Shown: positions 1 to 64,000 of the stretch, piece after piece | Layout of the letters: every line of letters begins with the position of its first letter | Numbering within the stretch: the first letter of the stretch is position 1 | Assembly (NCBI RefSeq): GCF_003967075.1 | Contig: NZ_AP018665.1 | Span: forward strand, 124,001 to 188,000 | Direction: 5' to 3' | Length of the DNA: 64,000 nt | Source of the DNA: Sphingobium amiense | GTDB taxonomy: Bacteria > Pseudomonadota > Alphaproteobacteria > Sphingomonadales > Sphingomonadaceae | Made by a program: the position numbers and the translations under genes | Notes under the pieces: generated by a model | What the model was told of the DNA's origin: nothing | Database searches by the model: none | The model's input: the letters and a program-made list of their open reading frames with translations, nothing else

Positions 1-2148
1 CAGCGCGACCTAGAGTGCCGATCACCCTTTCGGTCGCGACCGCGCCGCGCCTCCACGAGCTCGGGGTGACGGACATCGGCGAACTCTCGGCCTATGTGCC
101 GGGCCTCAATATCCAGATCCAAAGCCCGCATAGCCCCGGTGTCGTGATCCGCGGCATCACGTCGGACAATGGCGCCGCGCAGCAGCCGCCGCGCGTCAGT
201 GTCTACTATAACGGGGTCGACATCTCCCGCGCGCGCGGCGCCTATCAAGGCCTCTTCGACCTTGCACGGATCGAGGTTGCCAAGGGACCGCAGGCGACGT
301 TGTTCGGCACGGCCGCCACGATCGGAGCGGTCAGCCTGGTCCCCAATCTTGCGCGGCCGGGTTTCTCGGCCGGCCTCACGAGCGCCATCGGCAATCTCGG
401 CGCCCCGCGCGAGGAAGGCTTCATCAACATCGGTTCCGAGCGGATCTCCGCTCGCGTCGCGGGGCAGTGGAAGAAGCGCGATGGCTACGTCCCAAATCTC
501 GCGCCGGGCCAGGATGATCTCTATGCGCAGGACCAGCTCGGGCTGCGCGGCGCTCTCCATTTTCAGCCGACGGAGAGTCTTTCCGCGAATCTCGTTCTTA
601 CCTACGACCGGCAGCGCAATTCCGGAACGCCCTTCCTGTCGCGGCGGCTTGGCTCGACGGCGGCGCAAGGTATCTTCGGGGCAGCCTATCTCGGTGGCTC
701 GCCAGCGTCCGGGGCAGTGCTCGGGGGCGATAAGCTCGGGATCGACCGCCACGTCTATGATGTGAACCTCTCGGTGACCGCGAACATCGCCGATGGCTGG
801 TCCTGCACGACGACCAATGGCTATCGCCGGTTCAATTCGCGCGAGGTGCTCGACGCCGACGGGTCGGCAGCATGGTATCTGGAATTCGCCGAGCAGGCCA
901 AAGGCTGGCAGGCAAGCCATGAAGGCCGTTTCACATATCGTGACGCTCAATGGCGGGCGATCTTCGGCTGGAACGCTTTCATCGAAAACGGATCGCAGAC
1001 AGTCCCCTTCTCCACCGAGGTCGGCACCTATCTGCAGTGCACCGCCAATCTGGTCCCGGGGCTTGGCTGTGTCGATGCGAACAACCAGGTCACTGCATCG
1101 CGGGCAACCGCGCTTCTGTCGCGAGGGCTGGCGACCGTCATTCCCTATTCGAGCTGGTACCGCAACTCGGGCCGCAATACGACCTGGTCGCTGTTCGGCG
1201 ATGTGAGTTGGAAGGCAGCGCCGCGTCTGGAGTTTCTAGCCGGCGCTCGGCTGCTGATCGAGGACCGGCGCTCGGGCTATACCGCGCAGCAGCCCAATGC
1301 GCCGCTCTACGGCCGCCCGCTGCTGCCACTTGTCGACACGGCCGGGGCCACCTATACCGCCAAGCGCAGCTTTACCGCTCTCCTTCCGCGCTTCAGCCTG
1401 GTCTATCATCTGTCGCCCGCGAGCACGCTGTTCGCCACCATCTCGCAAGGCCGTCGCTCACCCGCTGTGCAGCTTTCGGCTGCGACGGGGCCTGTACCCG
1501 ACCTGTCGATCGTCCCGGCCGAGACGGTCTGGAACTACGAGGCGGGTCTGAAGATCGCGCGCGGCGCCATCAGTGGCGCGGTTTCGGTCTATTATGACCG
1601 CTATCGCAACTTCCAGGTCACTGTCATCGATGTCTCGAGCGGCGCGGTCCGCATCGACAATGCCGGGTCGGCGGGCAATGCGGGCGTCGAGGCGGAACTG
1701 GACGTGCGTCCGGTCCGGGGCGTTCGCTTCTTTGGCAACATGGCTTACACGGGCGCGCGGATCGACGATCGGCCTGCCAACGGTATCTATGCTGGCGATC
1801 GCTTTCGGCTCCAGCCCCGCTGGCAGGCGTCGGCAGGGATAGATGATCGAACACCCCGTATCAGATGTCGTCAGCCTCTTTGCCGCGCCGAACGTCACCT
1901 ACCGCTCCAAGCTCTATTTCGAACTGCCCAATAGCGAGGCCATCAGCCAGTCCGCAGTGACCCTGATCAACGCTCGGGCGGGAGCGCGCCTGTGGAGCGA
2001 CCGCCTCTAGATTGCCGGGTTCGTGCGCAACCTTACCGACAGGCGCTACCTGCTCGACGCCGGGAATGTCGGCGGCTCGTTCGGCTACCCGACGTTCATT
2101 CCGGCCGAGCCCCGCACCTGGGGCATCGAGATATCGGCCCGCTACTAG
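1..2148 (+). pseudogene. TonB-dependent outer-membrane receptor, 5'-partial and broken
   Basis: The reading frame is open to the left edge, so the start lies outside. The plug domain is visible (RGITSDNG, YYNGVDISR, IEVAKGPQATLFGT) followed by an alternating beta-barrel pattern. The frame runs to 1934, but homology-like sequence moves to another frame near 1843-1854 (about one base indel) and continues as VTYRSKLYFELPNSEA, then FVRNLTDRRYL and a typical aromatic barrel end, GIEISARY, with a stop at 2146-2148. In that second frame a TAG at 2008-2010 replaces a codon between RL and IAGFV. Two independent lesions suggest a pseudogene; sequencing error could explain the indel but less easily both. 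The substrate cannot be told from the sequence. Confidence 0.8.
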
Positions 2149-2218
2149 CGGCGGAGGCAGGCAAAGCGCCCGAGAGGGGAGGTGAGGCGGGTGGCACCCT
2201 CTGTGCATCCGCCCGCGG

Positions 2219-3157
2219 TCAATGGCCTTTGCGTGCCTGGTTCTCCCTGCGTCCGCCCAGTTTCGCGATGCGCTGCTCATCATCGATCCGGTGCATGGCG
2301 CGGCTGAGCTTTTCGAAGGCCCGAACCTCGATCTGGCGGACGCGCTCACGGCTCACTTTATAGACGAGGCTCAGATCCTCGAGCGTTTTGGGTTCATCGA
2401 TCAGACGACGCTGGACCAGGATATCCCGCTCGCGGTCGGAAAGCGTGCCGAGCGCCTCGAACAGCATGTTCTGGCGGCGCTGGCGCTCCTGCGCGCCGGC
2501 AAGCGCCTCGTCCTGGAGCGGACTGTCGTCGGTCAGCAGGTCCTGCCACTGATCCTCGCCCGTTTCCCCGAGCGGCACGTTGAGCGAGGCGTCGCCGCCC
2601 TGCATCATCCGCCGGTTCATGCTGGTGACTTCGGTTTCCGAGACCCCGAGCGTGTCGGCGATCTGGCGGACCTGATCAGGTTTCAGATCGGTGTCGTCAT
2701 AGGCCTGGAGGGAGTTCTTGATCCGGCGGAGATTGAAGAACAGGCGCTTTTGCGCGGCCGTCGTGCCGAGCTTGACCATGCTCCAGCTGCGCAGGATGAA
2801 TTCTTGGATCGAGGCCTTGATCCACCACAGCGCATAGGTCGCAAGACGAAAACCGCGATCAGGGTCGAATCGCCGGACCCCCTGAATCAGGCCGACATTG
2901 CCTTCCGCAATGAGGTCGGCAACAGGCAGGCCGTAGCCCCGGTAGCGCATTGCCGCCTTCGCAACCAGGCGAAGGTGGCTGGTCACGAGCTTGGCGGCCG
3001 CTTCCGGATCGCCATGCTCCTTGAAGCGCTTGGCAAGCATATATTCGTCTTCGGGCGAGAGGATCGGGAATTTCCTGATCTCCGCCAGATACCGGTTCAG
3101 TCCATCCTCACTGGCCGGCGCCGGAATAACGGCGTTCTTGAGTGCAATGTCTGTCAT
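2219..3157 (-). CDS. rpoH: RNA polymerase sigma factor, RpoH (sigma-32) family
   Basis: 312 aa, close to the normal length of alphaproteobacterial RpoH. Region 2 is clear (LIAEGNVGLIQGVRRFD, then RLATYALWWIKASIQE), the RpoH box appears as QKRLFFNLRRIK, and the region 4 helix-turn-helix is TLEDLSLVYKVSRERVRQIE. It would direct core polymerase to heat-shock or general stress promoters. It converges on the broken TonB receptor and stands alone. As it sits beside plasmid genes it is probably an accessory copy in addition to a chromosomal rpoH; that is inference. Confidence 0.93.
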   Translation of the reverse strand: MTDIALKNAVIPAPASEDGLNRYLAEIRKFPILSPEDEYMLAKRFKEHGDPEAAAKLVTSHLRLVAKAAMRYRGYGLPVADLIAEGNVGLIQGVRRFDPDRGFRLATYALWWIKASIQEFILRSWSMVKLGTTAAQKRLFFNLRRIKNSLQAYDDTDLKPDQVRQIADTLGVSETEVTSMNRRMMQGGDASLNVPLGETGEDQWQDLLTDDSPLQDEALAGAQERQRRQNMLFEALGTLSDRERDILVQRRLIDEPKTLEDLSLVYKVSRERVRQIEVRAFEKLSRAMHRIDDEQRIAKLGGRRENQARKGH

Positions 3158-3507
3158 GGCTCTTCACGCAATTACCTGTTTGGCGGGCGAACCTTGCCGC
3201 CGGCCAGTCTGCGTGGGTCCTGTGTCCAGGGCCCGCAGCTGTCGCGACGCGGCCAGGCTCTGCCTCGGCTTAACCAGTATAAAATCACTTCAAAGCGTTT
3301 TGAATATCCTAATGACGTAAAACCAGCGCCGCAGGTTCCCATCCGGATGCGGCAGACCCGCTGGTGGGGTTCAGCGCTCGCCATGCTCAACGATATCGGC
3401 TTGCCGTTGCCTTGCGCCCTTTGTCGATCACGCCACCGATTAGCGTGCAGACGAACGGGGTGATTCAGAACGGCCATGGCTTGCAGCACAATGGCCGGGC
3501 AGCAACT
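3158..3507. other. Intergenic region upstream of rpoH
   Basis: No convincing gene. The part near 3285-3315 is AT-richer than its surroundings and should hold the minus-strand rpoH promoter; a TATACT-like hexamer is present on the minus strand, but I see no good -35 partner at normal spacing. Confidence 0.5.
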
Positions 3508-4344
3508 TCAATTTCGATTGAGTCCCATTTCGCGGCTTTGGAGCTTGCGTTTCCAGAGTTGCTCGATGCTCCGAATCTCGTCGACAGTCGCCGCCGATCC
3601 ACTGACTTCCAAGATGCTGACCTGATAGTCGCCTGGCTCGCTGCTCTTCAGGCAAAGATTGCCACCATGACCGTCCTGAGCGTAATTCATCCAGCGGCCG
3701 AAAAACCCGCCTTCACCTGTCGCCGAGCCTACATATTGCTCTTTCGTTTTGGCTGAGGTGAGAAGGTAAATTCCGCGTGCGGCCCGCAGCGCTGACACCC
3801 ATGTCGCCGGCAGGCTCTGCACCTGCGATACGTTCGTCACGAAGTGCGTGTACCCGGGAAAGGCGTCTTCACGAAATGCGCGCGTGAGCTCGATGATCGG
3901 CTTGTTCTGACGGTCGGGACGCTGCACCCCTTTGCGCGCGCCCGCGCCCCATTCAATCCAGAGCCGACCGATATAGGGCTCCAGATGCGAGGTGAGCGCC
4001 GTGCGGTATTGGTCGAGCGTATCGGCGGTCAAGGTGACGCCGGCGACTTGGTGGAGCGGGTCCAGCCAGCCTGGAGGCGCGGCGCCGATATGCTCCGCCG
4101 TGTAGATTCCGGCAAACAACGAGCCTCCTGTCGGCGGCGCGACAAAGCTCGCCCAGATCGGCGCGGCCAGGCTGGCCCGATTTCCGGCGGTCTGGACGCT
4201 CTGATAATCCTCGAAGGCCGGTCGGTCGTCGCGCCACAGGCCATAAGGCGTGCGCCCCGTCGACGCCTTGGTCTGGTGCCGCAGGAGGCGAACATCGGCC
4301 GGGTCAAGCCCGGCCTTTTCGAGAAGATCGGTGAACAGCAGCAT
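3508..4344 (-). CDS. GIY-YIG nuclease-domain protein
   Basis: 278 aa. The C-terminal third has a GIY-YIG-like core: GIYLLTSAKTKEQYVGSATG supplies the paired G-x-Y motifs, followed by GGFFGRWMNYAQDGHGGN and a later glutamate in EIRSIEQLWKRKL. The N-terminal two thirds (FTDLLEKAGLDPADVRLLRHQ, later YGLWRDDRPAFEDYQS) is a conserved-looking but unassigned domain. The ATG directly follows the TAA of the integrase upstream with no gap, so the two are very likely co-translated and work together, perhaps as a small integration or defence unit. The DNA target is unknown. Confidence 0.75.
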   Translation of the reverse strand: MLLFTDLLEKAGLDPADVRLLRHQTKASTGRTPYGLWRDDRPAFEDYQSVQTAGNRASLAAPIWASFVAPPTGGSLFAGIYTAEHIGAAPPGWLDPLHQVAGVTLTADTLDQYRTALTSHLEPYIGRLWIEWGAGARKGVQRPDRQNKPIIELTRAFREDAFPGYTHFVTNVSQVQSLPATWVSALRAARGIYLLTSAKTKEQYVGSATGEGGFFGRWMNYAQDGHGGNLCLKSSEPGDYQVSILEVSGSAATVDEIRSIEQLWKRKLQSREMGLNRN

Positions 4345-5346
4345 TTACAGAAACTTGTCGCCCGCGTGGTCATCGAACATCGCAGCGTCGCGCACATAAT
4401 CCGCGACCGTATCGAGCGACTTGTGCCGGCTGTGGTCCTTCATCTTGAAGAGATTGGCGCGCTGGGATGCTGCCTCTGTGAGAAACCCCGCGCGAAGTGA
4501 ATGGCCTGAGTAGAGGGCAGGATCGAGGCTTGCCGCAGTCGCGCAGGCCTTGACGAGCCGCGCGACCGTCTTGTCGGTCATCGGTTGATCGGTAAGCCCG
4601 TCCAACCGGGTCAGCCGCCGAAAAAGAGGCGCCTGCTGTGCCTCGCCGGCCTTCCTATCAGCGCCGTCGAGGGCGGCGACGGACATCCAGGCCTTCAAGA
4701 GCCGGATCGGCTGTATCACCCGGCCCTCGGGGATGGCCACAACTTGTCCGAGTGCTTCCTGATCGCGCTTCGATTTCGGGATGGTAATGCGAACGCCCTT
4801 GGCGGTGAAGACGAGATCGCCCAGCTGCATCGCGGCCAGCTCAGAACGCCGGAACGCTCCGGCCATGCCGATCGCCAGGATCGCGCGGTCCCGAACGGCT
4901 CGCAAACCATTGCCCTTTATCGTGGCGAGCATGGCCTTGAGGACATCAGCCTCCGCCGGCGCCTTCTGGACCTTCTTGCGCGCATAGCGTCGGCGAACGC
5001 CCGCCATCATCTGGGCAATGATGCCGGCCGCGTCGCGCGCCGTGGGTGAAGCGAAGTCAGCCTCTTTATGGTGATGATTGATCGCCGCAACGCGGCGTCC
5101 GATCGTGACGGGCGCAATACCAGCTTCGGCCTCGACATGGGCAAAAAGCGCGACGATGTCGGGGTGGGCGGGCAATGCCTCGACGTTGCGCGCATCGCAG
5201 AATGCGCAGAAGCGTTCCCAGTCGCTGGCATACGCTTTTTGGGTCGAGCTGGCCTTTGCAGCAGCCAGCGTTTCGCGCGCACCCCCAATTTCCGCGAGAA
5301 GATCGGCGGGAAGATTGATCGATAATGGAAGCAGGTCGCGTGCCAT
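4345..5346 (-). CDS. Tyrosine-type recombinase/integrase
   Basis: About 333 aa from ATG 5346; a GTG at 5370 is an alternative. The N-terminal SAM-like DNA-binding domain (STQKAYASDWERFCAFC) is followed by the catalytic domain with the first Arg in AFRRSEL, HxxR in GHSLRAG, a basic/His segment HSRHKS and the nucleophile Tyr in VADYVRDA. Family length is normal. It is directly coupled to the downstream GIY-YIG gene. A perfect 11-bp inverted repeat lies just upstream (5384-5417). No tRNA target is visible nearby, so its attachment site is not defined here. Confidence 0.88.
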   Translation of the reverse strand: MARDLLPLSINLPADLLAEIGGARETLAAAKASSTQKAYASDWERFCAFCDARNVEALPAHPDIVALFAHVEAEAGIAPVTIGRRVAAINHHHKEADFASPTARDAAGIIAQMMAGVRRRYARKKVQKAPAEADVLKAMLATIKGNGLRAVRDRAILAIGMAGAFRRSELAAMQLGDLVFTAKGVRITIPKSKRDQEALGQVVAIPEGRVIQPIRLLKAWMSVAALDGADRKAGEAQQAPLFRRLTRLDGLTDQPMTDKTVARLVKACATAASLDPALYSGHSLRAGFLTEAASQRANLFKMKDHSRHKSLDTVADYVRDAAMFDDHAGDKFL

Positions 5347-5383
5347 CGCGATCAGCCTAGCAGAGCCCACTCCCGGCGTAAAT

Positions 5384-5417
5384 CCTATGTCCGAGAATCA
5401 TATTTATCGGACATAGG
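5384..5417. promoter_or_regulatory. Perfect 11-bp inverted repeat upstream of integrase
   Basis: CCTATGTCCGA at 5384-5394 and TCGGACATAGG at 5407-5417, separated by 12 AT-rich bases. It lies 38-71 bp before the integrase ATG. Operator or recombinase arm site are both possible; no T tract is present, which argues against a terminator. Confidence 0.5.
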
Positions 5418-5457
5418 TGGACGGGGTGGATCCCGGACACAATGAGCCGTCGCACGC

Positions 5458-6477
5458 TTATCCAGCCCCCGGCCGAGTGGCTTGATGGCGCAACTGGTGG
5501 CACAGCGGCTCGCCGGCGGAATAAGCGCGGATGCTTTCCAAGGTGGTCTCAGCGATAGCTGTCAGCGCTTCTTCGGTGAGGAAGGCCTGGTGGCCCGTCA
5601 TCAGGACATTGGGAAATGTCAGCAGGCGCTGGAGGATGTCGTCGTCGATGATCTCACTGGAAAGATCGTCGAAGAAGATGCCCGCCTCCTGCTCATAGAC
5701 ATCGAGCGCAACACCGCCCAGCCGGCGCGCCTTGAGCGCCTCGATCAGCGCGGCACTGTCGATAGGCGCACCGCGACTGGTATTGACCAGAACCAGATCG
5801 GGCCGCGCTGTCGCCAGGACGCTGCCATCGATCAGATGGCGGGTCTCGGGCGTGAGCGGGCAGTGCAAGGTGATAATATCCGCTTCGCGAAGCAGGTCCT
5901 CGCGCTCGACATAGCGCACGCCGATTGCGACGAGCGCTTCGTCAACGACAGGATCGCTGGCCAGGACCTCACAGCCGAAGCCAGCCCGCAAGGATCGAGC
6001 GACAAGCCCGCCAATCTGTCCCGTTCCCACGACGCCGGCGACACGTCCGTGCAGGTTACGGCCGACAAGGCCATCGAGCGCGAAATTGTTCTCACGAACT
6101 CGGGACCATGCGCGGTGGATCTTGCGATCGAGCGCCAGCAGGAGACCGATCGTGAATTCGGAAACCGCGTGCGGCGAGTAGCCCGGCATCCGCACTACGG
6201 CGAGACCGAGCGTCTCGGCCGCCACGAGATCGACATTGTTATAGCCTGCGCAGCGCAACGCGACGAGACCCACCCCGCCTTCGGCCAACATCTCGAGCAC
6301 CTGCCGGTTGGCGATATCGTTCACAAAGATGCAGGCGACGTCAAAACCGCGCGCGAGCTGCGCCGACGTGGGCGACAAGGCAACGTCAAGGAAATCGAGA
6401 TCGAACCCATAGGCCGCGTTCGCCTGGGTCAGGAACTGCCGGTCGTATTTCCGCGTGCCAAAGATCGCGATGCGCAT
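5458..6477 (-). CDS. D-lactate dehydrogenase-like 2-hydroxyacid dehydrogenase
   Basis: 339 aa from ATG 6477 (MRIAIFGTRKYDR), the normal length of LdhA-type enzymes that interconvert pyruvate and D-lactate with NADH. The Rossmann fingerprint is GVVGTGQIG, and the catalytic Arg (VNTSRGAPID), Glu (VYEQEAG) and His (MTGHQAF) are all present. The frame stays open far upstream, but only this start gives a family-like N-terminus. It is divergent from the GGDEF-EAL gene across about 177 bp. Substrate preference among 2-oxoacids is not proven by sequence. Confidence 0.88.
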   Translation of the reverse strand: MRIAIFGTRKYDRQFLTQANAAYGFDLDFLDVALSPTSAQLARGFDVACIFVNDIANRQVLEMLAEGGVGLVALRCAGYNNVDLVAAETLGLAVVRMPGYSPHAVSEFTIGLLLALDRKIHRAWSRVRENNFALDGLVGRNLHGRVAGVVGTGQIGGLVARSLRAGFGCEVLASDPVVDEALVAIGVRYVEREDLLREADIITLHCPLTPETRHLIDGSVLATARPDLVLVNTSRGAPIDSAALIEALKARRLGGVALDVYEQEAGIFFDDLSSEIIDDDILQRLLTFPNVLMTGHQAFLTEEALTAIAETTLESIRAYSAGEPLCHQLRHQATRPGAG

Positions 6478-6654
6478 GTCCGCCTCCGAGCGCGGACCTG
6501 TCCGCGAGAGCAAAGAGGATGGGCGACCGCACTGCCGGCGGAAAGCCTTTCGCGCGTATCGTTCGAATTTTACGCATTTTGTCGCAAAAGGCGGAACTCC
6601 GTTAATCACTTTCTGAAATGGGGACGGTTCAAATTCCTCCAGTTTCGATTGGCG

Positions 6655-9096
6655 ATGTTCCCCTTTCTCTTTTGCCTGCGCGATCAACATGACGCGCCCT
6701 TGGTCATCCTCGCGGCTATAGTCTGTCTCCTGACGGCGGCAGCAACCGTTCGCCTGTGTCGCCAGGCGGCCTGGACAGACACGGGTTCGCGCAGCTTGTG
6801 GCTGACGATGGCGGGGTTGACTGCCGGTCTTGGGATCTGGGCCACGCACTTCATCGCGATGCTGGGCTACGATCCCGGCATCGTCATGGGCTATCATGTC
6901 CAACAGACCGTGGTCTCGCTCTTGGTCGTGCTGGCAGGCGCGACAGCGGGCCTCTTCATTGCGACACGCGCGCCGCACTGGCTCGGCTCGCTTCTTGCCG
7001 CTTCGGTTATGGGCGGCGGCGTCACGGCCATGCACTACCTTGGCATGGCGGCGCTCGAAATGCCTGCGCTCATTCGCTGGAAGGCCGATTATGTCGCGGC
7101 CTCGGCCGTGTTCGCAATCGTCCCGCTAGTCTTGGCGCTGCCCCTTGCGCTGCGCGGCAGATCGCTCGCCAAAGGCGCAGCGGCCGCTGGTCTGATCACC
7201 GCCGCCGTCGTCCTGCTTCACTTTACCGGCATGACCGCGATCACGCTGATCCCGTCGCGTGGCGAATTCTCCCCCCTCAGCATGATGTCTCCCCGCGCCA
7301 TGTCGCTCTGGATATTTCTCGCGGTCTCCTGCACGATCGCTCTGACCGCGGCGGCGGCGATCACGAGCCGGCGGACGGGCATCAAATTGCGCCGACAGGA
7401 ACGCGAGAATCAGCTTCGCGTCCAAGGCATGAAGGCCCAACTCGACCTAGCCCTTGAGAATATGCACCAGGGCCTGTGCCTATACGACGGCGACGGTCGG
7501 CTTTTGCTCTGGAACCAGCGTTTCCTGGATCTATACGGGCTTGGAAGCGATGCGCTCCAATGCGGAATGACGGTGGGACAAGTGATCCGCACCGGCATTG
7601 CCAACCATCTTCCCGTTACCGAGGTCGAGCAGCGCGCAGCAGAAATCGAGCGTAACCTCAACCAGGCCCTGAGCGCTTCAGGAGACGCACCCGCAATCTC
7701 GGAATATCCCGGCGTGGTGGTGAGCGTACGTTCGCGCGCGCTTCCCGACGGCGGATGGGTGAGCACCTTTGACGATATTACCCAGCAGCGCCGTTCGGAA
7801 GAACGAATCCGGCACCTGGCGCTGCATGATGGCCTGACCGGCCTGCCCAACCGGCGTAGGTTCAACGATGTCGTCGACCGCGATCTGGACGTTACGGCGC
7901 GAGCCGGTTCGCGCCTGGGACTGGTCGTTGTCGACCTCGACAATTTCAAGGATATCAACGACAGCCGCGGCCATTCAGCCGGAGACCAAGCATTGAAGAT
8001 GGTCGCCGCAGCGCTCAAGGACGCGGTTCGCGAGAATGAACATGTCGCCCGGCTGGGTGGCGACGAATTCGCCGCCGCAATTCTGTACCGGGAAGATTAT
8101 GAGCTTGCCGACTTTGTGACGCGCCTGAGCACCGGGCTGGCGGCGATCAATGCCGGCAATGCGCACGATCTGAGCGTCCATGCGAGCCTTGGCATCGCAA
8201 CCTATCCGGCTGACAGCCAGGATCGCGAACAGCTGTGCAATCATGCCGATCTGGCCATGTACCGGGCAAAAGGGACGGTAGGCGAGCGGATCTGCTATTA
8301 CGAAAAAGGCATGGACGAGCAGGCGCGCGAACGCCGGCAACTCGCGGCCGATCTTCGGGGCGCCGCCGCGCGCGGTGAGATGACGATCCTCTACCAGCCG
8401 CAGCGTTCGCTCAAGGACGACAGGGTAAACGGCTATGAAGCTCTGCTGCGCTGGACCCACCCAAAGCGCGGCCTGGTCCCCCCTGACATCTTCATTCCCG
8501 TTGCTGAAGAAACCGGCGAGATCTTGGCGCTTGGCGAGTGGGTGCTGCGGCAAGCCTGTGAGGAGGCGGCCCGCTGGGGTGACGGACTGACCGTGGCCAT
8601 CAACCTCTCCGCCGTGCAGTTGAGCCAGGCGAGCCTGCCCGAGAGCGTGGCCCAGACCCTTCTGGAGACCGGACTCGCACCAAGGCGTCTCGAACTGGAG
8701 ATCACTGAAACCGCGATCATCGCCGACAAGCCGCGCGTCTTGCATATTTTGCGTAGACTCAAGGCGATGGGGATCGCCATTGCCATCGACGATTTCGGCA
8801 CCGGCTATTCCTCGCTCGATACGCTCAACTCGTTCCCCTTCGACAAGATCAAGATCGACAAATCATTCGTCATCGGGTCCGAAGAGCGGCCGCAGGCCAG
8901 AGCAATCATCAGGGCGGTGCTCGCGCTGGGCCACAGCCTTGGCGTCCCTGTGCTCGCCGAAGGGGTTGAGACCAGTGGGCACGTCGATCTGCTGGTGGCT
9001 GAGGGATGCGACCAGGTCCAAGGCTATCTCTTCGGACGCCCCGGCCATGCACCAAGCCTTCTTGCGAGGGAGCAGGCCCGACTGGCCGCCGGTTGA
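6655..9096 (+). CDS. MHYT-PAS-GGDEF-EAL cyclic-di-GMP protein
   Basis: About 813 aa from ATG 6655 (MFPFLFCLRDQHDAP). The first ~250 residues form the MHYT membrane sensor, with the repeated motifs THFIAMLGYD, MHYLGMAALE and LHFTGMTAI thought to bind a metal or gas ligand. A PAS-like segment (ENMHQGLCLYDGDGRLLLWN) follows, then GGDEF with intact RLGGDEFAA, then EAL with YEALLRW and IDDFGTGYSSL. Both catalytic motifs look active, so it may make or degrade c-di-GMP. The position of the product-inhibition site reads RENE rather than RxxD, suggesting weak or no I-site control. Confidence 0.93.
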   Translation: MFPFLFCLRDQHDAPLVILAAIVCLLTAAATVRLCRQAAWTDTGSRSLWLTMAGLTAGLGIWATHFIAMLGYDPGIVMGYHVQQTVVSLLVVLAGATAGLFIATRAPHWLGSLLAASVMGGGVTAMHYLGMAALEMPALIRWKADYVAASAVFAIVPLVLALPLALRGRSLAKGAAAAGLITAAVVLLHFTGMTAITLIPSRGEFSPLSMMSPRAMSLWIFLAVSCTIALTAAAAITSRRTGIKLRRQERENQLRVQGMKAQLDLALENMHQGLCLYDGDGRLLLWNQRFLDLYGLGSDALQCGMTVGQVIRTGIANHLPVTEVEQRAAEIERNLNQALSASGDAPAISEYPGVVVSVRSRALPDGGWVSTFDDITQQRRSEERIRHLALHDGLTGLPNRRRFNDVVDRDLDVTARAGSRLGLVVVDLDNFKDINDSRGHSAGDQALKMVAAALKDAVRENEHVARLGGDEFAAAILYREDYELADFVTRLSTGLAAINAGNAHDLSVHASLGIATYPADSQDREQLCNHADLAMYRAKGTVGERICYYEKGMDEQARERRQLAADLRGAAARGEMTILYQPQRSLKDDRVNGYEALLRWTHPKRGLVPPDIFIPVAEETGEILALGEWVLRQACEEAARWGDGLTVAINLSAVQLSQASLPESVAQTLLETGLAPRRLELEITETAIIADKPRVLHILRRLKAMGIAIAIDDFGTGYSSLDTLNSFPFDKIKIDKSFVIGSEERPQARAIIRAVLALGHSLGVPVLAEGVETSGHVDLLVAEGCDQVQGYLFGRPGHAPSLLAREQARLAAG

Positions 9097-9467
9097 TCCG
9101 CAGGTACGTCGCGCAACGACGCGGTAGCGTCGCGAGCGTCCTGAGAGCGCGATGTCGGAAGCGCGGGCGAACCGTCCCCTTAGCTGCCAAGCTATCGGTC
9201 GAGAAAGGACTGCGAGCCGAAGCGGCAGCCCCTTTTGCGAAGCTGCCGTACCTTAGCGCGACCCGATGCTACTCCGAATTTGCATCCTTTTGCCCATATA
9301 TCACATCATTTCCCACCCTCAAAAGCTAGTTTTGATGTATAAATCATCACAATGATTGACGGGTGCCGTCTTTAGGTCGGGTGGCTGGCATCAACCGATG
9401 ACATCTCCCTCTTTCATCCTACATCACGCCCAAATCCAACTAGCGACTGGATAAGGCTCTTGAATTC
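9097..9467. other. Intergenic region before kefB-like gene
   Basis: About 370 bp with no credible gene. The stretch 9290-9350 is AT-rich and is the likely promoter area for the downstream antiporter; no clear terminator is seen for the GGDEF-EAL gene. Confidence 0.4.
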
Positions 9468-11177
9468 ATGGAAGAACAGCTTGCTCAGACATTCCTTCTG
9501 ATCGCGGCTGCATTTGTGGCAGTTGCCATCCTGGCGAGGCTCCGCCTGTCGCCGGTGTTGGGCTATCTCGCCGCCGGCCTGCTCCTGGGCCCCCATGGCA
9601 TAGGCGCAGTAACCGACAGCGAAGGCACCCATTTTTTCGGCGAGCTCGGCATCGCTCTCCTCATGTTCGTGATTGGCCTTGAATTTTCCGTGCCTCGGCT
9701 GCTGTCCAGCGGGGGCGCCATGATCGGGCTCGGGTTCGGAACCGTGGCAGGCGCAACACTGCTGGCGGGAGCTGCGAGCCATTTCCTCGTAGGATTGCCG
9801 CTTCTGCCAGCGGCCCTCCTGGGCGGCGCCATCGCCATGTCATCGACCGCCATCATCCAAAAGCATCTCGTCGACACCGACGCGGTATCGAGCCGCCACG
9901 GCGTGGCTGCGACCGGCATAGTCCTGTTTGAGGACCTGGTCGCTTTGATCCTGCTGTCGCTCATTGCTGCCCTTCCAGACGCGGCCAACGAGGTCGAGAT
10001 GGAAAAGGTACTGCTGCGCATGGGTGTCAGCTTCGTGGCATTGGCGGGCGTGGCGCTTCTCGCACGGCGCACGCTTGGCCGTTTGCTCGGGTGGGTCGCG
10101 AGATCCGGCCCGGACGAAACCTTCCTGCTGGGCGTGCTGACGCTTGTTGTGGGCGCGTCGCTTGCAGCGGAAAAGATCGGACTGTCGCTTCCTATCGGCG
10201 CCTTCGTAGTCGGGATGATGGTCGGCGAAAGTGACTTCAGGCACCAGCTCGAAGAGGAAATCCGGCCATTTCGCGATCTGCTGCTGGGCGTCTTCTTCGT
10301 GACGATCGGCATGTCGGTCGACTGGTCGCAGATCCTGGCCCAGCCGGCTGTCACCTTTCTCGTTCTGGCCGCGATCCTTGTCGTCAAGTTCCTGGTCGTC
10401 TTTGGCGTCACCCGTCTCTCAGGCCTCCCGGCAAGCAGCGCGGTCAAGACCGGCTTGCTTCTGGCGCATTCGGGTGAGCTTGGGCTACTCATCGTGGGTC
10501 GGTCGCTCGATAGCGCCCTTCTGTCGCCCGCGATCGGCCAGCCCGTCCTGGGCGCGATCGCCGCGAGCATGCTCGTCGGACCGATCCTGGCGCAGTGGAG
10601 CGACCGGGCCGGAGATCTCATCCTGCGGAGCCGGGATCCGCTCGGCGCGGAGATCGAAACTGCGGTTCGCACAACATCTCAGGAGCTCAAGGGTCACGTC
10701 GTGCTTGCCGGCTGCGGCCCCGTGGGCCGTCTGGTCGCGCTCACACTCGAGGCGAGCGAAATTCCATACCTGGCGATCGAGCGAAACGTGGAGCGCCTTC
10801 GCCGCGCCCAACAGGACGGTCATAAAGCGGTTTTCGGCGACGCCAGCCGAGCGGGAATACTCAAGGCAGCCGGCGTCGATCGCGCCGCAGCCATCATCGT
10901 GCTTGTCAACAATTGGCATCGGTCGGTGCGCATCATTCGCGAAGCCAAGCGCCTGAACCCCGCGATCCATGTGATCGCCAGCCTCCGCGACGATGCGCAT
11001 CTGGGTGAGCTGGCGCAGGCGGGCGCGGCACATGTCTTTCCCGAAAACTATGCTGCGGGGCTTGGGCTCGGCGCTCAGGCCCTGATGACGCTCGGCATGT
11101 CTGCGGACGATGCGACCGATAGGATCCGGGCTATGCGGGCGCAGCTCAGTCCGGACCTTCAGATCGTGCCGCGGTGA
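9468..11177 (+). CDS. KefB/KefC-type cation:proton antiporter with RCK domain
   Basis: 569 aa. About 12 hydrophobic segments of the Na/H-exchanger fold occupy residues 1-390 (LGYLAAGLLLGPHGIG, FGELGIALLMFVIGLEF, AMSSTAIIQKHL). A cytoplasmic TrkA-N/RCK Rossmann domain follows (HVVLAGCGPVGRLVALTLE, then FGDASRAGILKAAGVDRA). The layout matches CPA2 monovalent cation/proton antiporters such as KefB, KefC and YbaL, which export K+ under electrophile or pH stress. No ancillary KefF/KefG flavoprotein is next to it, so glutathione gating is not implied. Confidence 0.9.
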   Translation: MEEQLAQTFLLIAAAFVAVAILARLRLSPVLGYLAAGLLLGPHGIGAVTDSEGTHFFGELGIALLMFVIGLEFSVPRLLSSGGAMIGLGFGTVAGATLLAGAASHFLVGLPLLPAALLGGAIAMSSTAIIQKHLVDTDAVSSRHGVAATGIVLFEDLVALILLSLIAALPDAANEVEMEKVLLRMGVSFVALAGVALLARRTLGRLLGWVARSGPDETFLLGVLTLVVGASLAAEKIGLSLPIGAFVVGMMVGESDFRHQLEEEIRPFRDLLLGVFFVTIGMSVDWSQILAQPAVTFLVLAAILVVKFLVVFGVTRLSGLPASSAVKTGLLLAHSGELGLLIVGRSLDSALLSPAIGQPVLGAIAASMLVGPILAQWSDRAGDLILRSRDPLGAEIETAVRTTSQELKGHVVLAGCGPVGRLVALTLEASEIPYLAIERNVERLRRAQQDGHKAVFGDASRAGILKAAGVDRAAAIIVLVNNWHRSVRIIREAKRLNPAIHVIASLRDDAHLGELAQAGAAHVFPENYAAGLGLGAQALMTLGMSADDATDRIRAMRAQLSPDLQIVPR

Positions 11178-11299
11178 GTTGCCAGCCCGACCAACCACAC
11201 TCAAACTAAATCATTACGACACCAACATAAAATGTGGAGATAGGCGAGCGGATGACTTACCTTGGATGCAGTGACAAACCAGTGAAGCAGGCTCCAGCC

Positions 11300-11656
11300 A
11301 TGGTGCGATCTGAACTCGTGGCCCTCCTGGGCAAGGAAAACCCGGAACTCTCCGCGCAGGAGATTGAAAAGATCGTCGATCTCTTCTTCGAGGCGGTCGT
11401 CGACCAGCTAGCCGCTGGCGGGCGTGTCGAGCTGCGCGGGTTCGGTGCCTTTTTGACGCGGCTGCACGAGGCTCGCACCGGGCGAAATCCACGCAGCGGC
11501 TTGGCCGTGCCGGTCCCGGCCAAGCGATCGGTGCATTTCAAGCCAGGCAAGGCGATGCGGGAGCGGCTGATCGCCGCGGCGGCTGGCATGACCAAGGCAG
11601 CGCCCTCTTCCGCCGCTGCTTTCTCTACCGCGTCGGCCGAAGCGCGCGCTGCCTGA
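11300..11656 (+). CDS. IHF-beta-like / HU-family DNA-bending protein
   Basis: 118 aa from ATG 11300 (MVRSELVALLGKENP), the start that matches IHF beta; an ATG at 11252 with an upstream GGAG would add 16 residues. The family signature GRNPRSGLAVPVPAKRSVHFKPGKAMRERL contains the beta-arm. A low-complexity Ala/Ser tail of about 25 residues extends beyond the usual ~95. It may aid plasmid replication, transfer or site-specific recombination by bending DNA; that role is inferred from family and location. Confidence 0.85.
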   Translation: MVRSELVALLGKENPELSAQEIEKIVDLFFEAVVDQLAAGGRVELRGFGAFLTRLHEARTGRNPRSGLAVPVPAKRSVHFKPGKAMRERLIAAAAGMTKAAPSSAAAFSTASAEARAA

Positions 11657-11713
11657 AATCCCTCTGGAGCGCCGGGGCCCTGTGACGCCCTTCGGCGTGA
11701 AATCGCTGGCCTG

Positions 11714-12976
11714 TCAGCCGATTGCGCGATGTTCGGGGTCCGCCAGGCGAAAGCAGGTAGCAAAACGGCCCTGGTCGGCGACGTTGACCCCTGCCTCTTC
11801 GAAACAGGCACGCCACCGCGCATGAACCCTATCGGCCATAGCGATAACGATCGCGCGCGCATCCTCCTCCCCCAGGTCGAACTGCGCGACCTGCGAGAGC
11901 GCGTTGGCAAGGCTGGCCTGGCGACCCTCGGCCCCCACGCCCAGCACGAGCCGGCGATCCAGGCCCACCTGCGGCTTGGGAACGACGTCATAGAGCGGCG
12001 ACAGCCGCCACCCCTTCCCGTCCCACAGGAAACCATGATTGCGCAGGTGATCGTCGTCATTGGTGACGAGGATATTGAAGACCATGCGCCTGAACAGTTC
12101 CTCGAGATCCCGCCGGACCGCAGTGCCGTGCTGGCGTAGCGTCGCGCCCAGATCGGCATAGGCATAGCGGCTGACCTCGCTTTCATGCGCGCCCAGCATC
12201 GTAAGCCCCGATGCGAAGGAGGTGCGCAGCATCCGGTTGCCGTCCAGCCTGCGATCGAAACGTTCGATCAGATAGATGTCGCGGCCGAGCAGTTGCTCGA
12301 AGCGAAGCGACGGAACGTCGAGCCCGCATTCAGCGGCGAGCCGCATGGTGGCTAGCTCGACCCGGCACTCGGGAAAGGTGTCGTTGCGTGCTGGAAACTT
12401 GGCGATCCAGGATTGGCCCTCGATCGTCGTCGCCGCCTTGGGACGCGCACCGCCCAGCGACGAGCCGGCGGTCAAGAGGGGGCGCAGATTTTCGCTGAGC
12501 TGGTCGACCTCCTGCGCTTCTTCGGCGGCGGCGGCCAGTTCTGCCAGGGTGAACTGTTCGCCGGGCGCGTCGGCTTCGCCCCAGGGCGCGAGGCGCCTTG
12601 GCGCCTCTAGCGTGGGACCGAACGCCAGTGCGCCGACGCGGTGGTCACCGGACGCGAGCAGGAGATCCGCCTCGCTTGGCGTTCGCTCGCCCATCGCCTT
12701 GTACATGAGATACTGACCCCACCCGTCGGGCGCGGCGTCGCGGATCCCATTGAAGACGGCAAAGCCTTCCTCGGTCCGGAATTCCTGGCGCGTGCCGGCC
12801 GGCGGCAGCGGCAGGGTCACAGGATCGATCGCGACACGGTCGGGCCGCTCGAGATAGCGATTGCCGTATGCGAAGGTCGCGTAGCTGGCACGCGGCTCGC
12901 TGTGGAGGCGCAAAAGGCCCGCAGGGACGGCAACGCCGTCCAGATAGACGAAAACGAAGGTTTCGATGTCGGCCAT
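11714..12976 (-). CDS. hipA: HipA-family Ser/Thr kinase toxin
   Basis: 420 aa. Shows the HipA N-terminal subdomain (FVYLDGVAVPAGLL, with a conserved AFNGIRDAAPDGWG segment), the G-rich loop SSLGGARPKA, the lysine strand WIAKFP, the catalytic region NDDDHLRNHGFL and the metal-binding SPLYDVVP. Known family members phosphorylate a tRNA synthetase or another target and cause growth arrest. It starts 3 bp after the stop of the HipB-like gene and the pair shares one promoter. On a plasmid this would act as an addiction and persistence module. Confidence 0.9.
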   Translation of the reverse strand: MADIETFVFVYLDGVAVPAGLLRLHSEPRASYATFAYGNRYLERPDRVAIDPVTLPLPPAGTRQEFRTEEGFAVFNGIRDAAPDGWGQYLMYKAMGERTPSEADLLLASGDHRVGALAFGPTLEAPRRLAPWGEADAPGEQFTLAELAAAAEEAQEVDQLSENLRPLLTAGSSLGGARPKAATTIEGQSWIAKFPARNDTFPECRVELATMRLAAECGLDVPSLRFEQLLGRDIYLIERFDRRLDGNRMLRTSFASGLTMLGAHESEVSRYAYADLGATLRQHGTAVRRDLEELFRRMVFNILVTNDDDHLRNHGFLWDGKGWRLSPLYDVVPKPQVGLDRRLVLGVGAEGRQASLANALSQVAQFDLGEEDARAIVIAMADRVHARWRACFEEAGVNVADQGRFATCFRLADPEHRAIG

Positions 12977-12979
12977 GGC

Positions 12980-13324
12980 TTAGAAATCCAGCGGATCGTC
13001 GCGCCGCGGCGTGTGGATGCTGTGCGGCAGGCGGCCGATTTCCTCGCTGGTCCCGACCCTGTCGGTTTCAGGGGCGACGAGCGATTCCAGGCGAGCCGTC
13101 ATACCCAGCACGAAGAGAGCGCTCGCCAGCGCGGCGAGGCCTACGGTCGGATCGCCGGCTTCGAGACGCTGCAGCGTCTGCACCGACACCAGCATACGCT
13201 CGGCCATCAGTTTCTGCGGGATGCGTCGCCGCTTGCGTGCGGTGCGCAAGTCTTCGCCCAACTGGCGAATGGCACGCTGGCTTTGTGGCGGCAGACCGCT
13301 GGAGGCTCGAGAGGCGCGGGGCAT
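12980..13324 (-). CDS. hipB: HipB-like XRE antitoxin/repressor
   Basis: About 114 aa from ATG 13324 (MPRASRASSGLP); longer in-frame starts at 13345-13351 would run through the operator palindrome and are less likely. The helix-turn-helix is LGEDLRTARKRRRIPQKLMAERMLVSVQTLQRLE, and the C-terminal tail (RRDDPLDF) is flexible. It should neutralise the HipA kinase just downstream and repress the operon through the 14-bp inverted repeat that overlaps and precedes its start. Confidence 0.82.
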   Translation of the reverse strand: MPRASRASSGLPPQSQRAIRQLGEDLRTARKRRRIPQKLMAERMLVSVQTLQRLEAGDPTVGLAALASALFVLGMTARLESLVAPETDRVGTSEEIGRLPHSIHTPRRDDPLDF

Positions 13325-13331
13325 GGAAAGT

Positions 13332-13378
13332 GCATGACATATCATGTGCAAATGAGCAATTAAAATGATATGTCATGC
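13332..13378. promoter_or_regulatory. hipBA operator: 14-bp perfect inverted repeat
   Basis: GCATGACATATCAT at 13332-13345 and ATGATATGTCATGC at 13365-13378 with a 19-bp AT-rich spacer. It lies immediately upstream of hipB, where HipB dimers normally bind in tandem to autorepress. The arms contain no other explanation such as a terminator T tract. Confidence 0.7.
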
Positions 13379-13412
13379 CGAACAGAACGGTTTTCCTGCC
13401 CTGCCGTCCTGC

Positions 13413-13958
13413 TCAGGCGCGCAACGCGCGCGCAGCCGCATCGGTGATCGTGTAAACCGCTTCGCGCTGCGCACCGCGATTATGATGATCGACGCGAAAG
13501 CCCTGATAATGCCTGCGCACAAGGCCGGCTCTTACGAGGTCCGAGACAGCGCGGCTGACATTGCAACGGCCCGAACGGCGGATGCGCACTTTCACCTCCT
13601 CCTGGACCACACGGGCCGCCTCCTGCGGATCGTCAGGCAGTGCCTTCTGCGCCTCAAGGCCCGACCGCACCTGGTCGACGATGGCGAGGCGGCGCGCATC
13701 GCGCTGCGCAATGGGGACGAGAGAGTCGCAGAGCCAATCGCGCAAAGGAATGCGCTCGCCATCCACCTGGACGTAAGGACCTGCACTGCCGCTGTTCCGC
13801 CCCGCCGCCTTGGCGATCAGGTTGAGCACCATGAAGGCATAGCGCGGCCGCCGCGAAACATCGGCGATGCGCTCGATGAGGGCAGGCAAATTCAGGTCGT
13901 CGGACGGCGGCTGCCTGACCGGATCGACGGAGGCGAAGAGGTCGGGTTGCTGGAACAT
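13413..13958 (-). CDS. Winged-helix-like DNA-binding protein, unknown role
   Basis: 181 aa. The C-terminal third reads like a winged helix (CNVSRAVSDLVRAGLVRRHY, wing GFRVDHHNRGAQREAVYTIT). The middle (YAFMVLNLIAKAAGRNSGSAGP, PLRDWLCDSLVPIAQRDARR) is well-formed but I do not recognise it. The gene is single, downstream of the HWE kinase on the same strand with a gap of about 107 bp that holds the sequence CCGTGACATTTTACC at 14026-14040, nearly identical to an arm of the palindrome at 15773-15808. It could be a regulator or replication-related DNA-binding protein. Confidence 0.7.
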   Translation of the reverse strand: MFQQPDLFASVDPVRQPPSDDLNLPALIERIADVSRRPRYAFMVLNLIAKAAGRNSGSAGPYVQVDGERIPLRDWLCDSLVPIAQRDARRLAIVDQVRSGLEAQKALPDDPQEAARVVQEEVKVRIRRSGRCNVSRAVSDLVRAGLVRRHYQGFRVDHHNRGAQREAVYTITDAAARALRA

Positions 13959-14025
13959 AAGATGAATCTATCACGCGCGCGCGCAATGTGAATCCCCAGC
14001 GGACAGCACATCCAAGTTTTTCCAC

Positions 14026-14040
14026 CCGTGACATTTTACC
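14026..14040 (+). promoter_or_regulatory. Half-site resembling the 15.8-kb palindrome
   Basis: CCGTGACATTTTACC differs at one of 15 positions from 15771-15785. It sits 68-82 bp upstream of the winged-helix gene, a position suited to an operator. Confidence 0.4.
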
Positions 14041-14065
14041 GAGCCGGAACCGCCGTGGGTTCCAC

Positions 14066-15604
14066 TCAAGCGGGTTCGGTGATCCGTGCCAGATCAGCCC
14101 GATGCCGCCAGACGACACCGGTCGGCTGATAGTCGATGACTCCCTTGCCGCCGAGATCGCTGGCAAGGCTGGCCATCAAGCGGGTGCCGAACCCGCCTCG
14201 CTCGGGCGCGCATACGGTTGGTCCGCCTCGCTCCTCCCAGCAGATCGTGAGGAATGACTTTCCCTCTTCCGCATCGATGGTCCAGGTAAGGTCGACCTGC
14301 CCGCCCGGCACCGACAGGGCGCCATATTTCACCGCATTGGTGGACAGCTCGTGGAGGGACATGGACAGAGCCAGCGAGGCCCGTGCCGATAGAAGAAGGT
14401 CAGGCCCCGCAATCCGGATCGCGCCTGTGCGAGCGCCATGAAGCGCCGTTGTTCCTTCGGCGACAGCGCCGATCGGCGCCACCGTCCAGTCGGTGCGGGT
14501 TAGCAACTCGTAAGCGGCGCCCAGGGTCTGGAGGCGCTGCCCGATCGCGGTACTCGCCTCCTCCATCGAGGGCGCGCTGCGGAGCGACTGGTGGACGATG
14601 GCATTTACCACGGCGAGCGTATTCTTGACCCGGTGCTGGAGCTCGCCAGTCAGCAGCCGCCGATGCATCTCGGCATCCTTTTCCGCGGTGATGTCCCGCA
14701 CCGTGCCGACGAACTTCTGTTCGCCGCCCAGACCTACGGCAAGCGCGCCCTTGGCGTGGATCCAGCGCTCACGGCCATCACGAGGATTGACCGTGCGATA
14801 TTCGACGCTGACCGTGCCTGCGCCCCCAGGGGCCAGCGCCTCGGCGATAAGGGCAGCGACCCGCTCGCGATCCTCGGCATGAACCCGCGCGAGAAACGAG
14901 GTTTCATAGTCGAGCGCTTCGTCAGGTTCGTGGCCAAGCAACTCCCGGGTGCGCGCGTCCCATTTGAGCGAACGCAGCGCCGGGGTCGATTCCCAGGCGC
15001 CGAGTTCGCCTGCGTCAAGGGCAAGGCGGGTCCGCTCCTCGCTCGCAGCGAGCTGCGCGAGCGTTTCTTGCTGCTGGCTGAGCGACCTGCGCAATTCCAG
15101 CTGCGTCATGACCTGGCGCGCCAGCACTTCGAGGGTGAGCCGCTGGAAGGGCGTGATGCCCTCCGGGCGAGGCTGCCGATCAAGAACGCACAGCGTGCCG
15201 ATGGGCAGACCGTCGGGTGTCTTGAGAAGCGCCCCGGCATAGAAGCGAAGACCACCTTCGGCCGTAACCAGGGGATTGCAATCGACCCGCGGATCGAGCC
15301 GTGTGTCGGGGATCACCATCATGTCCTCCTCGAGCAGCGCATGCGCGCAGATCGAGACTTCCAGAGGGAGTTCGCGCGCGCCGATGCTGATTTCGGCTTT
15401 GAACCACTGCCGCGCGGTCGCGATAAGGTTGACCACGGCGATCGGCGCCCCAAGCGCCTCGGAGGCCAGACGGGCGATGTCGTCAAAGATCGGCTCGGTT
15501 GGCGTATCAAGAATGTCATAGCGGTCCAACGCGGCAACGCGCTCGTCCTCGCTCCAATTTCGGCCGGACGTGCTAGGGACCCTGGAGATGTTCGTTTGTA
15601 CCAT
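14066..15604 (-). CDS. GAF-PAS HWE-family sensor histidine kinase
   Basis: 512 aa. A GAF domain (residues ~20-165, ALDRYDILDTPTEPIFDDI, GALLKTPDGLPIGTLCVLD) is followed by a PAS/PAC domain (~195-310, ending FVGTVRDITAEKDAE) and an HWE/HisKA_2 kinase core with the phospho-acceptor in GELQHRVKNTLAVVNAIVHQ and the N-box HELSTNAVKYGALS. No transmembrane segment, so it is cytoplasmic. Kinases of this kind feed the general stress response or light/redox signalling in sphingomonads. No cognate response regulator is adjacent. Confidence 0.9.
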   Translation of the reverse strand: MVQTNISRVPSTSGRNWSEDERVAALDRYDILDTPTEPIFDDIARLASEALGAPIAVVNLIATARQWFKAEISIGARELPLEVSICAHALLEEDMMVIPDTRLDPRVDCNPLVTAEGGLRFYAGALLKTPDGLPIGTLCVLDRQPRPEGITPFQRLTLEVLARQVMTQLELRRSLSQQQETLAQLAASEERTRLALDAGELGAWESTPALRSLKWDARTRELLGHEPDEALDYETSFLARVHAEDRERVAALIAEALAPGGAGTVSVEYRTVNPRDGRERWIHAKGALAVGLGGEQKFVGTVRDITAEKDAEMHRRLLTGELQHRVKNTLAVVNAIVHQSLRSAPSMEEASTAIGQRLQTLGAAYELLTRTDWTVAPIGAVAEGTTALHGARTGAIRIAGPDLLLSARASLALSMSLHELSTNAVKYGALSVPGGQVDLTWTIDAEEGKSFLTICWEERGGPTVCAPERGGFGTRLMASLASDLGGKGVIDYQPTGVVWRHRADLARITEPA

Positions 15605-16015
15605 CCCGACTGAGTAGCAGCTTTAGGCGGTAAAGTGCGGCAATTCGCCGCAGCCAGTGCATTTCAGAGAAAGCCATAAAGCTTAATAGCCAACATCCGC
15701 GCACAACTCCCGTGCGTTGAGGCTTCTAGGGGATATTGCCTCGCTCGCTCCGCCTCACATCTGATACCATCCGTGACACTTTACCCCGACCTCTGGGTAA
15801 AGTGTCACACGCGACATCAGGATTGCAGGAAGACAGCACGCAGGCCCGCAGCCGACTGACCCCGAGACGTGGCCCAGTGAACCGCCTCAGGCCGTCGATC
15901 GACCTGGTCTTCGGGATGCCCAAGGTCACGCAGCTTCTTTCTGATGGAATCGCTTGATCCTTGCGACCGAACCGTCACGATGCAGGAACCTTTGTAGCGG
16001 TGCGGGGAACGGCAT
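15605..16015. other. Intergenic region with palindrome
   Basis: About 410 bp between divergent genes with no credible ORF. It holds the perfect palindrome at 15773-15808 and a related GGTAAAGTG sequence near 15630; both may be binding sites of a plasmid-encoded protein. Confidence 0.45.
15773..15808. promoter_or_regulatory. Perfect 14-bp inverted repeat
   Basis: GTGACACTTTACCC at 15773-15786 and GGGTAAAGTGTCAC at 15795-15808, 8-bp spacer. No T tract follows, so it is more likely a protein-binding site than a terminator. One arm recurs almost unchanged at 14026-14040. Confidence 0.55.
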
Positions 16016-16942
16016 ATGGGCAGATGGACAGGCATCGGCGCGCTCGCGGCAGTTGTATGGGCGCCGCCGCTTGTGGCCCAATCGGCAGGCATGACCCGCG
16101 AACAGGCGAAAGCCCTCTATGGCGCGGGCGGCTTTCCTGTCGTCACCGACGCCGTCGGGCCGACGAACCGCTGCGGCAAACCGGCAAGGCCGCGCCTTAC
16201 CTTCGTCGATATGAACGGTGATGGACGCAAGGAAGCCCTCTTTATCGACAGCGGAGATTGCTACCAGCAGGAGAAGCGCTGGTATGCCGTCGCCACCCAG
16301 GGCCCGGATGGCCGCTGGCGCCGCATTCTTGAAGGGGAAGGCTCCGTCGCGGCGTCGGGTACAGCAGTCAACGGCTGGTTCGTGCTCAACGCAACGCGCG
16401 GCGGCGTGACGACGCGGCTCACTTATGATGGCAATGTCTACGCGGACGCACGTATGGCTTCACAGGCGGCGCGGGCCGCCCCATCGGCGGCTCGAAATGC
16501 GACCTCGGGTCCAGCCGCCGCCGCGCCCGCTGGAGACGCCGCGATCTTTCTTGCCGCCGGCTTCCACCTCAAGAAGGGTCGCTGGGAAAGCGGCTGCAAC
16601 GATGGCGACGAGGACAATGGGCCAGGGTCTTATGGACCCGGCACGATCGAGGAGCGGCGCGACTTGAACGGCGACGGCAGACCCGAGGCCATCATCACCG
16701 AAGGCGGCACCTATTGTTATGGCAATACGGGCGCCGCCTTCTGGGTGATGAGCCAGCAGGCCGACGGCCGCTGGAAGCGCATGTATAATTCGGTCGGGAT
16801 CGCCGATATTCGTCCCACCAAAGGCGCAGACGGTTGGCCCGATATCGGCATCGGCGGCCCCGGCCTTTGCATGCCGGTCGTGCGATGGAACGGCCGGGCC
16901 TATGTCGACTTGCGGGTCGAGGGCAAGGGATGTGCCCGTTAA
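16016..16942 (+). CDS. Secreted protein with paired Ca-binding-like DxNGDG loops
   Basis: 308 aa. A signal peptide ends near WAPPLVAQSAG, so the protein should be periplasmic or exported. Two repeats each contain a loop DMNGDGRKEALF or DLNGDGRPEAIIT, as in FG-GAP or EF-hand-like calcium loops, joined by an Ala-rich linker at ~145-175. Cysteines recur in both halves (NRCGK, GDCYQ; SGCND, TYCYG). The function is unknown. Its last codons overlap the end of the convergent DUF805 gene. Confidence 0.75.
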   Translation: MGRWTGIGALAAVVWAPPLVAQSAGMTREQAKALYGAGGFPVVTDAVGPTNRCGKPARPRLTFVDMNGDGRKEALFIDSGDCYQQEKRWYAVATQGPDGRWRRILEGEGSVAASGTAVNGWFVLNATRGGVTTRLTYDGNVYADARMASQAARAAPSAARNATSGPAAAAPAGDAAIFLAAGFHLKKGRWESGCNDGDEDNGPGSYGPGTIEERRDLNGDGRPEAIITEGGTYCYGNTGAAFWVMSQQADGRWKRMYNSVGIADIRPTKGADGWPDIGIGGPGLCMPVVRWNGRAYVDLRVEGKGCAR

Positions 16943-17340
16943 GCCGACACGGGATTGCCGAAGCGATTGGCGCTCCGCGAGCCCGGCTCTATGCAAAGCC
17001 ATAGCTGGGTGATGATCCCAAAGGCCGCGATGGCCATGGCGAAAGGCGCGTCGATCGCCAGCGGGTCGCCGCGCAGCGTCGCCCAGACCAATCCGACCGT
17101 ATTGAACCCCGATAATCCAACGTCGTGGAAACGCTTGACCGTAATGGCGATCCCCACCCAGACCGCCAGCGCGCTAATGACGACGACCGCGACATTGATG
17201 GTGGCGGCATAGCGTAGCGCGAGCAGCGGGTTGAAAGGCAGGAGATCGAACGCGATCGCCCAACCTGTGGCCACAACCGCCAGGAACGGGGCGCGGCCCA
17301 CTCGACCTTTCGGAGACAGCAGGATTTCGCCAATGTCCAT
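16939..17340 (-). CDS. DUF805-family membrane protein
   Basis: 133 aa with three to four transmembrane helices. Family hallmarks are present: GRVGRAPF near the N-terminus, the loop KRFHDVGLSGFN, and NRFG near the C-terminus. Function unknown. It is the last gene of the apparent run that begins with the ribbon-helix-helix gene at 23.7 kb (coupling protein, relaxase, two small genes), separated from the preceding gene by 13 bp. Confidence 0.82.
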   Translation of the reverse strand: MDIGEILLSPKGRVGRAPFLAVVATGWAIAFDLLPFNPLLALRYAATINVAVVVISALAVWVGIAITVKRFHDVGLSGFNTVGLVWATLRGDPLAIDAPFAMAIAAFGIITQLWLCIEPGSRSANRFGNPVSA

Positions 17341-17353
17341 GCTTTGTCCTTTC

Positions 17354-17935
17354 TCAGTCGAGCGCCGGTGGATCGGTGAGGTTCACGCGCGTGTGAAGCT
17401 TTCCGCCCGGACGCCGATGCAGATCGATCCCGTTTGAGGTGGTGGCGGTGAAGGTCATGGGTTTGACGACGGTCTCGTAGGTGGTCGAAGGTCCGAAGAA
17501 TCTTCCACGCCCATGCCATTTGTCGCCCTCGATGATCCCCATGCGGTAGGTGCCAGGCGGCACCGGGACCTCCGCATGATCCTCACGACGGACATAGACC
17601 GAGATCACATGACGATCGCTCGCACGCTCGAAGAGCTGCACCACGGCGTTGGCATCAGCCGTGCTCACCCGTAGCTTTGAGGTCGCGTCCTTGCGCTCGA
17701 TGCCTCGAGCCACGGTTACGCTTCCCGTCGCGGGAAACAGCAGGGACGGTCCTGCATCGGAAAGCCAGCCGGAGCGTTTCGCCTCCCGGTAGGCGGGATA
17801 AAGAAACGTCACGGCCGACAGCAGCATGATCCACTTCTGCATGGGATGGACGACGACGCGCGGTTCGGGCGTGAGTTGGCCACGCCGCCTGCGCGCGCGC
17901 ATATAATCGCGATCCGCGAGACCCATAGCCGTCAA
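17354..17935 (-). CDS. Unknown protein downstream of relaxase
   Basis: 193 aa, not recognised. An Arg-rich N-terminus (MRARRRRGQ) precedes a short hydrophobic stretch (QKWIMLLSAVTFLYPAY) and a soluble, beta-rich C-terminal part (TGSVTVARG, HVISVYVRREDHAEVPVPPGTYRMGI). The PPGTYRMGI turn resembles extracytoplasmic carbohydrate-binding or DUF-type beta folds, so a membrane-anchored periplasmic protein is plausible. Its ATG overlaps the stop of the 67-aa gene upstream (ATGA), indicating translational coupling within the transfer operon. Confidence 0.65.
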   Translation of the reverse strand: MTAMGLADRDYMRARRRRGQLTPEPRVVVHPMQKWIMLLSAVTFLYPAYREAKRSGWLSDAGPSLLFPATGSVTVARGIERKDATSKLRVSTADANAVVQLFERASDRHVISVYVRREDHAEVPVPPGTYRMGIIEGDKWHGRGRFFGPSTTYETVVKPMTFTATTSNGIDLHRRPGGKLHTRVNLTDPPALD

Positions 17936-18135
17936 TTCCAGCCGTCGCGGCGGCCTTCGCCGCCATCGCGCAGCGTGCGCCCATCGAGCGCGGAACGCCG
18001 GATTTCGAGCTCGACGCTCTCGCCGTTGCGCCGGGTACGGAAGTCGCTGGGGTCGATATTATTGGCCTTCGCGAAATCCTCGGCCGCCTTTTCGCTGCCG
18101 AACTTGCCGGCATCGTCATAATCCCATCCAGACAT
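17932..18135 (-). CDS. Small hypothetical protein
   Basis: 67 aa, highly charged (MSGWDYDDAGKFGSEKAAEDFAKANNIDPSDF). It follows traA by 14 bp with GAGG just before the ATG and overlaps the next gene by 4 bp. No known domain; the coupling suggests a transfer-accessory role. Confidence 0.6.
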   Translation of the reverse strand: MSGWDYDDAGKFGSEKAAEDFAKANNIDPSDFRTRRNGESVELEIRRSALDGRTLRDGGEGRRDGWN

Positions 18136-18149
18136 ATCCTCGTCTCGTC

Positions 18150-21100
18150 TTACAAATCGAGGCCCAGACTGCGTTCGGGCAGCGGGGGCAGCAGATCGGC
18201 TTGTTCGGGCTTGAGGCGCGGCGCGCTCAGATCATCAGACTTCGCCCTGGCGGCCACCTGCCCTTCGGCCGGGGGCACCGGCGGAAAGCCATCGAGTCCT
18301 TCGGCCGCTTTGGGACCAGGTCCGCCTTCGACAGGTCCCGGATCGAATGGGCCGGATGCCTGCGCCCTTCCCGGACCGTCGATTTCGAGCCGGCCCAGGG
18401 TCTCGAGCGCAGAGGTCTTGTTCCCGGGGTTGTGGTCGAGTTGCCGCTCGAGCTTCGCCTTGTCGTCGACCACCATGGTGAGGTCGTCGCGCACGCGGGT
18501 GACGCCGACGTTGAAGAGGCGCTGGTTCGACAGGTTGCGCTCATGGCTATCCATGACCGTGATCGCCTTGTCGGTGGTGATCCCCTGCGCCATGTGCATG
18601 TTGAGCGCATAGGCCAGGTCCACCCGGCTCAGCATGGGATCGCCAAACGCGAGCACGAGCCGGTCCCTCCCCGCCGTCTCGACTGTCACGCTGTCGCGAT
18701 TGACGGCGACAACCCGGGCGAGCGAGGCGTTGGTCAGGCCGCGCGGCTTGTCGTTGGCCGTCCAGCGTATGCGGTCACCGGCCCGCAAGTGGAGATCCTT
18801 CTTCTCGGTCAGCTGGAGGCGATCGCGTGTCTCGGTCGGCGACAATTTCAGCGGATCGAAACGTATACGGCGGCGGCCTTCGCCCAGCTCGACCTTGCCA
18901 TTGGCGTGGACAGCCAGGACGTCGTAGCGCCCGGCGCGGAGCCCTATGTCCTGGCCGCCGCCCCGACCGACCTCGAGCGTCATGCCGGCGCGGTAGGTGG
19001 CCGCGTAGCGCAGTTCCTCGCGCGTCGTGTTGACCCGCTCATAGACCGTGAGATGGATGCCCTCCCCTTCCAGCGATCCTTCGGCGGCAAGACCCGCCTG
19101 GATCCTCTCGTTGATCGCCGCACGTGCCTCGCGTCCCGAGGCAAAGACCGCGGTCGCCTGGCGCTCCGCGGGATCGAGCGCCAGCCAGAGATCGGCGGCA
19201 TGTTCTGCGGGCTGGGAGGCTTCGATGACCTTGTCGCCCAGCACCCGCATCGCCTCGCTTGCCTTGCCGATATTGGCAAGCGCGGCGACGGTGCGCAGGA
19301 CGTCGGTCCGCTGGCGGATATTCTCGTCCATGCGCGCCAGCGTGCCGCCCGCCGCCTGGATCATGGCGAAGGATTTGCCCGCATCGATCGAGGAGAGCTG
19401 CTGCCGGTCACCAACCAGCACGAGCTTGTCGACGCCAAGCGTCTCGACGATGGCGTGCAGCTTGAGCATATCGTTCGACGACACCATCGAGGTCTCGTCG
19501 ACGACCAGCATCGATCCGGCATGTGCCGCCCGCGCCGCATCATAGCCCGGGCCCTGCGGTTCGGCGACATACCGTTCATGGGCAAGCACGAAAGAGGCGA
19601 TGGTTTGCGCAGGGACGCCTGCGCCTTCGGCCAGGTCGGCGACCATCTTGTTCTGGAAGGCAAGGCCGGTGATGGCGCGTCCTTCCGCCTCCGCCACGCG
19701 GGCGACGGCCTGAAGCATCGTCGACTTGCCGGCGCCGGCGATGCCCTGGATCGAGACCGTGCGGTCGGCCGAGCCGAGGATCAAGGTAGCGGCGGCGAGC
19801 TGGCCTGTATTGAGGGGCTGCGTCGCTGCGGCCTGCAGGCGGCCCGGCGCCTCGGACGCGTCGATGATTGGGTTCGCCTGTCCGCGGCCCGCCTCTACCT
19901 GGGTCAGGATCTGGGTTTCCGTGGCTAGTGCCTGCCGGGTGGTGACGAAGTCAGCTGCGCGCTCCTGTCCCCTGAGCAGCGTGCCGCGCGCGACGAGTTG
20001 CTGGATCCGCTGTTCGATCCGATCGATCGTCACGTCCTTGAGGCCAAGGTCGAGCGCGGTCTTGGCAAGGCGATGGATGGGAAAGGCCGCCTCGCGTTCG
20101 CTATGAATACGGACTGCCGAGGCGACCGCGAGCTGGGCCCGCGCGATGGCGGGCGACTGGGTGACGCGGGCAAGGCCGCGATCGACCAAAGGATCCGCGG
20201 GCCGGACAAGGTCGCCGAGCTTTTCGCGCCCGGCGGCGATCGCCTCGGTCACCGCCTTGTAGCCGCGTTCGAGCGGTCCGAGCGCCCCATGGCGATCGGA
20301 CCGCGCCAGGGCGCCCTCGACGAGGGCCTTTCCGTCAAATCCGAGCGACGCCGCCTTGTCGATCCATTCCTGTTTGAGGGCGTCGCGATCCTTGACATTG
20401 AGCTTGGGATCGCGGGTATTGGTGGTGATCTGGTCGCGGCCCTTGTGCGAGACGATGCCAAGCGCCGCCGCCTTTTCGAGGATCGCTTCGCGGCGCTGGC
20501 TGTAGGCATCAATCACCTTGCGCGGTACGCCGGCGATCTCGAAGGTGCCGTGCTTGCCGAGCGCCTCGATCCTGAAACCGAGCTGCTCGATGCCTTCGCG
20601 CAGATAGGCGTGGTAGATCGAGCCGATGACGGTGTTGTGGCTCCAGATCTTGTCCGCGTGGAGCGCTTGCCATTTGCCGTCGGGCAGACGGGTCAGGTTG
20701 GCGATCACTGCATGGATATGCCCCTGGGGATCGAGGGCACGGCTCGTGTCGTGCTGGAAGAGGGCATAGACGAGGTTGCCGGTCGCGACAGGGACGGTTC
20801 GCCCGCCGATATCCTTGCGACCTTCGGCGAGGTTTTTCTCGACCCAGGCCATCGTCTTCTGGACCGCCGCCATGTTGGCGGCGAGAATGCGCTTGTCGCC
20901 CGCCACATAGGCCAGGATCGAGGCTGACTTGGGCATGGAGAAGGTGAGGTCGAGGCCGGCCCGGCGGTTCTCTACTTGAGCCACCCCTTCTCCCGAAGGC
21001 AGGATGCCGTTGAGCATGCCCTCGAACGCATCCTTACCCACTTCTCCCGACAGCCCGAGCGCCCCCGCGCCCTCCCCGCCCCAGGCGCTGATCTCGGAGG

Positions 21101-21182
21101 ATCCTTCGACGGTGTAATAGTCGTCCTTCGCGAAATAATTCGCGGCGCCCGAAGCCGAGCGGACCGAGGCGACCGACAGCAT
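18150..21182 (-). CDS. traA: MobF-family conjugative relaxase/helicase (TraA/TrwC type)
   Basis: 1010 aa. The N-terminal TrwC-like relaxase has candidate nucleophile tyrosines at Tyr16 and Tyr22-23 (ANYFAKDDYYTVEG) and the metal-binding HUH histidines in HDTSRALDPQGHIHAV. A RecD2-like helicase follows, with Walker A GIAGAGKST, Walker B VVDETSM and late motif DLAYALNMHMAQGIT. It would nick oriT, remain bound to the 5' end and unwind the plasmid. The ATG lies 2 bp from the TraD stop. The predicted nic site is 2.8 kb upstream, at 24.0 kb. Confidence 0.93.
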   Translation of the reverse strand: MLSVASVRSASGAANYFAKDDYYTVEGSSEISAWGGEGAGALGLSGEVGKDAFEGMLNGILPSGEGVAQVENRRAGLDLTFSMPKSASILAYVAGDKRILAANMAAVQKTMAWVEKNLAEGRKDIGGRTVPVATGNLVYALFQHDTSRALDPQGHIHAVIANLTRLPDGKWQALHADKIWSHNTVIGSIYHAYLREGIEQLGFRIEALGKHGTFEIAGVPRKVIDAYSQRREAILEKAAALGIVSHKGRDQITTNTRDPKLNVKDRDALKQEWIDKAASLGFDGKALVEGALARSDRHGALGPLERGYKAVTEAIAAGREKLGDLVRPADPLVDRGLARVTQSPAIARAQLAVASAVRIHSEREAAFPIHRLAKTALDLGLKDVTIDRIEQRIQQLVARGTLLRGQERAADFVTTRQALATETQILTQVEAGRGQANPIIDASEAPGRLQAAATQPLNTGQLAAATLILGSADRTVSIQGIAGAGKSTMLQAVARVAEAEGRAITGLAFQNKMVADLAEGAGVPAQTIASFVLAHERYVAEPQGPGYDAARAAHAGSMLVVDETSMVSSNDMLKLHAIVETLGVDKLVLVGDRQQLSSIDAGKSFAMIQAAGGTLARMDENIRQRTDVLRTVAALANIGKASEAMRVLGDKVIEASQPAEHAADLWLALDPAERQATAVFASGREARAAINERIQAGLAAEGSLEGEGIHLTVYERVNTTREELRYAATYRAGMTLEVGRGGGQDIGLRAGRYDVLAVHANGKVELGEGRRRIRFDPLKLSPTETRDRLQLTEKKDLHLRAGDRIRWTANDKPRGLTNASLARVVAVNRDSVTVETAGRDRLVLAFGDPMLSRVDLAYALNMHMAQGITTDKAITVMDSHERNLSNQRLFNVGVTRVRDDLTMVVDDKAKLERQLDHNPGNKTSALETLGRLEIDGPGRAQASGPFDPGPVEGGPGPKAAEGLDGFPPVPPAEGQVAARAKSDDLSAPRLKPEQADLLPPLPERSLGLDL

Positions 21183-21183
21183 G

Positions 21184-23475
21184 TCAGATCCCCATGTCCA
21201 TGCCGTCGTCCTCGCGCCCGAACGCCTGCCTTAGCTCGACCAGCGTCTGATCCTCGACCTGGGGCACTGGCGCAGGTTGACCCCGCCCGTCGCGATCGCG
21301 CGGCACGGTCTGAGGATCCCCGGTCGCAGCGCGCGCCGCCTGTGCCCTGTCCGCGGCGTGCGTGGGGGTTGCTGGCCGCTCGTCGCTCTCGGCCGCACGC
21401 TGCGCCCGGCGGGCCGCTTCATCATGCTCATCCTCGACCTCGGCCGACAGGATATTGGCGGCAAGTTCCTTGGCCAGATTGACGGGATCGGCAACCTCCC
21501 CGATCACCTGCGCGGCGCCATCGCGCCCGCCCGCTTCGCCCCCATCGCTCCCCTCGAACGCCTCCTCTCCGCGCCTTGATCGCACCGGCTGGAGATTGGG
21601 ACGGGCGATGAAGCCCTGGGCGACCTGGGGGTAGTCTTTCCACTGGAGCTGGATGCGCGCCGCGGGGAAGCCATCAGGGAATTTCACGAAACCATGCATC
21701 GAGGGCAGGTTGGTGATGTCGTCCGCGATGACGAGCGGCTCGACCTGCTTGCGCGGCGTCAGCGTCGAGGCGTCGCGCGTGTTGTTGTAGCCGTAGCTAT
21801 AGGCTTCATCCATCTGCCGTACTTCGCGGTTGCCGATGTAGCGCGCGCATTGCTCGGCGGTGTCGAGATCGGCGGTTGCGAGCATCAGCTTGGAGCGCGC
21901 GAGCGAGGCGAGATTGCGGGCACCCTGCTCGCCATAGACCTCGATCAGTTTTTCGAAGCTGTGGATCCCCAGGATCATCGCGCCGCCGAACGCGCGGGCG
22001 GTCTGGAGACCATTCTCGATCGCGGGCAGACGATGGAGTGCGCCGAGTTCGTCGAACATGAACCAGGTGCGCAGATCGCGGGTGCGCGGCATGGTCATGA
22101 GGCGGTTGATGGCGATGTCCATCCACAGCGTCAGCAGCGCCCGGTTCATCGCCAGATCGACATAGTTCGAGGTGATGAACAGGATCGCGCCGGGCTTCTT
22201 CTCGGTCGTGGTCCAGTCGCGGATCGAGAAGCGTGGCCCCTCGTCGGGAAGGAAGCGCAGCACCTGCGCATTGGTATTGAAGACCGCGCGGATCGATTCC
22301 GCCATGCGTGCGGCTTCCGGCGCGGTGAGCGGGTCCGCGATCGTGTTGGCAAGGAAACGGTGAACCCGCTTCAGGTCGGCCGTCATCAGGTTCTCGGAGA
22401 GCGCGAGATTGGTCGTCGCGCCGCGCTCCTGGAGCCGGATGCACATCTCGATGAAGAGGGTGCGCGCCGCGAGCGCCCAGAAGGGTTCGGCAGAGCCGCC
22501 GTCCGAGGGAATGAGCGCCGCCGCTGCGGCAGTGAATTCGCTATGCGTGGTGCAGTCGTTGAAGATCGACCAGGCCGGGCAGCGCGCGTCCATCGGGTTG
22601 AGGATCGTATCGCGCGCGGAATCGTAGAAGGCTTCGACATAGGCGCCGGTGAGATCGAAGATGACGGCCGTGTCCTCGCGGGCTCGCACCTGCGAAACCA
22701 GGCTCCTGAGTTCGGTCGTCTTGCCCGATCCGGTCGTACCGATGAGCATGGTATGCGACTGCTCGGTGCGATGCGGATAAGGGATGCCCGCAAGCGTATA
22801 GGGGTGATGGATGCCCGCCGCCTTGCGTGCACGAAACGGCATGTCGAGAATCTTGGCCGGGGCGAGGCCGGGCAGGCGATCCTGCGCCTCCTCTTCGAAC
22901 TTCGCGTAATTGTGCTGGCTGATCTCGTTGAGAAGCACGTGGCGGGCGACCAGCATGGCTCCGCGCTCGTGGCGTTCCTGAAGGATCGTCTTGCCCCGCT
23001 GGCGCGAAAGATCGACGAACCAGAGTGCGACCGGGATGGTGATGAAGATGGATACGAAGAAGGCCGCCAGAAGGCCTTTCATCGCGATCTTCCAGGCCTG
23101 GATGACCTCGGCGATATAAGGCACCGCGGGCATCACCGTACGCATGACCTCGCCGCTCGGCAGGGTGACGTTGACGCGCTTGTTGGGGTTGAGGTCGACC
23201 CAGTTCCAGAGCGCGGCATAAATCTTCATGCAGATGAGCTGGAAGCCGTGCTCGTCGAGCTTGATCGACATGATCACGAACCAGGCGGCCGCGAAGAGGA
23301 AGAACCACATCAGGATGGGCAGTTTCGCACCCGAGAACCACATCAGAAGTTCGTGGGTGAGAAGCTGCGAGCCGCGGGTAAAATTGCCCGAATTGCGCTG
23401 CACCCGTCCGCGCGCGCTGTGATGGGTCAAGGGGATGGCCCGGCCGTCTGTGCGGATATCGTTTTTACGCGCCAT
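21184..23475 (-). CDS. traD: Type IV coupling protein, TraD/TrwB type
   Basis: 763 aa from ATG 23475 (MARKNDIRTDGRAIP); a longer frame upstream would overlap the RHH gene. Two N-terminal membrane helices (LPILMWFFLFAAAWFVIM; GLLAAFFVSIFITIPVALWF) flank a periplasmic loop. The ATPase has Walker A IGTTGSGKTTE and Walker B WFMFDELGAL. An acidic, disordered ~100-residue tail ends the protein. It couples the relaxosome to the type IV secretion channel at the inner membrane. Its start overlaps the preceding gene by 11 bp. Confidence 0.93.
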   Translation of the reverse strand: MARKNDIRTDGRAIPLTHHSARGRVQRNSGNFTRGSQLLTHELLMWFSGAKLPILMWFFLFAAAWFVIMSIKLDEHGFQLICMKIYAALWNWVDLNPNKRVNVTLPSGEVMRTVMPAVPYIAEVIQAWKIAMKGLLAAFFVSIFITIPVALWFVDLSRQRGKTILQERHERGAMLVARHVLLNEISQHNYAKFEEEAQDRLPGLAPAKILDMPFRARKAAGIHHPYTLAGIPYPHRTEQSHTMLIGTTGSGKTTELRSLVSQVRAREDTAVIFDLTGAYVEAFYDSARDTILNPMDARCPAWSIFNDCTTHSEFTAAAAALIPSDGGSAEPFWALAARTLFIEMCIRLQERGATTNLALSENLMTADLKRVHRFLANTIADPLTAPEAARMAESIRAVFNTNAQVLRFLPDEGPRFSIRDWTTTEKKPGAILFITSNYVDLAMNRALLTLWMDIAINRLMTMPRTRDLRTWFMFDELGALHRLPAIENGLQTARAFGGAMILGIHSFEKLIEVYGEQGARNLASLARSKLMLATADLDTAEQCARYIGNREVRQMDEAYSYGYNNTRDASTLTPRKQVEPLVIADDITNLPSMHGFVKFPDGFPAARIQLQWKDYPQVAQGFIARPNLQPVRSRRGEEAFEGSDGGEAGGRDGAAQVIGEVADPVNLAKELAANILSAEVEDEHDEAARRAQRAAESDERPATPTHAADRAQAARAATGDPQTVPRDRDGRGQPAPVPQVEDQTLVELRQAFGREDDGMDMGI

Positions 23476-23755
23476 GATACTGCTCCAGGCGCTTGTCGGT
23501 TTCCGCGACGATGCGGTCGCGGAATTCGGGAAATTGCTCACGGATGATGATGTCGAGGGCGAGCTGCTGGAACTCGCCGATGCGCGCGAGACGAAGCTGG
23601 CTGGCAGTCAGGACCGAAGCCCCGCCAAGATAGGCATCGATGGCGCTGCGGATGACGTCGGACGGCCGACAGTGACGCGCATCGGCGACCGCGACGAGAC
23701 GGTCGAACCGGTCTCGCGCCATGCGCAGCGAGACGATCTTCGAACTGTGGGACAA
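23465..23755 (-). CDS. Ribbon-helix-helix relaxosome accessory protein
   Basis: 96 aa. The N-terminus (KIVSLRMARDRFDRLVAVAD, PSDVIRSAIDAYL) has the beta-strand, helix, helix pattern of MetJ/Arc/TraY repressors, followed by a helical tail. It is the first gene of the transfer operon and its promoter side faces the predicted oriT, so it is likely to bind oriT, assist the relaxase and regulate the operon. No specific family name is claimed. Confidence 0.72.
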   Translation of the reverse strand: MSHSSKIVSLRMARDRFDRLVAVADARHCRPSDVIRSAIDAYLGGASVLTASQLRLARIGEFQQLALDIIIREQFPEFRDRIVAETDKRLEQYHGA

Positions 23756-24558
23756 GCCAGCCTCCTAGCAGAGAGGCTGGTGGAGCTTGAGAGCGCGATG
23801 ACGCTTATAGAGGAGAGTGCACCCCTTCGCAAGAATAGGCGCAGGCGGGAAGGCCGCTGTAAACAGCGATGACAGCTAAGATATTGAATTAGAGCCCATT
23901 ATTACTTCGGCCGCGCGCGTCATACAGTGTAAACATCCGCCCCTCTGCCGTAACCCGTTGGATTTCGGGCTTATTTCCTGCAGCTTGCTGCGTAGGGTGT
24001 GCTAAAATCCTGAGAGCTCGCCCCGTTGCCCTGGGACGTTCGGGTCGTCGTCTATGAGGGGATGGAACCGGCCTCCGGCGGGTACTGCTCCGCCCTTTGT
24101 GGCGGAACTAGCTTGGGTCAGGCCGGCAGGTGCGGCGCTTTGAGGCGCCAGTGCGGCATAAAGCGGCGCGGTGGTACGAGCGGTGACACGTCGTCGATCC
24201 CGATCGGCCCTTTGGGCGTCCGCCTCAAATCCGCAGGCGAGGTTCTTTTGCTCCGACGCAAGAGGAACCCGCAGGCCCGCCTGCGTGAGGTCTCCGTCGC
24301 TTTGGCAGCGGGGGCGAAACGCCCCCGCCCCAGGCGAGGATCGTCACCCGAATGGGCGGAGACGAGGCGTTCGCATCGGCTCCGTGAGCTTGGCCGGGGA
24401 CAGGCCCGCAGGGGTCGGCGGCGGCCTAGTGAATAGAGCCGTCATCGGGCTCGTCCCGATGCGCCCAGCAACCCCTTTCCTGTCTTCCGCCGGGCCTCTC
24501 CATCGCTTATAGGAGAGGCGCGTTCACAGCCCGATCAGCTTGAACGAAAGGCCTTCCT
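23756..24558. other. Non-coding transfer-origin region (oriT)
   Basis: About 800 bp with no convincing gene between the transfer operon and the next plus-strand gene. It contains the short hairpin CGCTGT-aa-ACAGCG (23855-23868), an AT-rich zone at 23870-23940, the nic-like motif at 23989-24001, and a strong 9-bp hairpin GCGGGGGCG-aaa-CGCCCCCGC at 24308-24328. Position and content match a MobF oriT. Confidence 0.6.
23980..24007 (+). other. Predicted nic site of oriT
   Basis: The sequence TGCGTAGGGTGT/GCTAAA at 23989-24006 closely matches the F plasmid nic context TGCGTGGGGTGT/GGTGC and shares TGCGT with the R388 site. A hairpin GCAGC-tt-GCTGC (23980-23991) lies directly 5' of it, as in other MobF origins. 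By analogy the nick falls between 24000 and 24001 on the plus strand, so DNA to the right would enter the recipient first and the transfer genes last. Confidence 0.6.
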
Positions 24559-24777
24559 ATGGCGAAATCCCTGGACGATGAACGCGCGGCCATTGCCGCA
24601 GACGAAGAGCGGCTGGCCGATCGCCGCAAGCGGCTCGCGGAACGCGAGCGCGATGCGGCGCTGGCGGCCCTCGACAAGGCGGGGCTGTTCAAGCTCCCGC
24701 TCGATAGGATCGAGGCCTTCGCCGCGCAGGTGAAGAAGCTCGGTTTCGAGGAAGTCACCAAGCGCCTCGCCGCCTGA
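24559..24777 (+). CDS. Small coiled-coil protein, unknown
   Basis: 72 aa. Residues 5-40 form a charged helix (DDERAAIAADEERLADRRKRL) followed by LDKAGLFKLPLDRIEAFAAQ. A good AAAGGCC-type ribosome site precedes the ATG. It is the first gene of the predicted leading region. I do not recognise a function. Confidence 0.65.
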   Translation: MAKSLDDERAAIAADEERLADRRKRLAERERDAALAALDKAGLFKLPLDRIEAFAAQVKKLGFEEVTKRLAA

Positions 24778-24805
24778 ACGACCCTGCCGCGCCGACCGGC
24801 GCGGT

Positions 24806-24840
24806 ACGGACGCGGGGGGCTCGATGCCCCCCGCGTCCGT
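24806..24840 (+). terminator. 15-bp perfect GC hairpin after the 72-aa gene
   Basis: ACGGACGCGGGGGGC at 24806-24820 and its complement at 24826-24840 with a 5-base loop. There is no T tract on the plus strand, so it may be a bidirectional barrier rather than a classic terminator. Confidence 0.5.
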
Positions 24841-24854
24841 CTGTCCCGAGCAGC

Positions 24855-24882
24855 AAAAAAGGAGAGGCCTTGCGGCCCCTCC
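24855..24882 (-). terminator. Rho-independent terminator
   Basis: On the minus strand GGAGGGGCC-gcaa-GGCCTCTCC is followed by six T residues, just after the stop of the gene at 24891-25115. Confidence 0.8.
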
Positions 24883-24890
24883 CCTCGGTT

Positions 24891-25115
24891 TCAATATTCG
24901 TCCGATAGACCGCCCGGCACTGTGTGCACCACCCGGTCGACGAGCGTCATCGGCAGCGCGTCATAGTCGCCTTCGTCGATGCTGATGTAGCGGCCCTCGC
25001 TCTCCTGGATGACATGCTGGTCGAAGAAGCTGTGGAGCGCGCGGCGCTGTGCGCAGGCGACGGCGGCGAAGAAGGCGGCGTTGTCGGCGGCGGCGCTGGT
25101 CATCTGGGTCTGCAT
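24891..25115 (-). CDS. Small hypothetical protein
   Basis: 74 aa from ATG 25115, preceded by a strong AGGAGAAAGACG ribosome site. Sequence MQTQMTSAAADNAAFFAAV, then CAQRRALHSFFDQHVIQE and a C-terminus VVHTVPGGLSDEY. No known domain. It has its own terminator and lies about 108 bp downstream of copy R1 of the repeated hairpin element, so it appears to be a single-gene unit of the leading region. Confidence 0.7.
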   Translation of the reverse strand: MQTQMTSAAADNAAFFAAVACAQRRALHSFFDQHVIQESEGRYISIDEGDYDALPMTLVDRVVHTVPGGLSDEY

Positions 25116-25222
25116 CGTCTTTCTCCTCTTGTCTTGAAGGACAGGGGAGTGGCCGTCGGCCGTCCGGGATCGGGTCAAGGACCGCCGGCATCGCCGGCGG
25201 CCGCGAAGCGGGCGACGGGGGT

Positions 25223-25299
25223 ACCGATTTTGTCCTGGTTGCCGTGGAGCGAAGCGGAGCGGTGGCCAGGGCAAAATTGGGGGGACCGTCGATCCTTGA
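25223..25299 (-). repeat. Hairpin element R1 (paired with R2 at 27.6 kb)
   Basis: ACCGATTTTGTC (25223-25234), 37 bp, CAAAATTGGGGGGACCG (25272-25288), then ATCCTTGA (25292-25299). The outer parts form an imperfect ~20-bp inverted repeat. The same three blocks in the same order occur at 27599-27667. Each copy is about 110-120 bp upstream of a minus-strand gene. Confidence 0.65.
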
Positions 25300-25510
25300 G
25301 GCGGTCCCGGACGGCTGACATCATGGGAGGTCTGTGAGAGATATTTTCCTCTCGTGGGGGCGCCCCGGCCGAGGCGAGCGGCCCGCGGACCGAAGGGTCC
25401 GCTTGGGGGTCGCGAGCGAGCCGGGCGAAACAGCGCGGAAATGGCCGGTGAAGCGGGAATCCGCAGCAACGGGCGGCGGTTCAGAGCGGGTTCATGGGCA
25501 TCCCGCCAAG

Positions 25511-25542
25511 AAAAAAGCGACCCCTGATGATGCAGGGATCGC
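25511..25542 (-). terminator. Rho-independent terminator
   Basis: Minus strand: GCGATCCCTG-catcat-CAGGGGTCGC (one wobble pair) followed by six T residues at 25511-25516. It would end the transcript of the two genes at 25659-26299. Confidence 0.75.
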
Positions 25543-25658
25543 CTCAAGTTTGGGTTGCTCGCAACAAAAGCCGCGAGTCCCTCGGGTCGCACCGTGTTTG
25601 TAGCATCAAATGATGCAAGAATAGTTGGCGAATTGCGTCGGCTTTGGCAGCTATTTGC

Positions 25659-25895
25659 CTAAAGCATCAGGCGGGCGGGATCGCGACTTGCCGCCGCCGC
25701 GTCGAAGCCCCGCTGCCAGGCTTGATCTCTCGCGCTGCCCCGCCGGTAGCCGCTCCCGCCATGACCCATGACGAAGGCGCGCCAGCCGGCCTTTTCCGCT
25801 TCCCACAAGACTTCGACCGGCGCGGGACCGAGCAGCGTCAGAAGATCGAGCCGCGGCGCGCGTTCGGGTCCAAAAGGACGTGCCCGGCGTGTCAT
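25659..25895 (-). CDS. Small RMF/CrpP-like protein
   Basis: 78 aa. The C-terminal half (AFVMGHGGSGYRRGSARDQAWQRGFDAA) has the G-x-x-A...W..G pattern seen in ribosome modulation factor-like and CrpP-like small proteins carried on plasmids. The N-terminal half (RLDLLTLLGPAPVEVLWEAE) is helical. Its ATG overlaps the stop of the preceding gene (ATGA). Function uncertain; the family resemblance is by motif only. Confidence 0.6.
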   Translation of the reverse strand: MTRRARPFGPERAPRLDLLTLLGPAPVEVLWEAEKAGWRAFVMGHGGSGYRRGSARDQAWQRGFDAAAASRDPARLML

Positions 25896-26299
25896 CGCGC
25901 CCCGCCCTGCTCTGCCGATTCCAGCGCGCTCATACCGGCGCCGTCGACCGCGCCCTGCCCGCCGATTTCGAGCACAATGTCGCCGCTCATCGGCAGGCGG
26001 CGGGTGCGGATCTGGGCCCGCGTGAACTGCGCTTCGTCGAGGACCGCGATCACATCGGCGTCATAGTCGAAGAGCTTGGCGAGGGCGGCCACAGCCAGCG
26101 TGTCGACGCGGGCGCTCAGCGCATAGTCCAGCGCGTGCTCGTCGCCCTCCTTTTGCCGCAGGAGGTCGAGACCCTGCCGGAGCGCTTCGGCCTCAAGATA
26201 GGTACGCAGGCGGGCATAGTGTCGCGCGGTGATGCGGGCCACGAGCGGGCGATATTGGACGGTGAACGCGGCGGCAGCTTTGCGAAACGGGATCGACAT
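25892..26299 (-). CDS. Hypothetical leading-region protein
   Basis: 135 aa from ATG 26299 (MSIPFRKAAAAFTVQY), preceded by AAGGAGAGC. Largely alpha-helical (RPLVARITARHYARLRTYLEAEALRQG), ending in a charged C-terminus. No recognised domain. Translationally coupled to the 78-aa gene downstream. Confidence 0.65.
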   Translation of the reverse strand: MSIPFRKAAAAFTVQYRPLVARITARHYARLRTYLEAEALRQGLDLLRQKEGDEHALDYALSARVDTLAVAALAKLFDYDADVIAVLDEAQFTRAQIRTRRLPMSGDIVLEIGGQGAVDGAGMSALESAEQGGAR

Positions 26300-26454
26300 G
26301 GGAGCTCTCCTTGTCTGTTGGCTCGCGCCTTTCCACCCCTCTTTTCTTTGGGCTTTGCGGGCCGGTCCCCAGAGCCCGCCGATAGAGGTTTCAGGGCCGC
26401 CATCGGCGCGGCGCGACGGGGTTCGATGCCCCGGCGCGCCGCCCTGCCAGACGA

Positions 26455-26495
26455 AAAGAAGGAGGAGAGGCCCCGGCCTGAGCCGGAGCCTCTCC
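26455..26495 (-). terminator. Rho-independent terminator after DUF2493 gene
   Basis: Minus strand: GGAGAGGCTCCGGC-tcag-GCCGGGGCCTCTCC followed by TCCTTCTTTT. It begins 8 bp after the gene's stop. Confidence 0.78.
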
Positions 26496-26502
26496 GATGG
26501 GC

Positions 26503-27477
26503 TCATGCCCGCTTGGCCGTCCGCTGGTGGGCGAGATTGACGACGTGGAGCGGAACCCCGGCCTGGCGCAGCTTCTGGGCGAGGTTCATCTGGATGCCGG
26601 AGCCCTCGCAGATGACCGCTTCGACGGGCTTGAGGTTCACCAGCCGGTCGTTGCGGACGAAGGCGGCGCGGTTGCCCTGGCTGCGGTCCAGGCGGAACTG
26701 GATGACCTTGACGCCGCGAGCGGCGGCCCAGGCGTGGGCGATGGCATCGCAGCCCTTGGCCTGCGCGGTCGTGGCCAGGATCATCTCGGGGATGCGCGTC
26801 TTGATGCGGTCGAGACCCTTGTAGAGCAGGTCATGATCTTCCCACACCTGGCCGCCAGAGAAGATGACCACCGGACCATCGGGCGCGAACTGTTCGCGGC
26901 GCGTCCGGGCGCGTCCTGCCAGATAGTCGCGCGCGTCGATCATCGAGGCGCTGAGCGCGGAGGATACCCGGCTGCCCTTGACGGGCGAGAAGGGCTTGCC
27001 GGTTTCGACCCGGTAGACTTCGGCGGCATGGTCGCGCATGCATTCCATCGCTTCGCGGCATCCCTGCAGCGTCTGGCAGAGCAGCTGCGTGTCCTCGAGT
27101 TCCGTCGCGTAGATTTCCGAGGGGTCGTAGTGGCGCGCGAGCTCCCCGAGCGCCTTGGCGGCGTCATCCTCGCGGCCCTCGATGCGCTTGGCCACGACAT
27201 GGAAGCTGTTGGCAAAGCCCCAGGCGAGATCGGCGGCATAGGCCTCCATCCTGGTGTCGCGCAGGACGTCGAACATCGTCTGCATCATCATGTCGACCGC
27301 AGCGCGGACCTGCTCCGGGTCGGGCATGTCGAGCGCTTCGGGCGCCTCGACGATGGAGAGCTTGGCCATCTCGCTATGCTCGATGAAGGCGGCTCCATAA
27401 TTGCGGCTGGCGTCATCATTGTCGCGGCTTGCGGCGATGAAGCTGGCGAGATCGGCGAAGTTGGTGAAGTTGGTCAT
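26503..27477 (-). CDS. DUF2493 (SLOG-superfamily, YpsA-related) protein
   Basis: 324 aa. Residues ~1-190 are helical (DLASFIAASRDNDDASRNYG). The C-terminal ~120 residues carry the DUF2493 Rossmann-like fold: VVIFSGGQVWEDHDLLYKGL, a mid-strand MILATTAQAKGCDAIAHAWA and GVKVIQFRLD. SLOG proteins bind nucleotides or nucleotide-derived signals. Members like this are common on alphaproteobacterial plasmids, role unknown. It has its own terminator, and hairpin element R2 lies about 122 bp upstream. Confidence 0.82.
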   Translation of the reverse strand: MTNFTNFADLASFIAASRDNDDASRNYGAAFIEHSEMAKLSIVEAPEALDMPDPEQVRAAVDMMMQTMFDVLRDTRMEAYAADLAWGFANSFHVVAKRIEGREDDAAKALGELARHYDPSEIYATELEDTQLLCQTLQGCREAMECMRDHAAEVYRVETGKPFSPVKGSRVSSALSASMIDARDYLAGRARTRREQFAPDGPVVIFSGGQVWEDHDLLYKGLDRIKTRIPEMILATTAQAKGCDAIAHAWAAARGVKVIQFRLDRSQGNRAAFVRNDRLVNLKPVEAVICEGSGIQMNLAQKLRQAGVPLHVVNLAHQRTAKRA

Positions 27478-28000
27478 GAGTGCCTCCGTGTGAGTGTCTC
27501 ATCCGTTCGATGAGGCCCTCCTCCGGGCGTGCGGCGGTCCAGCTGGTCAGGGACGGCGGCCGGTCTCCGGTCGACGCCGCTTTGCGGGGAGTGGGGGAAC
27601 CGATTTTGTCGGGGTCGGCGCGGCACGCGGCGGCGCCGTCAAAATTGGGGGGACCGCTCATCCTTGACGAGCGCCGATCCCCGCACGCCACACTTGGACG
27701 ACTAGAGAGAGATAAATAGAAAACGGGGGGATCCGGTTGGCACCCCGCAAGGTGATCGTCACCCGGCAGGGCGGAGACGCGGCGCAGGCGCGGCTCCGGG
27801 AGCGCCAGCGACTAGAGCGCCGGTCCCGGCCGACGGCCGGGATGCGCCGCCCCATTCCTTTTTACCGCGCCCCGCCGCGTCGGCGACGGGATATCCAACC
27901 CGGCTCGGACTATCGAGGATCGCCCTGCCCGCGAGATCGCTGGCGCGGACCAGGCGCGAGGGCTATTTTCGAGACCGGACGCCAGGGACTCGGGCGTCAA
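27478..28000. other. Intergenic region with repeat R2
   Basis: About 520 bp. It holds R2 (27599-27667) and low-complexity GC-rich sequence. No convincing gene, although a plus-strand frame is open through 27737-28000 into the next feature. Confidence 0.45.
27599..27667 (-). repeat. Hairpin element R2
   Basis: ACCGATTTTGTC (27599-27610), 29 bp, CAAAATTGGGGGGACCG (27640-27656), TCCTTGA (27661-27667). Same blocks and order as R1. On the minus strand the inner part includes TTGACG, a -35-like hexamer. Confidence 0.65.
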
Positions 28001-28234
28001 ATGCGGGACACGAAGATCATGGTCAAAGGCAAGGGCAGCGAGCGCGCCGCGCGGGCGCTGTGCGAGGCGGAGGGCCTGGCTTGCGACATCCGTTTCGAGG
28101 GCGCGCCGATGTGGCAAAGCTTCCTGCCGCAGGTCCGGACCGTCCTCGCCGCGATCGCGGACCCGGGCGTGGCCCATGGCGAGGAATGGACGCGGATCAT
28201 CGCCCATCTGCGGGCGCAGGCCGGGCCGCGCTGA
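28001..28234 (+). CDS. Small hypothetical protein
   Basis: 77 aa from ATG 28001 (MRDTKIMVKGKGSERAARALC). The region CDIRFEGAPMWQSFLPQVRT and HGEEWTRIIAHLRAQAG look like genuine protein. The upstream extension to 27737 is Arg-rich and looks non-coding. A weak AGGG lies upstream. No known family; it is one of few plus-strand genes in this stretch. Confidence 0.45.
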   Translation: MRDTKIMVKGKGSERAARALCEAEGLACDIRFEGAPMWQSFLPQVRTVLAAIADPGVAHGEEWTRIIAHLRAQAGPR

Positions 28235-28255
28235 GGGCCCGGCCCGGTATCCGAC

Positions 28256-29128
28256 CTAGCCGCCGGGCTTGGCGGCGCGGTCGGTGTTGCGCTTGTCCGC
28301 GACATAGGTCTGGCCGTTGTCGCCCTTCATGATGACGAACAGGCCGGTCGCCTCGAACAGCCGGGGGAAATTCTTGACCCCATAGTTGCGCGGATCGATT
28401 GGTGCCTGGCGCTTTACCGCGCTGCCGGCCGCCGCCATGTGCGCCCAGCCATCGTCGCGGGCGGCGGCCTCGACCGCGCCGCGCAGGGTGGTGATGAGCT
28501 TGCTGTCCTGCGCGAGCGACTTGGCGCCGGGCGTCGTCGGCGCTTCTGGCGGAGCGGCAGGCGCGGCGGCAGCCGCCGGCGCAGTGGCAGGCGCCGCCTT
28601 GCGGCGACCGCGCCCCTTCGGCTGCGCAGCAGCCGGAGCCTCGACCTCCGCTTCGGCAGGCGGGGCGCTGTCCTCGAGGCCGTCAAGGAAGAGGAAAGTG
28701 GTGCAGGCGTTGACGAAAGGCGTCGGCGTCTTGCGCTCGCCGAACCCGTAGACCTCATGGCCATTGGCCTTGAGCTGCATGATCAGCGGCGTGAAGTCGG
28801 CATCGCTCGACGCGATCGCAAAGGCGTCCAGGTCCTGGGTATAGAGCAGTTCCATCGCATCGATGACGAGCGCGATATCGGTGGCGTTCTTGCCGGTGGA
28901 ATAGCTGAACTGCTGGATGGGCCGAATCGCGAAATCGTGGAGCTTTCCGGTCCAGCCCTTGAGCGTCGTCGCCGCCCAGTTGCCATAGGCGCGGCGGATA
29001 TTGGCAGTGCCATATTTGCTGAGCTCGGCGAGGATGGCGCCAATCTTGGCATGGCTCACATTGTCGGCATCGATGAGCAGCGCGATGCGGCGGCTGGGTG
29101 TGGCGGCGAGGGGCGTGTCGGGTTCCAA
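28256..29128 (-). CDS. NYN-domain RNase-like protein with OST-HTH/LOTUS domain
   Basis: About 290 aa with a TTG start at 29128, chosen because AAAGGA lies 6 nt upstream and no ATG fits. The NYN (PIN-like, LabA/DUF88) domain at ~10-160 has acidic catalytic candidates in LLIDADNVSHAKI, TDIALVIDAMELL and ASSDADFTPLIMQL. An Ala/Pro-rich linker leads to a C-terminal OST-HTH-like RNA-binding module (RNYGVKNFPRLFEATGLFVI). Likely a metal-dependent RNase or RNA regulator. It follows ssb on the same strand. Confidence 0.83.
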   Translation of the reverse strand: MEPDTPLAATPSRRIALLIDADNVSHAKIGAILAELSKYGTANIRRAYGNWAATTLKGWTGKLHDFAIRPIQQFSYSTGKNATDIALVIDAMELLYTQDLDAFAIASSDADFTPLIMQLKANGHEVYGFGERKTPTPFVNACTTFLFLDGLEDSAPPAEAEVEAPAAAQPKGRGRRKAAPATAPAAAAAPAAPPEAPTTPGAKSLAQDSKLITTLRGAVEAAARDDGWAHMAAAGSAVKRQAPIDPRNYGVKNFPRLFEATGLFVIMKGDNGQTYVADKRNTDRAAKPGG

Positions 29129-29190
29129 GAGCGGTCCTTTGTGCAAGAGTGCCGCAGGCGCGCGGGGGATGCGCACCTGCGGCCAGCGAA

Positions 29191-29212
29191 GGGCGGCGCA
29201 TGGGCGCCGCCC
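29191..29212 (-). terminator. Hairpin after ssb
   Basis: GGGCGGCGC and GCGCCGCCC with a 4-base loop, 9-bp perfect stem just past the ssb stop. The T tract is weak, so the assignment is tentative. Confidence 0.4.
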
Positions 29213-29220
29213 GGCGCCTG

Positions 29221-29547
29221 TCAGAAGAAATGGAGCCGGTCGGCGATGACCTCGGCGCCGTAGCGGGCGTTGCCGTCGCGATCTTCCCAGCTCGAATAGT
29301 GCAGATAGCCCGAAATGGCGACGACGTCGCCCTTCTTGCGCGTGGCCGCCGCCTTGCCCTGGCCGTTGAAGCAGGTAACCTTGTGGAACTCGCTGGTCTT
29401 GGCCGTGTAGCCGGTCGCCTCGTCGATATAGGTCTTGCCGTCCTTGAGCTTGACCCGGTCGGTCGCGACGATGAGGGTGACGGGACCATTGCCCGAGGGG
29501 GTCTGCGGATCCTTGGCGACGCGGCCGGTGAGATTGACTTCGTTCAT
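29221..29547 (-). CDS. ssb: Single-stranded DNA-binding protein, short
   Basis: 108 aa from ATG 29547 with a perfect AAGGAGG ribosome site. The OB fold starts MNEVNLTGRVAKDP and includes KTSEFHKVTCFNGQGKAA and KGDVVAISGYLHYSSWEDRDG. It ends at DRLHFF and lacks the acidic C-terminal tail of housekeeping SSB, so it may not recruit the usual partners. An SSB in the leading region would coat incoming T-strand DNA. Confidence 0.87.
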   Translation of the reverse strand: MNEVNLTGRVAKDPQTPSGNGPVTLIVATDRVKLKDGKTYIDEATGYTAKTSEFHKVTCFNGQGKAAATRKKGDVVAISGYLHYSSWEDRDGNARYGAEVIADRLHFF

Positions 29548-30041
29548 GATGAGCCTCCTTGGGTTGCCGGCGTTCCTTCCCGCCGGTGACACCGATTGGC
29601 GGCGTGGGGCCGGGACCTGCACCGACGCGCGCAGCGCGGGAGGGGAACCCCTGGAAGGCGCTGGCGCGGGCCGCCGCGCAGCGGCAACACGGGCGCCTGG
29701 AACGGGGTTGCCGGGCCCATCCCCTCGCCGCAGGTGTCACGTCAACGGCGCGGAAGGGACGCTGGCAGCCCAGGCCGGCGGTGAACGGACAATTGTCAGG
29801 CCGCCCCCAGGATCGGCTCCCCTTGCGGCAATGGCCCTGGCACCCGGCGCGGCGGGCGAGGCTCATGCGCCGGCAGACCGGCCGGACGCGGGCGCAGGGC
29901 GAGCGACCAATGGCGCGCCGACGGGTTCCCCTGGGATACCATGCGGTCCGGGCGGCCCGGCGATCTTGCGCGAAGCAGGCGGCCCTCGCCCGCCCGGGCT
30001 ATCGGCTTGAGCGAGAGCACCGCATCAGCGCGCGCGCGCCG
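29548..30041. other. Gene-free GC-rich interval
   Basis: About 490 bp of very GC-rich sequence. Open frames exist on the plus strand but are Arg/Pro/Gly-rich and look like GC artefacts. No clear hairpin with a T tract. Confidence 0.45.
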
Positions 30042-30971
30042 TCAGGGCTGGACGATGGCCTCCGACCAGGTGCCGAGCACCGCCCCATCGGCGGGGTTCT
30101 CGATGCGCACCTCGTCGAGCGCGATGGCAAGGAGGCAGACCGGGCGCTGGTCCGGCCCGGCGGCCTGGGTGCAGCGCAGGCTGCCGCCATCCGGAAGGCG
30201 GGCGACCCGGCCGATGAGCCGGATACGGAGCCCCTTCGGCCCGGGCGCTGCGTCCGGCGCCAAGCGCTTGACCAGGGCATAGGCCCGCCCGGCCCGCGCT
30301 GTATCGGTCCGTCCTGCCTCGCTGCGCCATTGCGCAAAGGCCAGCGTCTGCTCAGGCGGGAGCAGGGGCGCAGATGCACCCTCGCTTGCAGCCGGTCCGG
30401 GAGGAACGGGCGGACAGGTCTCGGCGCTAGACCAGGGCCGCTCGATCCAGAAGCCCTCAAGCCGGGCCTGCCCGGCCGCTTCCCCCGCCCTGGCGTCGAC
30501 GCCCGTATCCCCTTCGCCGCTCGTCCCGTCCCCGCCCTTATCCGGAGCAAGCCCCCAGTCGGCCAGCGACCAGCGGGCGGGCGCGACATGAACGCGCAGG
30601 GTCTGCTGCGCGGCATCATAGCGCCAGCGCAAGGGCGCGGCGCTGTCGGCAGCGGCAGGCCCGGCGCAGCCGAAGGGGAGAACGAGCTCGAACCGCTTGC
30701 CCTGCAGGCCGGTCGGCAGCACCTGCCCCGATGCGGCGGCATCGGCCGCCTTGGCGGCGAGCGCGAGGAGGTCCGCGCGGCCCAGAATATGCGGCGGTTC
30801 AGGCTGAGCCGCCGGCGACGGCGGCGCGGACTGGATCGCGGGCGGCGGCGCGCTGTCTGGCCTGGGCGACGTGCCGCGCCCGAGCAGGAATCCCCCGCCC
30901 GCCAGCGCGAGCGCGGCCACGAGGCCGCCGGCAATGGCAAGACGGCTGGTCCTGAGATTGGGCTCGCGCAT
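30042..30971 (-). CDS. Membrane-anchored hypothetical protein
   Basis: 309 aa from ATG 30971 (MREPNLRTSRLAIAGG). One N-terminal transmembrane anchor (LAIAGGLVAALALAGGGFLL) is followed by a Pro/Ala-rich linker and a long extracytoplasmic domain with several cysteines (LPFGCAGPA, AETCPPVPPG, LRCTQAAGP, PVCLLAIAL). The C-terminal half has a beta-rich look (GLRIRLIGRVARLPDGG). Not recognised. It is divergent from the SLC13 transporter. Confidence 0.7.
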   Translation of the reverse strand: MREPNLRTSRLAIAGGLVAALALAGGGFLLGRGTSPRPDSAPPPAIQSAPPSPAAQPEPPHILGRADLLALAAKAADAAASGQVLPTGLQGKRFELVLPFGCAGPAAADSAAPLRWRYDAAQQTLRVHVAPARWSLADWGLAPDKGGDGTSGEGDTGVDARAGEAAGQARLEGFWIERPWSSAETCPPVPPGPAASEGASAPLLPPEQTLAFAQWRSEAGRTDTARAGRAYALVKRLAPDAAPGPKGLRIRLIGRVARLPDGGSLRCTQAAGPDQRPVCLLAIALDEVRIENPADGAVLGTWSEAIVQP

Positions 30972-31073
30972 GTCCGGGTGATACCAAATTGCAAGGCCGG
31001 CTCCACCCCGCCCGGCCTGTTTCTTTTGGCCGGACGTTGACAGGGGCGGACCTGGGTTCGAGGCAGGGACGCG

Positions 31074-32381
31074 ATGACGATCGATCAAATTCTCACCTTG
31101 CTCGTGCTGGTCGGCGTGGTCGGCGTGATGATCTGGGACCGGCTGCGTGCCGACGTCGTGGCGCTTGCGGGCGCGGCGATCCTCCTCATGACCGGGGTCG
31201 TGCGGCCGGTGGACGTGCAGGGCGCTTTCGCCAGTCCCGCCATCATCGCCCTCGCCTCGCTATTCGTCATTGCCTATGCGCTGGAGCTCTCAGGCCTGCT
31301 CGATCGCGCGATCGAACTCGGCGTCGGTCTCTGCCGGCGCCTGGGCGCCAAGGGGGTGTGGCTGCTCCTCTCGATGATCGGCGGCCTCTCCTGTTTTCTC
31401 AATTCGACTCCGATCGTGGTGCTGGGCGCGCCGGTGATCCGCGATATCGCTCGCACCCTGGGACAGTCGCCCAAGCGCTATCTGATGCCGCTCTCGTACA
31501 TCACCGTCCTCACCGGCTGCTGCACGCTGGTGGGCACTTCGACGAACCTTCTCGTCGACGACATGGCGAGCATTGCCGGACAGGCGCGCTTCGGCATTTT
31601 CGAGATCACGCCCGTGGGCCTGCCGATCGCCCTGGCCGGCGGGCTCTATCTCTATTTCGTCAGCGGTCGGCTGCTGCGGGCGCATGAGAGCGACGAGCGG
31701 GACCGCGAGCCCGGACCGCTCGAACCCATCCATATCGGCAATGCCCAGGTCGGCGACGCGACGCTGTTCGCGCAAAAGCGCCCCTTCCAACCGCTCAAGG
31801 CCGCGATGGCCTTTGCCATCTTTGCCGGCGCGATCGCGCTGGCGGCGTTCGGGGTCGCACCGATCGCGGCGACGGCGCTCAGCGGCGCGGTCCTTCTGAT
31901 CCTGCTGCGCGTGATCAGCGCCGACGAGGCCTATGGCGGACTGCGTCCGGAAATCCTGATCCTCATAGCGGGCATGGTGGTGATTGGCATCGCTATGGAA
32001 TCGAGCGGGCTGGCGGGCGAGGCCTCGGAGTTCCTGATTTCCAGCGTCCACGGGCTGAGCCCGCTCGTCGCGCTGATCGTCCTCTACTTCGCCACGATGG
32101 TGCTGACCGAGCTTCTGTCCAACGCGACCGTGGCGGTGCTCGTGACGCCTGTCGCCGTGGCGCTGGCCGACAGTCTCGGCGTCAGCCCACGGCCCTTTCT
32201 GGTCGGGGTCATGATGGCCGCGAGCGCCGCCTTCGCGACCCCCTTCGGCTACCAGACCAATGTCATCGTCTACCAGATGGCGGGCTATCGCTATACGGAC
32301 TTCGTCCGGGTCGGCCTGCCGCTCAACCTCCTGACCGCGACCGTGGCGATCCTCGCGATCCAGGCCTTTTTTCCGTTCTGA
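31074..32381 (+). CDS. SLC13/DASS-family permease
   Basis: 435 aa with about 10-11 membrane segments. Two family motifs typical of divalent anion/Na+ symporters are visible: SNTP-like FLNSTPIVVLGAP with LVGTSTNLLVDD in the first half, and ELLSNATVAVLVTPVA with ATPFGYQTNVIVYQMAG in the second. No RCK domain is inserted. Possible substrates include sulfate, dicarboxylates or oxyanions. It is the only transporter in the leading region. Confidence 0.85.
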   Translation: MTIDQILTLLVLVGVVGVMIWDRLRADVVALAGAAILLMTGVVRPVDVQGAFASPAIIALASLFVIAYALELSGLLDRAIELGVGLCRRLGAKGVWLLLSMIGGLSCFLNSTPIVVLGAPVIRDIARTLGQSPKRYLMPLSYITVLTGCCTLVGTSTNLLVDDMASIAGQARFGIFEITPVGLPIALAGGLYLYFVSGRLLRAHESDERDREPGPLEPIHIGNAQVGDATLFAQKRPFQPLKAAMAFAIFAGAIALAAFGVAPIAATALSGAVLLILLRVISADEAYGGLRPEILILIAGMVVIGIAMESSGLAGEASEFLISSVHGLSPLVALIVLYFATMVLTELLSNATVAVLVTPVAVALADSLGVSPRPFLVGVMMAASAAFATPFGYQTNVIVYQMAGYRYTDFVRVGLPLNLLTATVAILAIQAFFPF

Positions 32382-32418
32382 GCCGGACTGGATCGGCTCT
32401 TTCCAGCCGAAACAAAGA

Positions 32419-32454
32419 CAGGACCCGCTGCGCGGGGGAGCGCGGCGGATCCTG
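32419..32454 (-). terminator. Terminator between SLC13 and DUF736 genes
   Basis: Minus strand: CAGGATCCGC and GCGGGTCCTG arms (one wobble) with a 16-base loop, followed by TCTTTGTTTC. Serves the DUF736 gene. Confidence 0.6.
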
Positions 32455-32461
32455 CCAGGGG

Positions 32462-32491
32462 CTTTCCGCGCCGGAGGCGCGGCGCGGAAAG
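32462..32491. terminator. 11-bp hairpin in convergent interval
   Basis: CTTTCCGCGCC and GGCGCGGAAAG with an 8-base loop; perfect stem lying between the two convergent genes. Confidence 0.5.
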
Positions 32492-32509
32492 GGAAGAGGA
32501 TGGTTGCGG

Positions 32510-33034
32510 TCAGTCGGCGGTTTCGACCGCGCGCTGACGGCGGCCGCGGCGGCCCTGGGCGGGTGCCTGCGCGTCATCGCCGCCAAAATCGTCACCGGCG
32601 GTCGAGGCGCCCAGCCCCTCGGGCTCGCTGTGTCCGGCCTGGGCGGCGTCGTCGCCCGGCAGCGGCGGCAGGCCGTCGTCGGCGGGCATCGCCATTTCGG
32701 CGGGGAGTTCGCGGCGGCGCGAGGGGCGCGACCAGACGACATTGTAGGAGCCGTCCTGCTGCTGGAACAGCGAGACGTAGAGCGGCTGGGCGAAGCTCGG
32801 ATCCTCGATCTTGCCGTTGTAGAAGATGAGGCCGCTCTCGCGCGAGGCGAGCTCGAACAGCGCGCCGACGCGGACCCAGGCGCGCGCAGCCGACAGCGCC
32901 ATCACTTCGAACTTGGGCGCATTGGGATTGGCCGAGTGGACCGGGCGGAGCGCGATGGTGAGCTCGACGGTCAGGGTGGAGACACGGCCGACGAGGTGGC
33001 CGGCGGCGTTCTTGGCGATGGAACCGATGTTCAT
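32510..33034 (-). CDS. DUF736 family protein, copy 1
   Basis: 174 aa from ATG 33034 (MNIGSIAKNAAGHLVGRVST). The DUF736 core runs through IALRPVHSANPNAPKFEVMA and SGLIFYNGKIEDPSFAQPLY to residue ~120; the tail is acidic then basic (GRRGRRQRAVETAD). Function unknown but very common on alphaproteobacterial plasmids and integrative elements. A second copy at 36507-36965 is nearly identical in the first ~135 residues and also in its upstream DNA, showing recent duplication. Confidence 0.85.
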   Translation of the reverse strand: MNIGSIAKNAAGHLVGRVSTLTVELTIALRPVHSANPNAPKFEVMALSAARAWVRVGALFELASRESGLIFYNGKIEDPSFAQPLYVSLFQQQDGSYNVVWSRPSRRRELPAEMAMPADDGLPPLPGDDAAQAGHSEPEGLGASTAGDDFGGDDAQAPAQGRRGRRQRAVETAD

Positions 33035-33172
33035 GGGACTTCTCCTTGGAAAGCGTCCTCGAACCCCTTGTCCGGGACGCCAGTCCTCTCTCCCCCTCCT
33101 CTCCTCGGCCGCTGGGCCGAGCAGGCGCCGCCAGGCGCCCATCATCGCCAGCCCCTTTGGCGGGCGATGGCC
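32626..33172. repeat. Long direct repeat, copy 1
   Basis: About 545 bp including most of the DUF736 gene and its upstream region, through the GGCGATGGCC at the right end; nearly identical to 36557-37103 (offset ~3931 bp). Confidence 0.85.
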
Positions 33173-33175
33173 CGA

Positions 33176-33871
33176 TCAGATGAGCGGCGCGGGCATGGCC
33201 AGCCATTCGGGCTGGTCGTCGGTGATTGGGATGTCCAGGCGTGACGCCTCGGCCTCCGAGAAGATGCTTGCATCGGCGAGCCGCCCGAACCCGGCCTCGC
33301 GGTTCCAGAAGCTGAGCCCATGGGTCGCATGACGCGTGACCAGCACATAGCCGTCCGCGCCTTCCTCGATCGCGCGCCCGATCGCCCGGTCCAGGAGCGC
33401 GCTGCTATGGCCGAAGCTGACGCCCTGCTCGGTAATCGCAACATAGCCACCGCCAAATTGGCCGGGCACGAGGCGATCGCAATCGAGCGAGAATTCGAAA
33501 CCGAACGGCAGGGCGGATTTGGCGGCGGCGAAGAGAAGGTGTCCGACGGCGTCGATGGCGAACTGCTCCCCGGCAAAGTGCAGGTGGACACGGCCCTCGC
33601 TGCGGGGCTCGCATCGGGACAGATCGCAGTCGAACGTCGGATAGGTGGGATCGACAAACAGAGCCGGGAACGTCTCGAACGGATCGTCGCCGCCCGGGGG
33701 GAAAGCCGCGGCAAAGGCCGAGCCCAGGCCCGAATAGGCCGCAAGGCGCGCCGCCGGCTCGTCCCCGAGATCGCCCAGCAGATCGCTCGCTGCAAAGGCG
33801 CAGTCGATGAGCGCAGCCTCGACGGGCGTGACTTCGATGAGGAAGCTCGCCTTGAGATAGTTGTTCGCCAT
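33176..33871 (-). CDS. Hypothetical protein
   Basis: 231 aa from ATG 33871 (MANNYLKASFLIEVTPVEAA), with AAGGAGAC upstream. Notable segments: ECEP-like CDLSRCEPRSEGRVHLHFAG and GYVAITEQGVSFGHSSALLD. A well-formed soluble protein with no family I recognise; related in style to the 168-aa and 167-aa proteins nearby, which suggests a set of plasmid-specific orphan genes. Confidence 0.65.
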   Translation of the reverse strand: MANNYLKASFLIEVTPVEAALIDCAFAASDLLGDLGDEPAARLAAYSGLGSAFAAAFPPGGDDPFETFPALFVDPTYPTFDCDLSRCEPRSEGRVHLHFAGEQFAIDAVGHLLFAAAKSALPFGFEFSLDCDRLVPGQFGGGYVAITEQGVSFGHSSALLDRAIGRAIEEGADGYVLVTRHATHGLSFWNREAGFGRLADASIFSEAEASRLDIPITDDQPEWLAMPAPLI

Positions 33872-33966
33872 GATCGTCTCCTTATGGTGAGAAAAGTGCA
33901 GGCCCGCTGGCCGCACGCGCAGTGCCGGGCTCGTCGCCCGGCTGAACAAAATGGGAGGAAGATCCT

Positions 33967-34485
33967 ATGCAGGCGTGGATAGCCGCGCTCTCGACCTATT
34001 CCGCGACGCGCGAGACGATCCTCCAGCACCGATTTCTCGCCGATGTCGGCGGCGAGCTATGGCGCCGCGGCGAGTTCGATTTTTCGGTCTCGCACAGCGA
34101 GGTCGACAATAGCGGCTATGACCTCATCATCGAGGCGCGCGGCATAATGCGGCATGTCCAGCTCAAGGCGATGCATGGACAGGCCAGACGGCGCAGCTTC
34201 GACATTCAGACCCGGTTGGGCGCCAAGCCCAATGGCTGCGCCGTGCTGATCCGGCATGATGCGCGCAGCCTCGCGGTCGAGGCCTATCGCTGGTTCGGCG
34301 GACCGCCCGGCCAAGGCCTGCCGCCGTTAGGGGAGAAGGTCACCCGCCATGCCAAGGGCAATGCGCTCGGCCATAAGGCGGACCAGCCGGCGCTGCGCGA
34401 GGTGCCACTCGCGCGCTTTGCGCCCGTCAGCGATATCGCGGCGCTGGTGGTTCTGATGTTTGGGCCCTGGCCCGAGGCGGGTTAG
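33967..34485 (+). CDS. PD-(D/E)XK-like nuclease-fold protein (tentative)
   Basis: 172 aa. HRFLADVGGELWRRGEFDFS is followed by NSGYDLIIEARGIMRHVQLKAM; the D...(E/Q)xK spacing resembles restriction-endonuclease-like folds, with Q in place of E. The rest is not diagnostic. GGAAG precedes the ATG. It is a plus-strand gene among minus-strand neighbours and overlaps the end of the convergent gene at 34482. Function is a guess from motif spacing. Confidence 0.55.
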   Translation: MQAWIAALSTYSATRETILQHRFLADVGGELWRRGEFDFSVSHSEVDNSGYDLIIEARGIMRHVQLKAMHGQARRRSFDIQTRLGAKPNGCAVLIRHDARSLAVEAYRWFGGPPGQGLPPLGEKVTRHAKGNALGHKADQPALREVPLARFAPVSDIAALVVLMFGPWPEAG

Positions 34486-34799
34486 GCCGCGTTCGCGGCC
34501 TGGGGCGCGTGCCAGCGCGCGATGATCGCCTGCATCTCGTCGCCATAGCCGAGCGCATCGATATAGAGGGCGCCCGGATGCTGGGCGACAAAGCCCACGA
34601 TCGCCGCGATGTCGCGCGCCACGGCCGTGTCCAGCGCGAACAGGTCGGCGACCGGGAAGTCGCCCAGCTCGGGTCCGTTCCACCAGGCCATGAGAAAGCG
34701 GGCGACCCGCCGCGCCTGCCCGGTATCGGACAGGGCGAGGGGAACGAGCCGGTCGCGCGCGGCCAGCGCGCTGCTGCGGTCGGTGGGAATCGTTGTCAT
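34482..34799 (-). CDS. Small hypothetical protein
   Basis: 105 aa. ARRVARFLMAWWNGPELGDFP and LDTAVARDIAAIVGFVAQHP form a compact helical protein. Its ATG overlaps the stop of the upstream gene (ATGA). No function recognised. Confidence 0.65.
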   Translation of the reverse strand: MTTIPTDRSSALAARDRLVPLALSDTGQARRVARFLMAWWNGPELGDFPVADLFALDTAVARDIAAIVGFVAQHPGALYIDALGYGDEMQAIIARWHAPQAANAA

Positions 34800-35299
34800 G
34801 ATGATACTGTCTCATCAAAGCCCGGCCGGGCCAAGGGCTCTTGGGGGAAAGGAGCGGCATCCCCCACGACGAGCGGCGGCACAACGAAGTCGGCCGCATC
34901 GAAATAGGCGAGCACGGCGTCGAAGCTTGCCAGGCGTTCGAGCGCCGCGCGGCCGATCACGACATAATCGTCTTCGTCGACCGGGTAGGAGATGGGTTCG
35001 CCTGCGCCCGTGAACACCACGCGCTCTGCGCCCCATTGCGAAGGATAGGCGCCCGACCAGCGCGCAAAGGCGATGCCGTGCTCGGCGCACCAGGCTTCGA
35101 GGGCCTCGAACCGGCCGTTGGCGACTTCGTGGGCGAAGAGGCTGAGAGCAGTGCCAGGAATATGGTGGTCGGCCTCGAACGGCTCGCCGTCCCATTCGGT
35201 CGACAAGGCCTCGGCGGTGATGAGCGCTGTGAGCGCCTCATAGGCGTAGGGTGAGAGGGTGCCGCCGAGCGTGATCGACGCGGAAACGCGGTTTGCCAT
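34796..35299 (-). CDS. Hypothetical protein
   Basis: 167 aa from ATG 35299 (MANRVSASITLGGTLSPYAY). Contains AEHGIAFARWSGAYPSQWGA and ISYPVDEDDYVVIGRAALER. Looks like a real alpha/beta protein with acidic character. No recognised domain. Coupled to the 105-aa gene. Confidence 0.65.
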   Translation of the reverse strand: MANRVSASITLGGTLSPYAYEALTALITAEALSTEWDGEPFEADHHIPGTALSLFAHEVANGRFEALEAWCAEHGIAFARWSGAYPSQWGAERVVFTGAGEPISYPVDEDDYVVIGRAALERLASFDAVLAYFDAADFVVPPLVVGDAAPFPQEPLARPGFDETVSS

Positions 35300-35340
35300 G
35301 GGTGAGCTCCTGAAAAGAAGGTGGTCGGCCTCGCGCGAGA

Positions 35341-35847
35341 TCATGCGCAGAGGGCCGCGAGGGCTTGGGCCGCGCAAGCGGGATAGGCGGCTGCGATATT
35401 GGCATGGAGATGCGCGAAGTCCGGGATCGGAAATTGCCCTCCGCTGGTCGGCCGGGTCGTCATGAGCGCGCCGATGACGATCTCCTCGAGCCCGGCGCGC
35501 CGCTCCAGCACGTCGCCGCCCTGCGCATAGCGGATCGGCGCGGTGAAGCCCGCTTCGATCCAGGTCGTCAGGCCGTTTTCGGCGGCCTCGACATAGGCGG
35601 CGACCTCGGCCCGGTCCTGCGCGAAGCGCCAGACCTTGAGACCGAGGGTCAGGTAGCGCCCGAAATCATGGGCGTTGCCGATAGCGACGAGCGCACAGCC
35701 CTCGGGCGGAGGACCGAAGCGGGCCTGGATGGCGGCGCGATAGCTCTCCACTTCGAGGCGGTTGCACGCATCGAAGTCGGGCGTGTGGCCGATCTGGGCG
35801 CAGTCTTCATTCGCCGGCGCCGCGCCGATATCAAAGATGCTGAACAT
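35341..35847 (-). CDS. Hypothetical protein
   Basis: 168 aa from ATG 35847 with CCGGAGGA upstream (MFSIFDIGAAPANEDCAQIG). Segments EVESYRAAIQARFGPPPEGC and HDFGRYLTLGLKVWRFAQDR look genuine. No known family. It lies directly downstream of the ArdB-like gene on the same strand. Confidence 0.65.
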   Translation of the reverse strand: MFSIFDIGAAPANEDCAQIGHTPDFDACNRLEVESYRAAIQARFGPPPEGCALVAIGNAHDFGRYLTLGLKVWRFAQDRAEVAAYVEAAENGLTTWIEAGFTAPIRYAQGGDVLERRAGLEEIVIGALMTTRPTSGGQFPIPDFAHLHANIAAAYPACAAQALAALCA

Positions 35848-35908
35848 GAAATCCTCCGGGGGATTGGGGGGCCTGGCGTCTGACGGCAGACCCGCGCTGG
35901 GAGCGGAT

Positions 35909-36343
35909 CTAGTCGATCGCGCCGAAGATTTTCGCGGCCTCGGGATGGTCGCCGGCATAGTCGCGCAGGCGGTGGTAGGCCTCGGCGAGATGATCGTCTT
36001 CGACCTCGAAGGAGAGGTGCGAAAAGGCGAAGAGCGTGGCGATGATGCCCGCAGCGTCGGCGGAGACGGTGCCCTCATAGCCGTTGCTGTTGCAGCAGAT
36101 GCGATAGGCCGGTCGTCCGGCGGGGACGAGATAGAGCGGGTGCCCCGCCCGTTCCATGAACTGCCAATAGCCGCCGCCATAATCGGCCGAGAGCCACTGC
36201 AGGAAGGAATAGACCAGCGTCTCGCCCTGGAAGAAATGACGGCGGCCAAAAAGTGCAGGGAGAAATGCGCCGCGCCGCGCGTCGGGTACGAGGGTTGCGG
36301 CGTTGCAGGGGGCATCGGCGATAGCGGGGAGAGTGTCTGTCAT
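35909..36343 (-). CDS. ardB: Antirestriction protein, ArdB/KlcA family
   Basis: 144 aa from ATG 36343 (MTDTLPAIADAPCNAATLVP), the usual family length. Hallmarks are RRGAFLPALFGRRHFFQGE, VYSFLQWLSADYGGGYW and the later PAYRICCNSNGYEGTVSADA with a helical C-terminus. Family members block type I restriction in vivo, without mimicking DNA. Placement in the predicted leading region fits a role in protecting newly entered plasmid DNA. Confidence 0.85.
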   Translation of the reverse strand: MTDTLPAIADAPCNAATLVPDARRGAFLPALFGRRHFFQGETLVYSFLQWLSADYGGGYWQFMERAGHPLYLVPAGRPAYRICCNSNGYEGTVSADAAGIIATLFAFSHLSFEVEDDHLAEAYHRLRDYAGDHPEAAKIFGAID

Positions 36344-36445
36344 GGGGAACTCCGACAAAGGGACCGGCCCGGACGCTCCTTTTTGCGGCAGGACCATCAT
36401 CACCGCTCCCCCTCCCCTCACAGCGCCGCGCGAGCGGCGGCAGGA

Positions 36446-36487
36446 CGACAGGGCCCGCTTCGCAGGCGTGCGAGGCGAACCCTGTCG
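36446..36487 (-). terminator. Hairpin after DUF736 copy 2
   Basis: Arms CGACAGGG and CCCTGTCG with additional complementary bases between them. It lies 20-60 bp past the stop of the gene on the minus strand; T tract absent. Confidence 0.4.
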
Positions 36488-36506
36488 GGGGCAGAGGCGA
36501 TGGCGA

Positions 36507-36965
36507 TCAGTCCGCGAAGGCAGGCGGGGCCGAGCTGGCGCCCAGCACGTCGGGTTCGCTCTGTCCGGCCTGGGAGGCGTCGTTGCCCGGCAGCGGCGGC
36601 AGGCCATCATCGGCGGGCATCGCCATTTCGGCGGGAAGTTCCCGGCGGCGCGAGGGGCGCGACCAGACCACATTGTAGGAGCCGTCCTGCTGCTGGAACA
36701 GCGAGACATAGAGCGGCTGGGCGAAGCTCGGGTCCTCGATCTTGCCGTTGTAGAAGATGAGGCCGCTCTCGCGCGAGGCGAGCTCGAACAGCGCGCCGAC
36801 GCGGACCCAGGCGCGCGCAGCCGACAGCGCCATCACCTCGAACTTGGGTGCGTTGGGATTGGCCGAGTGGACCGGGCGGAGCGCGATGGTGAGCTCGACG
36901 GTCAGGGTGGAGACACGGCCGACGAGGTGGCCGGCGGCGTTCTTGGCGATGGAACCGATGTTCAT
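36507..36965 (-). CDS. DUF736 family protein, copy 2
   Basis: 152 aa from ATG 36965. Identical in sequence to copy 1 over the DUF736 core, diverging near residue ~130 (GNDASQAGQSEPDVLGASS), where this copy ends earlier (PPAFAD). The upstream ~70 bp, including the ribosome site, is also repeated. Two copies in 4 kb suggest duplication by unequal exchange or replication slippage. Confidence 0.85.
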   Translation of the reverse strand: MNIGSIAKNAAGHLVGRVSTLTVELTIALRPVHSANPNAPKFEVMALSAARAWVRVGALFELASRESGLIFYNGKIEDPSFAQPLYVSLFQQQDGSYNVVWSRPSRRRELPAEMAMPADDGLPPLPGNDASQAGQSEPDVLGASSAPPAFAD

Positions 36966-37103
36966 GGGACTTCTCCTTGGAAAGCGTCCTCGAACCCCTT
37001 GTCCGGGACGCCAGTCCCTCACCCCCTCCTCTCCTCGGCCGTTCGGCCGAGCAGGCGCCGCCAGGCGCCCATCATCGCACGCGCCTGCCCGTGGGCGATG
37101 GCC
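36557..37103. repeat. Long direct repeat, copy 2
   Basis: Partner of 32626-33172. Differences are a few scattered substitutions and small indels at the right end. Confidence 0.85.
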
Positions 37104-37144
37104 TGAAACTGGCCCGTCTTGTCCGCGCCGTCCGGTCTTGAAGC

Positions 37145-37518
37145 CTAATGCTGCGAACCGAACAGGATTCGCTTGACCTCAATCTGGTGCTCGCCGTCGC
37201 GCTGCCCGGCGGCTGCGTCCATGTCTGCGCGCAGACGTCTGGCCAGATCATCCGGTATAAGCGCATAGGGCGCGACAAGCGCGATGGCGGCCTCGGGATC
37301 GAGCAGTTCGCCCGGTTCGGTGCCGACCCACAGCAGGATTCGCCATCCTCATCCCCCTCCTCAATATCGTCCCGCACGCTCTCGGCCTCGGGATCGTCGG
37401 CCTCGGGGGTATGCGAGAAGACCTGCGCGAAGAGGGTCTGGAGCGGGCGGTCGAAACCGACGACGGCGCGCAACACCTCTGGGCACTCGGGGCGGGGCGC
37501 AAGCCTATGACGGCTCAT
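37145..37518 (-). pseudogene. Frameshifted small gene, unknown family
   Basis: Starting at ATG 37518, MSRHRLAPRPECPEVLRAVV continues as DRPLQTLFAQVFSHTPEADD and into an acidic stretch. Near 37330-37345 sensible protein sequence moves to another frame: RILLWVGTEPGELLDPEAAI, then ALIPDDLARRLRADMD, ending RILFGSQH with stop at 37145-37147. Together the two parts make a ~120-aa protein interrupted by one indel. Neither half alone looks complete. A sequencing error or a programmed frameshift in the GATGAGGATGGCGAATCC area cannot be excluded. Confidence 0.65.
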
Positions 37519-37609
37519 GATTTTGTCCTCCTCGCAAATTGCTTGAATGGTTGGCGCTGCGACATCGCCGCCATATCTTCCCAGGTTCAATCCCAAGAAG
37601 GAGACAGCC

Positions 37610-38101
37610 ATGGGCAAAGCCACCGAAGGGCATATCGATATCGGCATCGACGAGAAGGACCGCGCGGCCATCGCCGAAGGTCTCTCCCGTCTCTTGGCCG
37701 ACACCTATACGCTCTACCTCACCACCCACAATTTCCATTGGAACGTGACCGGCCCGATGTTCAACACGCTCCATGACATGTTCATGGTGCAATATACCGA
37801 GCTGTGGAACTCGGTCGATCTCATCGCCGAGCGCATTCGTTCGCTGGGACACAAGGCGCCGGGCTCCTACGCGCAGTTCAGCGAACTGGCATCGATCGAC
37901 GATGCGCCCGCCGATCCGCCCAAGGCGCTCGACATGGTCGCCATCCTGGTGACGGGCCATGAGGCGGTGGCGCGCACCGCGCGCTCGATCTTCCCCCTGG
38001 CTGACAAGGCGAGCGACGAGCCCACCGCCGATCTTTTGACCCAGCGGCTGACCGTGCACGAAAAGACGGCCTGGATGCTACGCTCGCTGCTGCAGAACTA
38101 A
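37610..38101 (+). CDS. dps: Dps/ferritin-like DNA-protection protein
   Basis: 163 aa from ATG 37610 with AAGGAGA upstream. The Dps ferroxidase signature is present: [20 protein letters not shown] and later [12 protein letters not shown] with conserved His, Asp and Glu. Dps forms dodecamers, oxidises Fe2+ with peroxide and protects DNA. It is followed by katE on the same strand, giving a peroxide-defence pair. Confidence 0.92.
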
Positions 38102-38274
38102 GCGACTGACCGTTATCCGACAGGGTGCCCGGCCTCTGTGCGCCCTGTCGGACGAGGCGGCTCCCAATTTGCTCGGCCTGGGAAACTCAAACTGTCCCCG
38201 GGGGTTTGTCCGTCATACCTGCCCAGCGTCCGGCGTGGGCGGGTTCACCGACATGACCAGTGACAGGAGCTCCC

Positions 38275-40471
<2,197 letters not shown>

Positions 40472-40482
<11 letters not shown>

Positions 40483-41044
40483 GCCCGGCGATCTGCCGCC
40501 CCTGCCCTCGCCCGAGCGGCTGCGCGAACTGATGTTCGATGCGGCGCAGCTGGGACGGACCGACGTGCTGCCGGCCCTGCTGCATGCGGGCTGCGCGGTC
40601 GAGGCAAAGGATGAGCGGGGCTATACCCCGCTCATCCTGGCGGCCTATCATGGGCATGACGAGGCCGTGGCGCTGCTGCTCGATCACGGCGCCGATCCCG
40701 AGGCGGGTGATGCCGCGCGCGGCAATACCGCGCTGATGGGCGCGGCGTTCAAGGGCTTCACATCGGTCGCCCGGCTGCTTCTCGAGCGCGGGGCAGACGC
40801 CGAGACGACCAACAAGGCCGGCCAGACTGCCCTCATGCTCGCCGCGCTGTTCGACCGGCGAGAGATTGCCGATCTCCTGGTCGCGCAGGGCGCGGACCCC
40901 GAGCGGTGCGACGCCGCGGGCAACTCGGCGCTGTCGGTTGCGCGAGACCAGAACAACGCCGCCATGGGCGAGCATTTGCGCGGCGCTTGTCCTGCATCTC
41001 GGCCTGGGAGTTGGCGGGCAGAAAGCGCCATTCTCACATCGTAG
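40472..41044 (+). CDS. ankB: Ankyrin-repeat protein (AnkB-like)
   Basis: 190 aa from ATG 40472, overlapping the katE stop by 11 bp. About four ankyrin repeats: [72 protein letters not shown]. In Pseudomonas aeruginosa an ankyrin protein encoded next to a catalase gene supports catalase activity; the same relation is likely here given the overlap. No signal peptide is seen. Confidence 0.87.
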
Positions 41045-41158
41045 GAGGGCGTGGGAGCGTGCAGGGGCGACCATGTCCGATGGTATTGGGCGCTGCATCG
41101 CCGTCATTGGCCGCCCTTATCGCGGTCTGCCCAACGCGGTCTGCCCAACGCGGTCTGC

Positions 41159-41479
41159 TCAAGGAAGCGCTGGCTGATCTGGGGATGCGATGCGCGGTCG
41201 GCGACAGGGGGCAGTAGGACGCGGAGAAAAGGGCGGCTGCTCTTGTCGGGCGGTGCCCGGGAGACGCCGCAGGCGATAGGCGCGTTCGATGGCTGCGACG
41301 GCGTGGCCGGCCAGCAGACACTGGGCTTCGAGCGAAAGGGGCGCAGCGCCCACGAACGCGAGGGTGACACCGGCGTCGCCGCGGCGCTCGAAACGAAGAG
41401 TACCCTGGGCGCAGACCGCAAGTCCTGCTTCAAAGTCGAGCGACCAGAGCCCGGGTGTTGTGTGCGAATCCATGCACAC
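41159..41479 (-). CDS. Hypothetical small protein
   Basis: 106 aa. A coherent core (GLWSLDFEAGLAVCAQGTLR, FVGAAPLSLEAQCLLAGHAV, AAIERAYRLRRLPG) suggests a real gene; the basic tail after it does not look structured. Start could also be the Met at 41473. No known family. Confidence 0.5.
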   Translation of the reverse strand: MCMDSHTTPGLWSLDFEAGLAVCAQGTLRFERRGDAGVTLAFVGAAPLSLEAQCLLAGHAVAAIERAYRLRRLPGTARQEQPPFSPRPTAPCRRPRIASPDQPALP

Positions 41480-41587
41480 TTGTACCGCAAAATGACGAAA
41501 GGCTGGTTATGGCGACGGCGTTCAAAACCCTAGACATTGGTCGCATGGCGCTTGACCCCGCCAAGGCGTCGCGCGAGAGCGCGGGCG

Positions 41588-41782
41588 TCACGTGCTCGTG
41601 CGCCGGATCCGGTGCGCGACATGCCGGGCCGCGCCTTCGGCGCTGCTGATCGCTTTGCCGGCGGCGGCCGCCGCCTGGCGCGCGCCGGCCTGGCGCAAGA
41701 GGGTGCGCGCTTCGCGCAGGCGCTCGACAGCGTTGGCGATGGCCTGGCCCTGCTCGGGCGAGGCAGGCGTGATGGGACGCAT
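41588..41782 (-). CDS. Small hypothetical protein with strong RBS
   Basis: 64 aa (MRPITPASPEQGQAIANAVE). A perfect AAGGAGG is 6 nt before the ATG, which supports translation. Predicted to be one long helix with many Ala, Arg and Gln residues. Unknown role. It lies 109 bp downstream of the 3' half of the interrupted PP-loop gene. Confidence 0.6.
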   Translation of the reverse strand: MRPITPASPEQGQAIANAVERLREARTLLRQAGARQAAAAAGKAISSAEGAARHVAHRIRRTST

Positions 41783-41891
41783 GGTTGACCTCCTTGGTGG
41801 ATAAGCTTGTGGTCAGAGCCGGCATAACGGGTGGGTATGCTGTGGGCGCGCGGTGCACATGTCGCGGGATGGCGCAGCGCAGCGCGGCTGC

Positions 41892-42497
41892 CTAGAGACG
41901 GCTGGTGGCCTGCCCCGCGGTGAAGTCGGCGAGCCATTGCTCCATGGTCGGCCGTTCGCTCACCGGCACGAGCGCGGCCGCGTCCTGGAAGCGCAGCAGC
42001 TCGGTGGGAGCGGTCCGCAGGATCTCGCCGATCTCGGCCTCGGGCAGCAGCTGCTCGGCACGGATAAAGTCGGTGATCCGCCCCGGACGGGTTCGGGTAG
42101 AGCGCCGCCAGAGCCCCTCGACCGTATGGAGACGGGGGGCCGCACGCGCCTCGATGAGCACGATGAGGCGCAGGCACCAGGCCGGCAGGGCGCGGACCTC
42201 GTCGGGCTTGATGGCGCCGCAGAAGAAGCAGGACGACTTGGGCGGGACCGGCAGGCCGGCTTGCGCAATCCGGGCCTCGCAGCGTGCGCGCGTCCAGCCC
42301 CAGTCGCGCAGCGGATAGCGGCACTCGAACAGCGGGTCGTCGATCCCGGCGGCATGGCGGTAACGGCGTGCGTCGGCGGGCGAGGCATCGTAGCCGATCA
42401 GGCGCACGACCTTCCGGCCCGCCGCCCAGGCGGCCTTGGCCGGCGGCCATTGCTTGAGGAAGGCGTCCTGGGGCGCGACCTTCCATTTGAGGCTGCA
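41892..42497 (-). pseudogene. PP-loop / PAPS-reductase-like gene, 3' part
   Basis: About 202 codons that begin CSLKWKVAPQDAFLKQWPPA and run through VVRLIGYDASPADARRYRHA, DWGWTRARCEARIAQAGLP and a cysteine pair KSSCFFCGAIKPDEV to the stop at 41892. It is the C-terminal part of the gene whose first 118 codons are at 51686-52039. Both parts share TGCAGC codons (Cys-Ser) at the breakpoint. The family (adenine nucleotide alpha-hydrolases, including PAPS reductase, QueC, DndC) activates a substrate with ATP. Confidence 0.88.
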
Positions 42498-42505
42498 TTA
42501 GGTCT
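42492..42505 (+). repeat. Left junction of the 9.2-kb element
   Basis: GCTGCA (42492-42497) is the target direct repeat; TTAGGTCT (42498-42505) is the outermost element sequence, inverted at the other end. Confidence 0.85.
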
Positions 42506-42600
42506 GCATCGACCTGTCGTATTGGCTGCGCAAAGCCCGCATTTCCGACATCCCCAGTCCTCCTCCCCTTCCAAGACGCCCGATTAGGGCGTGACCGCCT

Positions 42601-43065
42601 TCAGGCAGTGGAGGGATCGGGCGCTTCGGCGTTGATGCGGATAGGGACGGGCAGGCGTATCCGATCGAGTTCCTGCACGAGTTGCGCGTTGCGGCGTTCA
42701 AGGCGCTCCGCGCGCTGTTCGGCCTCGAGGGCGCGCTTCAGCAGGCTGGCATTATGTGTTGCGAGGGCGATGTTCTTGGCTTCCACGTGCCGAAGAGCAG
42801 AGCGTGTGCGATCGGCATCGCCGGCGGCCATTTCAGTGGCGCCCTCACGTTGCGATTGAAGCTCGCGCAGGGCGTCAAGAACGTCGGCATGGTGCGTATA
42901 GATGATGTTGCGGCCGACCCCGGCTGCTCGTGCAAGAGCGGCGACCGTTGGCGCGGCGGACGGGTCTTTGGCAAGGACGCCAAGGGCTTCGCGCAGACGT
43001 GCATTGGTGTTCGCCCGGCGACGGGCCTGCGGGGTGGATAGGTCAGATTCAGACGTCACCGGCAT
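42601..43065 (-). CDS. TnpC-like (DUF6262-type) transposition accessory protein
   Basis: About 154 aa from ATG 43065; GTG 43059 fits the upstream GAAGGA better. An N-terminal helix-turn-helix-like part (TPQARRRANTNARLREALGV, VAALARAAGVGRNIIYTHHA) is followed by a long coiled coil (KRALEAEQRAERLERRNAQL). The shape and place, immediately after and overlapping a Cys-tailed tyrosine recombinase, match TnpC of Tn554-like elements, which aids or orients integration. Family naming is from memory. Confidence 0.65.
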   Translation of the reverse strand: MPVTSESDLSTPQARRRANTNARLREALGVLAKDPSAAPTVAALARAAGVGRNIIYTHHADVLDALRELQSQREGATEMAAGDADRTRSALRHVEAKNIALATHNASLLKRALEAEQRAERLERRNAQLVQELDRIRLPVPIRINAEAPDPSTA

Positions 43066-44851
43066 TTCCTTCGTCGAGCTGGTCGAGGATACGGCGAGAT
43101 TCCTGGATGCGGGCTTCGGCAAGTGCTCGGCTCTCGCGATCGAGGTCATCGCGCTGGATCAATGCGGTGTTTCGTTCAAGCCGCGCTTCCCAGACCGGCC
43201 TATGCCGGTCGGTCACGGCGAAGTTGGCGCAAGTCGAGCAGGTGCTTTGTGTGCGAAGCACCGGGTTCGGCTCGCGCTCGCCGCCGAGGCAAGCGGAGGT
43301 CTCCCGGCGGTAGAGGCAGTAGCCCCAGTCGCATACGCCGAGGCGCATATCCGTGCCGGCGAGGATCTCGGTGATATATCCATCGACGTCGCTCGATAGC
43401 GTGCGCCCGCGGAACGGCGATCGCTCGGAGAGCATGACGCCCGCCTTCCCGGCGACGTTCGGCGCCAGGAGCAGGTCTTCCAGCGCCTTGCGGGTTTCTT
43501 CGGCGGCTTGGTCGTCGATCAGCTGGGCAAGCTCGAAGTCGGTGCCCACATAGGCCCGGTCGGTCATCGCGCGGTGGACATGGCCGAGATGGCGTTGCAG
43601 CGCCGTCAGGCCGGTGCGGTCGCGCCGCCCGATGAACCGTGAGAACGTCTTGCGACCCTGATAGGTGGTCAGGTGCCAGGTTCCGCCTTGGTGTTCCGGC
43701 AAGGCAAGGAACGGCGCAAGTCGTTCGTTCAAGCGGATATTGACCATGGGTGATCGCAGTCGAGCGACGGGCATCATCGTCGGAAGCGGCGAGCGTCCCC
43801 GGCCGAGCTGGTGGAGCCAGAGGTTCCTCTTCCCGCTAAGTTCGCGAAGCGGAGCGGAGAGACGTTCGAGGATGTGGATCGCCCGCTGGACCGGCTCGGG
43901 CGCGAGCCAGCGATGGACGTCCCCATGTTCCGTCAGCGACGTCTTCGTGATCGTGCCGACCAGATAGACGTGTTCCTCGCCGTCTCCGTCGGCCGCGCGC
44001 CGTTCGAGGCAACCCTCCTCAAGCCTGAGTATTTCGGAGGCTCTCGCGCCAACGAGATAGGCGATGACGACGAAGCAGGCGTCGCCAAGGCGATCGAGCA
44101 TGAACGTCAGGCGGCGCAGCGGCCATTCCGGATTCGGATACAGATCCGCGTGGGGGCATGGCTCAGCCAACATGGCGCGTCTGATATGCCAGTGGAGCCT
44201 TCGCCCCTGATGCTGTTGTCGAAACTTCTCATACAGATCTTCGAGGCGATCGCGCAGCGCGAGTATCTGGTCCGCTGGGTCACCGAGCAGTTCCATAGCG
44301 CCGCTGATGAGAGGCACGGCGATCTCGTCGGGCGTATAGGGATGGCCGCCATAAGGTTTCCAGTGCCGCTTCCCAACCGAACCGGCGCGAGGCGGCGCCA
44401 TCAGCGGCGCGTCGTCCAGCTTGTCGCGCTGCATGTGGAACGTGCGGATCGTGCCGAGATAGCCTTCGGCGGTGCTGAGGGAGAGCCGTGAAGCGTTCCT
44501 GCCGGGACGGGCGCGCAACATGGCCACGAACCGGTCGACGGCGTCTTGATCGAGATCCTTGAAGCATCGGACGTTCTCGGCTGCCATCCATCGAACGAGG
44601 AAGCGGATGTGGCTGAAGTGACCATCGACCGTTTCCTTGCGAAGTGGCATCCGCCCTTCGGGCGGATCGGCCCGCAGCGAGAACAGGAACAGTTCGGCGG
44701 CGTGCCGGAGCGGCGTCCACTGATCGTCCGTGAACCGGCTCCCGTCCGGCATTTCGAAGCCCCAGTTGAACGTCGTGGCGGCGGGGACGCCTTCGTTTCC
44801 GAGCAATGGCGCCGGAAGTTGGGTAGGCGTGGATGTCGGGACGGAGGCCAT
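43049..44851 (-). CDS. Tyrosine recombinase 3 of the element, Cys-rich tail
   Basis: 600 aa. The catalytic domain (~230-440) shows Arg in VGARASEILRLEEG, a TYQGRKTFSRFIGRR segment in the HxxR position, LQRHLGHVHRAMTDRAYVG with the His and the Tyr nucleophile. The C-terminal tail has paired cysteines (CDWGYCLYRRETSACL, QSTCSTCANF) that could bind zinc, then a helix rich in Arg/Glu. It starts 4 bp after recombinase 2 and overlaps the TnpC-like gene, so all four left-arm genes form one operon. Confidence 0.87.
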   Translation of the reverse strand: MASVPTSTPTQLPAPLLGNEGVPAATTFNWGFEMPDGSRFTDDQWTPLRHAAELFLFSLRADPPEGRMPLRKETVDGHFSHIRFLVRWMAAENVRCFKDLDQDAVDRFVAMLRARPGRNASRLSLSTAEGYLGTIRTFHMQRDKLDDAPLMAPPRAGSVGKRHWKPYGGHPYTPDEIAVPLISGAMELLGDPADQILALRDRLEDLYEKFRQQHQGRRLHWHIRRAMLAEPCPHADLYPNPEWPLRRLTFMLDRLGDACFVVIAYLVGARASEILRLEEGCLERRAADGDGEEHVYLVGTITKTSLTEHGDVHRWLAPEPVQRAIHILERLSAPLRELSGKRNLWLHQLGRGRSPLPTMMPVARLRSPMVNIRLNERLAPFLALPEHQGGTWHLTTYQGRKTFSRFIGRRDRTGLTALQRHLGHVHRAMTDRAYVGTDFELAQLIDDQAAEETRKALEDLLLAPNVAGKAGVMLSERSPFRGRTLSSDVDGYITEILAGTDMRLGVCDWGYCLYRRETSACLGGEREPNPVLRTQSTCSTCANFAVTDRHRPVWEARLERNTALIQRDDLDRESRALAEARIQESRRILDQLDEGNAGDV

Positions 44852-44855
44852 GAGG

Positions 44856-46673
44856 CTATTCCAGGTCCGGCAGCGGCGGCAAGGCGGGTATGTGCCGTTC
44901 CGCGTCCGGCATCATTTCGGGCGGGAACGCCGGCAGCAGGTCTTGTGTCAGCGCCCGAAGGCTGGGGGCATAGAAGAGGCTGAACCGGATCGGGTCGATG
45001 CGTTCCCGCGCCGCTTCAAGATGCATGGTGGCCTGGACAATGCGCGCCAGATGACCCGGGTCGATCGGGACGATTAGGCCTGGACAGGCAAGGCAGCCTC
45101 CCAGTTTCGGGCACACGCGGCCAGGCTGTGCCTGCCCGCCGTCGACCGGTCGAAGGCAGTCGTGGCCGAACAGCGCCGTCACCCGCGCGCTGGTATCCGG
45201 CCCTTGATGTTGCGAGTCATGGGCGGGCGTCTCGCCGGTGACCCATGTGATCATCAGCGACTGGAGCCGAGCGATCGTATCGCGTTCGAGGCGGCGGACG
45301 GCCTCGCCATCGACATAGATGTCGGTGGTGGCGACATTCGCATGATTGAGGACCGCCTTGGCCGCCATGATATCGCCCTGCGACGCTGTGTAGTGGGCGC
45401 TTGCCATGCTGCTGCGGAACAGCTTGGGCGAGAAGTCGGGAAGCAAGGAACGGGACTTGCCCGGATGCGCATCGTTCCAGGAGGCGATCGCGCCATTATG
45501 CCGTTCGTAGAAGCGCAACATTGCCGATCGCAACGTGGCCTGCACGATATGACCGGCGTGATGCTCGCGCTCGAGGCGTCCTGTCGTCATGAGGAAGCGG
45601 TGGAGGAACAGCCGGTCGCGTTTGGACGGCTCCACATGCGGTAATAGGGGCGCCGTCATCGCAAGGAGCTTTTCGATCAGGCGCGGCGCCGCATAGGGTC
45701 GGCGATTGTCGAACGAGCGCCGTTGCATGCGCTTCACCTTGCCGCCGGCACGAGGTTTCACCCACTCGACCATGACGCGATGCCGCTCGAGCGGATGCGG
45801 CACGAGGCAGTCCCGCTTGATCTGGCGCAGCGGACCGGCGTTGGCCGCCGTCTGGATCAGCAGCACGATATAGAACGCAACCAGCGTGTCGGTCGTGAGG
45901 TGGAGATAACCCTCGAGCTCGCGGAACCCGCCTACCTCGGCGATCCTCTGCCGATCGGGCTTGTTAAGGTCCAAGCCTCGGTCGATCGGCATGATGCCGT
46001 GGCCGCGGCGATGGAGCTTCCAGATCCAGCGATCCCGTTCGGCGGTCCGCCCACTATGGAGCGGCACGTTCGGAAGATTGACGATGGTTTGCCCGTGCTG
46101 GAACTTGGCCCATGCCGTGTCGATCTCGGCATAGCAGACTGCCAGCAGGGCGCGCATTGCGGCTGGTGTCAGCCGGTCTTGCGGTAACCGCTGGACGCCG
46201 GCGAGCGGGATCGGATTGTTGGGAACGGCGAAGCCCGGTGCGAACAAGCCTGGATTGTCCGCGATCGCGCGCTTGAGGACGGGCCGGATCATACCGAACT
46301 GACCGGATTGTGAGCGGACGCCACGCCTGCGCCCGTCAGTGGGCATCGCCAGCCAGGTGATGAACCGGCGGATCGTTGCCGTGTCGAGGTCTGCCGCGCG
46401 CCTGACACGCGCGTCTTCGCGCAGGAACCTACCGAACACGCGCATCGCGAACCAGCGCGCGGTGCGGGTCGCGACGCTGGATGCCATATCATGATCGCGG
46501 AAAGCCCGGGCGATGGCGGCGCTGATATCGTCCGGCAACCCGAACAGCGCCGGGTCGAAGCGTTGGACGATCTTGCCCCATTCGTCGCGGAACTGGATCT
46601 CGACGACCTCCGCCGGATGGTTCGCCGGTGCCGGATCGAGTCTCAGCGTGCGATCGAGGCGGCCCCTAGCCAT
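44856..46673 (-). CDS. Tyrosine recombinase 2 of the element
   Basis: 605 aa. The C-terminal catalytic half has LLIQTAANAGPLRQIKRDCL in the first-Arg region, LFRSSMASAHYTASQGDIMA, VLNHANVATTDIYVDG with His and Tyr, and a late cysteine cluster (CPKLGGCLACPG). The canonical first Arg and HxxR context is less standard than in recombinase 1, so it may be a partner or arm-binding subunit rather than the main catalyst. Its start overlaps the stop of recombinase 1 by 8 bp. Confidence 0.85.
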   Translation of the reverse strand: MARGRLDRTLRLDPAPANHPAEVVEIQFRDEWGKIVQRFDPALFGLPDDISAAIARAFRDHDMASSVATRTARWFAMRVFGRFLREDARVRRAADLDTATIRRFITWLAMPTDGRRRGVRSQSGQFGMIRPVLKRAIADNPGLFAPGFAVPNNPIPLAGVQRLPQDRLTPAAMRALLAVCYAEIDTAWAKFQHGQTIVNLPNVPLHSGRTAERDRWIWKLHRRGHGIMPIDRGLDLNKPDRQRIAEVGGFRELEGYLHLTTDTLVAFYIVLLIQTAANAGPLRQIKRDCLVPHPLERHRVMVEWVKPRAGGKVKRMQRRSFDNRRPYAAPRLIEKLLAMTAPLLPHVEPSKRDRLFLHRFLMTTGRLEREHHAGHIVQATLRSAMLRFYERHNGAIASWNDAHPGKSRSLLPDFSPKLFRSSMASAHYTASQGDIMAAKAVLNHANVATTDIYVDGEAVRRLERDTIARLQSLMITWVTGETPAHDSQHQGPDTSARVTALFGHDCLRPVDGGQAQPGRVCPKLGGCLACPGLIVPIDPGHLARIVQATMHLEAARERIDPIRFSLFYAPSLRALTQDLLPAFPPEMMPDAERHIPALPPLPDLE

Positions 46674-47808
46674 CGGCGGGGATCAGCTCGCCATAAAGAT
46701 AGGCGAGGCTTTCGCTCAGGTCGCGCTCGTGCAGCTCGACGCAGCGCAGATAAATCGCGGTGGTTGTGATCGAAGCATGGCCGAGCAGCACCTGCACGAC
46801 CTTGAGCGGGTTGAGATCGGGATTGGTGCGGGCCTGGATCTGAAGGCGGGCCAGCATCGCCATCGCGAAGGTGTGCCGCAGCCAGTGCAGCGTGCCCTGA
46901 AGTCCCGCGGCCGCGAACGCTTCCGCGAGCTGCGCCGTCAGGAGTTTTCGCGTCATGGCGCGGCCATGCTCGTTCAGCAGGAGATTAGGCGGCGCGCGAT
47001 AGCCCCGGTCGGAACGGCGGATACCGCGGACGATCCGGGCGCGATCCTCGCCCGCATACCAGTGTGTATGATCAAGCAGCCGAAGCGGCGGATAGACCGT
47101 CCTTGGCCGGTCGCCCTTGGTGATATGGAGCGGCACGCCGACAAGTGGATCGCTGTCGAGGTAGAGTGGCCAGCTATCCGGGATCTGGTCGAGGGCGAGC
47201 GCGCAAAGCTCCTTGCGACGCAGACCCGCCCCAAGCGCCCATTGCGCGGCAAGTCGGGCGGTAGGCCTCAGATGCGCGAACAGCCGTGCCAGTTCGTCGG
47301 CACGCAGCGGTCGCGGCAGTTTTTCCGGGCGTGAGACGATCAGCTCATTGACCTGGCGCCGCTGCAAGCCTGGGCGATAGGCGCCGTCGAGCATCAGCGT
47401 CATCTTCTCGGTCAACCGGAACGGGCAGTGGTCGATCAGCCCCTTATCGAGCGCCCAGCCATAGAAGCGGCAGACGGTCGAGACACGCGCATTGATCGTG
47501 GTCCGGGCATAGGGCCGCCCGGTATGCGTGCTGGGATTCTCCAGCATCCGGTTGCGATAGGCGGCGATGACGCGTTCGTCGGCTTCGCGCCATTCGATCC
47601 CCGATTGTTCGAGCGAGTCGAACCAGTCGTGGAGATGCTCGCCGTAGGTCCGCACGGTTTCGGAGGCGTGGGCACGGCCGCTTAGCTCTGCATGCTCCAT
47701 GAGCCAGACGAAGGCCGGCTCGATGATCGCCATGTCGGCGTCGAACAGAATCGGGAAGCCAGCGGGGACATTGGGCACGCCAGAGGCAGCCCGAATCACT
47801 GATACCAC
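46666..47808 (-). CDS. Tyrosine recombinase 1 of the element
   Basis: 380 aa with GTG start at 47808, chosen for its GGGAGA site; the frame stays open to 47964. N-terminal core-binding part: SETVRTYGEHLHDWFDSLEQ. Catalytic residues are all standard: Arg in GAGLRRKELCAL, HxxR in LHWLRHTFAMAM, His in VLLGHASITTTAIY with the Tyr nucleophile in IYLRCVEL. Most like TnpA of Tn554 or RitA. First gene of the recombinase operon, divergent from the TIR genes. Confidence 0.9.
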   Translation of the reverse strand: MVSVIRAASGVPNVPAGFPILFDADMAIIEPAFVWLMEHAELSGRAHASETVRTYGEHLHDWFDSLEQSGIEWREADERVIAAYRNRMLENPSTHTGRPYARTTINARVSTVCRFYGWALDKGLIDHCPFRLTEKMTLMLDGAYRPGLQRRQVNELIVSRPEKLPRPLRADELARLFAHLRPTARLAAQWALGAGLRRKELCALALDQIPDSWPLYLDSDPLVGVPLHITKGDRPRTVYPPLRLLDHTHWYAGEDRARIVRGIRRSDRGYRAPPNLLLNEHGRAMTRKLLTAQLAEAFAAAGLQGTLHWLRHTFAMAMLARLQIQARTNPDLNPLKVVQVLLGHASITTTAIYLRCVELHERDLSESLAYLYGELIPADG

Positions 47809-48011
47809 GGGCCATCTCCCTCGCCCGCACAGGTGCGATTTCGAAAGTAGCGCAACATGCTCGATTTGGCCGACGCATTTCGATGGAATGGGCGCTTTCC
47901 TCGCCATGCCGAAGGGTGTCGCTTCGACCAGCCTACCCCAAGCACTCACCGCGCCTGCTGACACCTGGCGTCCGCCTTGATATGAGTGGACGATGATCGA
48001 GGGGGGAAGCG

Positions 48012-48500
48012 GTGGCGCGTCGGGTATTCTTTAGCTTTCACTATGACCGTGACGTTCGACGGGTCGTGCAAGTCCGCAATTCCTGGGTGGTTCGTCCAGG
48101 TGGCGAAGCGCAGCCTTTCTATGACAAGGCAGAGTTCGAAGAGGCAAAAAGACGCGCGGGCGGCATAGAAAAATGGATCGAAGAGCAGCTCAAAGGCACG
48201 TCCGTGACTGTGGTGCTGTTCGGCGCAGAGACGTATGATCGCGAATGGGTCCGGCACGAGATCAAGAGAAGTTACGAGCTTGGGAAAGGCCTATTGGCCA
48301 TCGACATCCATAGCGTAAAAGATCCGCAACTTGGAACTGATCGACAGGGGACCAACCCTCTCAGTTATTTTACAATAAAGCAGAATGGCCGAGATATTCC
48401 GCTGTCGAACCTATACGGGACATATGATTGGGTCCGGGATAACGGCTATGCCAACATGCCGGCTTGGATCGAAACTGCGGCAAAAGCGGCCGGTCGCTGA
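48012..48500 (+). CDS. TIR-like protein (MTH538/DUF1863, ThsB-like)
   Basis: 162 aa with GTG start behind GGGGGAAGC. The fold starts ARRVFFSFHYDRDVRRVVQV and continues KAEFEEAKRRAGGIEKWIEE, SVTVVLFGAETYDREWVRHE. This matches the TIR-like domain family used as ThsB sensors in Thoeris, which sense phage and make a cyclic ADP-ribose-type signal. Its closest relative here is the gene at 50946-51443, which shares the same start and the QVRN and (E)KWI motifs. First of three plus-strand cargo genes. Confidence 0.85.
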   Translation: MARRVFFSFHYDRDVRRVVQVRNSWVVRPGGEAQPFYDKAEFEEAKRRAGGIEKWIEEQLKGTSVTVVLFGAETYDREWVRHEIKRSYELGKGLLAIDIHSVKDPQLGTDRQGTNPLSYFTIKQNGRDIPLSNLYGTYDWVRDNGYANMPAWIETAAKAAGR

Positions 48501-48505
48501 CACCA

Positions 48506-49666
48506 ATGAGTATCTATGAACTGGCCATACTTGGTGCGGCAACGCCAGAGGAGCGTGCAACACTGACAGCGACGCTCACGGATATCGTTTCCGACTTCGG
48601 ATTGACGTTGGGGGACGATGTAGTTGTGCATAATGCGGCAACGCTGGGTGAGCGGCACAAGCCAGCAGCATTCGCGTGTGCGTATTTTGGAGGAAATGCC
48701 CAGCAAGATCTCGAAGCGGCCCAAGACCTGATCCGGGCCAGTGCGCCCATCATTCCAACGATTGCCGCTGGCGCAGACTTCAATGCTCACATCCCCCCGC
48801 TTCTCCAGCCCATCAATGGGCTAACGCGGCGCGCTGACGATCCAAATATGACTGAACTCGCGTCAGCAATGCTGGAATGCGTGGGCTTACTTCGTCGACA
48901 GCGACGGGTTTTTGTGAGCTATCGGCGCGTGGAATCCCGAGCAGCAGCGTTGCAACTTCACGATCTCCTTGCGTCCCGCGGATTCGACGTATTCTTGGAC
49001 ACGCACGACATTAGGCCCGGCGATCCGTTCCAAGATGTGCTTTGGCATAGGCTCGTCGATTCTGATGTTATGGTTATGCTCGACACGCCTACCTATTTCG
49101 ATAGCCGCTGGACTCGACAGGAAATAGGAAGGGCGCGCGCGAAAGAGATCCAGGTCCTTCGTGTAATTTGGCCTGAGCATACGCCAAACAAGCTGACCGA
49201 TCTTGCAGAGACTATATATCTTGATCCAGAGGAACTCGAGGGGCCAGATGGCCCAATAGTAGCCAAAACGGCGGATACAATCGTCCTGGAGGTCGAGCGG
49301 CTACGAAGCCGGAGCATCGCATCTCGATATATGTCGATTACCGGCAAACTCCGCGCTGACGTCGAGAAAATTGGTGCGTCAGTGGAAGGCGTCGGCGCAC
49401 ATCGGGCCGTCGCCGTGCGGTTGCTGGACGGCGAAAAGATCTGGGCATATCCGATCGTCGGAATCCCCACGGCTGAAATTTTGAACGATGTGGCCGATAA
49501 GGCGCGACGAGCGGAACAGCAGGAGATACCGGTACTGGTCTACGATCATATCGGCATCCGTGATGCATGGAATGCTCATCTCCGATGGCTTGGGGAGCAT
49601 ATTCGCGCGGTCCGCACGATTAAAGTTTCCGAAGCCGGATGGGCTCTTGCGGCATGGGAGAACTGA
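48506..49666 (+). CDS. TIR-domain protein with unknown N- and C-terminal parts
   Basis: 386 aa from ATG 48506, 5 bp after the previous stop. Residues ~1-130 (YELAILGAATPEERATLTAT, later PIIPTIAAGADFNAHIPPLL) are not recognised. A canonical TIR domain follows at ~132-235: RRVFVSYRRVESRAAALQLH, GFDVFLDTHDIRPGDPFQDV and DSRWTRQEIGRARAKEI, with the likely catalytic Glu in RQEIG. The C-terminal 150 residues (AVAVRLLDGEKIWAYPIVGI) are unassigned. An NAD-cleaving or signal-making enzyme is likely. Confidence 0.85.
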   Translation: MSIYELAILGAATPEERATLTATLTDIVSDFGLTLGDDVVVHNAATLGERHKPAAFACAYFGGNAQQDLEAAQDLIRASAPIIPTIAAGADFNAHIPPLLQPINGLTRRADDPNMTELASAMLECVGLLRRQRRVFVSYRRVESRAAALQLHDLLASRGFDVFLDTHDIRPGDPFQDVLWHRLVDSDVMVMLDTPTYFDSRWTRQEIGRARAKEIQVLRVIWPEHTPNKLTDLAETIYLDPEELEGPDGPIVAKTADTIVLEVERLRSRSIASRYMSITGKLRADVEKIGASVEGVGAHRAVAVRLLDGEKIWAYPIVGIPTAEILNDVADKARRAEQQEIPVLVYDHIGIRDAWNAHLRWLGEHIRAVRTIKVSEAGWALAAWEN

Positions 49667-49668
49667 CC

Positions 49669-50325
49669 ATGACTGAGGCCATTTTTCTTTCGGCAGGCGT
49701 GCCGGATCCGAAGCGAGGCCCACAATATGCGGCGACCGCTGACAGTGTCGCGATTACAGCCGCAGTCTCCGCTTTGGTGCACGTCACGCTAGGACGCAGG
49801 CTGCTTGTTTGGGGTGGTCAACCCGCAATAACACCAATGATCTGGGTGGTCTCGCAAGACATAGGAATAAATTACGGACACTGGGTCCGGCTCTACCAGT
49901 CTCGCCATTTCAAGGACGAGTATCCCGAGGATAATGAGCGGTTCAACAACGTGGTTTATACGGACGAGATTGAGAAGGATCGGGAGAAGAGCTTGCTGGC
50001 CATGCGCGAGCGTATGTTTTCCGAACACAAGTTCAAAGCGGCAGTTTTCATTGGGGGTATGGGCGGGATTGTACAGGAATATGAAATGTTTCGACGCCTG
50101 CAACCGGACGCTGCAGTGATTCCAGTAGTCTCCACGGGCGGCGCGACGCTTGAAGTTGGGGCGCAGGTTGAATCTCTATCGCCCGACCTAGCGGAAGACC
50201 GGGACTATGTTGCGTTATTTCACCGCCACCTTGACGTTTCCGTCCGAGAGGAGCGCTTCGAAAGTCCAACTCTCCAACCGGATGTCGTTGAGAAGCGATT
50301 TTGGCAACCCCCTGCCACTGCTTAA
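49669..50325 (+). CDS. SLOG-fold protein, STALD-like (TIR-associated)
   Basis: 218 aa from ATG 49669, 2 bp after the TIR gene stop. The start FLSAGVPDPKRGPQYAAT, the middle RRLLVWGGQPAITPMIWVVS and FIGGMGGIVQEYEMFRRL are typical of SLOG Rossmann-like domains that bind NAD-derived nucleotides. The family called Sir2- and TIR-associating LOG fits both sequence and context. In Thoeris the SLOG is fused to a SIR2 effector; here it is stand-alone and no SIR2 gene is present, so its output is unclear. Confidence 0.78.
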   Translation: MTEAIFLSAGVPDPKRGPQYAATADSVAITAAVSALVHVTLGRRLLVWGGQPAITPMIWVVSQDIGINYGHWVRLYQSRHFKDEYPEDNERFNNVVYTDEIEKDREKSLLAMRERMFSEHKFKAAVFIGGMGGIVQEYEMFRRLQPDAAVIPVVSTGGATLEVGAQVESLSPDLAEDRDYVALFHRHLDVSVREERFESPTLQPDVVEKRFWQPPATA

Positions 50326-50341
50326 ACGGGACGGGAACTCG

Positions 50342-50896
50342 TTATTCACCAGCCAGCCACTCGCTAAGCTCGGTAGCTGTGTTCCTTTTCTCGTCGAGGA
50401 CCATCCAGACGCGCTTTTGATGACCCTGTAGATCCCCCCAGACGATGCGGCGGTATAATCCCAGATACTCCCACGACGCCCATGCCTGCTCATGCGCGCT
50501 GTCGGATGCCGGGAACAGCGCGATCTTCGTCAACCCTTTATACCCATCCGCGACGCCCAACTCCCAGGGCACCCAACGACTGTCCTTGCTGTTCTTGCTT
50601 GCAAGAAGGACAAAGCGCTTGGTCTGACGAATACGGCTCTTTAACAGCCCTGCCGTTTCCTCCGTCGTGTATGGGGGCATTTCCGGGTCGATTTCATCGA
50701 CATAAACCTTGGCGCCGTGCCCTTCTAATACACGAATGGCGCCAACGACGAGATCATCGTCCTTGCTTGAGTGCGAAAGAAATGTAGCACCCGACAGCGC
50801 CCGAGAAGAAGCAGATTTCCTGAGGTTTACCTGCTCGTTGATGTTCAATTTGCCAGCGAAATTACGAAGCTCGGATTTGGTAATATATTCTATCAT
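50342..50896 (-). CDS. TIR-domain protein
   Basis: 184 aa. After a short lead (NINEQVNLRKSASSRA) the TIR fold begins GATFLSHSSKDDDLVVGAIR and goes on VLEGHGAKVYVDEIDPEMPP and FVLLASKNSKDSRWVPWELG with the conserved Glu. The C-terminal part (TKIALFPASDSAHEQAWASW) is typical of TIR defence proteins. It converges on the SLOG gene with a 16-bp gap and lies 49 bp downstream of the next TIR gene on the same strand. Confidence 0.87.
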   Translation of the reverse strand: MIEYITKSELRNFAGKLNINEQVNLRKSASSRALSGATFLSHSSKDDDLVVGAIRVLEGHGAKVYVDEIDPEMPPYTTEETAGLLKSRIRQTKRFVLLASKNSKDSRWVPWELGVADGYKGLTKIALFPASDSAHEQAWASWEYLGLYRRIVWGDLQGHQKRVWMVLDEKRNTATELSEWLAGE

Positions 50897-50945
50897 TCTT
50901 GCCGCCCGCTCTTAATTCCGCGCAAAATCTCCGATTCTCTGCACT

Positions 50946-51443
50946 TCAGTTATTTGCTCGGATCGCAATGGCCTCTTCAATCCAAGTCTCGATCCCATTC
51001 TTAATCGAGTCATAGGCGGCTTTGCTATCTGCTCCGGAAGGAGAGACGAGCTTCACTATGGACGAAAGCTTCTTCCCTGTATTGGCGTAGCCTATTTCAT
51101 CAAATGGATTGCTGCCTGCCACGCACGAGTTCCCATCGTGACCAAGAAGTTTGTTTATCCGGATACCCACCACGCCTTTGCCTGCGTCCCAACCTTTGAC
51201 GATCTCGCGGATCACCCATGGCCGGTTCGCTGTTTCCGAACCGACGAGCACCACCACGCAACTCTTGCCGTACATGTTGTCATCGATCCATTTTTCGATG
51301 GAGGCTTTGCCCTTCCGCTTGACCTCCTCCCAAGCATTCGCAGTGCAAAGAGTCTGCCCTTCGAGGGCTCCGATGTTACGCACCTGCTGAGTACGCCAAA
51401 AATCGTTCGCGAAGTGAAAACTGAAGAAAACGCGCCGCGCCAT
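50946..51443 (-). CDS. TIR-like protein (MTH538/DUF1863, ThsB-like), second copy
   Basis: 165 aa from ATG 51443 (MARRVFFSFHFANDFWRTQQ). Family features: KASIEKWIDDNMYGKSCVVV, VGSETANRPWVIREIVKGWD and DEIGYANTGKKLSSIV. Clearly paralogous to 48012-48500 but quite diverged, so the two may recognise different phage cues. It and the 184-aa TIR gene form a minus-strand operon starting near the element's right end. The lower GC of the cargo suggests a foreign origin. Confidence 0.87.
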   Translation of the reverse strand: MARRVFFSFHFANDFWRTQQVRNIGALEGQTLCTANAWEEVKRKGKASIEKWIDDNMYGKSCVVVLVGSETANRPWVIREIVKGWDAGKGVVGIRINKLLGHDGNSCVAGSNPFDEIGYANTGKKLSSIVKLVSPSGADSKAAYDSIKNGIETWIEEAIAIRANN

Positions 51444-51685
51444 AAGGCCCCCTTTTGTTCTCCGACCTTCTACAGAGGCGGCCATCGTTCCGCTAGAGAA
51501 ATCGATTCGGAAACGAATGGCTTGAATAACAAGCGCGGCATTTTTGTGCGGCGCCTCATGCGACGCTTAAGCGTCGCTGCGCGACGCGAGGGACGGGCCG
51601 ACCACCGCCAGCTCTTTGGGTTAGCGCGGCAGTCGGCCCGTCCCTCATCGCGCGCAAAGGAGACAGTTTCAATGGGTAGACCTAA
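51444..51685. other. Right end of the element, rich in palindromes
   Basis: 242 bp without a gene. Contains an 18-bp perfect palindrome GCGACGCTTAAGCGTCGC (51560-51577) and a 15-bp inverted repeat GAGGGACGGGCCGAC (51588-51602) with complement at 51632-51646, a 29-bp spacer between. The latter is long for a terminator and may be recombinase-binding DNA. Confidence 0.6.
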
Positions 51686-51691
51686 GCTGCA
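51678..51691 (+). repeat. Right junction of the 9.2-kb element
   Basis: AGACCTAA (51678-51685) is the inverted copy of the left end; GCTGCA (51686-51691) is the second target repeat. Confidence 0.85.
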
Positions 51692-52039
51692 ACTATGCCG
51701 TCCCAGGCTGATGCTCGGCAAAGTCGCATTGGTCAGGACATTGGCGAGGATCGAATAATAGGGCGGCCAGTGCTTGAAGCGCCTGGGCACGTAGCGGACG
51801 ATCTCATAGGGAATCCCGCGCGCGTGCATCCACGCGGCGATCATCCGCTGATATTCGTAGGTCTCGGGCTTCTCCGCGCCCGGATCGGCGCTCAGCACCA
51901 GGTCTGGCGCCTCGCCGCGCGCCTCGAGTTCGATCAGCAGCGCCGTGGAATCGACACCGATCCCATAGGCCAGGACCACGGGCGGCGGGGCGGCGACCAG
52001 AATGGTATCGACCGCTCGTCTGTTGCTTGGGATGTGCAT
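51686..52039 (-). pseudogene. PP-loop / PAPS-reductase-like gene, 5' part
   Basis: 118 codons from ATG 52039 (MHIPSNRRAVDTILVAAPPP). The PP-loop is LAYGIGVDSTALLIEL, followed by DLVLSADPGAEKPETYEYQR and NATLPSISLGRHSCS. The frame then runs into the mobile element (SLGLPIETV...), giving a truncated product. The remainder of the gene is at 41892-42497. Before insertion it would have been a 317-aa protein lying directly after the Mom-like gene, probably in an operon with it. Confidence 0.88.
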
Positions 52040-52095
52040 GGAGTTCTCGGCCTCGATCGCGGCCCATCGCCGCAACCCTCAAGATCCCCCTCCCC

Positions 52096-52932
52096 TCATT
52101 CTCGGCCGGCTGTGCGGTTCTCGGCCTCGATGCGAAGATCGAACTGAAAGGTGGGGTGCGCCAACGGCAGGGCCTTTGGATAGGGAAGTCGCGGCAGTGC
52201 GCGGCCGTGCCGGCGGGCTTCGCGGGTGAGCTCGAAGCAATAGGCGTAGAGACCCGGCTGCTGATGGCGCACGAGATGGCGTTCGCGTTGCAGCCGCCAA
52301 AGCCATGTCGCAGGCATCTCCCCGAACTCCGGCCTGGGCAGGCCAAGCGAAACGAGCTGATCGATGGCGCCGGCATGGCCTCGCTCGCCAAGGCGGATCT
52401 TCGAGAGCGTGCGCCCCGCGATCGTTGTGTCGCCGGCGCGCAGGACGGTTCGCGGCCTCGTAATGGCGCGGTGCGCCGCCGAGAGCGCGCAATAGACGCG
52501 GCCTATATGTCCGGCGCTTGGGTCGCTGTACGAAACCACGGCCTCGATTCCGGGCTTCTCGCGGCGCAGATGGCGAAAGGCCCGCGCGACGAAGAAGCTC
52601 TCCCCGTTCTGGGGCACGGCGTCTGTCAGGATCAGGCGGGCGAGCACGCAGCCGCGTAGCGGATCGGCAAAGCCGGTGTGCCGCGTGATTACGGCTCCGG
52701 TGGCCGGAACGGCGAAGACGGCGACGCCTTCCAGGACTGCCCCGGCGCCATAGAGCCCGACCGCGAGCTGCGCCGCAGGATAGGTCGGCAGATAATGATG
52801 GCGGGCAATGAAAGCGCGCGCGGCATCGTGTCCGATGATCTCGACGGAATAGGATTTGGGATCGATGACCGTGAGATCGCGGGCCCAGAGCGCCCGGCGC
52901 TCGCGCCAGCGCTGGCTGCGGCTCGTTTCCAT
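52096..52932 (-). CDS. Mom-family-like DNA modification (GNAT-fold) protein
   Basis: 278 aa. Segments HDAARAFIARHHYLPTYPAA, FAVPATGAVITRHTGFADPL and VVSYSDPSAGHIGRVYCALS resemble phage Mu Mom, which carbamoylmethylates adenines to avoid restriction. The Mom-like part takes up residues ~35-170; a helical C-terminal part follows. It lies upstream of the interrupted PP-loop gene on the same strand. Identity is by pattern, not by alignment. Confidence 0.68.
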   Translation of the reverse strand: METSRSQRWRERRALWARDLTVIDPKSYSVEIIGHDAARAFIARHHYLPTYPAAQLAVGLYGAGAVLEGVAVFAVPATGAVITRHTGFADPLRGCVLARLILTDAVPQNGESFFVARAFRHLRREKPGIEAVVSYSDPSAGHIGRVYCALSAAHRAITRPRTVLRAGDTTIAGRTLSKIRLGERGHAGAIDQLVSLGLPRPEFGEMPATWLWRLQRERHLVRHQQPGLYAYCFELTREARRHGRALPRLPYPKALPLAHPTFQFDLRIEAENRTAGRE

Positions 52933-52950
52933 GTTTTGGATCCTCGAATG

Positions 52951-54234
52951 TTAGCGGGCGGCAAATCTCGTCGCCCCGCCGAACAGGCGGAGCGCGCGTG
53001 CCATCTCGTCGCGCAACCGGGCCTTGCTGCCGACGATGAGCGTCGGCGCGAGGGGTTTCCCGCCGGGGTCGATGAAGCCGTGCGCGAGGGTGCCGTCCTG
53101 TTCGATCGAGACGAGATGCCCCTTGCCGGGCGCCGGCCCCTGATAGCGCGCCGTCAGCTCGCCTAGCTTCGCAGTCAGGCCCTTGGTCGCCTTGGACCAA
53201 CGGATGTGGCCAGCGCCGACATTGCTCCCGGCCTCGCGGCCTCGATCCATCCAGAGTTTCGCGTGCGCCTTGACCTGCAGCGGCGTGTTGCGCGTGCGTT
53301 CGCGATTCCGACAGGTTGGCAATGCGGCCGAATGGGTATCGAGAACCCGCAGATATTCGCCGTGCAGCGCGACAAGGATATCCTCGATGTCGATGCCGGC
53401 GAGGAGCGCGCGAAGCCGGTCCTCCTGCTCGGGACTGGCAATGAGCTCGTCGGCCCGCTCCGCCGTCAGTTCCTCGGCCTCGGGCTGCGCGGTCACACCG
53501 GATATGAAGCCCTTGGTGGCGGTGAGAATGATGGCGTGACCGCCGCAGCGGCCGCCTGTCTTACGATAGCGCTCCAAAATATCGCCTCGGCCGAGCGCCG
53601 CCGCCGGATGATCGCCCAGGATGATAACCCGCCGCGACCATGGTGTCGGTCGGGGCCGGTCGCTGGGTTTCGGCCAGTCCGAGGGTAGCGATCGCACCGC
53701 ACCCCGCGACTGCATCGAGATGGGCGCTCGTTCGGCAGCGCGATTGGCCCGGCGCGCCGCGTCGAAGAGATCGTCAACGTCGCCGCCGCCGTCGGCGAAC
53801 CCGCAGTCATAGGCCGGGCGTTCTGCGGCCTTGGACGGCGAACAATGGTTCCAACCTACATGGGCCGCGTACCAGCCATCGGCATAGCGGATCGCGAGAT
53901 TCCAGTCATAACCATAACGATCGCGTCCACGCAGGATCGCCGCATCGCGGTCATCACCGCGTCCTGAGACGGCGCGCTCCTCGGTGAAGCTGAAATTGCG
54001 CGCCTGGCGCTCGGCCTCGCTATGCGCGGCAATCGCGTCGTTGACGGGCTTCATCGCCTGGACGCGCGCGCGGGTGTGCGCCATGCGATCTTCAGGTGAA
54101 GCCGTCGGCGCCAGGTCCGGAAAGTCGCGCCAGGCTTTCGCGATCGCTTCGGCATGTTCCGGTGCGCGGCCCCGGGCCAGCCAGGTGGCAGTCGAACAGG
54201 GGTCGAACTGCGGGATTTTTTCGACATGGATCAT
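52951..54234 (-). CDS. Hypothetical plasmid protein
   Basis: 427 aa (MIHVEKIPQFDPCSTATWLA). A middle region DWNLAIRYADGWYAAHVGWN and the C-terminal VKAHAKLWMDRGREAGSNVG and APGKGHLVSIEQDGTLAHGF suggest more than one domain, but no family is recognised. It follows the PRTRC cassette in the same direction and precedes the Mom-like gene by 18 bp, so it is likely co-transcribed with both. Confidence 0.7.
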   Translation of the reverse strand: MIHVEKIPQFDPCSTATWLARGRAPEHAEAIAKAWRDFPDLAPTASPEDRMAHTRARVQAMKPVNDAIAAHSEAERQARNFSFTEERAVSGRGDDRDAAILRGRDRYGYDWNLAIRYADGWYAAHVGWNHCSPSKAAERPAYDCGFADGGGDVDDLFDAARRANRAAERAPISMQSRGAVRSLPSDWPKPSDRPRPTPWSRRVIILGDHPAAALGRGDILERYRKTGGRCGGHAIILTATKGFISGVTAQPEAEELTAERADELIASPEQEDRLRALLAGIDIEDILVALHGEYLRVLDTHSAALPTCRNRERTRNTPLQVKAHAKLWMDRGREAGSNVGAGHIRWSKATKGLTAKLGELTARYQGPAPGKGHLVSIEQDGTLAHGFIDPGGKPLAPTLIVGSKARLRDEMARALRLFGGATRFAAR

Positions 54235-54254
54235 GTGGTCGGCCTCGGTCGAGA

Positions 54255-54899
54255 TCAGGCGAAGAGGCGCATCGGCTGTTCGACCGGCGGCGTGAGACGA
54301 AGGTCGCGCCGCAGACGGTCGGCGAAACGGTCGGGCGCCATGAGATCATTGACCGATGCCCAGTGATTGCGCGCGCCGCAGTGATCATCGCGGCCACGAA
54401 CCCGGCGATAGAGGACTTCCCGGCCCGGGCCCGAACAGCCAAGCGAGAGCTGCACCCATGCTTCCTCGCCATGGAGCGTGATTTCGCCGGAAACCGCAGG
54501 GCCGCCCTTGCTGGAGCGGATGTCATAGGTTCCGTCGCATAGGCCCAGCGCGTCGGCGAGGCGCCGCATTGCGGTGCGGCCCTCCGAATGGAAGAGCCGC
54601 TTGGCGGCCTCGTCATGGCTCACGCCCCGATAGGCGAGGTTGCGCAGGACCGGCGTTCGGCGGATTTCGGCGATCTGGTCCATGCAGGTGCGCCGAAGCT
54701 CGAGATTGGACGGACGATCTTCGCACACTGCGCTGAGGTGGCGAACGAGCAGGATCACGGCGGGATCGGTTTCGGCGTCTTTGCCGGCGTTGCGGCAATC
54801 CTTGATCGCGGCTCCGATCGCGTGGAGGGTGGTGCCGACGGTGATCAGCGCGCTGGGGTCGAGCGCCTGCTGGTGGCGCATGGCGACGTCGTAAGTCAT
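54255..54899 (-). CDS. Hypothetical protein downstream of PRTRC cassette
   Basis: 214 aa. N-terminal helical segment (TTLHAIGAAIKDCRNAGKD), then NLAYRGVSHDEAAKRLFHSE, a helix-turn-helix-like stretch TAMRRLADALGLCDGTYDIR, and C-terminal EAWVQLSLGCSGPGREVLYR. Function unknown. It is 20 bp upstream of the 427-aa gene and about 93 bp downstream of the ThiF gene on the same strand. Confidence 0.68.
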   Translation of the reverse strand: MTYDVAMRHQQALDPSALITVGTTLHAIGAAIKDCRNAGKDAETDPAVILLVRHLSAVCEDRPSNLELRRTCMDQIAEIRRTPVLRNLAYRGVSHDEAAKRLFHSEGRTAMRRLADALGLCDGTYDIRSSKGGPAVSGEITLHGEEAWVQLSLGCSGPGREVLYRRVRGRDDHCGARNHWASVNDLMAPDRFADRLRRDLRLTPPVEQPMRLFA

Positions 54900-54992
54900 G
54901 GGATGGCCCTCCGGTCTTGAGCGAAAATCCGCTCAAACGGCCCTCTCCCCCTCCCCTTTCTCCCGTGGCCGGCCTCGGGCTCGACCGAAGAT

Positions 54993-55751
54993 TCAAGCAG
55001 CGATCGGTAGCGGGATCGGCACGGCCTGCCCGGTGGCGATATTGATGAACGCGCCCGCGTGGCCGATCGATCCGCGGCCAACGAGATCGAAGAGAAGGGC
55101 CAGCGCGTGGCTCGCCACCACCCGGTTCACGAAAAGCGACTGGCGCTCGAGGGCTTCGGCCATCGAGCACGACGGCGCGTCGTCGTCAGGCAGGCTCTCG
55201 TTCGCGACCTCGGGGAAATATTCGAGGACTGTCGGGAGGATCTGGTGCCCGGCCTCGGGCTCAGCGTTCGGGCAACCGATGATATATTGCCCGTCGCCAG
55301 CGCGGTTGCCGAGATCCAGCCAATAGGCCGGCGCATTCCTGGCCGAGGCGATGGCCGCACCGACGCTCCGGCGCGCCGATGCGGTATCGACACAAGTGAT
55401 GACGATGTCGGTGCCGTCGAGCTTCGCGGCCTCGGGTGCCCGGCCATGCACCGCCGTCCAGGCCAGACCGTGGGCGAGATTGATCCGCTCGGTTAACGTC
55501 CGGGCCTTCGAGTTGCCGATGTCGCACCTGAAGAAGGGCTGCCGGCCAAGATTGGCCTCGCTGACGATATCGTCGTCGACGACGGTTACATCGAGCGAAC
55601 GCGACGAAATCGCCCGCAGCGCCGTATCCAGCGAGGCGAGCCCCATCAGCATCTGCGCGCCGTTGCCGCCGCATCCCACAAGCACGATTTTGATCGCGCG
55701 GTTGCCGAGCGCCGCAGGCAGATAGTGGCGAAGGGGCGTCTCAGAGGTCAT
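54993..55751 (-). CDS. PRTRC system ThiF/E1-like protein
   Basis: 252 aa from ATG 55751 (MTSETPLRHYLPAALGNRAI). The E1/ThiF adenylation fold: IVLVGCGGNGAQMLMGLASL nucleotide loop, VTVVDDDIVSEANLGRQPFF and DIVITCVDTASARRSV with a candidate Cys. E1-like proteins adenylate the C-terminus of a ubiquitin-like partner; in the cassette the likely partner is protein C. It overlaps the protein A gene by 4 bp. Confidence 0.9.
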   Translation of the reverse strand: MTSETPLRHYLPAALGNRAIKIVLVGCGGNGAQMLMGLASLDTALRAISSRSLDVTVVDDDIVSEANLGRQPFFRCDIGNSKARTLTERINLAHGLAWTAVHGRAPEAAKLDGTDIVITCVDTASARRSVGAAIASARNAPAYWLDLGNRAGDGQYIIGCPNAEPEAGHQILPTVLEYFPEVANESLPDDDAPSCSMAEALERQSLFVNRVVASHALALLFDLVGRGSIGHAGAFINIATGQAVPIPLPIAA

Positions 55752-56401
55752 GATCGTCTCCTGAAAAAAGGGCTTCGCGGCAGCGGGAGGAACATCCCTC
55801 CGGCGCACAGTCGCGAGGCAAATGCGGGGCCGTCCGTATGACCCAGACGTCCGACAACCAGGGCGATCTTGGTCGCGTGCGCGTCGTCCGCGTCGTCGGT
55901 TGCGCTGAAGAAGGCCGCGCCGTGCCCATGGCTGTGAATGTCGCAGATGAGGTGATGGTGCGGCGGCAGCGCAGGCGGACGATAAGTGAGGTGTGACGGC
56001 GTCGCGCGGTCGATCTGGGGGAAGTCGACCCAGAATCGCCGATTAGCCTCATCCCAGAGGATGAAGGCGGCGGCCTCGTTGGGCAGCGCGGCGCGAAAGT
56101 GCTCGAGGACTTGCCGCAGCAGCTCCGCCGGTATCAAGCCGCAACGCAGGTCCGCGCGGCGAACTCCAATGCTCCCGTAGGGCAGGTAGGCCGGGATCGG
56201 CGGTGTCACGGGCAGATCCAGAGCCAGCCAGGCCCGGCGCAAGATCAGGCAGACACCATCGCGGCCGATTGCGAGGCAGCTGCCTGCTCGGGCTTCGCGA
56301 ACGGCCTCGATCGCGGGTGATCGCCCATCCGGCGGCACGGGATAGCAAGGCGCCTCCGCCAGTACCGCGGCGGCGGTCGGGTCTTCGGCGAGGGCAGTCA
56401 T
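55748..56401 (-). CDS. PRTRC system protein A (JAMM/Mov34 domain)
   Basis: 217 aa. The C-terminal half is a JAMM isopeptidase-like fold with the metal motif HSHGHGAAFFSATDDADD (HxH, then Ser and Asp) and an upstream Glu in ALPNEAAAFILWDE. It could remove a conjugated ubiquitin-like tag. The N-terminus (SPAIEAVREARAGSCLAIGR) is specific to this family. Overlaps both neighbours by 4 bp. Confidence 0.9.
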   Translation of the reverse strand: MTALAEDPTAAAVLAEAPCYPVPPDGRSPAIEAVREARAGSCLAIGRDGVCLILRRAWLALDLPVTPPIPAYLPYGSIGVRRADLRCGLIPAELLRQVLEHFRAALPNEAAAFILWDEANRRFWVDFPQIDRATPSHLTYRPPALPPHHHLICDIHSHGHGAAFFSATDDADDAHATKIALVVGRLGHTDGPAFASRLCAGGMFLPLPRSPFFRRRS

Positions 56402-57228
56402 CGGCCGGACCTTCCGTAGATGAGGTCGCCGAGCGTCACTGGGTCGGCCTTGGCGGCGCCTCGCGGGGCGGTCTGGCGACGATCTCCGAGGAACGGCCTC
56501 AAGCGTTTGACCGGGAAGCGGGTCGCGCGGGTCGCTGCGAGGGTGTCCCAGAGACGCACGAGACCGCCCTTCCCCGTGATCGTCAGCTCCTGACCCGGAT
56601 TCGGATGGGTCGACCAGGAGTCGAAAAGCGCGCGCTCGAACTCGGGAATGGCGGACACATCCAGCGATGTCGGCTTCGGAATGTTACCCCAGCAGAGGGA
56701 ACCGTTGAGGAAGACGTTGAGGATCGGCGAATGAAGCAAGGCGGTTTCGGCCGCGGGCCGCTCGTTCCGCTCAAGCGCAAAGACTCCAAGCCGGCGCCGT
56801 GTGGCGACAAGGACGTGTGCCGGATAGGCAACCGGGACGATCGCGCGGCCGCCAAGCGCACGCAGTCCAGCCAGTTTCGCCGAGAGGTCGAAATAGGCCG
56901 TCCTCACCTGTGCGGGCACCCACCAGACCAGCAGGTCGGGATGGGCGACAAGCACCGTTTCGGGGAGAATTTGCGGCGGGGCGACGCGGCCGAGCGCCTG
57001 CGACCAATGCCGCAGATGCGCCCGGGTCAAAGGCGTTCCAGCGGCGATGGTCGGCGCGCCGATAGCGTCGTGCTCGATCTGATGGATGCTGGCGAATGCC
57101 TCGGCATCTTCGCCAGGGGTAAGATGCGAGCCGAGGCCGCGAGCCCCGTCGCTTCTGTAGAGCAGGATGGCGTTGGTCAGCATCATGCCGCCTGCGGTTC
57201 GCTCGAACTGCACGCAATGGTCAGTCAT
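56398..57228 (-). CDS. PRTRC system protein B (E2-like)
   Basis: 276 aa from ATG 57228 (MTDHCVQFERTAGGMMLTNA). The C-terminal half contains LNVFLNGSLCWGNIPKP, where the Cys is positioned like the catalytic Cys of prokaryotic E2-like proteins, followed by FERALFDSWSTHPNPG. It overlaps the protein A gene by 4 bp and starts 11 bp after the protein F stop. The E2 likeness is from family knowledge and motif, not structure. Confidence 0.85.
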   Translation of the reverse strand: MTDHCVQFERTAGGMMLTNAILLYRSDGARGLGSHLTPGEDAEAFASIHQIEHDAIGAPTIAAGTPLTRAHLRHWSQALGRVAPPQILPETVLVAHPDLLVWWVPAQVRTAYFDLSAKLAGLRALGGRAIVPVAYPAHVLVATRRRLGVFALERNERPAAETALLHSPILNVFLNGSLCWGNIPKPTSLDVSAIPEFERALFDSWSTHPNPGQELTITGKGGLVRLWDTLAATRATRFPVKRLRPFLGDRRQTAPRGAAKADPVTLGDLIYGRSGR

Positions 57229-57238
57229 GTCGGCCTCG

Positions 57239-58234
57239 TTATTCGGGAGGATAGAGTTCGATGAGATGTTTGGCGGCCCGCAGCAGCCGCGCGCCGGCGG
57301 CGAGTGACGCATGCCAGACATCGATCGCGGTGGAGTGCGTCATTGGGCAAAGGCCCGTCACGTCCATGAAACCATATTCCATGCCGTGACGCCCGACGTC
57401 GTCGACCTCGACCGCGAACTGTTCGACGGGAACGAGTGTCAGCGGCGGAAGCGGCGAACATTCCTCGATACCGGGGACATATTCGTAGAGAACATCCATC
57501 TCGAGGCGCCAGGCGTGATGTTCGTCAGGCAAATTGGTGAGCGCCGCGTGGGCATCCCGCAATTCGCGCAGAGCCCGACGAAGGGCAGTCGGTAACTTCG
57601 ACGTGGGCGCTGCCCTCGCGGCGAGCATCCATTCTGGCCGCCTGGCGTTCATTTCGGACGGCATGGTCTGGGCCGCGATCTCGCTGTCGTCAGCCCCATG
57701 GAGCGCAACGAGGGCCTCGCGCGCAGCGGCGTCCTCGGTCTCGCCGTCCCAATAGTACATCGAGATGTTGTCGAAGAGGTCATCGTAGCAGAAGATCGGG
57801 AGAGCACTTCCGAGCGTGCGCTCGAGCACCCGATACGCAGCCGCGCGCCACGGGATCGGCCGCTTGCTGTCCTCGATCCATCCGAGATCGAGCTGCCCGA
57901 CACTGTCGCAGACGATCGCGACCGCCGGCGCCCCGCAGGATTCGCCGTTGAGCACGACGACGCGCAGGTCCGCGATCGTGCAGCTCCGCAAGCTTTCGAG
58001 GACCTCGGTCTGGAAGACCCGTTCGATATGTCGGCGCGCCTCAGGGCGCGTGCGGTGCACTGTCTCCTGCTCTTTCGAGGCGACCCAACTGCCGACGAGC
58101 TTATGGTGGGCCGCCAAAGGTCGATCGAACATCACCGGAATATCAGGGGAGATATGGACGGTCCGTCCTGCCAGATCAGCCGAGCGGAGGAAGGGAGAGT
58201 CCTGTGGGTGGCGGGATAGGATCGGCAGGACCAT
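57239..58234 (-). CDS. PRTRC system protein F
   Basis: 331 aa from ATG 58234 (MVLPILSRHPQDSPFLRSAD); a longer start at 58327 is possible. Features: PIFCYDDLFDNISMYYWDGE, MNARRPEWMLAARAAPTSKL and a C-terminal PMTHSTAIDVWHASLAAGAR. Assigned by position between proteins C and B and by length. Biochemical role unknown. A 168-bp interval before it holds an open frame that may be a small extra protein, but I do not call it. Confidence 0.82.
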   Translation of the reverse strand: MVLPILSRHPQDSPFLRSADLAGRTVHISPDIPVMFDRPLAAHHKLVGSWVASKEQETVHRTRPEARRHIERVFQTEVLESLRSCTIADLRVVVLNGESCGAPAVAIVCDSVGQLDLGWIEDSKRPIPWRAAAYRVLERTLGSALPIFCYDDLFDNISMYYWDGETEDAAAREALVALHGADDSEIAAQTMPSEMNARRPEWMLAARAAPTSKLPTALRRALRELRDAHAALTNLPDEHHAWRLEMDVLYEYVPGIEECSPLPPLTLVPVEQFAVEVDDVGRHGMEYGFMDVTGLCPMTHSTAIDVWHASLAAGARLLRAAKHLIELYPPE

Positions 58235-58401
58235 CCTCGCGCGTGCCCGCGTCGAGGATGATCTTCGCATGGAGGGCCTGGGCTTGTTTGCTGCAAGCAG
58301 GCCGGGAGAGTTCGGAAGTGTTGCCATGGTCGTTCTCGATCCAATGGAGCAGCGTGCAGCGCGGTGCGGCGGGGATGGCCGCCATTTGAACGCGCGCCAT
58401 G

Positions 58402-58608
58402 TCAGCCCTTGGTGCCGACAGCTCGGCGATATTCGGTGACGTGGACACCGCCAGTAACCCCGGCATCGACCAGGTCGGCATTGAGGATCGCCGGGTAGAG
58501 GGTGGCGTGGTAGGCGCGCAGCCCCTGCGGGTCATTGGCAAGGTGCGGCGGCTGCGGGAGGTCGATACCGTCATAGCGGTAGACGCGGGCAAGATGGTCG
58601 ATCTGCAT
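58402..58608 (-). CDS. PRTRC system protein C (ubiquitin-like)
   Basis: 68 aa with AAGGACATTCCG before the ATG. MQIDHLARVYRYDGIDLPQP is the beta-hairpin start, QGLRAYHATLYPAILNADLV the helix, and HVTEYRRAVGTKG the end. The protein stops on Gly, as expected of a ubiquitin-like protein activated by an E1. Family knowledge places it in a prokaryotic ubiquitin family. Confidence 0.88.
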   Translation of the reverse strand: MQIDHLARVYRYDGIDLPQPPHLANDPQGLRAYHATLYPAILNADLVDAGVTGGVHVTEYRRAVGTKG

Positions 58609-58653
58609 CGGAATGTCCTTGTTGGAATTGCAAAGGGTGTCGGTTGCTTCCGA

Positions 58654-59085
58654 TCACCAGAGGCTGGCGGGCTCCTCCGATTTTGCATCGGCCGGCAGGG
58701 CGCCCGCCGCTGGCGCGGCCGGCGTGCTCGCTGCGACTACCGGCTTGGCGGGTGCCGATGCCGCCTTTGCCTTCGCCGCCTCCGCAGACGCCGCGCGCGC
58801 GGCCTCGGCCGCGTCCCGCTGGGTCGCGATCTGATCGGCAAGCGCCATGCGTGTGGCAATCAGCCCACCGAGCGCCCCCTCGGCGCCCTTCGCAAGCTCT
58901 GCATCGATCTCGGCGGCCGTCGCTGTGATCGAGATCGGACGCAGCTCGCCGGCCTCGGCCTTGTGCGTTTTGCCTTCGGCGACGCGGGGAATGATGATGA
59001 GGGTAACGACACCGTCATCGCCGGCGACAAGATCGAAGGCGAGCGAATAGCTGCCCAGCATGGGCAGAAGATTGGTGATCAGCAT
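58654..59085 (-). CDS. PRTRC system protein E
   Basis: 143 aa. The N-terminal half (MLITNLLPMLGSYSLAFDLV, GVVTLIIIPRVAEGKTHKAE) is a compact beta-rich domain; the C-terminal half is an Ala/Lys/Pro-rich low-complexity tail. Role unknown. It sits 33 bp after the ParB stop, which keeps the cassette as one transcription unit. Confidence 0.86.
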   Translation of the reverse strand: MLITNLLPMLGSYSLAFDLVAGDDGVVTLIIIPRVAEGKTHKAEAGELRPISITATAAEIDAELAKGAEGALGGLIATRMALADQIATQRDAAEAARAASAEAAKAKAASAPAKPVVAASTPAAPAAGALPADAKSEEPASLW

Positions 59086-59118
59086 TGTGGGATTCCTTGA
59101 TTGGAAAGTTGGGCGAGG

Positions 59119-60738
59119 TCAGGCGGCCAGTTCGGTGACAACCTCGTCGGCCTTGGCGGGCGGAAGCGAATTGGGCGGCGCATAGCGGCCATCGAGGGCC
59201 ATCGCGCTTGGCACCCGGCCAGCCCAATCGAACCCGACAGCATTCAACATGCCGGAGATCAGGTCGCCCTTCTTGGCGCCGAGCAACTTTGCGAATGCCT
59301 TCTCGCCCATGTGCGCGACCAGGCCGCTCTCGGCGGCAATGAACTTGAGCTCGTCCTTCGTGTATCGTTCGAGAAAAGCGCGATCGACCTGCCAGACTGT
59401 CCGGATGTCGATGCCGAAGGCGCCGGCGAGATCGGCGACGTGCGCGAACGACTGGACGTCCCGGGCATATGCTGCCCCGATCGCAGCCAGCACCGTGGTG
59501 GCCTGAACCTCCGATAGCTCGCGGATCTCTGCGATCTTTTCCTTGAAACCGCGATCGGGGAACGCGGCGTCGACCAGCAGTGCAGCGCGCGAGGTCAAAG
59601 TGCCTGACTTGATGTGCGAAAGCGTGCCGGTCAGCGCTGCCACGAGGATCGCCGCCTGGGCGTTCAAAGGATCGTCGGCCAGCCCGCGGGCGAGCGCCGT
59701 GCGCCATGTCGCCTCCCGCAGGTCGGTCGTGCGGCCTGCGATGGACTTTGCGGTAACACTGGGCCCGGTGCTGGTGGAAACCTTGCGCACGACGGTTCCG
59801 CGACCGACCAGAGGTGCTGAAGGCGCTGCGTCATCGGTCAGACCGCCGATCTCACCGCCGTCCTCGTTTTCGTCGCCATCGTCGGCGAGAGCGTCATCAT
59901 CGCCGTCATCGTGTTCGATCGCTGCGGCGGCGTCCTCGGCCTCGGCGGCCGCCTCCGCATCACGGCGTGCAGCTTCGACCGCCTCGGTCTTTAGCTGGAA
60001 GCAGGTAGCGTTGGTGCAGTGGCCATCGTCGACATGGGTGTCGAACAGGGCGCGCTGCGTCCCTGAATTGAACGGACAGGTGGTGCATTCCGTTTTGTCG
60101 AACAGGGCATCGGCGAGGCGCTGCGTGACCTTCATGAGAAGATCGCGGGTCTTTGCGATGTCAAGGCCGGCCGCGATGATCGTCTCGAGCGCCTTGTCCT
60201 GCTTGTCGGCGGGAACGGCGGCGAGCAATTCGGCGTGTCCGACCTTGATCCGGCGCTCGTCGAGCGCGGTTTTGACGGTCTCGGAAAGGTCGGCGAGCGC
60301 GAGCCGGCGGTCCAGCTTTGCGCGGGACCAGCCAAGCCGCCGTGCAGCTTCAGCCCGGTCGCCTTGGCACGCCGCGAGATAGCGAACGGCCGCGTCCGCC
60401 TGCTCGGTCTCGGAAGGATCATCGCGATCGTCGTTTTCGGCAATCGCCGCGTCGAGCGCCTCCTGGTCGGTCATCTCCCGGATCAGGACCGGCACCTCGG
60501 CGTTTTCGCCGAAGGCTTCCATTGCGGCCCGGTAGCGGCGACCGCCCGCGACGATCGTGAAATGCTCCGGCAGGTCGGCAGCGGGCCGAACCAGCATCGG
60601 CTGCAGCATGCCTCGCAAACGCAGGGAGGCGACGAGTTCGTCATGCTTCTTCCGGTCGAAATAGCGGCGCGGATTATAGCCCACGGCAATCCGGGCGAGC
60701 GGGACCATGGCGGTCCCGACAGGGTGCGATGCGGTCAA
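59119..60738 (-). CDS. PRTRC system ParB-family protein
   Basis: 539 aa. ParB N-terminal nuclease-like/CTPase domain: VPLARIAVGYNPRRYFDRKK, RLRGMLQPMLVRP and IVAGGRRYRAAMEAF. A helix-turn-helix follows (RAEAARRLGWSRAKLDRRLA). The middle has a zinc-like cysteine set (ECTTCPFNSGTQRALF, HCTNATCFQL) and an acidic linker; the C-terminal ~170 residues are helical. First gene of the cassette. It may bind plasmid DNA to tie the modification system to partition, which is inference. Confidence 0.92.
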   Translation of the reverse strand: MTASHPVGTAMVPLARIAVGYNPRRYFDRKKHDELVASLRLRGMLQPMLVRPAADLPEHFTIVAGGRRYRAAMEAFGENAEVPVLIREMTDQEALDAAIAENDDRDDPSETEQADAAVRYLAACQGDRAEAARRLGWSRAKLDRRLALADLSETVKTALDERRIKVGHAELLAAVPADKQDKALETIIAAGLDIAKTRDLLMKVTQRLADALFDKTECTTCPFNSGTQRALFDTHVDDGHCTNATCFQLKTEAVEAARRDAEAAAEAEDAAAAIEHDDGDDDALADDGDENEDGGEIGGLTDDAAPSAPLVGRGTVVRKVSTSTGPSVTAKSIAGRTTDLREATWRTALARGLADDPLNAQAAILVAALTGTLSHIKSGTLTSRAALLVDAAFPDRGFKEKIAEIRELSEVQATTVLAAIGAAYARDVQSFAHVADLAGAFGIDIRTVWQVDRAFLERYTKDELKFIAAESGLVAHMGEKAFAKLLGAKKGDLISGMLNAVGFDWAGRVPSAMALDGRYAPPNSLPPAKADEVVTELAA

Positions 60739-60835
60739 GGCGGTTCTCCTAGTGAGAATGGCGGTGCACGCGCTTGCTCGCGACGCGCACCCTTTCGGTG
60801 AGCCTGATGCTCACCCTTCCACTCCCCCTCCCCTT

Positions 60836-61849
60836 TCACCGCTCCGCCGTCTGGTCATGGAAGATGTCGGCCGCCCATTGCTCGAGCCACGGCTCGAACA
60901 TCTCATCATGATCAAGATCGCCGGACTCGATGAGATCGCGGATTTCGGTACGGGCCTGCGCGATTGCGGCCTCCCAGGGATCGATCGGCGGAGGATCTGC
61001 GTCAGCAGGCCGTTGCTGCGGAAGGCGGCGCGGCCGCTCGGTTAGTCGGTGGTACTGACCGGCGAGCCATTGCTCCATGTAATCGGCCACGACGCGATCG
61101 GTCTTGGAGATCCCCGCCTTCAGGGCTGCCCGACGCGCACCGACGCCATAGGCCTGGCTGTCGATCGACGCGACCCGGTGTGCGAAAGGCAGAAGGAAGG
61201 GCAGTGCCGTGCCCTTGACGCCGAATGCGTGGAGCAGAACACCGGCCGGAAGAATCTGATCGAGATGGTCGATGACCGCGATCAGGCCTTCCGGTCCGTG
61301 AATATCGCGCCGGCACATGCTTCCGACACCGATCAATGCGCCGGGGCGGAGCGAACCCCAGAGCGCATCGACACAGCGCTCATAGTCGGATGGTCGCCGG
61401 CCCTGGATCACAGGCATCAGTCTGTCGGCTATTCCGGCATCCTCGCCCAGGATGCGGCAGTCGCGATTGGCGCGGATGGTGCGCGACAGGCGGTCGAAGA
61501 CTTCGTCGCGATCTCGCGCGATCTCAGCCTCGACGCAGTAATCGGCACTTGCCCACCATTGGAATGGATAGGCCGCCGCGAGCGATACATAGTCCGACAG
61601 GGACCACGGGAAGCCACCATAGCGCGCAGTCGCGACGAAGCCTGCGGAGTCCAGGCAGAGGCCGGACAAACCCCGTGCATTCTGGAGTTGCCCCAGGCGC
61701 CATCCGGTCCATTCCCGCCAGCCGCGCTTTTCGGACCAACGTGAAAGCGCGTTCGCCGAGATGAGCGCGGTCCGGCCAAGCGCGCGTGCCCGCTGAAGGA
61801 TCGGCCCATCGTTCAGGTGCGGAAGGCCGACGATGACGTTGATGGGCAT
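60836..61849 (-). CDS. TGT/DpdA-superfamily protein
   Basis: 337 aa. Motifs of the tRNA-guanine transglycosylase superfamily: GLCLDSAGFVATARYGGFPW, QWWASADYCVEAEIARDRDE, LMPVIQGRRPSDYERCVD, GVGSMCRRDIHGPEG, HAFGVKGTALPFLLP and SIDSQAYGVGARR. DpdA-type members insert 7-deazaguanine derivatives into DNA. It is shorter than classic TGT and lacks an obvious zinc domain. Given its neighbours, DNA rather than tRNA is the more likely target, but this is not proven. Confidence 0.72.
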   Translation of the reverse strand: MPINVIVGLPHLNDGPILQRARALGRTALISANALSRWSEKRGWREWTGWRLGQLQNARGLSGLCLDSAGFVATARYGGFPWSLSDYVSLAAAYPFQWWASADYCVEAEIARDRDEVFDRLSRTIRANRDCRILGEDAGIADRLMPVIQGRRPSDYERCVDALWGSLRPGALIGVGSMCRRDIHGPEGLIAVIDHLDQILPAGVLLHAFGVKGTALPFLLPFAHRVASIDSQAYGVGARRAALKAGISKTDRVVADYMEQWLAGQYHRLTERPRRLPQQRPADADPPPIDPWEAAIAQARTEIRDLIESGDLDHDEMFEPWLEQWAADIFHDQTAER

Positions 61850-61936
61850 GATGCGCGCTCCGCTCGCAACGGAAGCACGCGGACAATTGACGGTCGCGCA
61901 TGTTCACGTTACGTTCTAATGAGTAGGAGATTTGCC

Positions 61937-62425
61937 ATGACGACGCCCAGCATCCGACACCTGTTCGATCTCGACATAACGCTGCGGGATGCGGCGCTGG
62001 ATATGGAGAACCGGCCGACCCGTCGGATGATCGCCAATGCGGCGATCGGCATTCATGTCGAGGACGCCTACTATTCGGTGCGGGAGCTGCGCGAGGCGGT
62101 AAGCTGGGTGCATGAAGGGGTTTCGGCGGGCAAGCTGAAGCTGGCGGAGATCCTGGGCAATGATGGTGCCGACGATTTTCAGCGCTGCATCTATTTCTGC
62201 CTCGCCGGCCGCGGCGTGGTGTCGATGCTCGACGATCTTGAATGGCTGGAGGATCTGCTGGAGCGGCGCGGGCGCATCGCAGGCGAACAGAAGCGCCTGA
62301 AGGAGACGGTGATGCCGCTCGTGAACCCCTATGTGGCCGACGCGCCCGATGGGCCGTTGGTCAGGATGGACGGAAATTTCGAGCAGGGACCATCTTGGTG
62401 GGCCGACCCGACTTTGTCGGCCTGA
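61937..62425 (+). CDS. Hypothetical protein
   Basis: 162 aa from ATG 61937 with AGGAGA upstream (MTTPSIRHLFDLDITLRDAA). Mostly helical: IHVEDAYYSVRELREAVSWV, FQRCIYFCLAGRGVVSMLDD. No recognised family. It diverges from the TGT-like gene and converges on the SNase-like gene. Confidence 0.65.
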   Translation: MTTPSIRHLFDLDITLRDAALDMENRPTRRMIANAAIGIHVEDAYYSVRELREAVSWVHEGVSAGKLKLAEILGNDGADDFQRCIYFCLAGRGVVSMLDDLEWLEDLLERRGRIAGEQKRLKETVMPLVNPYVADAPDGPLVRMDGNFEQGPSWWADPTLSA

Positions 62426-62428
62426 CCA

Positions 62429-62932
62429 TCAGCGCTCGCAGCTCAGGCGGTTCCCGTGCCGCCAGCGCGACGGTTCGATCCAGTCTCCGGCAAAGGCCCC
62501 TGCCCTTTGCCTCCTGGCCGAAGCGAAGGCCGCATTATATGCGCGCAGGCGAGCGGGATCGTCTCTGAGATAACTCGCCTGCGGGGTCGCGAGACCCGCG
62601 CGGATAAGACGCTCTCCCAAATCCGCGCCGTCGACTGTAACGACCGCAACGGGGCGGCCATAAGAAGACGAAGACACGAGCCGGATCGTCGCGGCCTTGG
62701 AACGCAGGGCGTTCGCGGCGAAATCCTGTGCGGCCTTCCCACACTGCCAACATCCCGAGGCGCGCCGACAGAGCTGCCCGCGCTCGAATGCGTCGACCCC
62801 AAGCAACCGGAAATCGACGGCCACGGTATCGCCATCGAGCGCCCGCGCCTTCGCGTCGAAACTCTGAGACCATGAGGGCGATGTGAGAGCGGCTCCGCCC
62901 GCGAGGATGATGGCCGCCGCGATCCGGATCAA
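62429..62932 (-). CDS. Secreted staphylococcal-nuclease-like protein
   Basis: 167 aa. Signal peptide ends at PSWSQSF. SNase hallmarks: ALDGDTVAVDFRLLGVDAFE and SYGRPVAVVTVDGADLGERL, with Asp, Arg and Glu at the expected places, and a cysteine pair in CRRASGCWQCG. Expected to act in the periplasm as a Ca-dependent nuclease. It overlaps the 66-aa gene upstream by 4 bp. Confidence 0.82.
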   Translation of the reverse strand: MIRIAAAIILAGGAALTSPSWSQSFDAKARALDGDTVAVDFRLLGVDAFERGQLCRRASGCWQCGKAAQDFAANALRSKAATIRLVSSSSYGRPVAVVTVDGADLGERLIRAGLATPQASYLRDDPARLRAYNAAFASARRQRAGAFAGDWIEPSRWRHGNRLSCER

Positions 62933-63129
62933 AATGTCATCTCCACCTCGACATGATCATCGGCCGCCGGCGTCGTGCAGACCCGGAATGGTTGCAGCGG
63001 ATCGCCAGTGCGGACGATCGACAGCCTACCCGGCCGCTCGTCGAATAGGCGACCTGCGACGCGATTGGCGTTCTCGCGGCTGCAAAGCTGCAGACGCTTG
63101 GGCGACAATTCAAGACACGCGGCAAACAT
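62929..63129 (-). CDS. Small hypothetical protein
   Basis: 66 aa from ATG 63129, with GGGAGAAGCC upstream (MFAACLELSPKRLQLCSREN). Ends VCTTPAADDHVEVEMTF and overlaps the SNase-like gene by 4 bp. A compact protein of unknown function, coupled by translation. Confidence 0.6.
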   Translation of the reverse strand: MFAACLELSPKRLQLCSRENANRVAGRLFDERPGRLSIVRTGDPLQPFRVCTTPAADDHVEVEMTF

Positions 63130-63171
63130 GATGGCTTCTCCCTGCTGCGGGAATGATACTGGCTGACGCAC

Positions 63172-63780
63172 TCATGCAAAGATCGTCTTGTGAACCTTAG
63201 TGACCGGCAGGATCGTCCAGTCGCGCTCCATGAACCGGCTGATCGCATAGCCGCAGCGAGTCGCGGGATCGCGGAAACTCAGGCGGCGGCCGCGCTTCAC
63301 GACGATAAATTCGTCACCCACATGACCATCGGAGAAGGTCAGCGCCTGGGCCAGTTTGATCCGGTCGCCGTCCTCGATCTTGCGCGATCGGCGGGCCAGG
63401 TTGGCACGGCACCGCGCGCGCCAGTCGAGGGCGTGCTCCCGGTCGGTCGGGGTCAGAAGGTCGAGAATGTGGCGGGGACAGCTATCCTCATAGGGGCCGA
63501 CAGATTCGTCCATATCCTTGTAGCCGAAATGCTCGCCGGACTTGCTTTTGGGATTCCACATCACCTTGCAGACGATCGCGAAAACCTCCTTGCCGACGCC
63601 GTCGATCATCACCTGAGCCGCAGCATAATAGGTGCGATTCTGGGGGCAGGATGAGGCGAGCACCTTCAGTCCCTTGATCGTCCCGTCCGCCTCGCGGCTA
63701 TAGGTGAATTGCGCGTCCAGATAATCCTTGGCGGTCTTGTGTCCGCCCATGTGGAAACGGGACATGGTGAGCCAGCCCAT
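63172..63780 (-). CDS. Hypothetical protein of plasmid-borne family (DUF6927-like)
   Basis: 202 aa (MGWLTMSRFHMGGHKTAKDY). Conserved-looking parts: YYAAAQVMIDGVGKEVFAIV, GYKDMDESVGPYEDSCPRHI, DGHVGDEFIVVKRGRRLSFR. I associate this N-terminus with a DUF family on alphaproteobacterial plasmids but cannot confirm the number. It is 43 bp downstream of the partial ArdC-like gene and likely in the same operon. Confidence 0.65.
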   Translation of the reverse strand: MGWLTMSRFHMGGHKTAKDYLDAQFTYSREADGTIKGLKVLASSCPQNRTYYAAAQVMIDGVGKEVFAIVCKVMWNPKSKSGEHFGYKDMDESVGPYEDSCPRHILDLLTPTDREHALDWRARCRANLARRSRKIEDGDRIKLAQALTFSDGHVGDEFIVVKRGRRLSFRDPATRCGYAISRFMERDWTILPVTKVHKTIFA

Positions 63781-63823
63781 CGGTATCTCCTGTGATGTCG
63801 GGGAAAATTCGGATTAGCGGCGG

Positions 63824-64000
63824 TCAGGCCGCCTCGAGGATCTGCCTGACCCCCTCGGCCGATGACGCCGTGTCGTCGCTGTCGCCAAACGCCAGAAGGT
63901 AGTTGAAGGCCTGCTCAGCTTTCGAGGCGGCGTGAATGATTGCGGTCTTGTCCGCGCGCAAAATGCCGAGCCAGTGGGCGACGTAGCTCGCATGATTGTC
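63824..64000 (-). CDS. ArdC-like antirestriction protein, 3' partial (C-terminus only)
   Basis: The last ~58 codons are visible on the minus strand, ending at the TGA at 63824-63826. The part NHASYVAHWLGILRADKTAI followed by IHAASKAEQAFNYLL matches the end of ArdC/DUF1738 zincin-like proteins, which bind ssDNA and block restriction during transfer. The N-terminus and metal site lie beyond the window. Confidence 0.75.
   Translation of the reverse strand, partial: DNHASYVAHWLGILRADKTAIIHAASKAEQAFNYLLAFGDSDDTASSAEGVRQILEAA

Follow-up and report, generated by a model that had tools for sequence, protein, structure and literature searches.

A site-specific three-recombinase mobile element with type III Thoeris-like cargo in Sphingobium amiense

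The 64,000-nucleotide stretch of Sphingobium amiense DNA that was analyzed (the window) contains a 9.2-kb unit at 42492-51691 that, judged from its recurrence at other loci, is a real and mobile element (Table 1). Homology and gene order indicate that its operon is of the GInt/Tn554-like four-gene type, with three tyrosine recombinases (A, B, and C) and a TnpC/GinD-like protein (D). Its cargo is a type III Thoeris-like cluster with a predicted role in anti-phage defense. We consider it probable that the whole belongs, by function, with the site-specific GInt/SE/Tn554 mobile elements and moves with a circle, a spacer rule, a hairpin, and Thoeris-like cargo. The parts named in a preliminary description of this DNA (matched ends, a 6-bp direct repeat, three recombinases with a TnpC-like gene, and five TIR/SLOG genes) are all present in the sequence.

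Table 1. Features of the element and of its interrupted target gene
Feature	Coordinates	Strand	Basis or remark
Target gene, 3' part	41892..42491	-	Rejoined frame; intact homologs L029, L031, L032; left flank = L029
Left (D-side) spacer	42492..42497	.	GCTGCA
Left terminal repeat, imperfect	42498..42527	.	TTAGGTCT...CTGTC...; inner limit approximate; end-to-end comparison of elements
Gene D, TnpC/GinD-like	42601..43149	-	RefSeq start in identical copy gives 42601-43065
Recombinase C	43049..44851	-	600 aa; conserved Arg, Arg, His
Recombinase B	44856..46673	-	605 aa; sub-threshold Phage_integrase
Recombinase A	46666..47964	-	RefSeq start in identical copy gives 46666-47808
ThsB-like TIR protein	48012..48500	+	Pfam ThsB_TIR 89.8 bits; PADLOC ThsB; solved relatives 8wcf, 9b7d, 6lhy
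ThcB4, type III Thoeris TIR protein	48464..49666	+	NCBIfam NF058526 496.9 bits, cut-off 220; RefSeq start 48506
ThcA, type III Thoeris SLOG protein	49639..50325	+	NCBIfam NF058525 262.8 bits, cut-off 110; RefSeq start 49669
TIR protein	50342..50896	-	Pfam TIR_2 37.1 bits; PADLOC ThsB models
ThsB-like TIR protein	50946..51485	-	Pfam ThsB_TIR 84 bits; PADLOC ThsB; RefSeq start gives 50946-51443
A-side hairpin	51579..51656	+	Paired region 51588-51646; loop CGCCAGCTCTTTGGGTTAGCGCG at 51606-51628
Right terminal repeat, imperfect	51657..51685	.	Terminates in AGACCTAA; inner limit approximate; end-to-end comparison of elements
Right (A-side) spacer	51686..51691	.	GCTGCA
Target gene, 5' part	51692..52039	-	Rejoined frame; right flank = L033

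The left end reads GCTGCA-TTAGGTCT (42492-42505) and the right end AGACCTAA-GCTGCA (51678-51691). A scripted count of 8-bp inverted plus 6-bp direct matches lying 2-30 kb apart returned 51 in the window, the element's own pair included, and the 8-bp ends alone were therefore rejected as significant evidence. This count favors the explanation that the ends match by chance and that the recombinases and TIR genes are neighbors by accident. However, the entire unit recurs in other contexts, which refutes this explanation and leaves it exceedingly improbable. The element body is identical at 9188/9188 bases in L021, L036, and L101, and between some of these copies the 250-bp flanks drop to 0.69 (left) and 0.35 (right) identity with bodies 100% identical. 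The operon also adjoins the cargo in 9 of 11 loci with ThcA. The end geometry is not beyond chance; the element ends are fixed by the identical bodies together with intact target alleles, and on this footing the earlier claim of an exactly delimited mobile unit holds.

When the flanks are joined in silico by script, a single open frame of 317 codons from ATG results, with its stop codon at 41892. The preliminary description, which called this a PP-loop gene, regarded it as restored by excision; the open frame is borne out, but the product is not one natural allele. The left flank is 100% identical over 1692 bp to the plasmid type of L029 and the right flank is 100% identical over 1709 bp to L033, another plasmid type. 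Joining them therefore fuses two alleles in frame into a chimeric gene. The uninterrupted site that the preliminary description suggested seeking is found in L029-L033. Intact homologs sharing the boundary bases had been expected to speak against the element, but those found are empty sites and support it. The 15 tabulated related insertions all interrupt homologous genes at one and the same pair of codons; insertion is thus site specific.

Because the 6-bp flanks are unequal in seven of these 15 insertions and the window's own flanks derive from two plasmid types, its equal GCTGCA repeats are not a target-site duplication, a reading that we rejected. In L021, L037, and L112, comparison with matching empty alleles shows that the A-side 6 bp belong to the target, whereas those on the D side are foreign; the rule is informed by these three cases, and a fourth, L113, is uninformative. 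The same placement is given for SEs in the available part of PMC10214605, where the target's 6 bp lie at the A (intA-proximal) end and the carried 6 bp at the other. For the present type of element, this asymmetry is apparently undescribed in the literature seen.

The two-plasmid flanks of the window arose by recombination or by misassembly. If the latter is true, then the chimeric flanks and the equal 6-bp repeats reflect an assembly error between two copies and not recombination in the cell. Consistent with such an error, the element copies on C2 and C3 share stretches of 3.76 kb and 1.44 kb at 95-97% identity, flanks included, and their flank combinations are reciprocal. However, other long repeats are common to C2 and C3, and two cross-overs in the cell could give the same arrangement. 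We hold an assembly error to be a serious possibility that falls just short of even.

Each gene of the operon has a homolog in a four-gene operon carried by a P. aeruginosa plasmid (L072), where the gene order is the same; identities are 33% for A, 26% for B, 25% for C, and 27% for D (over 116 aa, E 1e-5). We read the L072 operon as a GInt from its layout. Recombinase A matches Phage_integrase with 45.1 bits (cut-off 27.1), and its R, K, H, R, H, and Y are invariant. A Pfam search with recombinase C gave no match, and gene D has a TetR_N match below threshold. A tree of recombinase C (15 rows) places the window's element in a separate clade.

Several known systems resemble this arrangement. 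GInts, with three integrases and a small gene as the fourth, date from a 2017 description (PMC5385486). A 2023 paper (PMC10121019), where they are named Tn6571-family, presents them as defense carriers at several E. coli hotspots. Like the window's element, they have a four-gene operon in this order encoding three tyrosine recombinases and a small TnpC-like protein, variable cargo, including the defense cargo reported in E. coli, and site specificity. Unlike in the window, where cargo lies mainly between A and the A-side end, GInt cargo starts at the ginD stop and the far end is short and AT-rich. SEs are alike in spacer behavior and in that a single strain can carry identical copies on two replicons, but are set apart by their description in PMC10214605, with the gene set intA-tfp-intB-srap and occurrence in Gammaproteobacteria only. 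By the description in that paper, Tn554 and its relatives likewise have adjacent tyrosine recombinases with TnpC, a specific target, imperfect inverted ends, and a 6-bp footprint, but two recombinases rather than three. RITs share three adjacent recombinases; they are cargo-free units, with a size of ∼3.5 kb in PMC3414803, whereas the window's operon alone is ∼5.4 kb and is joined by a fourth gene and cargo (9.2 kb in total). The preliminary description proposed a new vehicle for defense genes. Since both types of part are known, two cargo genes matching NCBIfam type III Thoeris models, and GInts are already published as defense carriers in E. coli, this proposal is unsupported: the vehicle is of a kind already known.

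The position of the cargo is apparently undescribed in the literature seen. It occupies the interval from gene A to the right end in the window, L023, L028, L044, L045, and L112, and because relatives carry other genes there, the variable cargo site that had been suggested is supported by locus comparison. At the opposite end, the stop codon of D is 103 bp from the left terminus, and D-side ends generally lie ∼100-160 bp from D. An exception is L026, which has genes on either side of the operon, with 8.5 kb separating its left end from D. In L049 the hairpin is directly at A and a left end was not found, and in L073 a candidate left end lies at a distance of 812 bp from D. Cargo shared between L072 and either L118 or L117 was rejected, as the L072 genes located downstream of D gave no matches to these loci.

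The five cargo genes encode four TIR proteins and one SLOG protein, for which Pfam, NCBIfam, and PADLOC models agree with the defense-type cargo originally proposed. Both curated type III Thoeris models (ThcA and ThcB4) are passed above cut-off, and the other three proteins are ThsB-like TIR proteins; ThcA also matches Pfam LD_cluster3 (272.7 bits). The ThcB4, ThcA, and TIR genes are mutual neighbors also in a distant Acetobacteraceae MAG (L111). A literature search on type III Thoeris returned general Thoeris papers and no paper describing this type.

A hairpin lies 29-35 bp inside the A-side terminus in the window's family, where cargo separates it from A. It is retained with its conserved loop in relatives that differ in cargo, targets, and recombinases, and all 12 matches to its pattern (12/12) are at an element end. 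Covariation in the stem is seen in the alignment of relatives, with one of five measures not above shuffles (21 further pair types vs. 23.0). The hairpin also occurs in a second family, whose A and C are ∼25-29% identical to those of the window; in L174 of that family it is 8-84 bp upstream of gene A. The right end of L026 is without this hairpin, and near A in L072 no hairpin of at least 12 paired bases was found. The hairpin stays with the element end and not with gene A, and it may be part of movement.

Alternatively, the hairpin could serve as a transcription signal (a terminator, an attenuator, or a small RNA) and be uninvolved in movement. Its site in L174 is a leader or promoter position, and the hairpin is overlapped by a match to Caulobacter sRNA CC1840 that stays below threshold (26.7 bits vs. 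50). However, in the window's family the cargo intervenes between hairpin and A and the terminus is near, no T-run follows the hairpin in the sequence shown, and the L170 hairpin gave no CC1840 match. We consider a purely transcriptional role unlikely.

Searched with stricter filters against class-wide genomes, the hairpin model matched 1 of 141 besides its own genome (G624, 37.4 bits), and the loop is therefore so far mainly sphingomonad. The surroundings of the G624 match look IS21-like by eye. An Rfam identity was rejected, as short stretches gave no match at gathering score. A hairpin of this kind, ∼30 bp inside the A-side end and combining stem covariation with loop conservation, is apparently undescribed in the literature seen: PMC5385486 makes no mention of hairpin terms for GInts, nor does the available part of PMC10214605 mention hairpin, stem-loop, or palindrom for SEs. 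A palindrome near ritA/ritC, noted in PMC3414803, may be a precedent.

If the element moves as we propose, the A, B, C, and D proteins would act on the two ends, imperfect inverted repeats of ∼30 bp each beside a 6-bp spacer. They would form a circle in which the A-side spacer is kept. Its insertion would take place at two codons, for Cys and Ser, in the target gene, and the new copy would have the target's spacer on its A side and that of the previous site on its D side. The source copy could remain in place. The hairpin would most likely fold from a single strand or as a cruciform, during circularization or second-strand synthesis. Most cargo is placed between A and the end on its side; in the window, the Thoeris-like cluster would make an NAD-derived signal upon phage infection.

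Ordinary cut-out and paste-in movement, with repair of heteroduplex spacers and neither strand bias nor a retained source copy, is a less favored explanation that we put at well under even. For several GInts, empty sites restored after excision were found in PMC5385486, where variant spacers are attributed to the repair of heteroduplexes. Against this, each of the three informative cases has the 6 bp of the target on one and the same side, and in S. xenophagum C1 an element body of 12,817 bp is present with zero mismatches on p1 as well as p2; chance or cell-to-cell transfer could also explain either observation. The most far-reaching interpretation, which we put a little below even, is a separate three-recombinase branch in which the A-end hairpin marks one strand for circularization or second-strand synthesis, cargo is loaded between the hairpin and A, and the D-side 6 bp of each copy record the site from which the element last came.

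The conserved end structure and the natural pairs of donor and target spacers open to testing both the way in which three recombinases and a helper mobilize such elements and the cause of the strand bias in SE-type circularization. If this hypothesis is true, then a single vehicle would account for how defense clusters, as well as genes for arsenic, chromate, and metal efflux, spread from one sphingomonad replicon to another.

The element measures 9200 bp when both 6-bp spacers are counted. From left to right it comprises a spacer, a terminal repeat, the small TnpC/GinD-like gene D, the tyrosine recombinase genes C, B and A, five cargo genes, a conserved hairpin, a terminal repeat and a spacer; D, C, B and A are all on the minus strand. 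Rejoining the flanks yields a target gene of 317 codons; of 150 related genomes, 53 contain a match to it with an E-value no higher than 1e-20, and many of these matches are full length. The preliminary description labeled it a PP-loop gene, for which the sole family signal is a sub-threshold PAPS_reduct match (E 0.23) in the intact allele L032. The target gene also seems to be interrupted at a second insertion point, about residue 206-212, in G042:C10, G034:C2, G067:C1, G070:C35 and G043:C44. The adjoining gene is a member of the Mom family (PF25680; 89 bits, cut-off 27.1). Mom is a phage DNA-modification enzyme, so this neighbor and the target gene may together form a DNA-modification pair.

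Positions, spacers and cargo of the element, its relatives and their surroundings
Feature	Position	Strand	Content
Element	42492-51691
Target gene	52039 -> 41892	minus
Mom-family gene	52096-52932	minus
Stretch with replaced counterpart in the C3 copy	45688-50541
Second element (L170-L173)	G000: C1 (4 copies), C2 (about 188060-194655), C3
L105	8376-12042		cargo, right end and hairpin, flanked on each side by an apparent part of a diverged target gene
L026 element	6517-27669		left end; efflux genes; hairpin match of 28.7 bits (weak) shortly before D; operon; further efflux genes; right end
L021 spacers			target CGAGCA; left GCTGCA
L037 spacers			target GCTGCA; left ACTGCA
L112 spacers (family with another target)			target GAGATC; left GAGGTC; 200-bp flanks 100% identical to empty allele
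L023 cargo			Piwi-domain gene, SMEK gene, RiPP cluster (by annotation)
L025 cargo			almost none (by annotation)
L026 cargo			two sets of efflux genes (by annotation)
L028 cargo			hypothetical genes and insertion sequences (by annotation)
L043, L044, L045 cargo			arsenic genes (by eye only)
L120, L138 cargo			metal-efflux pumps (by eye only)
L112/L113 cargo			chromate genes (by annotation)

Each of the four operon genes (A, B, C, D) has a homolog, in the same order, in an operon laid out like a GInt on a P. aeruginosa plasmid (L072), with identities of 33, 26, 25 and 27%, respectively. Because of this layout, we take the P. aeruginosa operon to be a GInt. Among eight homologs, A retains R249, K283, H360, R363, H396 and Y405 invariantly. 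B keeps the second Arg, the His and the Tyr, but not the first Arg, whereas C keeps both Arg residues and the His, but the nearby Tyr does not form one invariant column. In a tree of C (15 rows), the sphingomonad forms group with the rhizobial ones (95/97), and the P. aeruginosa/CH34 pair (100/100) stands separately. Support is good for 9 of its 12 inner branches, but three long-branch rows make the deep placements unsure.

The 9188-bp body recurs with 0 mismatches on plasmids pSES220 (L021) and pSES189 (L036) of S. yanoikuyae SHJ and in Sphingomonas sp. CBMAI 2297 (L101). Other copies carry 2 (L035), 23 (L037 and L102) or 24 mismatches (L103). When the window, L021, L036, L035 and L101 are compared, ungapped identity of the 250-bp flanks is 0.69-1.00 on the left and 0.35-1.00 on the right; L035 and L101 have flanks in common. 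Intact target alleles free of the element are present at L029-L033, and at least 80% of the window stretch is found in one place in 4 of 26 matched plasmid records. Copies are mostly plasmid-borne, and the copy in genome G008 lies inside a 4.2-Mb contig. In S. xenophagum C1, p1 and p2 each carry an identical stretch of 12,817 bases; this is compatible with retention of the source copy without proving it. The Novosphingobium naphthalenivorans locus (L104) is a 9188-bp contig running from end to end of the element with nothing on either side, the outcome anticipated when assembly collapses a repeated element. L103 is from a MAG labeled Microbacterium, most likely a binning error.

Spacers were tabulated for 15 insertions with both ends seen, omitting the copy on contig C3 of the S. 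amiense genome (CGAGCA on both sides) and one-end loci. The two spacers are unequal in 7 of these 15. In the target frame, right-side spacers encode Cys-Ser in every case (15/15) and left-side spacers in 14, the exception being L026 with Cys-Cys. In the three informative cases with a flank-matched empty allele (L021, L037 and L112), the right (A-side) spacer is that of the target, and the foreign spacer is on the left. L113 does not inform this rule, since both of its spacers and the site in its empty relative read GAGGTC. The same polarity is described for SEs (PMC10214605). If polarity is read as a record, the pSES220 copy would have come from a GCTGCA site, and the pSES189 copy from a CGAGCA site such as that of pSES220.

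On the window's contig, C2, the left flank is of type I and the right flank of type II; on C3 the two types are swapped. Their spacers (GCTGCA/GCTGCA in C2, CGAGCA/CGAGCA in C3) are what results if ordinary GCTGCA/CGAGCA and CGAGCA/GCTGCA copies exchange flanks. Either recombination or misassembly would account for such an exchange. In the C3 copy, about 5.0 kb of unrelated-looking DNA, with ORFs that by eye resemble transposases, takes the place of part of the element.

The hairpin was first seen on comparing right ends with differing cargo. Its loop pattern has 1 match in the window versus 0 in 100 shuffles, and all 12 matches among the 150 related genomes (in 10 genomes) are at an element end. 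An alignment of 15 hand-chosen sequences (A2) shows compensatory changes in 10 of 25 pairs. A second alignment, A3, took in 28 of 29 source sequences (L170 falling below the limit), with 24 distinct rows; it was fitted to the structure and is biased towards it; 93.0% of its cells pair versus 80.9% when shuffled and 26-42% when slid, and its covariation score is 0.366 versus 0.137 shuffled and at most 0.136 slid. Further pair types in A3 (21) are not above those of shuffles (23.0).

A hairpin search matched 13 of 61 genomes, giving 41 rows that represent 35 distinct sites (six rows are second strands), of which 33 were inspected. Each of the 28 sites read as loci (30 loci, two being second strands) either marks the end of an element or immediately adjoins gene A, and five further sites, in the S. 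amiense genome, are at the end of a second element. The right end of L026 has no hairpin. In the window's family, cargo intervenes between A and the hairpin, which is therefore a feature of the terminus. Among seven distant loci, palindromes with a different sequence (at least 12 pairs, within 700 bp), scored without a shuffle control, occur upstream of A in six and downstream of D in one; one of the six (L118) is 503 bp from A, perhaps outside the element. No such palindrome was found in L072 within these limits. Upstream of gene A in the rhizobial loci L073 and L116 is another hairpin, with the loop GTCCTCGCTNCGCTGCGGG and compensatory stem changes between the two loci.

The second element is present in the S. 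amiense genome (G000) in six copies that are identical over about 6.59 kb. It has A-, B- and C-sized recombinase ORFs, a 316-aa ORF where D would be and, close to gene A, a hairpin of the kind described above. Its A and C are about 25-29% identical to those of the window's element over most of the aligned length.

Cargo is typically on the A side, whereas in GInts it follows ginD (PMC5385486). The D-side end lies 103 bp from D in the window; in L045 this distance is about 160 bp. Candidate ends in L115 and L116 are 106 and 108 bp from D and 240 and 349 bp from A, respectively. Because these ends are close to both genes, both elements would be nearly cargo-free. Exceptions are L073, with a candidate end 812 bp from D, L049, where no left end was found, and L026, with genes on both sides of the operon. 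The L026 element looks composite.

The window's cargo includes the type III Thoeris genes ThcB4 (TIR; NCBIfam 496.9 bits, cut-off 220) and ThcA (SLOG; 262.8 bits, cut-off 110); the remaining three genes encode TIR proteins that PADLOC ThsB models match. The nearest solved chains to the first cargo TIR protein are 8wcf_A, 9b7d_A (ThsB1) and 6lhy_A, and no solved chain was found as a relative of ThcA. In the genome collection, the operon adjoins the cargo in 9 of 11 ThcA loci, which are not all independent since L102 and L037, and L107 and L038, are apparently the same contigs, judging by their equal lengths. L105 has Thoeris cargo and a right end, with no recombinase found, and the ThcA locus of L111 is a distant cluster. 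Our literature search, which is weak as subscription papers were mostly outside it, found no title on the sphingomonad element family or on type III Thoeris.

The operon is found at the same target gene with other neighbors in L024, L027, L041/L120, L042, L043 and L044; the right end was not seen within the stretch searched in L024, L027, L042 and L043. In L023, L025, L026 and L028, cargo differs at this one target gene with B and C about 76-98% identical. Defense is one among several kinds of cargo.
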